Positions 1 through 28,421 of a DNA stretch of 28,421 nt are shown here, in pieces. Positions within the stretch are counted from its first letter, which is position 1; the number at the start of each line of letters is the position of its first letter. The position numbers and the translations under genes are program-made. The notes beneath the pieces are model-generated. The model did no database searches and was not told the DNA's origin. It saw only the letters and a list, made by a program, of their open reading frames with translations. Source of the DNA: a virus. The DNA is taken from IMG/VR virus record IMGVR_UViG_3300032331_001651, positions 1 through 28,421 of that record, one strand, 5' to 3'.

Positions 1-209
1 TCGGGCAATGCCCAGCCTGTGCCGAGGAAGGAGGGGACAAACAACGCAACCACCTAGTCATCCAGGCAGACGGAAGGTTTGGTTGCGTTATCCACCCCGG
101 CGCCCAAGGCAAGGCACACAGACAACGCATATTTCAGCTTATAGGAGATAAAAGCGGCAAGGGTAGGCAGCACTTGCCCGCTACACCACTAGACATATCA
201 CTGTTATGA
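1..209 (+). CDS. Primase-type zinc-finger protein, C-terminal part (5' end outside window)
   Basis: Reading frame 3 is open from the window edge to the TGA at 207-209. The visible peptide has a CPAC pair, then NHLV, then GRFGCVIHPG, and a basic RQRIFQL tail. This C-x2-C...H...C-x2-H arrangement resembles the zinc ribbon at the front of phage and plasmid primases. Here the protein stops about 40 residues after the ribbon, so it is probably a small stand-alone zinc-finger protein of roughly 80-100 residues rather than a full primase-helicase. The true length cannot be judged because the start is missing. It overlaps the next start by ATGA, which implies coupled translation. Replication-related DNA binding is an inference from the motif. 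Confidence 0.7.
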   Translation, partial: GQCPACAEEGGDKQRNHLVIQADGRFGCVIHPGAQGKAHRQRIFQLIGDKSGKGRQHLPATPLDISLL

Positions 210-532
210 TAGTAACAAACACAACCAAACTATTGATGGAGGCACCGCACCTTGTGAAAATAGGAGTGCAGCGTGGCTGGCTGTCGTACCCCAAGGACAT
301 GGCGTTCAAGGAGGACGGCACGCCAGCCCCGGTGATGCAGGTTGAACCGGAAGTCACCGACCAGCGGCACACACCGGAGATGGCACGCAAGGCCTACGAC
401 CTGCGGGACCGCGGCCTATCGCTCAATGATGTCGCCACGGCCTGCCAAGTGCCCCGAGGCAGCGTGGTCTACCTGATCAGCAAGGGGCATGAGCTCTTCC
501 TCGCAAGCCAACGAAAGGACATTGTACCATGA
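206..532 (+). CDS. Small helix-turn-helix protein, putative DNA-binding
   Basis: This is a 108-residue protein whose ATG overlaps the stop of the zinc-finger gene (ATGA) and whose stop overlaps the next start in the same way. Residues about 58-95 read as a helix-turn-helix: a helix with AYDLRDRGLS, then LNDVATACQVP, then RGSVVYLISKG, the pattern of Sin3/Hin-like or transposase-type HTH domains. The first 50 residues show no recognisable motif. The likely role is DNA binding, either as a regulator or a replication accessory, judged from the HTH and from its position between a primase-type zinc finger and the packaging genes. I do not recognise the family, and the domain call is moderate. Confidence 0.7.
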   Translation: MIVTNTTKLLMEAPHLVKIGVQRGWLSYPKDMAFKEDGTPAPVMQVEPEVTDQRHTPEMARKAYDLRDRGLSLNDVATACQVPRGSVVYLISKGHELFLASQRKDIVP

Positions 533-1317
533 ACGCAACCAAGGCAGAATCCCCGCAGATGGCAGATCCAACAGAACAACCGGCACAGACAGGCACCAGG
601 CCGTCAATCCACTTCAGTATGTACGCCTACGGTGGCATGAGTTCCGCGTGCATCATGTCTTGGGTCGACCTAACCGCCAAATTCTCATGGTCGGACAGGC
701 AGACCGACCTGCGCACCATCCGGGAGGATGCATTGATCAGCCGGTCCCGGTGCCGCGCCACCAAGTGGTTCATTGACTCAGGCAAGGACGTGTGGATCCA
801 ACTCGACCACGACATTGAGTTCGATGCATCCGACATTATCCACATGGCCGAGCTGGCCCATGAGCACCAGGCAACGGTCTGCATCCCCTACCCATGCCGG
901 ACAGTTCCGCCCAGGCCGGCCCTGCGCCCAAAGGCCGAGCACCTGCAGGCCCTGAAGCATCAGGTCTCTGACGCCGAATGCGCAGCGGAGCTTGTACCCA
1001 TCACGATGTTCGCGTCCGGATGCCTCGCAATCCCCCGTAAATGCCTTATGGCGACGCTTGAGGCCCTGGAAGGGTCAGGAGTGCAGTACCCGTACAAAGT
1101 CGACTGGTGCGAGGATGTGCGCGTCGAGCGCTTCCCTACCTTGTGGATGCCGTTCGCAATGGAATCGAGGCCGGGTAAACTCGAGTATCTCTCTGAGGAT
1201 TACGCTGCGGCAGTCCGGATGACCCTGGCAGGTGTGCAGCACTTCGCTATGAAGCCCAAAATGCAACTCAACCACTGGGGAGAGTACCCATACTCGTTCA
1301 AGCCTTATGCCGGGTGA
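529..1317 (+). CDS. Glycosyltransferase-like protein (GT-A fold, family 2-like)
   Basis: This 262-residue protein starts inside the previous stop (ATGA). After a low-complexity N-terminus of about 25 residues, it has an SRCRATKWFIDSG segment followed by DVWIQLDHDIEF. The D93-H94-D95 there looks like the metal- and nucleotide-sugar-binding acidic motif of GT-A enzymes. Near the C-terminus LEYLSEDYAAAVRM (E223-D224) resembles the ED(Y/W) catalytic-base motif. Phages carry such proteins to modify host surface glycans, their own virion or their DNA; the substrate here cannot be told. Its place directly before the packaging genes is unusual for a decoration gene. Confidence is fair for the fold and low for the substrate. 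Confidence 0.62.
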   Translation: MNATKAESPQMADPTEQPAQTGTRPSIHFSMYAYGGMSSACIMSWVDLTAKFSWSDRQTDLRTIREDALISRSRCRATKWFIDSGKDVWIQLDHDIEFDASDIIHMAELAHEHQATVCIPYPCRTVPPRPALRPKAEHLQALKHQVSDAECAAELVPITMFASGCLAIPRKCLMATLEALEGSGVQYPYKVDWCEDVRVERFPTLWMPFAMESRPGKLEYLSEDYAAAVRMTLAGVQHFAMKPKMQLNHWGEYPYSFKPYAG

Positions 1318-1927
1318 GAAGCCAAAGAAAAGACCAAGTCTCGAGGACGTCGCCAAGGCCGCTGGAGTCAATTACCTGTACACGCAGCGAGTGCTGTCAG
1401 GTAACACCGAGATCCCCCAGGCAACGCAGGAGAAGGTCTTCAACGCAGTCAAAGAGCTTGGGTACGTCAAAACACACCACCCCGGCCAACACTTCAACAA
1501 CAAGCTGACCCAAGAAAAAGCAGACGCTGTCGTCGCTGGTATCCTGGAGAACAAGTCGATTGATAAGATTGCGGAAGAGACCGGACTTGGCCCCACCACT
1601 ACGTTTAAGCTGATCCGAGGAGTTAAGGTCCCGGTAGACTATCCAGAAAACGAGGAGGACTGGCGGAAAGACGTGACCGGGTTTTTGGAGGTTGCAATCT
1701 GGAAGGGCACCAAGCGACTAGCTGAATCCTCTATTAACTTGATAGATGATAGGGGCTTACCCGTAGCGGTCGCTGTGCTGACCGACAAACTCGCTGTAAT
1801 TAAGGGTCAACCTACCTCAATTCACCTTGCCATGACGGCCTCAGTAAACCACCGCGACCTGATGAAGGACCTCAAAGAGCGCGATGTGACCCCTGTGAAC
1901 GACGAGCAGACGCCCGACCTGGTTTAG
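1307..1927 (+). CDS. Putative terminase small subunit with LacI-type HTH
   Basis: This 206-residue protein overlaps the preceding gene by 11 nt. Residues about 10-54 (SLEDVAKAAGVNYLYTQRVL...VKELGY) are a near-textbook LacI-family HTH plus hinge-like segment, but no periplasmic-binding domain follows. Residues about 67-105 contain a second HTH (IDKIAEETGLGPTTTFKLIRG). The C-terminal third has GLPVAVAVLTDKLAVIKGQPT, a helix-pair motif I associate with phage small-terminase-like and transposase-like proteins. Two HTH units and a position just upstream of terL support a DNA-recognition subunit of the packaging motor. A transcriptional regulator remains possible. No strong Shine-Dalgarno is visible, so translation is probably coupled to the gene before it. 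Confidence 0.6.
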   Translation: MPGEKPKKRPSLEDVAKAAGVNYLYTQRVLSGNTEIPQATQEKVFNAVKELGYVKTHHPGQHFNNKLTQEKADAVVAGILENKSIDKIAEETGLGPTTTFKLIRGVKVPVDYPENEEDWRKDVTGFLEVAIWKGTKRLAESSINLIDDRGLPVAVAVLTDKLAVIKGQPTSIHLAMTASVNHRDLMKDLKERDVTPVNDEQTPDLV

Positions 1928-1939
1928 GTAATGGCCCGA

Positions 1940-2116
1940 AATGTCCTACCCCTACCGCGGCAGCACCACTGAAAACCACGCTTTTAGGCCTGTTTCTGGC
2001 ACTCATGCCTACAATAGCAGTTATATTCACTTGGTGACGCAAACCAGCAGCAAACCCCTGCAAACATTGATCGAAACGCACGTCAGCACCCCTCCGCCGG
2101 GCCAATGTCCTACCCC
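1940..2116 (+). repeat. Pair of 13-nt direct repeats (aatgtcctacccc)
   Basis: The identical 13-mer aatgtcctacccc occurs at 1940-1952 and 2104-2116, 164 nt apart, both inside the non-coding region before terL. By simple expectation such a match is unlikely in a stretch this short. Spaced identical sites next to terminase genes would suit protein binding, for example by the HTH-bearing small terminase encoded immediately upstream. That link is inference. Confidence 0.6.
2054..2069 (+). promoter_or_regulatory. 16-nt intergenic repeat, copy 1 (acccctgcaaacattg)
   Basis: This 16-mer matches 25865-25880 exactly. Both copies lie in the same orientation in the two longest non-coding gaps of the window, one upstream of terL and one upstream of the right-hand gene module. 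A phage promoter element, an operator, or a packaging or recombination site are all possible. No sigma70-type -35/-10 pair frames it. Confidence 0.6.
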
Positions 2117-2205
2117 GTTACAAGGGCCACCCCGGGGGAGGGGGTCGGGCAATCCGCGGCGACGGTAAAAGTCGACGGGTTTCCCAAAGCGAAAAATATT
2201 AGGAA

Positions 2206-3918
2206 ATGAGCCAACCACCCAACCTCTGCCTCACCTGCTCCAAGCCCTTCGAGATCATCAAGGTCCGCACCGGCTCCAAGCAAAAGCGCTTCTGCTCCGA
2301 CCACTGCAACGACACCTGGTGGAACGAGCAACCGCTGCACCCTGTCATCCCCCGGGTAGACGCCCATCACCCCCGCGCACTTGAGCTCAAGCAGAAGCGC
2401 ACCCAGCTCGTGCTCCTTGAAAAGGCCGACCCCTACACCTACGGCTTCATCCCGGACCACTGGGAAATCGCCAACACCGAGTTCCAGGCCACCCAAGAGC
2501 TCCTCATCTCCGGCGGCAACCGCGCCGGTAAAACCCTCTGGGCCGCCCGCCGCGTGGTTCAAACCCTCATCGAGAAGGAGAACGCATCGGTACTCTGCTG
2601 CCACACCTCTCACGCCACCTCGGTCACCGTGCAGCAACCCGCCATCTACAACTATCTCCCCGTCGCACTCCGGGCGACCAAGAAGGGCCGTATCCACTAC
2701 CTGAACTACAGCCGCAAGAACGGCTTCACCGACGGCTCATTCATCCTGCCCAACGGCTCCCGCTGCGACTTCCTGAACTACACGCAATCCGAGAACACCA
2801 TCGAGGGCCGCGAGGCCGACCTGATCTGGTGTGATGAGCTCGTGCCCCAGTCCTGGGTGGACACACTGCGCTACCGTCTGATCACCCGCCGCGGCAAGTT
2901 ATTGGTGACACAGACTCCGCTGGAAGGTGTGGCTAGTGTGTACAAGGAATTCACTGCTGGCTCTGCTATATCGGCCTTTTATGATGCTGAGTTGCTCAAA
3001 GGCAAACAAGCGCTGCCTACGTGGCCCATAGGAAAGGCTGCTCGCACTATGGTTCAGGCTCAGACCAACCGGAGGACGGTGTTCTTCTTTAGCGAGGACA
3101 ACCCGTACAACCCCTTCGACGAGATGAAGAGCAAACTCGTCACCTCGCCCATAGGCCAGATCCTGACCCGGGCCTACGGCTGGGCCTCGGACAACATCGG
3201 CAAGGCCTTCGCCCGTTTCCGCCCGGATATCCACTGCATCCCGGCCTCCAAGGTGCCACCCGGCGGCACGCTATACATGGTCTGCGACCCCGCCGGCGCC
3301 CGGAATTGGTTCTGCCTATGGCTCCTAGTCTACGAGGATGGCAAACGCATCGTGGTGCGTGAGTTCCCCGACTTCTCTAACTACGGAGAGTGGGCACTAC
3401 CGTCCGAAAAACCCGACGGCAAGCTCGGTCCCGCGCAAACCCTAGACGCCGGCCGTTCCATCTCCGAGTACCGCAACCTCTTCCGCCAGATTGAGTCCGA
3501 CCTCGGCTACGGCGAGCCCGTCATGCGACTGATCGACCCCAAGGCCGGAGGTTCTCCCGCGCTCTCCGAGGCCGGCGGCACGACCCTCATCGACCTCCTA
3601 GCCGAATCCGACGACCCCACCGACGATGGCATGGCCTTCATTCCCGCACCCGGCGTGCCCGTCGATCAGCGCACCAGCGCCATCAATTCACTCCTATCCT
3701 ACGACGCCACCCAGCCCCTTACCGCGCTCAACGAGCCCTCCCTCTACATCACCAACGACTGCGCCAATCTTATCTACGCACTCTCCGAGCACACCGGACG
3801 CGACGGGCAGAAAGGTGCGACCAAGGATCCAATCGACTGCCTGGGGATGCTTTTAGTCTCAGGTCTTGCCTTCGTAGGCCGCGGGGGCTTTGATTGCCGC
3901 GGCGGCGGTGGATACTAA
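2206..3918 (+). CDS. terL: Terminase large subunit (packaging ATPase-nuclease)
   Basis: This 570-residue protein pumps DNA into the prohead and cuts concatemers. The ATPase domain has a Walker A at 103-110 (GGNRAGKT) and a Walker B with catalytic Glu at 205-211 (DLIWCDE). The nuclease domain shows candidate metal-binding acids at D361 (MVCDPAG), D444 (LIDPKAGG) and D541/D544 (KDPIDCLG), the usual RNase H-like layout. An extra N-terminal segment has C8-x2-C11...C30-x3-C34 and looks like a zinc ribbon, which is uncommon on this family. The length is slightly above typical. The start has an AGGA unusually close to the ATG. Bases about 2895-3095 use more A/T-ending codons than the rest. The identification is secure. 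Confidence 0.95.
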   Translation: MSQPPNLCLTCSKPFEIIKVRTGSKQKRFCSDHCNDTWWNEQPLHPVIPRVDAHHPRALELKQKRTQLVLLEKADPYTYGFIPDHWEIANTEFQATQELLISGGNRAGKTLWAARRVVQTLIEKENASVLCCHTSHATSVTVQQPAIYNYLPVALRATKKGRIHYLNYSRKNGFTDGSFILPNGSRCDFLNYTQSENTIEGREADLIWCDELVPQSWVDTLRYRLITRRGKLLVTQTPLEGVASVYKEFTAGSAISAFYDAELLKGKQALPTWPIGKAARTMVQAQTNRRTVFFFSEDNPYNPFDEMKSKLVTSPIGQILTRAYGWASDNIGKAFARFRPDIHCIPASKVPPGGTLYMVCDPAGARNWFCLWLLVYEDGKRIVVREFPDFSNYGEWALPSEKPDGKLGPAQTLDAGRSISEYRNLFRQIESDLGYGEPVMRLIDPKAGGSPALSEAGGTTLIDLLAESDDPTDDGMAFIPAPGVPVDQRTSAINSLLSYDATQPLTALNEPSLYITNDCANLIYALSEHTGRDGQKGATKDPIDCLGMLLVSGLAFVGRGGFDCRGGGGY

Positions 3919-3929
3919 AAGAAACGATC

Positions 3930-6017
3930 ATGCAAGGCGATTCATACAAGCAAGCAACCGACGTGATGGCACGGGTCGGCGACGAGCCCAATGTACCGGC
4001 ATTAACCGAAGAACTACGGCGCTCGGCCACCGACTACGGCGTCTTCGCCCGTGTCGAAAATGTGGAGAACGTGCGCTTCTGCCGCTGGCCCGGCCAGAGT
4101 GACGATGGCAAGAAGTGGAATGATTCCAACCGTAATGCCCCGGCATTCCCCTGGGACGGTGCCTCCGACACGCGCATCCCGCTGGCCGACGAGGTGATCA
4201 ACGGCCTCGTCGACCTCTGTTCCACCTCCTTCTGGCGCTCGATGCTCCGCGTGTCGCCAACCAACATCAGCCAGCTCGACCAAGCGGTCACCGCGCACAA
4301 CCTGATGGACTGGACGGTCAACGCCCGGATGTACAACGACCTCACCCGCGAGGTCGAGTTGCTCTCTCAGTACCTCTGGACCTACGGCTGGGCCGGCGTC
4401 CACGTCACATGGCAGCAGGAGCTCGGACAGAAGGAGCAGCACCTGACCATGGATCAGGTCATGGCCCTCGCAGCCCAGTCTCCCGAGGGATCGGTCCTGG
4501 CCGACCTGCCCAATCTCATCGCCAACCCCGAGGCCGACGACCAATCCGCGGAGCTCCTTCTGGCTGCCTTCCCCAACCTGCGCAAGCGCCGAGCACTCAA
4601 AGCCATCCGCGAACTGCGCGAGGAGGGCGAGTGCGACTTCCCCATCCCGACCATGGTCACCAACAAGCCCATGATCGCTGCCCTCGCGCCTTGGGACGAG
4701 TTGGTGTTCCCGCCCGAGACCACCGATATTCAGTCCGCCCGAGTAGTCTTCCGCCGGTTCTACATGACGGAGGCCCAGCTCCTGAACAAGGTCGAGACCG
4801 AGGAGTGGGATGCCGAGTGGGCCCAGGAGGCCATCAACACGATGGGCCGTTTCAGCGACTACGCTGCCTTCCAGTATGGCGCCGTCGGCATTGCCGAGAA
4901 CTCCATCCTCGACCGCGAGAACCTGATCGAGGTGGTCTATGCCTACCAGAAAGCAGTCGACTCAGACGGCATCCCCGGCGTGTTCTACACCGTCTTCAGC
5001 CCCCAAGTCGGCGACAAGTGGGGCTACTTTGAGGGGCTCGACTACGCGCACGGCCAGTATCCCTTCGTTATCTGGCGCTCCGAGCTCATCCACCGCCAGA
5101 TCACCGAGAGCCGTGGCGTACCCGAGGTCTGTTCCACCTGGCAGCATGAGGTCAAGGCCCAGCGCGACTCCATCTTCGACTACACGTCGCTCGCCACGCT
5201 CCCGCCCATCGAGGTCCCCAAAACCCGCGGCGGAAACCTCAAGATCGGTCCCGCCATCCAGATCCCGGTGCTGCGCCGCGGCGAGATCGGCTTCCTGGCA
5301 CCGCCCGCCCGCGAGCCCGGTGTAGCCTTTCAACTGATCGCGGCCATTGAGGCCCAGACCGACCGCTACTTCGGACGCCCGACCGAGAAGGTTCCGCCAG
5401 TGATCACCCAGATGCGCCAGCAGCGCCTGATCAACAACTGGCTGCATGGCTGGACCGAGGCATTCCGCCAGGTACTAGCCCTCACGCTGCAGTACATCGG
5501 CCCTGCCGAGATCCAGCGCATCACAGCCTCGGCCACCCCGCTCCCGCAGGACGTGCAGGACTTCGACGTGATGCTGAAGTTCGACGTGCGCGAGATGAGC
5601 ACCGACCTCGTGACCGAGAAGCTCAAGGCCATCAGCACCCTCGTTCTGCCCCTCGACACTGCCGGCGTGATCGACCGGGCCAAGCTGATCTCCGTCGCTC
5701 TCCGGGCCATCGACCCGACCTTAGCCAGCGAACTCGTCATGCAGCAGGGCCCTGCCGCGCAGAAGATGTTCAACGAAACCAACGACGAGATCGCGCTGAT
5801 GTCCCTCGGCAATCCCCCCCAACTCCGGGAGAACGACCCCACCGCGCCCATGCGCCTCCAATTCAGCCAGCAAGTGCTGCAATCCAATCCGAAATATCAG
5901 GCGCAACTGCAGCAGGACCCGCTTTTCCAAGCCAACCTGCAGAAGTACATTGAGAACCTGCAGTTCAGCGTCCAACAGCAGCAGAACGCCATCACCGGCC
6001 GCCTCGGAGTCCAATGA
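3930..6017 (+). CDS. Portal protein
   Basis: This 695-residue protein directly follows terL. It matches podovirus-type portals: an N-terminal segment VRFCRWPGQSDDGKKW, then AFPWDGASDTRIPLADEV, then a long mixed core, and a Gln-rich C-terminal helix (residues about 640-695) like the portal barrel or tail. As a dodecameric ring it would sit at one capsid vertex and bind the terminase and then the adaptor. I chose ATG 3930, 11 nt after the terL stop. A TTG at 3894 would add 12 residues and overlap terL by 25 nt, but those residues are low-complexity (RRRW) and unlike a portal start. No clear Shine-Dalgarno precedes 3930. Gene order terL-portal-scaffold-capsid supports the call. Confidence 0.9.
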   Translation: MQGDSYKQATDVMARVGDEPNVPALTEELRRSATDYGVFARVENVENVRFCRWPGQSDDGKKWNDSNRNAPAFPWDGASDTRIPLADEVINGLVDLCSTSFWRSMLRVSPTNISQLDQAVTAHNLMDWTVNARMYNDLTREVELLSQYLWTYGWAGVHVTWQQELGQKEQHLTMDQVMALAAQSPEGSVLADLPNLIANPEADDQSAELLLAAFPNLRKRRALKAIRELREEGECDFPIPTMVTNKPMIAALAPWDELVFPPETTDIQSARVVFRRFYMTEAQLLNKVETEEWDAEWAQEAINTMGRFSDYAAFQYGAVGIAENSILDRENLIEVVYAYQKAVDSDGIPGVFYTVFSPQVGDKWGYFEGLDYAHGQYPFVIWRSELIHRQITESRGVPEVCSTWQHEVKAQRDSIFDYTSLATLPPIEVPKTRGGNLKIGPAIQIPVLRRGEIGFLAPPAREPGVAFQLIAAIEAQTDRYFGRPTEKVPPVITQMRQQRLINNWLHGWTEAFRQVLALTLQYIGPAEIQRITASATPLPQDVQDFDVMLKFDVREMSTDLVTEKLKAISTLVLPLDTAGVIDRAKLISVALRAIDPTLASELVMQQGPAAQKMFNETNDEIALMSLGNPPQLRENDPTAPMRLQFSQQVLQSNPKYQAQLQQDPLFQANLQKYIENLQFSVQQQQNAITGRLGVQ

Positions 6018-6256
6018 AACTGACCGACGAACAGCTTTCCGAGGCCCTCTCCGTGTCCGAGGAGCACCCCGTGCTCAAGGCCATGGGCCAAATCCTCGAC
6101 GACACGCTGCGGGATGAGGTGCACAACGCCATCATCCCATCACTTTCTGCGGAGGACCGTGCCTATAACTCGGGCCGGGCCGCCGCAATCAAGGATCTCA
6201 TCGCACAAATCAGTGCGTTAAGAAACGGGAGGGAGTTGACTTCCGGTCAATTCTAG
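6014..6256 (+). CDS. Small head-module protein of unknown function
   Basis: This 80-residue protein starts in the portal stop (ATGA). It is mostly helical in appearance, with an acidic first half (LTDEQLSEALSVSEEHPVLKA) and a NSGRAAAIKDLIAQISAL helix near the end. Short genes like this often lie between portal and scaffold in podoviruses. I recognise the general type (a helical protein with an LxDxxRDE...AYNxGRA pattern) but know no defined function. A scaffold- or portal-associated accessory role is a guess from position. Confidence 0.7.
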   Translation: MKLTDEQLSEALSVSEEHPVLKAMGQILDDTLRDEVHNAIIPSLSAEDRAYNSGRAAAIKDLIAQISALRNGRELTSGQF

Positions 6257-6335
6257 GCTCTCACTCACACAACGGCTTCTTGGTTGGCCTTCAATAACCA
6301 TGGCGCAGCATACCCGGCTTGCAGGGTCTAAAAGC

Positions 6336-7343
6336 ATGGACATCCCGACGACACAGGAAGCGAAACCTGCCCAAAACACGGCACAGCCCCCAATCAACCC
6401 GATGCAGTTCGACGAATCGGCGTTGGCCAAGCTACTGAAGTCACGCTTCAGCGGGGAGGAAGACAAGGCGTCAGTTGTCGAGCGACAAGCGCCGGAGCCG
6501 GAATCCACTTCTGTGGACGATCAGGCCGAGGATGCGGAGCCGACCGCAGAACAAACGGACGATCAGGCCGAGTCGCCTGATCAGGAGGTTCTTTCCGAGA
6601 CCGAAGAGAACAGCGACGAGGAATCGCTGGGTTACCGCAAGCGGATCGACAAGCTCACGCGCCAGAAGAAAGAGGCGCTGGAGAAGGCCGAGGCGCTCGA
6701 GCGGGAGCTCAACGACGCCAAGACCAAGCTGGAGCAGAGTGTTGATAGGCCGACCGCGGTGCAGTCCGCAGCAGACCCGTTCGCCGATGTCTGGGAAGTG
6801 TCGAAGCTCAACGATGAGTGGAGCAAGGCCCGGAATCTGAAACGGTGGTGCGAGGACAACATTGACGGCTGTGAAGTAGAGGGCAAGGAGTACAGTTCGG
6901 ACGAGGTGAAGCAGATCAAGCGGCGCGTAGAAGACGCCATCGACCTGCACATCCCCAACCGTGCTCGCTTCCTGCAGAACTATCAGCAGATCAAGCCCAT
7001 CGCAGAACAGCTCTACCCATGGTGGAAAGACCGTTCAGCTACCGAGTACACCGAGGCGCAGGCCGTCCTGCGGCAACTGCCGCAGATTGCCTCACTTCCG
7101 GAGTACCAGGTGCTGGTCGGTGACTTCATTGCCGGGCGCAAATTGCGTCTGGCACAGGAGTCCGCCAAGGGCAAGCCATCTGCCACCCGCCCACTAGTCA
7201 AGGCACCCAACCAGCCCGGTCGACCGACCGCAATCCCTGCAAAGAAGGATGCGGCCAAGGTCGGCCTGGATAACGCCAAGTCGCAGTTCCGAAAGTCCGG
7301 GACGACCACCGAATTAGCCCAAGTACTCAAAAGGATGCTCTAA
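6336..7343 (+). CDS. Capsid scaffolding protein
   Basis: This protein of about 335 residues lies directly before the major capsid gene, which is the standard scaffold position. It is highly charged: an acidic, Glu/Asp-rich and proline-rich first third, then a predicted coiled coil (KRIDKLTRQKKEALEKAEAL and onward), then a helical middle and a basic C-terminal tail with KSQFRKSGTTTELAQVLKRML. A basic C-terminal helix that docks on the capsid is typical of scaffolds. I prefer ATG 6336, with AGGG about 10 nt upstream. ATG 6300 would add 12 residues but has no ribosome-binding site. The protein would direct prohead assembly and then leave. The acidic N-terminal half is probably disordered. Confidence 0.8.
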   Translation: MDIPTTQEAKPAQNTAQPPINPMQFDESALAKLLKSRFSGEEDKASVVERQAPEPESTSVDDQAEDAEPTAEQTDDQAESPDQEVLSETEENSDEESLGYRKRIDKLTRQKKEALEKAEALERELNDAKTKLEQSVDRPTAVQSAADPFADVWEVSKLNDEWSKARNLKRWCEDNIDGCEVEGKEYSSDEVKQIKRRVEDAIDLHIPNRARFLQNYQQIKPIAEQLYPWWKDRSATEYTEAQAVLRQLPQIASLPEYQVLVGDFIAGRKLRLAQESAKGKPSATRPLVKAPNQPGRPTAIPAKKDAAKVGLDNAKSQFRKSGTTTELAQVLKRML

Positions 7344-7346
7344 ACC

Positions 7347-8405
7347 ATGCCCCTACTTCAGCCCAACCAGGGCGGCTCTGTGCCGCTCGCTTCCACCTCC
7401 GCCGCTCGTGAAGATCTGGCGGACTATATTGCTATTGTCGATGCCAAATCTACCCCCTTTGTGAGCCAAGCTCCCAAGGGAAAAGACATCGGAAATATGC
7501 AGTTTTCTTGGCAAGTGGATAATTACGGCGCCCCCGTGCTTGCCGGCGTTGTCGACGGCACTGATGTGACCGTTGCCAGTGCCTCCAACCCGGTGGTCAA
7601 CCGGACCCGCTTGAACAACTACGGCCAGGCCTTCCGCCGCGACCTGCGCATCGGTTTCATCGCCGAGACTCAGGACGTCGCTGGTGTGACCGATGAATTA
7701 GCTAACGGCATAGCTAAAAAATTGGTTGAAATTAAACGCGATATGGAAAGTACATTTATGTGTACTAACCAAGCCGCTCAGGCCGACAACGGCACCAACC
7801 CGTACCTGACCGGCTCGCTCGGTAACTGGTTGAACAGCACCAACGCCTCCAACATCGGCGCTTGCGCTTCTGGCTCGGTGTTCCTGCCTGCCTCCGGCGC
7901 TGTCGACACCACGGCCTCCGCTTCGTTCACCGAGGCGACCGCTCAGAACGTGCTGACCGCTATCTACAGCGCCACCGGCACCTTCCGGGACTACGATTGC
8001 ATCCTGGGCACCACGCTCAAGCGTGCGTTCACCAACCTCACGGCCTCGGGGACCACCGTGACGCTCAATAGCAATGCCATGGCTGCCACCTCGGTGCGCA
8101 CGTTCAACCAGGATCTGTCAAGTGATACTTTTAAGGCATCCATTGATCTTTTTGAAGGGGACTTTGGCCGGCTAATTTTACATCCCACGACCTTTTTGGG
8201 GGGTAAAACCAGCACTTCGCTCACCGCCCAGGCCTTCAAGGGCTACGTGATCCCGATGGACATGGTCGAGGTTCGCTACGCCAAGCTGCCGCAGGTCAAG
8301 ACCCTGCCTGACGCCGGCGGCGGCCCTGCCCGCCTCGTCGAGGCCATTGCCGGTCTCGTGGTGAAGAATCCGAGCGGCTTTGGTATGTTCAACGGCGCGA
8401 GCTAG
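7347..8405 (+). CDS. Major capsid protein (HK97 fold, SU10-type)
   Basis: This 352-residue protein starts 3 nt after the scaffold stop without a Shine-Dalgarno. The opening segment (STSAAREDLADYIAIVDAKS followed by TPFVSQAPKG) and the QFSWQVDNYGAP segment match the SU10-like/DUF5309 capsid family: an N-terminal arm, an E-loop-like strand, then a spine helix (ELANGIAKKLVEIKRDMEST) with HK97-type topology. It would form the icosahedral shell. The gene alternates between GC-rich stretches and AT-ending patches (about 7424-7535, 7690-7775, 8118-8215). An intrinsic terminator follows at 8419. The call rests on motif memory plus position after the scaffold. Confidence 0.88.
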   Translation: MPLLQPNQGGSVPLASTSAAREDLADYIAIVDAKSTPFVSQAPKGKDIGNMQFSWQVDNYGAPVLAGVVDGTDVTVASASNPVVNRTRLNNYGQAFRRDLRIGFIAETQDVAGVTDELANGIAKKLVEIKRDMESTFMCTNQAAQADNGTNPYLTGSLGNWLNSTNASNIGACASGSVFLPASGAVDTTASASFTEATAQNVLTAIYSATGTFRDYDCILGTTLKRAFTNLTASGTTVTLNSNAMAATSVRTFNQDLSSDTFKASIDLFEGDFGRLILHPTTFLGGKTSTSLTAQAFKGYVIPMDMVEVRYAKLPQVKTLPDAGGGPARLVEAIAGLVVKNPSGFGMFNGAS

Positions 8406-8418
8406 TCTTAGTTTCAAC

Positions 8419-8458
8419 GGGGGAGGTCCATTCCGGGCCTCCCCCTCTTTCCTTTTCT
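8419..8458 (+). terminator. Strong rho-independent terminator after the capsid gene
   Basis: An 11-bp stem (8419-8429 with 8435-8445, GGGGGAGGTCC against GGGCCTCCCCC with one G-T pair) has a 5-nt loop and is followed by a pyrimidine tract TCTTTCCTTTTCTC. It begins 13 nt after the capsid stop and runs up to the next ATG. It would make the capsid message more abundant than that of downstream genes, as in many phages. Confidence 0.88.
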
Positions 8459-8459
8459 C

Positions 8460-8843
8460 ATGGCCCACAATTCCGCATCCTCCGTCATCGCCAACGCTCT
8501 CGACGATATGCCCGGCGAACTGCGCCGCGCCGTCATCAAGGAGTTCCAATCCGGCATCCAGAAGGACTGGGTCAAGGCCGGCATTGATCAGAAGCGCATC
8601 GCCAAAGACTCCGAAAGGGAGACCCGCGCCATCGACGGAATCGGACGCCTACGGATGCGGATCGACCCCACTCTCTACCATGCCTGGGGCACCAAGTATG
8701 GGTACGATTGCTGGAAAGATTCCCAGTTTCTCAAAGAAGTAGAGCGCGATAACCCCGAAGTGCGAGTGCGCTGCGGAGCTACACGCTTGCAGGTTGGATG
8801 GACCGGTGGCACAAAACGCAGTAGTCAGAAGTTCACCCTATGA
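8460..8843 (+). CDS. Conserved-looking virion-module protein, unknown function
   Basis: This 127-residue protein has a helical first half (SSVIANALDDMPGELRRAVI, KEFQSGIQKDWVKAGID) and a second half rich in aromatic and charged residues (GRLRMRIDPTLYHAWGTKYG, CWKDSQFLKEVERDNPEVRV). It starts right at the end of the terminator's T-rich arm with no ribosome-binding site, so it may depend on readthrough or on a promoter I cannot see. ATG 8508 is an alternative start that removes 16 residues. It overlaps the next gene by ATGA. Its position after the capsid suggests a head-completion or minor structural role, but I do not recognise the family. Confidence 0.72.
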   Translation: MAHNSASSVIANALDDMPGELRRAVIKEFQSGIQKDWVKAGIDQKRIAKDSERETRAIDGIGRLRMRIDPTLYHAWGTKYGYDCWKDSQFLKEVERDNPEVRVRCGATRLQVGWTGGTKRSSQKFTL

Positions 8844-9094
8844 ATGTCGGATCAAACCGCCAGTTGGCCGGCGAATACGGTGGCCGATATATCACCGCAT
8901 CAAATGGAACCGTGACTGGCAACTGGATGGAAATCCATGCTGTCTCGGCGACCATTCTCGGATCCTGCACGTCCAACATCACCGACCTCGGTGGCGGCGT
9001 GACCATCCAGGCCGGCGACAGCATCAACGGCGTGTTTACATCCATCTCAATCTCAAGCGGCTCGCTGGTCCTATACAACCGCAAGTACGCCTGA
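8840..9094 (+). CDS. Small beta-rich structural protein
   Basis: This 84-residue protein begins in the previous stop (ATGA). It has alternating polar and hydrophobic strands (GRYITASNGTVTGNWMEIHA, GGGVTIQAGDSINGVFTSIS) ending in SLVLYNRKYA. Short proteins of this kind, with G-x-W...I and an AGDS-I-G-F-T-I turn before a final strand, often follow capsid genes in environmental phages. I read it as a head decoration or small fibre component. That is inference from composition and position; no enzymatic motif is visible. Confidence 0.7.
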   Translation: MNVGSNRQLAGEYGGRYITASNGTVTGNWMEIHAVSATILGSCTSNITDLGGGVTIQAGDSINGVFTSISISSGSLVLYNRKYA

Positions 9095-9095
9095 T

Positions 9096-9335
9096 ATGCG
9101 ACTCGGACTCGGCCTAGGACTCGGCATCGATCAATTCATCAGCGGAGCTGGTGGAGGCGCCGACCTGCCGATCATGCGCCGGGACCTTCTGCGCGAGGAC
9201 GAGGGATTCCTCCTCCTGGAGGACGGCACTTCCAAAATCGTCATTACCTTCGGCACCTTCGACTCTTTAGACTTGGAGAACGGGGACTTCCTGCTCCAAG
9301 AGGACAACGGAAAACTCATCATTCAAGCTAACTAA
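9096..9335 (+). CDS. Small protein with internal duplication
   Basis: This 79-residue protein starts one base after the previous stop with no Shine-Dalgarno. It opens with a Leu-Gly alternation (LGLGLGLGI) and then carries two similar units: EDEGFLLLEDGTSKIVI and ENGDFLLQEDNGKLII. Each reads as a turn flanked by two short strands, so the C-terminal 50 residues are probably a small beta-repeat. I associate 'LLLEDG' repeats with minor phage tail or fibre proteins, but the function is not known. Its place among structural genes is the main support for a virion role. Confidence 0.68.
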   Translation: MRLGLGLGLGIDQFISGAGGGADLPIMRRDLLREDEGFLLLEDGTSKIVITFGTFDSLDLENGDFLLQEDNGKLIIQAN

Positions 9336-9341
9336 CAATTT

Positions 9342-10283
9342 ATGGCAGATACAAAAATCACAGCGCTCGCCGCCATAACCACGGTCGCTCCAGCTAACGA
9401 CCTGTTTGCGATTGTCGATGTCAGCGACAACTCAATGGCCGCGTCCGGAACAACCAAGAACATCACCACCAACCAGATCCTCGGAGCCGGCGGCACCGCC
9501 ACCCTCGCCTCCGCAACCATCACCGGCGATCTGACGGTGGATACGAACGTGTTGAAGGTTGATTCGGCGAACAATCGGGTGGGTATTGTTAATGCCAGCC
9601 CTACTGTTCCGCTTGATGTTGTCGGAACAATTAGATCCAAGAATGTTGCCGGTGATGTCGGTGGATTGAGGATGTGGTCAGATTCGTCTGGCGATGGCAA
9701 CATTTACGAATACTTCAATGGTTCATTAAAGTTTGGCGTTAATGACACGCTCGCCATGACGCTGAATTCTACGGGGCTGGGCGTGGGGGTTGCTTCTCTT
9801 ACAAACTCTGAAAAGCTAAACGCTGCTGGAACCATCGTTTCTACCGGTGCTTCGCTTGGTTCGTTTGGCGTTAATCAGGGCGGATTCGATTACAATACCT
9901 CCACTCGTCAGCTTCGCGTTTTCAGCGGAACGGCTGACGCCACAGGATCTTACATCTCGTTCGTCACTGGAGTCAGTGGAACGATTAACGAGAAGATGCG
10001 GATCGACTCCTCGGGCAATGTAGGCATATCTGTTACCACATTCGGAACCTCTGCCGCTAAAGTTCTCGCTCTTGGAACCGGAACAGAGCCGACAACCGGA
10101 CCCGCTGGAACTGTACAGTTGTTCACTTCCACTCGTTCTGCAAGTAACACTATTCCTGCTATTTTTACCGAGGGTTCTGGTGTCACCAACGCAGCAATCA
10201 CAAATACCACTGTGACCAACAAGATTGCCATAAAGGTTAATGGAACGATCTACTATCTTCTCGCCACAACTTCTGCTGCCTAA
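9342..10283 (+). CDS. Tail fibre or appendage protein
   Basis: This 313-residue protein has the standard N-terminal anchor of many environmental phage fibres: MADTKITALAAITTVAPAND followed by LFAIVDVSD and a GTTKNIT turn. A beta-helical, Ser/Thr/Gly-rich middle follows, including the stock phrase EKMRIDSSGNVGI. The end is VTNKIAIKVNGTIYYLLATT, a compact closing strand pair found on many such fibres. It would be displayed on the head or tail and may bind the host or decorate the capsid. From about 9540 onward the codons shift to A/T-ending choices, unlike the first 60 codons, which suggests exchange of the distal part. There is no chaperone-type peptidase domain. Confidence 0.8.
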   Translation: MADTKITALAAITTVAPANDLFAIVDVSDNSMAASGTTKNITTNQILGAGGTATLASATITGDLTVDTNVLKVDSANNRVGIVNASPTVPLDVVGTIRSKNVAGDVGGLRMWSDSSGDGNIYEYFNGSLKFGVNDTLAMTLNSTGLGVGVASLTNSEKLNAAGTIVSTGASLGSFGVNQGGFDYNTSTRQLRVFSGTADATGSYISFVTGVSGTINEKMRIDSSGNVGISVTTFGTSAAKVLALGTGTEPTTGPAGTVQLFTSTRSASNTIPAIFTEGSGVTNAAITNTTVTNKIAIKVNGTIYYLLATTSAA

Positions 10284-10287
10284 TCCC

Positions 10288-10689
10288 ATGATTACCATCC
10301 TCTGGATCATCGAACGCCTTCTCGTCCGCAAAGTCGAAGGCACATACTCCGATGTCGTTGTTACCGCCGACTGGCGTTGCAACGGCTCGCAGGATCAGTA
10401 CAGCGGCACTTGCTACGGCTCCTGCTCGTTCGCTCCGCCGAGTGGATCGTTCACGCCTTACGAAGACCTCACGCAGGATCAAGTCCTCGGCTGGTGCTAC
10501 AGCAATGGCGTCGATCAAGCGGCGATTGAAGCGAACGTGACGCAGCAGATTGCCGATCAAGTGAATCCTCCGATCATCGCTCCGCCGCTGCCGTGGTTAC
10601 CTCCGGTGATGATCGTGCCTCCGATGTTGCCGCAGGTGGAGCCGGTTTTGGTTGCGGAGGAGGCCGTCGTTTACGACACTGCCGCCTGA
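10288..10689 (+). CDS. Conserved phage protein of the DUF7936 type, unknown function
   Basis: This 133-residue protein starts at ATG 10288, 4 nt after the fibre stop. The pattern TYSDVVVTADWRCNG, then SFTPYEDLTQDQVLGW, then EANVTQQIADQVNPPI and a PPLPW ending is one I know from many phages, lately grouped as DUF7936 (named from memory). It is usually beside fibre genes and has no assigned function. A proline-rich, hydrophobic C-terminal extension (PPLPWLPPVMIVPPMLPQ) is longer than usual and might bind a partner protein. Starting at 10240 instead would overlap the fibre gene by 44 nt with unlikely residues. Confidence 0.75.
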   Translation: MITILWIIERLLVRKVEGTYSDVVVTADWRCNGSQDQYSGTCYGSCSFAPPSGSFTPYEDLTQDQVLGWCYSNGVDQAAIEANVTQQIADQVNPPIIAPPLPWLPPVMIVPPMLPQVEPVLVAEEAVVYDTAA

Positions 10690-10690
10690 T

Positions 10691-10843
10691 ATGATCAAGA
10701 TCGAACTGACCCCGCAGCAATTCAACCAGCTCTATGAACTGCTGGTCATTGGTATGAAGGCCGGCAACGTCAACAACATGAAGGTCGGACTGCCGCTCGT
10801 TGAAATCCTCGAAACCGCAGCCGCGCAACACAAACCCGAGTAA
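10691..10843 (+). CDS. Very small helical protein, unknown function
   Basis: This 50-residue protein starts one base after the previous stop. Its sequence MIKIELTPQQFNQLYELLVI continues as a helical segment with a KVGLPLVEILETAA helix at the end. A short beta strand followed by two helices, starting with 'I.LT.QQ.N.L..LL..G.K..G', is a pattern I have seen as a small stand-alone phage gene before holins. It is expressed as part of the dense operon, judged only from spacing. No catalytic or binding motif is visible, and the function is unknown. Confidence 0.65.
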   Translation: MIKIELTPQQFNQLYELLVIGMKAGNVNNMKVGLPLVEILETAAAQHKPE

Positions 10844-10844
10844 C

Positions 10845-11021
10845 ATGGACGCAACCAACCACGCAGGAACCAACGGACCGATCATCTCACTTGCAGCCGC
10901 TGCCGGGGCCACTGCGGCCTCGTTCATCCCGGTGCTGACCGATTGGGTCCGACTGGCGACTGCTGTGGTTGGTCTGATCTGTGCGCTCTACGGCGCCTAC
11001 AAGCTCTTCTTCAAGAAATGA
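10845..11021 (+). CDS. Holin-like small membrane protein
   Basis: This 58-residue protein starts at ATG 10845, just after the previous stop. Two hydrophobic stretches are visible: residues about 12-31 (PIISLAAAAGATAASFIPVL) and about 35-54 (VRLATAVVGLICALYGAYKL), with a charged KK end. Size, two membrane spans and a charged C-terminus are like class II holins, which open the inner membrane to release endolysin. It sits in a cluster with a second small membrane protein and a lipoprotein, which strengthens a lysis role. The endolysin is about 15 kb downstream. Other small membrane functions cannot be excluded. Confidence 0.65.
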   Translation: MDATNHAGTNGPIISLAAAAGATAASFIPVLTDWVRLATAVVGLICALYGAYKLFFKK

Positions 11022-11215
11022 AAAACACCAAGACGACTCTCGCCGGTATCGGAGCCATCCTCGTCGCTGTCGGTGGGGCCCTTCGGGCCGCCTTCGACGG
11101 TGACCCTGCGACCAACATTGACATCGCATCGACCATTGCAGCGGTGACCGCCGGCATCGGTCTTATAATGGCCAAGGACGCCGACAAGACCGCTGCCATC
11201 GACCCCAAGGCGTGA
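11018..11215 (+). CDS. Second small membrane protein, holin-like
   Basis: This 65-residue protein starts in the previous stop (ATGA at 11018). It has two hydrophobic segments: residues about 7-24 (TLAGIGAILVAVGGALRAAF) and about 35-52 (IDIASTIAAVTAGIGLIMAK), joined by DGDPATN and followed by a charged KDADKTA tail. This 'KTT.AGI.AI....DGDP.T......AI.AGIGLI.AKDA' layout is a common short phage membrane protein that I have seen annotated as holin or left unnamed. Together with the preceding gene it could form a holin/antiholin pair. That pairing is inference from tandem location. Confidence 0.65.
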   Translation: MKNTKTTLAGIGAILVAVGGALRAAFDGDPATNIDIASTIAAVTAGIGLIMAKDADKTAAIDPKA

Positions 11216-11385
11216 ACTGGGTCTATCAGATCCTGAAGGCTCTGCTGGACTGGATCCGAGAAACACCACCCACCGATGTGCAACATGGCAAAGCTCCCGA
11301 GGCCCTCAAGAGCGATCTGGCTGATCGCATTGCTGGCCTGCCTGGGCTGCCAGATGACCAAGGTGGTCCTGGTCCCTTCCGGTGA
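11212..11385 (+). CDS. Short protein overlapped by a lipoprotein gene (possible lysis accessory)
   Basis: A GTG start at 11212 overlaps the previous stop (GTGA) and opens a 57-residue frame ending in TGA at 11383-11385. The N-terminus NWVYQILKALLDWIRETPPT is an amphipathic or membrane-seeking helix. ALKSDLADRIAGLPGLPDD is a second helix, followed by a Gly/Pro tail. Its last 101 nt overlap the lipoprotein gene at 11285 in another frame, an arrangement resembling overlapping inner and outer spanin genes. It is much shorter than a usual inner spanin and has no clear coiled coil, so a spanin role is uncertain. GTGA coupling and the sensible composition support it being a real gene. Confidence 0.58.
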   Translation: MNWVYQILKALLDWIRETPPTDVQHGKAPEALKSDLADRIAGLPGLPDDQGGPGPFR

Positions 11386-11503
11386 TCCGGTGATGCTGGC
11401 CAAGCCGGTGAAGGCCAGTGTGTACGCTTTCGATGCAAACAAGAAGCTGGTGGGGCCGTCCACGGTGACGCTGCCTGCCGGCTGGTACGCACTGCCAAAA
11501 TGA
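11285..11503 (+). CDS. Small outer-membrane-type lipoprotein (lysis region)
   Basis: This 72-residue protein has a basic start (MAKLPRPSR), a hydrophobic segment AIWLIALLA and a lipobox LLAC with Cys19 as the lipidation site. The mature part has KVVLVPSGDPVMLAKPVKAS and a closing VTLPAGWYALP, a motif I know from small phage lipoproteins near lysis genes. In a Gram-negative host it would be exported and lipidated. ATG 11276 would add three residues (MCN) and is possible. It is embedded in another frame relative to the 11212 gene, as Rz1-type genes are relative to Rz. Functional assignment as an outer spanin is not proved: it is not proline-rich. Confidence 0.68.
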   Translation: MAKLPRPSRAIWLIALLACLGCQMTKVVLVPSGDPVMLAKPVKASVYAFDANKKLVGPSTVTLPAGWYALPK

Positions 11504-11745
11504 TCAACTACAAGGGCAACAAGTTCTCGGGCTACAACAAGCCCAAGCGCACTCCCGGCGAGTCGAAGAAGTTCGCTGTCCTCGCCAAGGAAGGCGACAA
11601 GGTCGCTCTCGTGCGTTTCGGCGACCCGGACATGACGATCAAGAAGCACATCCCGGAGCGGCGTGCATCCTTCCGCGCCCGTCATGGTTGTGACGAGCCC
11701 GGAAGCAAACTGTCGGCGAAGTACTGGGCGTGCAAGGCTTGGTGA
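11500..11745 (+). CDS. Small conserved phage protein (RFGDPDM...RARHGCD type)
   Basis: This 81-residue basic protein starts in the previous stop (ATGA). Its core RFGDPDMTIKKHIPERRASF, followed by RARHGCDEPGSKLSAKYWAC and a KAW end, is a well-conserved small family in environmental phages (related to DUF5872/DUF6321-type entries, from memory). The Arg-rich helix and two cysteines are kept in the relatives I recall. It may bind nucleic acid or a virion partner, but no experiment-based role is known to me. The opening NYKGNKFSGYNKPKRTPGES is also typical of the family. Confidence 0.75.
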   Translation: MINYKGNKFSGYNKPKRTPGESKKFAVLAKEGDKVALVRFGDPDMTIKKHIPERRASFRARHGCDEPGSKLSAKYWACKAW

Positions 11746-11747
11746 TA

Positions 11748-12206
11748 ATGTTTATGGAATTTGACGATCTAGAATCATTCAAAAACTGGTGGCTTGAAAA
11801 CAGGCCAATCAACACGTTTGATGGATCAAAGCCGTGTTATCATTCAACCATAGCTGGAACCGTTCTCTATAGGCAGTATCCATATCAGGTTCAGTTGTTT
11901 ATCACGCCTCCAAATACGGTAATCGACGAACACATTCATCCTAATGTTGACAGCTTCGAAGTATACATTAATGGAGACATTGTGTTTAGTTGCAATGGAT
12001 ATGTATTTGATTCACCAAAGATAGGTGAATCAATTCGTGTTAAAACAAATTATTGGCACGGAGGTAAGACAGGAAACATGGGAGCCACATTTCTTTCAAT
12101 ACAAAAGTGGCTTAACAATGTTCAACCTTCGTCAGTGGCTAATGATTGGCATGATGCGAAAAACCAGAAAAGTGGGAATGACGTAAACATCACTAGGATC
12201 GAATAG
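11748..12206 (+). CDS. Cupin-fold protein, AT-rich probable moron
   Basis: This 152-residue protein starts at ATG 11748, 2 nt after the previous stop (ATG 11754 is possible). A single cupin domain is suggested by PPNTVIDEHIHPNVDSFEVY, with H62, H64 and E71 as metal ligands, a GD turn at 76-77, and YWHGG with H104 as the last ligand. Cupins range from isomerases and dioxygenases to sugar binders, so the reaction is unknown. The gene is plainly AT-richer than its neighbours: bases 11941-12000 are 21/60 G+C by hand count, against 34/60 at 12301-12360. That, and its position between a conserved small gene and a tail gene, suggests recent acquisition. Confidence 0.72.
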   Translation: MFMEFDDLESFKNWWLENRPINTFDGSKPCYHSTIAGTVLYRQYPYQVQLFITPPNTVIDEHIHPNVDSFEVYINGDIVFSCNGYVFDSPKIGESIRVKTNYWHGGKTGNMGATFLSIQKWLNNVQPSSVANDWHDAKNQKSGNDVNITRIE

Positions 12207-12219
12207 TCTTGCCAATTAC

Positions 12220-13149
12220 ATGAGAACCGTCACCTACGACTACGTCCTGCAACGCGCCTGTGAGCTTACTGGGCGCGTTTTCTCAACGCTGACGACCGAG
12301 GAGTCCAACTTCTTCCGCACGTTCATCTCCATGTCACTACGGAGCGCCTGGGAGTGCTTCGACTGGCCCGAGCAGACCGTGTATCAGCAGGAGTTCTTTG
12401 CGCCCACTTACTCCTACCAAAACACCTACAACGCCGGGGACGTGGTCTACTTCCCGGTCGAGGAGAAGTATTACCAGTGGGTCAACATCACGCCGGGTGC
12501 CGGCCAGAGCCCGACCACTAGCGGCCCCAACGGCACGCTCAACTCAATCTACTGGTCCGAGGCACAGCCTTCCTACGGTAACAATGATGGCGACTGGGGC
12601 AGCACCACCTCCTACACCATCGGTCAGATCGTGTTGTATCCGGTGACGCAGGAGCACTATCAGCTCTATGCCATTGCACCGTCCGGCACCGTCCCGACCA
12701 ACACAGCCTACTGGGGAATCCTGAACAAGTTTCTGCGCAATATCTCGCAGACCAACAACCCCGACGGCACAACCCGGGCTGTCCCCATCGGTGAGACCTT
12801 CTCGGTCTGGCCAGCCGACCCTCGTGTCACCTGGCGTCAGCAGGAGGTCACGTACACGTTCACCGATGACGGTGTGCTGGTTGGGAACGACCTCCCCTAC
12901 GTCTGGCTGGAATTCCGCAAGACCCCACCGCTCCTGTCCAGTGCCGCAGAGGCCACCGCCTACGCCTTCCCCTACCGCTTCTGCGAGATCTGCTCCATCA
13001 AGGCGGCCGGTCAGATGCTGCGGGTCGACGGCAAGATCGACCTGGGCAACCAGTTCCTTGAGTTAGGAGAGGTTGAACTCACCAAGGAGATCGACAAGGT
13101 GGCGCTGCAAGAGAAATATGTGCGGCAGATAATCGTGCCCTCCCGGTAA
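12220..13149 (+). CDS. Putative head-tail adaptor or tail protein with two chitin-binding-like inserts
   Basis: This 309-residue protein precedes the nozzle-like gene, the place of an adaptor or gatekeeper in T7-like and P22-like phages. The N-terminal 60 residues are helical (YDYVLQRACELTGRVFSTLT, FRTFISMSLRSAWECFDWPE) and the C-terminus has PYRFCEICSIKAAGQMLRVD with a helical end, as adaptor subunits do. Between them lie two repeated units, about residues 70-114 and 123-167, each with a (Y/T)xxGD/QxV strand, an aromatic (Y/H)YQ strand and a closing YW. They look like small carbohydrate-binding modules (CBM5/12-like). The whole could be an adaptor that displays glycan-binding domains. The adaptor call is from order and overall shape. 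Confidence 0.65.
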   Translation: MRTVTYDYVLQRACELTGRVFSTLTTEESNFFRTFISMSLRSAWECFDWPEQTVYQQEFFAPTYSYQNTYNAGDVVYFPVEEKYYQWVNITPGAGQSPTTSGPNGTLNSIYWSEAQPSYGNNDGDWGSTTSYTIGQIVLYPVTQEHYQLYAIAPSGTVPTNTAYWGILNKFLRNISQTNNPDGTTRAVPIGETFSVWPADPRVTWRQQEVTYTFTDDGVLVGNDLPYVWLEFRKTPPLLSSAAEATAYAFPYRFCEICSIKAAGQMLRVDGKIDLGNQFLELGEVELTKEIDKVALQEKYVRQIIVPSR

Positions 13150-13150
13150 T

Positions 13151-15907
13151 ATGCCTGACCTGCCTCAAATCGGTGCAATCGACGATGGATTCGTTGGAGT
13201 GGTATCGCGCATTGACCCTGCGCTGATCCCGGCCTCCTACGTTTCCAACGCCGTCAACCGACGCTTCGAGGATCAGGTCATCAAGAACCGCTGGGGCATT
13301 GTGCAGCCCAAGTGGGGCGGCCGCTGGTCGAGCGGATCACGCATCGTCACGCTCACATCTGGATCATCGGTCGGTGTTCCTGTCTCCGGCACTCAGATCC
13401 CGGCAAACTCGCAGGTGGTTTGCGACGTGGACGCCAACACCCAGATCTTTTCCAACGGCACGCTCTGTACGCTGGACGACAACACCAACGCGACCTTCAG
13501 TACTGCGGCATTTAGCTTCGCGCCGTCGCCTGCAAACAAGACGGTTCAGTTCTACAACTCGACCGCTCCCTTTGAAGATATCCTTGGCGTCCTGCAATAC
13601 CGCGACCCTGACACCGGGGCAAACGCTCTTCTGGTAGCAGTCAACGAGGAGCGCTCATCCGATGGCGGCCAGGGCAAGGTCTGGTGCATCCGGCCCAACC
13701 AGTCGCCCGTGGAAGTGTCCATGAACGGGCACGACATCTACCTGCCGGTGCGTTTGATTCAGGCCACCAACTCGGTGGTCATGCTGCGCCCCGGGAACGC
13801 TCGGTACTACTTCACCGGAGCCGACGTCAATACCGGCAACGACACTGTGACCTTGAATGTGGTGCCCGATCTGGCCACCGGAGACATCGTGAATGTCGGC
13901 CAAATTGGCAATGCTGCTCCCCTCTGGAATGCGTCACCCGGGTCTGGCCAAGGCTTTCAGCTCTACGTCAACGTGGTTAATCAGGAGGTCTCGCTGCACC
14001 TGACTCTTGCTGATGCTCGGGCCAAGACCAACTCGTTGCCACTAAACTCGGTGAACAACGCCCGCTACTACATTGAGCTGGCCAGCAACACGACCGGCTA
14101 TGACTTGGCTCAGGACATCGTCAACAACCTGAACGACGGGATGCCGATCCTGATGCAGAGCACGGCAACCAACCCGTCTGCGCTCGACGCCGGTTTCAAC
14201 CGCATCCCCTCCACGCTGTCGATCAATAGTTCCGACGCTACTGCGGACACTATTGCGGTCTTTAACCACAACTTCATCCCGGGCGATCAGGTCACACTGA
14301 CCAACATTCAAAACGGTGGGGCCAACGTCACCAACAAGATCTACTACGTCTACCCGGTCGATAACAACACGCTGCGCCTGTTCTCGGGCACGACCGAGGA
14401 GACCGACTCGCTGAACGACGCCAACCGAGCAATCATTCAGATCACGACCACCGGCACGTCGCCTAACATCACGATCAGCGCGGTCACGATCCTCAGCCAG
14501 GGTTCCGGCTACCTCTCGGCCCCTGTGATCACGGTCTCTGGCACATCCAGCGTGGCCGCAAGCCTGACTGCAACAGTCACCAACGGAATCGTCAGCGCAG
14601 TCACCATCGTCAATGCGGGCGTCTATTCAACGACCCCCACTGCCACGGTGGCCATGCCTTCGACCCTGGTGGACATTACCACTTCCAACATCACCGGCAG
14701 TATCAAGCGCTCGAGCGCTTCCGGTTCCTCGGTGCCCCCGGGTCGCGAGGGCCTGTACTTCCAGAACCGCCTGCTGCTGCTCTACGGCAACGATTACCTG
14801 GCCGTCTCCGACGTGCTGGACCCGCTGCACTACTCGCCTATCTTGAACGAGTTCAAGCTCAACACCGGCAGCAATGACCGGGTGGTGGCCTTGTACCCGT
14901 TCAACACCACCACGTTGCTCGTCTTCAAGGAACGCTCGGTGTTGGCAGTGGAGAACCTCTACGGCGACCTTTCGACCACTCGCCTGACCGAGATTACCCG
15001 GGAGTTCGGTTGCGTCTCGCAGGCATCCATTGCAGGCACGGGCTCCGACGTCATCTTCCTGTCCCAACGCGGCATCATCAGCCTGCGCCAGACCGAGTTT
15101 GGCATCAGCCAGTCGGTGGTGGTGCCATTGTCCGACCAGATCCAGAACATCGTCGACGACATCGACCAGGCCTTCTGGAGCAACGCCTGCGGGACCTACT
15201 TCTCCAACCGCTACATCCTAAGCGTGCCGGTCGAGGGCGGTGACGGCACCAACCAACGCACGCTGGTCTACAACTTCCTGAACAAGGCCTGGGAAGGCTA
15301 CTGGGAGGGCTCATTGCTCGTTCCGAAGTACTGGTCCAGAGTCATCGTTGCCGGCACCGACACGCTGTGCTGGGCCGATGAGAGCGGATTAATCCACCAG
15401 TTCGACCCGCTCGGCCTTGTGGACGCCGACCGCACTGGCGTGCTGACCCAGATCAGCACCGAGGTTCGCTTCCGCGGCTACACCGGGGAGGACAACGTCG
15501 ACCACAAGCAGTGGACCGATATCCAGTTCGAGTTGGGCAACTGGAACACCCGCTATTCCATCACCGCGCAATTCGACGGCGTGAATGAGTTCTACACGGT
15601 TGCCACTGATCAGACCAAGGACCGCACGGCCTACTACACCTACGGCAGCGGCACCTACAACACGAACAACACCGGCGACAACTTCTTGGCTCCGTACCGC
15701 GAGGACTACTCGGTGACCACCCAGTTCCGCTGCGGAAACAACGGCTGGAAGGCCGGCTTGCACCAGTTCTTCAGCCACAAGGCCCGCCTGCGTAAGCACT
15801 CGGCCTCTGTGCAGCCCCTGATCACCACCGACCAGGGCTCCCTCGATATCTACAGCGCCAAGGTCATCGGCATTGCATTCCGACTCTACGGCAAGAACGA
15901 CGTCTAA
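13151..15907 (+). CDS. Nozzle-like tail protein (tail tubular protein B type)
   Basis: This 918-residue beta-rich protein is probably the main tube/nozzle of a short tail. The first 60 residues (GAIDDGFVGVVSRIDPALIP, then SNAVNRRFEDQVIKNRWGI) and the later stretch with YPFNTTTLLVFKERSVLAV, REFGCVSQASIAGTGSDVIF, LSQRGIISLRQTEFGIS are the pattern of propeller-type podoviral tail tube proteins. Two inserted modules are seen near residues 360-420 (NHNFIPGDQVTLTNIQNGG) and 445-505 (a GSGYLSAPVIT / VNAGVYSTTPTA pair), which appear in other phage structural proteins as optional beta domains. The C-terminal third has RFRGYTGEDNVDHKQWTDIQ and a closing sandwich. It starts one base after the previous gene. 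Confidence 0.78.
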   Translation: MPDLPQIGAIDDGFVGVVSRIDPALIPASYVSNAVNRRFEDQVIKNRWGIVQPKWGGRWSSGSRIVTLTSGSSVGVPVSGTQIPANSQVVCDVDANTQIFSNGTLCTLDDNTNATFSTAAFSFAPSPANKTVQFYNSTAPFEDILGVLQYRDPDTGANALLVAVNEERSSDGGQGKVWCIRPNQSPVEVSMNGHDIYLPVRLIQATNSVVMLRPGNARYYFTGADVNTGNDTVTLNVVPDLATGDIVNVGQIGNAAPLWNASPGSGQGFQLYVNVVNQEVSLHLTLADARAKTNSLPLNSVNNARYYIELASNTTGYDLAQDIVNNLNDGMPILMQSTATNPSALDAGFNRIPSTLSINSSDATADTIAVFNHNFIPGDQVTLTNIQNGGANVTNKIYYVYPVDNNTLRLFSGTTEETDSLNDANRAIIQITTTGTSPNITISAVTILSQGSGYLSAPVITVSGTSSVAASLTATVTNGIVSAVTIVNAGVYSTTPTATVAMPSTLVDITTSNITGSIKRSSASGSSVPPGREGLYFQNRLLLLYGNDYLAVSDVLDPLHYSPILNEFKLNTGSNDRVVALYPFNTTTLLVFKERSVLAVENLYGDLSTTRLTEITREFGCVSQASIAGTGSDVIFLSQRGIISLRQTEFGISQSVVVPLSDQIQNIVDDIDQAFWSNACGTYFSNRYILSVPVEGGDGTNQRTLVYNFLNKAWEGYWEGSLLVPKYWSRVIVAGTDTLCWADESGLIHQFDPLGLVDADRTGVLTQISTEVRFRGYTGEDNVDHKQWTDIQFELGNWNTRYSITAQFDGVNEFYTVATDQTKDRTAYYTYGSGTYNTNNTGDNFLAPYREDYSVTTQFRCGNNGWKAGLHQFFSHKARLRKHSASVQPLITTDQGSLDIYSAKVIGIAFRLYGKNDV

Positions 15908-15913
15908 ACCACC

Positions 15914-16642
15914 ATGCCACTCTTCGTAAACGTCACCCCAGGCACCACGATCAGCTCAACCACCACGCTGTCGGCTTCGACGCTCAACCTCCTTGGCACG
16001 CCCACGGTCAATATCACGGGCACCATTGACGGCGGCACGCTGACTATTGGAGCCAACTCGGTAAATTCCGCAGCAATCCAAGATCTGGCGGTTACCACCG
16101 GCAAGATCGCCGACAACGCTGTCACCAACGCCAAGTTGGCGACGATGGCGGCCAACACCATCAAGGGCAACAACACCGGCAGCAGCGCGACCCCGGTCGA
16201 CCTGACGGCAGCTCAAACTAAGACCCTGCTTTCGTTGGTGCCCGACGAGACAACGATTGAGACCAGCGGCACCACGATCCGCCTGAAGGACAACTCGGTC
16301 ACCTCGGCCAAGCTCTCGACAGCCCCGCAGACCAGCAGCTCGACCACGCCGACCGTTAATGTCGGTACAAGCCTAACCTGGAATCTGACGCCTACCGGCA
16401 ACGTGGCTGTCACGCTGACCTTCGGAGCCAACGACGATGGCAAGACCGTGCTGGTGAAGGTGAAGCAGAACGCCGGCGGCACACTGACCGCAACCTTCTC
16501 GGCTTCGGGCGGCAAGACGATGCAGTTTCAGTCCGGCAGCACACCGACACTGACAACTGGTGCCAACAAGGCCGACCTGTTTGTCTTCACCTGCATCGGG
16601 TCCAACGTCTACGGCAAGCAAATCGCCAACTTCAACGCCTGA
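15914..16642 (+). CDS. Tail fibre-type protein
   Basis: This 242-residue Thr/Ser/Ala-rich protein has no charged core. It contains the fibre motifs [20 protein letters not shown] and [20 protein letters not shown] (the '[13 protein letters not shown]' repeat of phage fibres), followed by [16 protein letters not shown]. The C-terminal domain ([20 protein letters not shown] to the end, with [19 protein letters not shown]) is a compact beta domain seen at fibre tips. It would be trimeric and likely take part in host contact or in linking fibres. It follows the nozzle gene by 6 nt, with no visible Shine-Dalgarno, and its stop overlaps the next ATG by one base. Confidence 0.78.
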
Positions 16643-17040
16643 TGCACGCTGCCTGGTTCAATGAAGGAGCGCCGGTTCCTACGGGAACCACGTTTCCGAT
16701 TGTCAGTTCCAACAGCTCGACGCTCGATCCCGAGAGCCTAAATGTCATCATCAACCCTGCCGTATCACTGATCACGATCTCTGATTTCTACGGCAGGCCT
16801 GTCCCTCCAACGACGACGATCAAGTTCCTTTTGACTCCGGTGCTCGGGTATATCCGAGAAATCCAAAACACCTCAGACTTCTCGACCTACACAGCACCGT
16901 TCACGGTGAATTCAGTGTTTCCAAACGCAAATTCCTACACGTTCATCTACATCGTCGCCCGTGCGTTCGACACAGTCACCGGAGCTGGCCAGCAGTGCGA
17001 GGTGTATGTCTTCCAGACTCGAGTGCAGCCTCAAGACTGA
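16642..17040 (+). CDS. Beta-rich tail protein of unknown function
   Basis: This 132-residue protein starts on the last base of the fibre stop. It is rich in Thr, Ser, Pro and aromatic residues (FPIVSSNSSTLDPESLNVII, ISDFYGRPVPPTTTIKFLLT, YTFIYIVARAFDTVTGAGQQ), looks like a single immunoglobulin-like or jelly-roll sandwich, and has a single cysteine near its end. I do not recognise a family. It lies between a fibre gene and the internal-protein genes, so a small tail or fibre component is the best guess. No signal peptide, membrane span or catalytic motif is seen. Confidence 0.65.
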   Translation: MHAAWFNEGAPVPTGTTFPIVSSNSSTLDPESLNVIINPAVSLITISDFYGRPVPPTTTIKFLLTPVLGYIREIQNTSDFSTYTAPFTVNSVFPNANSYTFIYIVARAFDTVTGAGQQCEVYVFQTRVQPQD

Positions 17041-17042
17041 GA

Positions 17043-17456
17043 ATGATCCCCCAGATCACAGACTACCTGCTCCGTAAGCTCCCCGACAGCTTCAAGGGCT
17101 GGACCCGTGAGGCCGTCGAGGACTACGTCATGTTTCATGCGGAGCAGGGTACGCTCAAGATCGCCACCCAGGACGACCATGTGGTCGGTGTGCTGGTAGG
17201 CTGGCGTCAGACGGGTCCGGAGCCTAAGGCCTGGGAGTGGCAGCATTCCGACCCCAATGGCGACCACTGGTACTGGCATCAATTCGCCGCGGATTGCGCG
17301 GTATTCGCCATGGCAGTGGCGGCTAAGTTCTTCCATGACCGACCGGAGGCTGCAATCCTCCCGGCTATCGGCTATCGCAACGGCAAACTGACCACCTACA
17401 AGAAAGGCTCAATGCCGATCTTCAAGGTGGCGGACAAAAAATATGGCATCAGTTGA
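17043..17456 (+). CDS. Possible GNAT-like virion-associated protein
   Basis: This 137-residue protein starts at ATG 17043, just after the previous stop. Strands and helices alternate: REAVEDYVMFHAEQGTLKIA, HVVGVLVGWRQTG, WYWHQFAADCAVFAMAVAAK, EAAILPAIGYRNGKLTTYKK. The order is compatible with a degenerate acetyltransferase (GNAT) fold. T7 has a small GNAT-like gene (gp13) in the same place just before its internal core proteins, so a similar assembly role is plausible. I cannot see a clear acetyl-CoA-binding Q/RxxGxG/A loop, so an active enzyme is unlikely. It overlaps the next gene by 14 nt. Confidence 0.55.
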   Translation: MIPQITDYLLRKLPDSFKGWTREAVEDYVMFHAEQGTLKIATQDDHVVGVLVGWRQTGPEPKAWEWQHSDPNGDHWYWHQFAADCAVFAMAVAAKFFHDRPEAAILPAIGYRNGKLTTYKKGSMPIFKVADKKYGIS

Positions 17457-18297
17457 GGCACCAGCACCACGAAACTACGCTCAGGAAACTGCTGATACAC
17501 TGCGTACCCAGCTTGAGCTGGCGCCGCAGAGGTATGCAGCAGAGGCTCAGTTTGCGCCAAAATACCAGGCGCTGACTATTGACCTCCTGAAGAAGGCAAC
17601 ACCTGATCTGCTGCAGCTCTACAAGGAGCAGATTGCCCCGACGATGGGTGAGGTCGAGGCGGCCGCCCGTAGCCGTTCCAGATATGGAGATATTACTGAT
17701 ATTTCAATCCTCGGACCTCAAGCCCGTGCCGCCATCCAAGGCTTTGCCCCGGAGCAGACCCGCATTGCCGACATCCTTGGCCAGAACGCGACCTCCAATC
17801 TCCTTGCCGGCTCCCGGCTAACACCCGAGCAGCAGCGGATGGCGCAGCAGCAGGCTCGTATAGCCTCGTCCGCCCGCGGTATGGCCCAGGGCCCGAATGC
17901 CGCGCTGCAAGAAGCCCTGCGCTCCCAGATGATCGGTGCCGGCCTCCAACAACAGCGCCAGCAGCAGGCCATGGGCGCACTGCAGGCCGGCCAGGGCGTG
18001 TATGGAGACGTGTTCCAGCAGGTCTTGGGACGGCCTTCGCAGGCCTTTGCAGGATCTCAGGGATTCGTAGGCCAGGCCTCGGGCTTCAACCCCGGCCAGC
18101 TCTTCAACCCAGAGAGCGCCTACGCATCCAACATCTACGCAGGCAACCAGCAGTCCATTGGCGCTGCCCGGGCTGCCGGTGCATCCGCTACATCCGGCCT
18201 GATCGGTGGCGGCCTCGGTGCTTTGGGAAGCATTGGTGGAGGATTGTTTAGTGGTGCCGGATCTGCCGGCGGTTTCGGGAAACTCTTCGGAGGCTAA
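17443..18297 (+). CDS. Internal virion / ejection protein (first of three)
   Basis: This 284-residue protein starts inside the previous gene, 13 nt after an AAGGTGG. It is Ala/Gln-rich and helical: RNYAQETADTLRTQLELAPQ, QALTIDLLKKATPDLLQLYK, then a Gln-rich middle (LTPEQQRMAQQQARIASSAR) and a Gly/Ala/Ser-rich C-terminal tail (GLIGGGLGALGSIGGGLFSG) that could insert into a membrane. The N-terminal pattern is one I know from many environmental phages next to ejection proteins. In position and composition it resembles T7 gp14, which forms the outer-membrane pore during DNA entry. The functional match is inferred; sequence identity to gp14 is not claimed. Confidence 0.7.
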   Translation: MASVEAPAPRNYAQETADTLRTQLELAPQRYAAEAQFAPKYQALTIDLLKKATPDLLQLYKEQIAPTMGEVEAAARSRSRYGDITDISILGPQARAAIQGFAPEQTRIADILGQNATSNLLAGSRLTPEQQRMAQQQARIASSARGMAQGPNAALQEALRSQMIGAGLQQQRQQQAMGALQAGQGVYGDVFQQVLGRPSQAFAGSQGFVGQASGFNPGQLFNPESAYASNIYAGNQQSIGAARAAGASATSGLIGGGLGALGSIGGGLFSGAGSAGGFGKLFGG

Positions 18298-18300
18298 TCT

Positions 18301-19983
18301 ATGGCGACTTACGGCTATTCAGCAGGCTACCAAGGTGGAGGACCACAGGCCGTTCCTTCCGGCTACATCGAGGCCTACTCGCAGGCCGGGCGCAACATCG
18401 GCCAGGGTATCCAGCAGATCGGCAATGCCATCGGCGAATCCCTGCAGCGTTATGGCCAGAACAAGGCTGAGAACGAGTTCCTGACGTCACGCCTTGAGTC
18501 GCTGGCCCCGTATCTGAACACCGTTGCCCAGAGCGGCAACATCATGGACAAGAACACGCCAGAGTCGAAGCTGCTCGGCGACATCGAGAAGTTCTCGTCG
18601 ATGTCCATCCCGCAGAAGAAGGCCACACTGCTCAATGCGGAGTTCTATCTGGATCGGGCTGACAAGGCCAAGGCGCGTGAGTTGCAGGATCTTCAGACTC
18701 AGCAGATCAAGAACCAGATTACCACCCAGCAGCAGCTCGGTGAGCTGATGCGCTACGGCATGACGATGCCGACCACGCAGACCGTCACCGAGCCGACCAC
18801 CGAGATGCTGCAGCCGGTTGGTCCGGTGCAACCAGCTACTATGCCGCCTACGGCTCCTGTATTCGACCAGCAGGGCTATATGCAGGCACTGGAGCGCTAT
18901 CGCCAACAGTCCAGTGTTGCACCTAGCGACACACAAGCCATCCAAGCCCAGTTGGCAAAACTTCAACCAATGTTGGTCGAGCGCCCACAGCAGTTCCGCA
19001 TTCCATCGCTTCAAGGTGGCATTGGCGGAGGAATGGGCGTGTCGATGGCGACCATCACAGAAAACCCAAAACAAGCCGTTGGACGCATTCTGGATGCCCA
19101 AAGGCAACAACAAGTGCTTCAAGCGCAGCTTCAGCGTGCTCAGGCTCCACAGCCGACCATGCCGACGCGGGAGCAGTTTACTACACAGCCTGCAGCTCAA
19201 CAGCCTGCAGCACAGTTCCTGCCTCCAATTGAGGTGCAAGGCCAGACCACTCGCACCGAGGCTGTGCCTTACGAAAACTTGCGCAGGAATATCGCTCAGT
19301 ACGCTGCCCAGCAGGGTATGCGACCAGAGGTGTTTGCCGGTCTTGATCGCGTGCTTGAGATTGCTGGACAACAGAAACCCATCCAAATCGACACCCAGAC
19401 CCTGCCCGGTGGCATCACCGTGGTGCGTGCTGACGGCAAGGTCGACATTCTGCCTGCGCCCAAGATGGTCGAGGGCAAACCGTTGACTGAAGCGCAAGGC
19501 AAGTCAGCAGCATTTGCTGCCGGCATGAAATTGAACAACGAGACGATCAATAGCGTTTTCAAGTCTGGATACTCTCCAAGGTCTTTGACTGAATTCGGAT
19601 TCATGCCTGAACGGTTGAAGACCGATTCTCGCAAGTCATACGAGGCAGCGCGTGACGCTTGGATTGAAAACTTCCTTAGAGATCGCTCTGGCGCTGTTAT
19701 TTCACCGGATGAATACCCAGCGGCTGAAAAGCAGTATTTCCCAATTGCTGGAGACAGCGAAAAAGTGGTGAAGCAAAAAGAACTGATGCGTATTGATGCC
19801 ATGAACAATACGATGAAAAAAGCTGGTCAAAACGCTGATGATTACGTGAACCAAATCAGCAGCGGTGGTCAGACACGCTCACCACTGCTGTCTGACCCCC
19901 GTGTTGCCGCTATCCGAGCACGTCAGGCTTCAGGAGCCATCACCAAGCAGCAAGCCGTTCAACAAATCGAATCCCTCAAATGA
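18301..19983 (+). CDS. Internal virion / ejection protein (second of three)
   Basis: This 560-residue protein has a GGAGG 7 nt before its ATG. Residues 1-60 contain a small helical repeat (EAYSQAGRNIGQGIQQIGNA). A coiled-coil, Gln-rich and proline-rich middle (residues about 110-320) follows. The C-terminal 170 residues carry a recognisable domain: GKSAAFAAGMKLNNETI, then FLRDRSGAVISPDEYPAAEK, then QYFPIAGDSEKVVKQKELMR. I know the 'RSGAAI...E....YFP..GDS...V..K...R' pattern from phage structural proteins, where its role is not defined. In order and composition it corresponds to the gp15-type core protein of T7-like phages. Its stop overlaps the next start (ATGA). Confidence 0.75.
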   Translation: MATYGYSAGYQGGGPQAVPSGYIEAYSQAGRNIGQGIQQIGNAIGESLQRYGQNKAENEFLTSRLESLAPYLNTVAQSGNIMDKNTPESKLLGDIEKFSSMSIPQKKATLLNAEFYLDRADKAKARELQDLQTQQIKNQITTQQQLGELMRYGMTMPTTQTVTEPTTEMLQPVGPVQPATMPPTAPVFDQQGYMQALERYRQQSSVAPSDTQAIQAQLAKLQPMLVERPQQFRIPSLQGGIGGGMGVSMATITENPKQAVGRILDAQRQQQVLQAQLQRAQAPQPTMPTREQFTTQPAAQQPAAQFLPPIEVQGQTTRTEAVPYENLRRNIAQYAAQQGMRPEVFAGLDRVLEIAGQQKPIQIDTQTLPGGITVVRADGKVDILPAPKMVEGKPLTEAQGKSAAFAAGMKLNNETINSVFKSGYSPRSLTEFGFMPERLKTDSRKSYEAARDAWIENFLRDRSGAVISPDEYPAAEKQYFPIAGDSEKVVKQKELMRIDAMNNTMKKAGQNADDYVNQISSGGQTRSPLLSDPRVAAIRARQASGAITKQQAVQQIESLK

Positions 19984-22900
19984 CCCTATCCAAAGCAGAC
20001 ATCGACTTGTTGTTCGGTCCAGAACCAGCAGACAGCGTCGAGAGCCTGCTGGATGCTCCGATCACCGGGGAGGACATCTCGCTGGCAATGCAGGACCCTG
20101 CTTTTACGCCAACTCAGGAAGACTACCTGAAGTACGAGGAGTACTCCAAAAACAAGCAGACCGACTGGATCAACACCGCCGCTCAAGCCGCAGATGCTGC
20201 CATTGGAATGATCAGTGGCGCGGTTTCTCAAGGCGCTCAAGGCGCTGCAGCAAACCCACTGAACTACCTAGAGGGATTTGCTCAAGGCACTCGCCAGCTT
20301 TACGGGCTTGCTGCTCAGTCTCAGGATCCATCGTCAGCACTCTTTAAGTTCAAGGATCTTGTTGCCGGCACCGGCACACCGGAATCGCGCTACCAGCAGT
20401 TCCTTGATGCCCGAGACTTCGCCAATACCACCGCCCGACTGGAACGCGGTGAAGAAGGTATCGTTGTTCCGCCTGAGTACACCAATCCGGAGTACGTGCA
20501 GGGAGTCTCAATGATTCTCGACCCAACGCTGTTTGTACCCGGCGTTGGTGAAATCCTTGGAACAGGCAAACTCGCCACCCGTGCTGTCGGCAAAGGCGCT
20601 CAACTCACCGGACGTGCTGTTGCTGGCGCTGCAAGGCCTCTTGAGCGCTTCGCAGGTGCTGCCGAGCGTATGACAGCGGAAGCGCTTGGAATGACGCCAG
20701 AAGCGCTTCGCACCGCTGCTTCCACCGCCGGCATTGCAGGTGCCCTCGGTATTGCACCCGAGGCTGCTGCCTTTGCTGCAATCCCTGCCGGCATCCGTAC
20801 CGCACGCGAGGCCGGCGAGGCCCTGACCCGTGCCGGCGAGAACCTGATGACCCAGCCCTCCCGCATTGGTCCTTTGGAGGCTATCGGCGCTGCACCGGGG
20901 GCTAACCTGCGCCAGCGTATGCTCGGTGTGGTCGGGCAGTACGGCGGTGACGCTGCACTGGATGCCTCACTCAGGGGGCTTGCCGGAGGTATTGAAGGTG
21001 GAGTGATTGGTACAGGCTTGGGCTATTTGTCCGGAGGCGAAGAGGGGGCCGCTGCAGGCCTAGGCGCTGGTGTTGTGCAGGGCGCTGCCGGTGCTATCGG
21101 TGGCCGTGCCTACCAGAAGCTCACTGGCAAAGCTGCCGCGGAAGCCCGTGCTGGCGACCTCGGGCGATTCATCGACGCCCAGCAGGATCCGACGACCAAG
21201 GCGCTGTTTCAACAGTTGCGTGATAAGCACGGCGTGGATGCGGCATCCAGCCTGATGGACTTGCAGGGCCTTGTCCGCGGCAAGTTCGGAGACGTCGAGG
21301 TGGAGTATCTTTCCAGCGAAGACTTCGCCAAGCGCTACAAAATCAACGCCCGGGGCGTGCAGGTTGAGAACAAAGGTGGCCGGCCTGCGGTGGTTATCAA
21401 CGCCGACATCATCGGCAAAGGAACCGGCGACGGCCCGCTCTACACGCTCGGCCATGAGCTATTCCACGCTCTTGAGAAGAGCACTCAGCTCGAGGCCGGC
21501 GCCACCGAGATCAAGAACGCTCTGGTGGGTCGATGGATTCAGGAAGGCGACACCATCCGCAAGCTGGCCGATGGCGCTTTCAATGACGCCGAGATCGAGG
21601 CCCGTTTCAATCAGTACCGAGACAAGCTGGGTGCTGGCAATGCCTCCATGGCAGACGAGCTCGCTCAGTACGACACCATCAACAAGAAGGCCGACTATGT
21701 GGCCTCGGAGCTCGCAGCAGAGCACTTTGCAGGACTCTTGGCCGGTCAGAAGCCCGATGCATTGCTCAAGGGATTCACGGGCCTGACAAGGCAGCTCGTC
21801 GACCTAGCGCTGACTCAGAACGCCAGCCGGGCCTTGGCCGATGCCGCAGCGACTATTGAGCGCACTTTCGGAGTCAAGCCCACCGATTCTGTCCTCTTCC
21901 CGGATCTAAAGCAGGCCTCGCCCCAGGTTAACGCCATGCTGCGCGACTTGTTGCGTGCTCGGCGCAAGCTGGATGAGAAGATTAAAATCCAAGGTGAACA
22001 GACCAAGGTAGTCCTCAAGCCTGAGGATGTTTCCAACCCGCTGGCGGCTAAGCAATTGGTCGAACTTGGTTTAGCTGAACAGATGCCCGACGGCACGATC
22101 CGGTCAATGTCCAGCGAAGAGGTAGTGGCCCGAGAGGACAAGGACCGTGAAAGCCTTCGAGCCATCATTGAGAACACACCGGGCACTGCCCGCATGGTTG
22201 ATGGCGTTGCTCAAGGTCGCTTGAGCCCGGAGCAGTTGTCTGCCATCGAGCAGTCCCAAACAGTCAGCAGCCGGATGAAGGATAAGATCCGGGCCGCGAA
22301 CGCTGCAATGGACGCTGGCAACAGCCTCAACATCACCTACAGCGCAGCGCTCAAGAAGATCATCAACCGGCTGACTGGTAAAAAGGTCAACAGGTATAGC
22401 AGCGGCATCCGCCTCACTGACCGTGACGTGCTTCCGTATGCGTTCTACTTCTCGAAAGCGGATCATCCGCTGATCAAGGCCATCGACATCAGCTATGTGC
22501 GGGATGCCATCCTGAAGGACACAGCCTCCAACGGTAGTGTGGGCAAGGGCCTTTGGGACAACGTCGACGGGTTCATGGGCGACCTGGCGAAGTACTTTAC
22601 CAACCTCGACCAAAAGGAGGGCGCCCGCCGGTCTGCCGAGATCTTTGGATTGGAGAAGGCCAAGTACCTTGGGGACTTCATCAACCAGAGTGAAAAGTTT
22701 GTCCGCGACTTCCGCTTGGACCGTATTGGTTCAATAGCTCCATCCGGTTTCCGCGCACGCTTCTCGGAGGAAGCCTACCAGCTCTCGAAGCAGCGCTGGA
22801 TGCCTGCCGAGACCATCGGCGACAAGTCGGTCATCAACTCCGACGAAGGCTACCGCATCATCAGCGGTGCCAAGCACAAGCTCTACAGCCCCGATGGTAA

Positions 22901-24884
22901 ACTCATCGGAATCTACGACACCCAAACCCAAGCAGAAAGGAAAGCAGATGCCACTCAAGCAAGGCTACAGCCAGAAATCGATCAGCAGCAACGTGTCCCG
23001 CGAAATGAAGTCGGGCAAACCGCAGAAGCAGGCCGTGGCAATCGCGCTCTCGGTCGCACGCAAGGCCGAGAAGAAGGCCGGCAAGAACTCGGGACGGTTC
23101 GACAAGCGGGGGATGTGAGGTTCATGCCAGACCAGCAGGGCTTCTACAGCAAGCTGGAAGAGGTTGTCACAGCGAAGCTGCCCAAGATTGCTTCGCCTCA
23201 ACAGGTGCTTGCCTCCGTTGATCCTGCGAAGGGAAGCGGCGTAAAACCCGAAGAACTCAAGTGGACTGGGTTTGCGCAGGCAGTTGAGCGCATTGCCAAG
23301 GAGAACGGAGGAAAGGTTCCCAAGGAACAACTGATGCAGCACTTAAAGAGTGAAGGTGCTGTGCGGTTCAAAGAGGTCACCACTGAAATCAAAGGCAAGA
23401 CGATCACTCAGGAAGAGGTCGACCGCCTTGAGCGCAGAGCCCAGCGAACGCAATCAAACGCTGACTGGTCTGCCTACGAAGACGCAGTGCTGCGCTTTGA
23501 AAGCCAAGAGCTTGGAACCGAAGCGCAGTATTCAAGGTATCAGTTGCCGGGAGGTGAGAACTACCGCGAGGTGGTGCTGACCTCTGACAATGCGAGTCCG
23601 TACACGTCGACTCATTTCAGAGACATTCCAAACTACGTTGCCCATATGCGGGTCAACGAGCGTGCAGACAACAGTGGAAAGCCGGGTCTATTCATTGAGG
23701 AGATCCAGTCTGACCGCCATCAACAGGCGCGTGAAAAGGGATATCTTGAGGATCAAGGAACTGATTGGTCGAAGGTTCCAGTGTATCAGTACCGTGATCT
23801 GGTGGCTAAAGGCGAGTTCCCTAGCGTCATGCACATTGAGGTCAAAGACGGTCTGTACCGGCTTGTGGCTCCTGATGGCGGTGTGCACCACGTTGAAGGA
23901 TCGCTTGAGAAGCTGAAGAAGAACTACGATTCAAGAATCGCCAAAGGCATTGCAGACGCACCGTTCCGAAAAGACTGGTCGCTGCAGATGTTCAAGCGTG
24001 CGCTGCGCGATGCTGTCGCTTCTGGAAAGGAATGGATTGGGTGGACTACTGGAGAGACTCAGGTAGAACGGTTCGACCTTAGCAAACAGGTTGATTACAT
24101 TGATTATCGTCGAGTCGGACCCGACAAATATGATGTTTCGGTTGTTGGCAAAAATGGAACCGACTTGTTTTCTGAAACGGGCATAGATCAAAGCCGCGTA
24201 TCTGATGCCGTCGGAAAAGAGATCGCCGACAAAATAGCCAAAGGAGAAGGTCAGCCTGGTGGAGGCAGGATGACATTGCGTGGTCTTGATCTCAAGGTCG
24301 GCGGCGAAGGCATGAAGGGTTTCTACGACAAGATCCTTCCCACTGAGATACAGAAGTACGTCAAACAGTGGGGGGCTAATGTGGAGAAATCCAATGTTCC
24401 AGAGGCTAATGTTTGGCGCGTTGATATTACGCCAGAAATGCGTAAGTCGGTGAGTGAATCAGGTCAGCCTCGCTTCATGCCTGCCGGCGACATGGCTACT
24501 GGCCGTAGCGTCAAGGACCACCGCGAGGCCATGGACCTGTTTGAGAAGGGCTACAGGCTCTACGGTGCGCTCTACGACGGCATGGAGGATCCCATCCGGC
24601 TGAAGAAGGTTTCCGAGATCGAGCGGTTCGATCCGGAGAACCTGTGGGCGGTGCCATCCAAGAAGATCGCCGCGGCAATCAGCGTGCGGAATATGCCGGC
24701 TGACTTGATGCCACAGCCCGACTCAGCCATGCCCGGGGCCTACAGCTTCACCGGCGGCTACCGTGCCCTCCCAGGCAAGGCCAAAGGCTCCCTCCGCCTC
24801 TACGGCCCTGCCAGCAGCCTGATCGGCATCGCGGCCAGCATTGACGAGGCCCAACGCATCATCCGCAAGAAGGCCAAGCAATGA
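19980..24884 (+). CDS. Giant ejection/polyvalent protein with HExxH metalloprotease and C-terminal domains
   Basis: This 1634-residue protein is the last of the internal-protein set. Residues 1-190 are helical. Residues about 195-390 are Ala/Gly-rich with membrane-like segments, as in proteins injected into the host. A zinc-metalloprotease motif HELFH lies at 492-496, with ELAAEH (E577, E581) downstream as a possible third ligand. Residues 600-930 have no family I can name. Three C-terminal domains each follow an R-[FW]-M-P sequence: R939 (then [19 protein letters not shown]), R1047 (then a domain with EEIQSD at 1240-1245 and [10 protein letters not shown] at 1442-1451) and R1498 (then [20 protein letters not shown]). 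A second gene lies in another frame across residues about 990-1047. The EEIQSD domain is known from phage polyvalent proteins with unresolved activity. Confidence 0.82.
22948..23118 (+). CDS. Nested small phage protein, overlapping gene in +1 frame
   Basis: This 56-residue basic protein lies wholly inside the 19980-24884 gene. Its core, [20 protein letters not shown], is a conserved signature of small phage proteins (similar to DUF6496-type 'KQAIAI.LS.AR' proteins), preceded by the usual [10 protein letters not shown] and followed by a Lys/Arg tail. It has its own AGAAAGGAA site about 7 nt before the ATG. By hand count 48/56 sense codons end in G or C, while in the host frame the same bases give 26/57, so this frame looks like the constrained one. 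Its TGA overlaps codon 1047 of the large gene. The function of the family is unknown; the Lys/Arg content suggests nucleic-acid binding. Confidence 0.8.
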
Positions 24885-25408
24885 GCTACGATTCACAGAC
24901 CAGCACGATCCTGATCAACAAGCTCAGGAAGGACGTCGATGCCTTGGTGCTGCGTATTGCGACCCTGCAGGACCAGAAGGCGACTGGGGTCGACGGCGGT
25001 GCCTCGGTGGCAAACACTTGGACCACCCGCACGCTGAATGCGATCCACAGCGACCCGTATGGCATCATTACGAGCCTGAGCAACAACCAGTTCACGGTTG
25101 AGGCTGGCGAGTACCAGATCCGCGTTATCAGCCCGTTCCACAGCACCACGGGCACGCGCACCCGCATCTGGGACGTCACCAACAACGTGCTGGTTGGCTA
25201 CTCGGTCAGCACCTACGTCTACAACCAGACCAACGTCTACCTCTACCAGACCGAGCGCATCCAGCCGCACAAGACCAACACCTACCGGCTCGACTACTAC
25301 ACCCAGCAGGCGAAAAATACAGATGGGCTTGGCGTTGCTACGAATACCGGCGACATTGAGATCTACACCATTCTGGATGTGGTCGATCTCCATATCGCCC
25401 ATCGGTAA
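24881..25408 (+). CDS. Jelly-roll-like small tail protein
   Basis: This 175-residue protein starts in the stop of the giant gene (ATGA). Residues 1-35 form a short coiled coil (ILINKLRKDVDALVLRIATL). The remainder looks like a C1q/TNF-type jelly-roll: NTWTTRTLNAIHSDPYGI, then FTVEAGEYQIRVISPFHSTT, RTRIWDVTNNVLVGYS, and a DIEIYTILDVVDLHIAHR end. The 'TRTLN......L.AG.Y.I...P......R.R..D.T' pattern is common in phage fibre-tip or decoration proteins. A trimer held by the N-terminal coiled coil is likely. A virion role is inferred from fold and place. Confidence 0.72.
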   Translation: MSYDSQTSTILINKLRKDVDALVLRIATLQDQKATGVDGGASVANTWTTRTLNAIHSDPYGIITSLSNNQFTVEAGEYQIRVISPFHSTTGTRTRIWDVTNNVLVGYSVSTYVYNQTNVYLYQTERIQPHKTNTYRLDYYTQQAKNTDGLGVATNTGDIEIYTILDVVDLHIAHR

Positions 25409-25414
25409 ATCTGC

Positions 25415-25675
25415 ATGAAACATACCTTCCCGTGCGTCGAATCAATGCGGCGCGTGAACCTCTCCAACGGTCGAGTGGTGCGCGTCTGGCGCGACCGCAC
25501 CAAGGAGAACCTGTCGGCCTCCTACGACGACGCGGACATCGTGTCGACCTGCATCGCCAATGCCACCAACGACACGCAGCTCCTGGCCGCACTGGCCAAA
25601 TTGAAGGGCGTGAACGCTGTCGAACTGGTCGACGCCAATGGCCAGGGCACGGTGGTCTACACCGCCTGGCCATGA
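25415..25675 (+). CDS. Small protein of unknown function
   Basis: This 86-residue protein has an N-terminal strand-rich part (RVNLSNGRVVRVWRDRTKEN), followed by SASYDDADIVSTCIANATND and a helical end (TQLLAALAKLKGVNAVELVD). It follows the jelly-roll protein by 6 nt and overlaps the next gene by ATGA. I do not recognise a family. Codon use is like that of the neighbouring tail genes, so it belongs to the same late unit. There is no membrane segment and no known motif. Confidence 0.65.
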   Translation: MKHTFPCVESMRRVNLSNGRVVRVWRDRTKENLSASYDDADIVSTCIANATNDTQLLAALAKLKGVNAVELVDANGQGTVVYTAWP

Positions 25676-25854
25676 CCTACCGCAACCGGTCCAACCCGGC
25701 CATTGAGGTCGAGGTGCTGCATCCCGAGGCCGAGCTCAGGTTGGCCGAGACCAAACGTCAGGCAATCGTCTATCGGCGCCTGTCGACAGGCACGATTCAC
25801 ATCAGACCGAGGGCCGAGTTCTTCCTGAAGTTCGCTGCGTCTGTAGAAAAGTGA
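25672..25854 (+). CDS. Small basic protein, last gene of the structural module
   Basis: This 60-residue protein starts at ATG 25672, overlapping the stop before it. It is basic and strand-rich: NRSNPAIEVEVLHPEAELRL, AETKRQAIVYRRLSTGTIHI, RPRAEFFLKFAASVEK. No family is recognised. I rejected longer starts upstream because they overlap the 25415 gene over most of its length and give Arg/His-rich peptides typical of a shadow frame. One copy of an 8-nt TCTGTAGA element lies within its last codons. It is followed by the 117-nt non-coding gap. Confidence 0.62.
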   Translation: MTYRNRSNPAIEVEVLHPEAELRLAETKRQAIVYRRLSTGTIHIRPRAEFFLKFAASVEK

Positions 25855-25922
25855 CCCCTGTTTTACCCCTGCAAACATTGGGTTTTCTTTGAAATCTACA
25901 GAAAAACGGTTTTCTCTGTAGA
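25840..25922 (+). promoter_or_regulatory. TCTGTAGA elements with 8-bp dyad (candidate operator)
   Basis: TCTGTAGA occurs at 25840-25847 and 25915-25922, and its reverse complement TCTACAGA at 25895-25902. The last two form a perfect 8-bp inverted repeat separated by 12 nt (inner AAAA and TTTT give partial extra pairing). No T-run follows, so it is a poor terminator. The arrangement suits a dimeric regulator or an RNA hairpin ahead of the 25972 gene. A TTGAAA lies at 25889-25894 but no good -10 stands at the right distance. Confidence 0.55.
25865..25880 (+). promoter_or_regulatory. 16-nt intergenic repeat, copy 2 (acccctgcaaacattg)
   Basis: This is the exact second copy of the 16-mer at 2054-2069, same strand, 11 nt after the stop of the last structural gene and about 90 nt before the first gene of the right-hand module. 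An additional partial copy (gacccctgt) lies just before it at 25852. It may be a shared promoter or operator element. Confidence 0.6.
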
Positions 25923-25971
25923 CGGTGTTCTGATCCTCGTCCATATTGATCCCGTCAACGAGATCAACACC

Positions 25972-26160
25972 ATGAGCAAGCAAAACAAACTCTCCAAGAT
26001 CACCGAGGCGGTCTACAACTTCCCCAAGGCCGGACTGAGCAAGTTCCAAGCTGCTGAGGTTGCAGCCAACCTGCTGGCCAAGCACAACTGGGTTTACGAG
26101 CAAGCTGTCAAAGACGCTGCTGCCCCGTACATCGTCTCGGGCCGTCCGGTTTGGCCCTGA
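25972..26160 (+). CDS. Small protein, first gene of the right-hand module
   Basis: This 62-residue basic protein follows the regulatory gap. It is mainly helical: KQNKLSKITEAVYNFPKAGL, SKFQAAEVAANLLAKHNWVY, then EQAVKDAAAPYIVSGRPVWP. No family is recognised. It has no strong Shine-Dalgarno. Because it lies first behind the repeats and hairpin, it is the gene most directly affected by them, and it may be an early protein. A small DNA- or host-protein-binding role would suit its charge, but that is only a guess. Confidence 0.62.
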   Translation: MSKQNKLSKITEAVYNFPKAGLSKFQAAEVAANLLAKHNWVYEQAVKDAAAPYIVSGRPVWP

Positions 26161-26172
26161 TTACTTTAGGGC

Positions 26173-26265
26173 ATGGCGGTGCCCATCAAACCGCCCATCC
26201 CGCCGGTGAGGAATACGGAGCACAGGGGCGCGACTGGTCAACGCGCACAACTCTCCAAACCATGA
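26173..26265 (+). CDS. Candidate 30-residue proline-rich ORF coupled to next gene
   Basis: An ATG at 26173 with TTAGGG just before it opens a 30-codon frame whose TGA (26263-26265) overlaps the ATG of the next gene as ATGA. The peptide begins MAVPIKPPIPPVRN and ends with a basic, polar tail. It could be a real micro-protein or a leader that couples ribosomes to the following gene, which has no ribosome-binding site of its own. Evidence is limited to the start signal and the ATGA junction that this phage uses throughout. Confidence 0.42.
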   Translation: MAVPIKPPIPPVRNTEHRGATGQRAQLSKP

Positions 26266-26528
26266 AAGACAATTTCAATCCAGATGGGTCTGAATTGATC
26301 TATCGAGATCTTCATGTAATTGAAAACACCAAAGGAACTGACTGGTGGTATGTGGCGGCATTTGATGAGCCCAAAGACGATATGCCAATATTTATGATGA
26401 AAGCGAACGGATCTAAAAGCGCTATTCGTAAAGCAGAGAAGTACATCGTGCAAAAGCTAAAACGACATCCATATCAACTCTCTGCATTTCAGTTCGACTA
26501 CCTGCAGGAACTTGCAAAGAAACCATGA
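26262..26528 (+). CDS. AT-rich small protein of unknown function
   Basis: This 88-residue protein has its start set at ATG 26262. A longer version from TTG 26151 would overlap the 25972 gene and add residues unlike the rest. It has a sandwich-like first part (YRDLHVIENTKGTDWWYVAA, FDEPKDDMPIFMMKANGSKS) and a helical end (IRKAEKYIVQKLKRHPYQLS, FDYLQELAKKP). The codons are much richer in A and T than those of its neighbours, like the cupin gene at 11748, so it may also be a later acquisition. It overlaps the endolysin start by ATGA. No family is recognised. Confidence 0.62.
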   Translation: MKDNFNPDGSELIYRDLHVIENTKGTDWWYVAAFDEPKDDMPIFMMKANGSKSAIRKAEKYIVQKLKRHPYQLSAFQFDYLQELAKKP

Positions 26529-26860
26529 CCACTATCTCCAACCTCATCTCGGCCCTGATCATCGTAGAGTCCTCGGGCAACGATCTAGCCATCGGCGACA
26601 ACGGACGCGCCCTAGGCCCTCTACAGATCCACCGCGGCGTGGTGCAGGACGTGAACAGGATCACCGGGAGCCACTACCGGCACCAGGACATGACCAACAG
26701 GGTGGCGGCCCGTGCAGTCTGCGAGGCTTACCTGAAGCATTACGGCAAGGGCTGCACGACTGAACAGCTCGCCCGCAAGTGGAACGGTGGCGGTCCTGCA
26801 GGCGACCGCAAATCTGCCACAGAGGCCTACTGGAACAAGGTGAAGAAGCATCTCAAATGA
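26525..26860 (+). CDS. Lysozyme-like endolysin (transglycosylase/muramidase fold)
   Basis: This 111-residue protein has the core of the lysozyme superfamily: ALIIVESSGND with E15 as the likely catalytic acid, then NGRALGPLQIH (31-36, the G-x-LQI motif that lines the active-site cleft), then a helical segment and ARKWNGGGP (84-91). It would cut glycan strands of peptidoglycan. It has no signal peptide or membrane anchor, so it would need a holin; the holin-like genes are at 10845-11215. It is short, without a cell-wall-binding domain. A virion-associated lysozyme is the other option, but this location outside the tail genes favours an endolysin. It overlaps both neighbours by ATGA. Confidence 0.78.
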   Translation: MTTISNLISALIIVESSGNDLAIGDNGRALGPLQIHRGVVQDVNRITGSHYRHQDMTNRVAARAVCEAYLKHYGKGCTTEQLARKWNGGGPAGDRKSATEAYWNKVKKHLK

Positions 26861-26994
26861 CCAAAACTAAAACCATCCTTATCGACATGGACACTCACAA
26901 GAAGCTGAAGGCGCATTGCCTTGCTGCCGGCCTGAAGATTCAGGCGGTGGCAGACAAGGCCATCATGGCTTGGCTACGAAAGGCAGAGAAGTGA
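26857..26994 (+). CDS. Ribbon-helix-helix DNA-binding protein
   Basis: This 45-residue protein starts in the endolysin stop (ATGA). It has one beta strand (KTKTILID) followed by two helices (THKKLKAHCLAAGL and IQAVADKAIMAWL). This is the minimal ribbon-helix-helix layout of small repressors such as Arc/CopG, in which a dimer inserts the strand pair into the major groove. It lies among small genes of the right-hand module and is a candidate regulator, possibly of the repeats at 25840-25922. Longer upstream starts produce Arg/Cys-rich shadow sequence and were rejected. The stop overlaps the next GTG start. Confidence 0.75.
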   Translation: MTKTKTILIDMDTHKKLKAHCLAAGLKIQAVADKAIMAWLRKAEK

Positions 26995-27446
26995 AACGCA
27001 TTCTAGCAATCGACCCCGGACTGTCCGGAGGCATCGCGCACTATGCTAACAACCGGGTCACCCTGGAGCCAATGCCAGACACAGACGGCGATGTGCGTGA
27101 GGTGATGATCAACTATTTGAGCCAGAGCGATGTGGTCTACATTGAGAAGGTGGGCGGGTACATCGGAGGCAAGGGAGCACCGGGTTCCTCGATGTTCAAC
27201 TTTGGGCGCAACGTAGGGTTCCTGCATGGACTCATTGCCTCAATGCTCACCCGCTGCATCGAGGTGCCGCCACAGCGCTGGCAGAAGACGATTGGGGCTG
27301 GCACCAGCAAGACGCACGGAAAGGGCTGGAAGGCCCACCTAAAGCAATTGGCGCAGCAGCGTCAGCCGAGCATCCACATCACACTGAAGACTGCCGACGC
27401 TGTGTTAATCCTTGAGCACGCCATGATTGCGGAGGGACTGAAATGA
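26991..27446 (+). CDS. RuvC-like Holliday junction resolvase
   Basis: This 151-residue protein starts with GTG at 26991, overlapping the previous stop (GTGA). The first strand ILAIDPGLSGG (D8), the second acidic site VVYIEKVGG (E52) and the late KTADAVLILEHA (D136) reproduce the RNase H-fold catalytic set of RuvC. The GKGAPGSSMFNFGRNVGFLH stretch with following helix is typical of phage and bacterial RuvC-like nucleases. It would cut branched DNA formed by replication and recombination, so that the packaging motor can work. Length is normal for phage members. An upstream ATG at 26916 would overlap the ribbon-helix-helix gene and is less likely. Confidence 0.82.
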   Translation: MKRILAIDPGLSGGIAHYANNRVTLEPMPDTDGDVREVMINYLSQSDVVYIEKVGGYIGGKGAPGSSMFNFGRNVGFLHGLIASMLTRCIEVPPQRWQKTIGAGTSKTHGKGWKAHLKQLAQQRQPSIHITLKTADAVLILEHAMIAEGLK

Positions 27447-27649
27447 TCAGCGACACCCCAATATCAGACTCAACACCGCACAACGTGGCAGACCTCGGTA
27501 TGCTGTGCAGGAGGCTGGAGCGCGAACTCACCGCGGCTCAGCAGCGCATCAAGCGGCTGGAGAAGGCTGGGGACTCCCTAGCCAATACCCAGACCTACGA
27601 CCTGTTGGAAACCGTCAACTGGCGCAAAGCCAAGGAGGCCAAGCCGTGA
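27443..27649 (+). CDS. Small coiled-coil protein (TP-x-D...ARxLERELTAAQQ type)
   Basis: This 68-residue protein starts in the resolvase stop (ATGA). After DTPISDSTPHN it has a heptad-rich helix (LCRRLERELTAAQQRIKRLE). The 'SDTPRTD...ARQLERELAAA' type is frequent in phages as a small gene of unknown role, and the gene at 28276 is a second member. Its last codons (KEAKP) and stop form the ribosome-binding site and GTG start of the next gene. I know of no function. Coiled-coil dimers are likely. Confidence 0.7.
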   Translation: MISDTPISDSTPHNVADLGMLCRRLERELTAAQQRIKRLEKAGDSLANTQTYDLLETVNWRKAKEAKP

Positions 27650-27933
27650 ACCCGCAATACGAAATCTATGAGCTTCAGTGCAAGGCAATCGGAGACATGG
27701 CGAAGGACAACCAAGCTCTCAAGCAGCACGTTTCTGAGCTTGAAAACCGTCTCCGCGCTCTGTGGGACAAGCTCGAAGGCGAGCGCAAGTATTACATGGA
27801 GCATCTCCAGTTGAATGAAGAACTCATTTCTGAAATTGAGCGGGAGAACGAGCGGCTAAAGGAACAGAACAAACGACAGAACGAAGCGATTGATTCGCTG
27901 CGTGAAATGTATGCGAAGGAGGCCAAGCTGTGA
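27646..27933 (+). CDS. Coiled-coil protein of unknown function
   Basis: This 95-residue protein has its GTG start at 27646, with AAGGAGG 7 nt upstream. The longer ATG at 27505 overlaps the preceding gene almost entirely and is rejected. The protein is nearly all heptad helix: YELQCKAIGDMAKDNQALKQ, HVSELENRLRALWDKLEGER, ELISEIERENERLKEQNKRQ. It ends in KEAKL, and its stop overlaps the next GTG. It resembles the small coiled-coil proteins found in tandem beside phage recombination genes. The role is unknown. Confidence 0.7.
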   Translation: MNPQYEIYELQCKAIGDMAKDNQALKQHVSELENRLRALWDKLEGERKYYMEHLQLNEELISEIERENERLKEQNKRQNEAIDSLREMYAKEAKL

Positions 27934-28121
27934 GCATTGAAGAGCGCATCCTCAATATCGGCGAACAACCAATTCAAATTTGGTGGCAAGACAAACGAGA
28001 ACTCCGCGCAATCGCCCTCGATGTCCGCAAGCTGGAGGATCGGATTAAACAGTTGGAGCAGGAGAACGACGCAATGCGAGCGGATCTGTTGTTGTGGGAA
28101 GAGAAGGAGGCCAAGCCGTGA
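27930..28121 (+). CDS. Small coiled-coil protein of unknown function
   Basis: This 63-residue protein starts at GTG 27930, overlapping the previous stop, with AAGGAGG upstream. It contains SIEERILNIGEQPIQIWWQD, then a helix with KLEDRIKQLEQENDAMRADL and a WEEKEAKP end. The first part may be a short helix-loop and the second a coiled coil like that of its neighbours. No family is recognised. The repeated layout (strong ribosome-binding site, GTG start, coiled coil, KEAKP end) suggests that these genes share a history or are kept for similar roles. Confidence 0.66.
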   Translation: MSIEERILNIGEQPIQIWWQDKRELRAIALDVRKLEDRIKQLEQENDAMRADLLLWEEKEAKP

Positions 28122-28279
28122 GTGACGAACTATTGAACAAACTATTGGAATACATCGACGCAGCAATTGATGAAAAATCTGAAGACGCCAGACAATCTGA
28201 TGGTGGTTTGATTGAACGGCTTAGAAAATTGCGCGTAAGGGATGAACTGTTTGACATGGTAAACAAGGAGGCGAAATGA
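28118..28279 (+). CDS. Small helical protein of unknown function
   Basis: This 53-residue protein starts at GTG 28118 behind the third AAGGAGG. An alternative ATG at 28094 would lie inside the previous gene and is rejected. The sequence is helical and acidic: SDELLNKLLEYIDAAIDEKS, then DGGLIERLRKLRVRDELFDM and VNKEAK. Codon choice shifts to A/T-ending forms compared with the genes just before it. It overlaps the next ATG (ATGA). The function is unknown. Confidence 0.64.
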   Translation: MSDELLNKLLEYIDAAIDEKSEDARQSDGGLIERLRKLRVRDELFDMVNKEAK

Positions 28280-28421
28280 GCGATCATATTCCTGACCTCA
28301 CGAAAATGATCAGTAAAACCCCGCGCACAGACCGACAGCCGGTTGTCACCGTGGCGTTCCAGCACTTCGTGAAGGCTGGCTTCGCCCGTCAGCTAGAGAG
28401 GCAACTGGCTGGAGCGAACAA
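28276..28421 (+). CDS. TP-x-D...ARQLERQL type small protein, cut by window end
   Basis: The ATG at 28276 overlaps the previous stop and has AAGGAGG 4 nt upstream. The frame stays open to the window edge (about 48 residues seen): SDHIPDLTKMISKTPRTDRQ, then VVTVAFQHFVKAGFARQLER. The TPRTD and ARQLERQL parts match the type seen in the 27443 gene, where they read DTPISD and CRRLEREL, so the two are probably paralogues. The function is not known, and the C-terminal end is outside the window. Confidence 0.65.
   Translation, partial: MSDHIPDLTKMISKTPRTDRQPVVTVAFQHFVKAGFARQLERQLAGAN

Follow-up and report, generated by a model that had tools for sequence, protein, structure and literature searches.

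A single-domain cupin gene probably carried from one tailed phage to another as a one-gene cassette

What does a short, AT-rich gene lying between two phage genes encode, in what company is it found in other phages, and how did it reach its present site? The window (the whole stretch of viral DNA analysed here, 28,421 bases) holds at 11748-12206 on the + strand an uninterrupted frame of 152 codons and a stop. This frame and its two neighbours are as follows.

11748..12206, + strand: cupin gene, 152 aa, or 150 aa from the alternative start at 11754 (open frame and translation, AlphaFold, Foldseek, VIA-align).
11500..11745, + strand: 81-aa gene just upstream of the cupin (PHROG 7595, E 3.6e-22, function unknown).
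12220..13149, + strand: 309-aa gene downstream of the cupin (best PHROG E 0.24; the query that gave the 79 loci discussed below).

The G+C content of the cupin frame is 38.8% (37.9% at third positions). Windows of 459 bases, moved in 10-base steps and all clear of 11748-12206, have a mean of 58.2% and a minimum of 47.1%. A sequence-only reading of this DNA had counted 21/60 G+C in 11941-12000 and described the composition as far from that of the neighbours; a recount gives exactly 21/60, and the wider comparison agrees with the description. The start codon is less clear. A GGTGA at 11741-11745 is 8 bases 5' of the ATG at 11754 and 2 bases 5' of 11748, and in L004, one of the nearest homologues, the gene begins at the residue corresponding to this second ATG. 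As GGTGA is better spaced for 11754 and L004 starts there, the true N-terminus may lie two residues further in, giving a protein of 150 residues.

The frame had been read as a cupin, and structure prediction supports this. With a 26-member alignment of the family as input, AlphaFold gives a confident double-stranded β-helix (pLDDT 92.3, pTM 0.88), and the best Foldseek and VIA-align matches are cupins. Foldseek finds 455 PDB chains at E ≤ 0.001, those listed being cupins, with small cupins such as phosphomannose isomerase, TM1459 and KdgF at the top; VIA-align fits the model to 7zvy_E with Z 13.9 (rmsd 1.6 across 102 residues). An unnamed BFVD protein, D6PF24, has 34% identity and a TM-score of 0.81 to the model. 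Seed storage cupins score almost as high as the small cupins, so that the fold says little about chemistry. Against Pfam Cupin_2, the window protein scores 12.5 bits, below the cut-off of 27.2, and the other family members are also under the Pfam cut-offs (best Pfam E 0.0034). Membership in the superfamily is supported by the predicted fold rather than by profile scores.

Both cupin motifs can be traced in part in the protein. Motif 1, given as G(X)5HXH(X)3,4E(X)6G in the available text of PMC3765361, falls on N56, H62, H64, D68 and G76; the HxH and the last glycine are kept, N replaces G, D replaces E, and seven residues rather than six precede the final glycine. For motif 2, G(X)5PXG(X)2H(X)3N in the same portion of PMC3765361, G93 and H104 are in exact register, with K99 in place of proline (which is the family consensus), N101 in place of glycine and T108 in place of asparagine. 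The residues of the presumed metal site are encoded as follows.

11931..11939, + strand: codons of H62 and H64 (HxH), presumed metal ligands, in 71/71 aligned rows.
11949..11951, + strand: codon of D68, presumed fourth metal ligand, in 71/71 rows (spacing H64+4).
11958..11960, + strand: codon of E71, conserved, a ligand in the sequence-only reading, in 70/71 rows, with Q in the remaining one.
12057..12059, + strand: codon of H104, presumed third histidine ligand, in 70/71 rows, the gap being a frame that ends at the contig end.

The 71 rows are 70 distinct genes, including the window's own copy (L104), plus the window row, so the window is counted twice; the 70 genes encode 62 distinct proteins, and L141 is incomplete. 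H62, H64, E71 and H104, which had been proposed as an intact set of ligands, are all present at that numbering. The three histidines are present in all complete family members aligned and keep their presumed role; that of E71 is less certain. The ligands of oxalate decarboxylase (H95, H97, E101 and H140) and of acireductone dioxygenase (H96, H98, E102 and H140), as listed in the available part of PMC3765361, place the acidic residue four positions after the second histidine. D68 fits this place, and E71 is at H64+7. The fourth ligand is likely to be D68 rather than E71, although E71 is almost as conserved (70 versus 71 of 71), which counts against this assignment. The metal site is presumed to consist of three histidines and one aspartate.

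A profile scan of viral contigs returned 280 stretches that encode relatives of this cupin, the best 80 of which were analysed. Around the 70 distinct genes, with neighbours taken from a simple ORF caller, TerL or portal is the immediate neighbour in 37 cases and lies within two genes in 42; the neighbouring gene is on the same strand in 68/70 cases upstream and 66/68 downstream. Shared descent of a few phage groups may account for part of the bias towards terminase and portal. Among the listed loci with both flanking genes, 8 of 78 in the TerL-portal group and 6 of 47 in the portal-107-aa group carry the cupin, and in the latter group its position varies relative to a 52-aa gene. Where the cupin is missing, TerL and portal are separated by at most 30 bases in 54 of 70 loci and by 156-794 bases in 16; gaps of the longer kind leave room for other small genes at the same site. 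Both sites resemble entry points for cargo into late operons. The long gaps, in which no cupin was detectable, are in L213, L214, L216, L218 and 12 others of the 70. Genes for 2OG-Fe(II) oxygenases lie directly beside the cupin in some loci (among them L025:3983-4963 and L118:684-1262), and L201:6001-6952 holds two tandem cupins of the window family that are 38% identical to each other.

The seat beside terminase, portal and head genes would suit a component of the virion or of head assembly. The neighbour counts (37 and 42 of 70) fit such a role, as does the group of loci L004 to L014, in which the cupin is located between portal and scaffold-like and head genes. The cupin is missing, however, from 70/78, 41/47 and 76/79 listed loci of three groups (the last being the window's own) in which the neighbouring head or tail genes remain. 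Its absence from most loci of these groups speaks against a core head-morphogenesis gene; a dispensable decoration protein would still fit. Overall, we regard a structural role as unlikely, and favour an accessory gene that encodes an enzyme or binding protein.

Such a gene would probably be expressed late. A simple scan of 11250-12450, whose coverage does not extend to other promoter types, finds no promoter-like site on the + strand. Terminator-like sites in the same interval number three (1.3 expected), with none just after the cupin gene; a 10-pair terminator-like hairpin is located inside the gene at 12007-12033. Comparison with the L004 gene (78% DNA and 89% protein identity) gives dN 0.064 with dS too large to estimate; the cupin gene is under purifying selection as judged from these substitutions, and the earlier suggestion of a working gene is well supported. 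The gene lies next to late genes, and we assume that it is transcribed together with them. The product would then be a late-expressed, metal-dependent enzyme or binder of a small molecule. Several of the top structural matches are sugar enzymes, which makes sugars a reasonable guess, but structural comparison brings up many unrelated cupins with similar scores, which makes it a weak one; the protein perhaps acts on sugars. A long shot is that the family serves phage counter-defence by capturing or destroying a small signalling molecule of host anti-phage systems. If true, this would explain why a strongly selected single-gene cassette roams unrelated phages though most of their relatives do without it.

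The libraries searched seem to contain no description of this family. None of the models in Pfam, PHROGs, NCBIfam or PADLOC claims it; one of 26 members matched PHROGs (E 0.052) and none of 26 matched PADLOC. In tblastn against isolate phages, the cupins of the window, L025, L137, L109 and L091 gave no convincing match; the single query with listed matches gave 11 records at E 0.3-0.8, with 31% identity across 36% of its length, and most of these fall in tail-fibre genes. blastn of the bin locus L206 against phages gave no match. Isolate relatives of the window's portal and major head proteins are distant (up to 31% identity). The style of the contig names suggests that these phages may be aquatic. 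The family is not described in the available text of the literature searched, including PMC7824862, PMC13288928, PMC10100988, PMC3765361 and PMC8812541. At least 280 viral stretches thus represent a cupin family that has no library name and carries an invariant signature ready for biochemical test; a ligand or substrate, if found, would show what it is that many uncultured phages keep acquiring.

The sequence-only reading had proposed a homologue search for the donor group; the nearest sources found are other phages and no bacterium. The nearest copies of the cupin (82-92% identical) are on viral contigs. Outside the window's site, the closest are L004 to L014 (11 loci), which belong to a different phage group with the order homologue of the 81-aa gene, cupin, then head genes; the L004 protein is 89-92% identical to the window cupin. 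In the protein tree, where bootstrap support did not converge and the placement of several long branches is uncertain, the four window-site copies form a clade (97/83) inside a ten-row clade with the L004-type copies (100/97). The 81-aa gene occurs in both phage groups and its 3' end is similar in the two, so this gene may have anchored the first transfer. At the window site, subtracting contig from cupin G+C leaves −0.19 to −0.20, far beyond the value in 65 other copies (mean −0.035, sd 0.030, range −0.106 to +0.037), which indicates that the immediate AT-rich donor was not sampled. None was found among the copies compared, L004 having 78% DNA identity and 50% G+C.

Cupins are common in bacteria. 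Direct capture from the host bacterium, as an auxiliary metabolic gene, would account for the foreign, AT-rich composition, and two relatives do come from metagenome bins, which bear the names Planctomycetia and Rhodospirillaceae. These are 41% and 34% identical, on contigs of 3.7 and 5.1 kb, and come from one of two scans of genome contigs from a bacterial and archaeal collection, in which 2 of 18 candidate stretches were relatives; the other scan gave 0 of 108. As the profile scans rely on short conserved peptides, divergent bacterial cupins can be missed. Set against 280 viral stretches, and with the nearest copies on viral contigs, these counts leave a bacterial donor unsupported, and we consider this origin improbable.

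The history of the site itself can be followed in relatives of the window. A search with the 309-aa gene gave 79 distinct viral loci among the matches listed. Three of these (L015, L016 and L017; L034 and L035 are the contigs of the latter two) carry the cupin, as does the window, and 76 do not. In 70 of the 76 cupin-less loci, 2-9 bases separate the end of the 81-aa gene from the start of the 309-aa gene; in the remaining six, the 81-aa gene is likewise not found. The gap between the two genes in carriers is 477 bases. The proposed insertion between phage genes is borne out by flanking genes that nearly abut in 70 of the 79 listed relatives, and the expected absence from close relatives is seen in 76 of them. 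The same gene with the same composition in all relatives, which would have spoken against a recent gain, did not occur. The 81-aa gene, missing from L051, L052, L082, L085, L096 and L100 of the 79 listed, seems to come and go too; two Roseobacter phages have relatives of it with the annotation 'HVA1 family protein'.

Two further segments are defined by comparing carriers with cupin-less relatives.

11736..12219, + strand: sequence common to the four carriers and missing from aligned empty sites (junction alignments).
11703..12378, no strand assigned: recombination tract in the window (informative-site scan; left edge 11697-11703, right edge approximately 12267-12396).

The left junction is identical in all four carriers (TGCAA, then GGCTTGGTGATAATG), and there is a one-base difference among the right junctions. 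For the pair of window and L015, dS is 0.011 for the cupin, 0.25 for the 81-aa gene and 0.63 for the 309-aa gene. For the other five carrier pairs, the cupin dS is 0.08-0.12; that of the 309-aa gene is 0.14 for L016-L017 and 0.55-0.91 for the other four. By the 309-aa gene, the nearest relatives of the window have no cupin (dS 0.09-0.25, six tested). In the tree of this gene (77 sequences, leaving out the partial L098, L100 and L101), the window and seven cupin-less loci form a clade of 8 with support 0.93, and the four carriers occupy three separate places, implying at least three changes of state.

Informative sites were those with one base common to five cupin-less close relatives and a different one in a carrier, with L015, L016 and L017 each used as the carrier. 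At 11694 and 11697, the window is identical to the cupin-less relatives. From 11703 to 11747, it is identical to the carriers at 12/13 (L015), 13/13 (L016) and 11/15 (L017) sites. On the right side, the window is carrier-like at 12267 and relative-like from 12396 in the L015 comparison; with L016 and L017, sites at 12330-12378 are mixed, and the window is relative-like from 12402 or 12405. The switches at 11697/11703 and approximately 12396 indicate that a tract of about 0.6-0.7 kb was replaced in a backbone of the cupin-less type. The window thus acquired this tract by homologous recombination, and the history is most simply read as a single founding insertion with later exchange of this kind among relatives. 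The window is also 93-98% identical to the cupin-less L044 in 12200-12399, so this stretch alone is not diagnostic. Outside the tract, identity between the window and L015 is uneven and returns to 90-100% after approximately 12900, which counts against the reading favoured here; isolated carrier-like sites reappear at 12900-13149, and further exchange is likely.

That the gene was recently gained, as first proposed from its composition, is well supported by the empty sites, the near-identical copies in divergent backgrounds and the tract with visible edges. Vertical inheritance from an ancestor of the group with loss in most members, for which four copies at one site with nearly identical junctions could be cited, is very improbable, being strongly disfavoured by the dS contrast (0.011 beside 0.63), carrier-like sequence only from approximately 11703 to 12378, a G+C content 19 percentage points under the genome (3.5 on average in the 65 other copies) and carriers in three places on the 309-aa tree. 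The locus is an unusually clean case of a phage gene moving between lineages, with empty sites, junctions and both tract edges visible.

Two other genes were noted. A distant cupin of 109 aa with normal G+C (55-60%) is present in L091:13732-14061 and 23 other loci of the window group; hhalign relates it to the 152-aa cupin with a probability of 96.4%. It sits after the homologue of window gene 17443-18297, in 24 of 50 loci that hold this neighbouring gene and in 22 of 41 with room, and is absent from the window. A functional swap between the 109-aa and 152-aa cupins is unsupported, the window being the only 152-aa carrier that covers the site (n=1). The 1634-aa protein encoded at 19980-24884 has no Pfam match at E 0.01; it contains an HELFH stretch that we take to resemble a zinc-protease motif.

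Taken together, we put the probability at roughly 70% that this is a 'moron'-type accessory gene that encodes a single-domain cupin, with three His and one Asp as the presumed metal site, and is carried as a mobile phage cassette that was inserted once in this group and spread by recombination, and that its product is a metal-dependent enzyme or binder of a small molecule. The family, found almost only in viral contigs, would move between tailed phages as a one-gene cassette, settling mostly co-oriented in late gene clusters and most often beside packaging and head genes. The window group would have received one founding insertion after the 81-aa gene, the source probably being a phage in which the 81-aa homologue also precedes the cupin, followed by passage between relatives through homologous recombination in the flanking genes. 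Expressed late with its neighbours, the cupin would bind a metal and bind or turn over a small molecule, possibly a sugar, in the infected cell.

Among known systems, the small single-domain cupins (TM1459, KdgF, the cupin phosphomannose isomerase and WbuC) share the predicted fold and have the HxH and distal histidine in register. The window family differs in its degenerate motif 1, in scores below the Pfam and apparently the NCBIfam cut-offs, and in an additional N-terminal helix and conserved tail (consensus FLSVQKWLN..PTSV..DW). With the NCBIfam WbuC model TIGR04366, matches at E ≤ 0.1 come from 4 of 26 members (best E 0.0034); those listed do not include the window protein. Resemblance to the PCO_ADO thiol dioxygenases (plant cysteine oxidases) is slight at the profile level: 8 of 26 members match at E ≤ 0.1 (best E 0.025), and the nine members listed reach at most 14 bits, below the Pfam cut-off of 27. 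The conserved D68 sets the family apart from these enzymes, as it is no part of a three-His site; cysteine dioxygenase has such a site according to the available text of PMC3765361. The cupins of cyanophage and jumbo phage sugar clusters, likened here by the description in the available part of PMC7824862, are also cupin-fold proteins in phages, but sit in multi-gene sugar or secondary-metabolite clusters, whereas the window cupin is one gene. In genetic behaviour there is a parallel with phage moron genes: a single AT-rich accessory gene lies between conserved late genes and is missing in relatives. It is an extra gene between two that are adjacent in relatives (2-9 bases apart in 70 of the 79 listed), and its composition is unlike that of the genome (38.8% versus 58%, offset −0.19). 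The absence of a promoter-like site on the + strand in the simple scan would set the cupin apart from morons; its transcription most likely comes from the late operon. The process, a phage accessory gene in motion, is a known one; the cupin family that it carries here appears new to the libraries searched.
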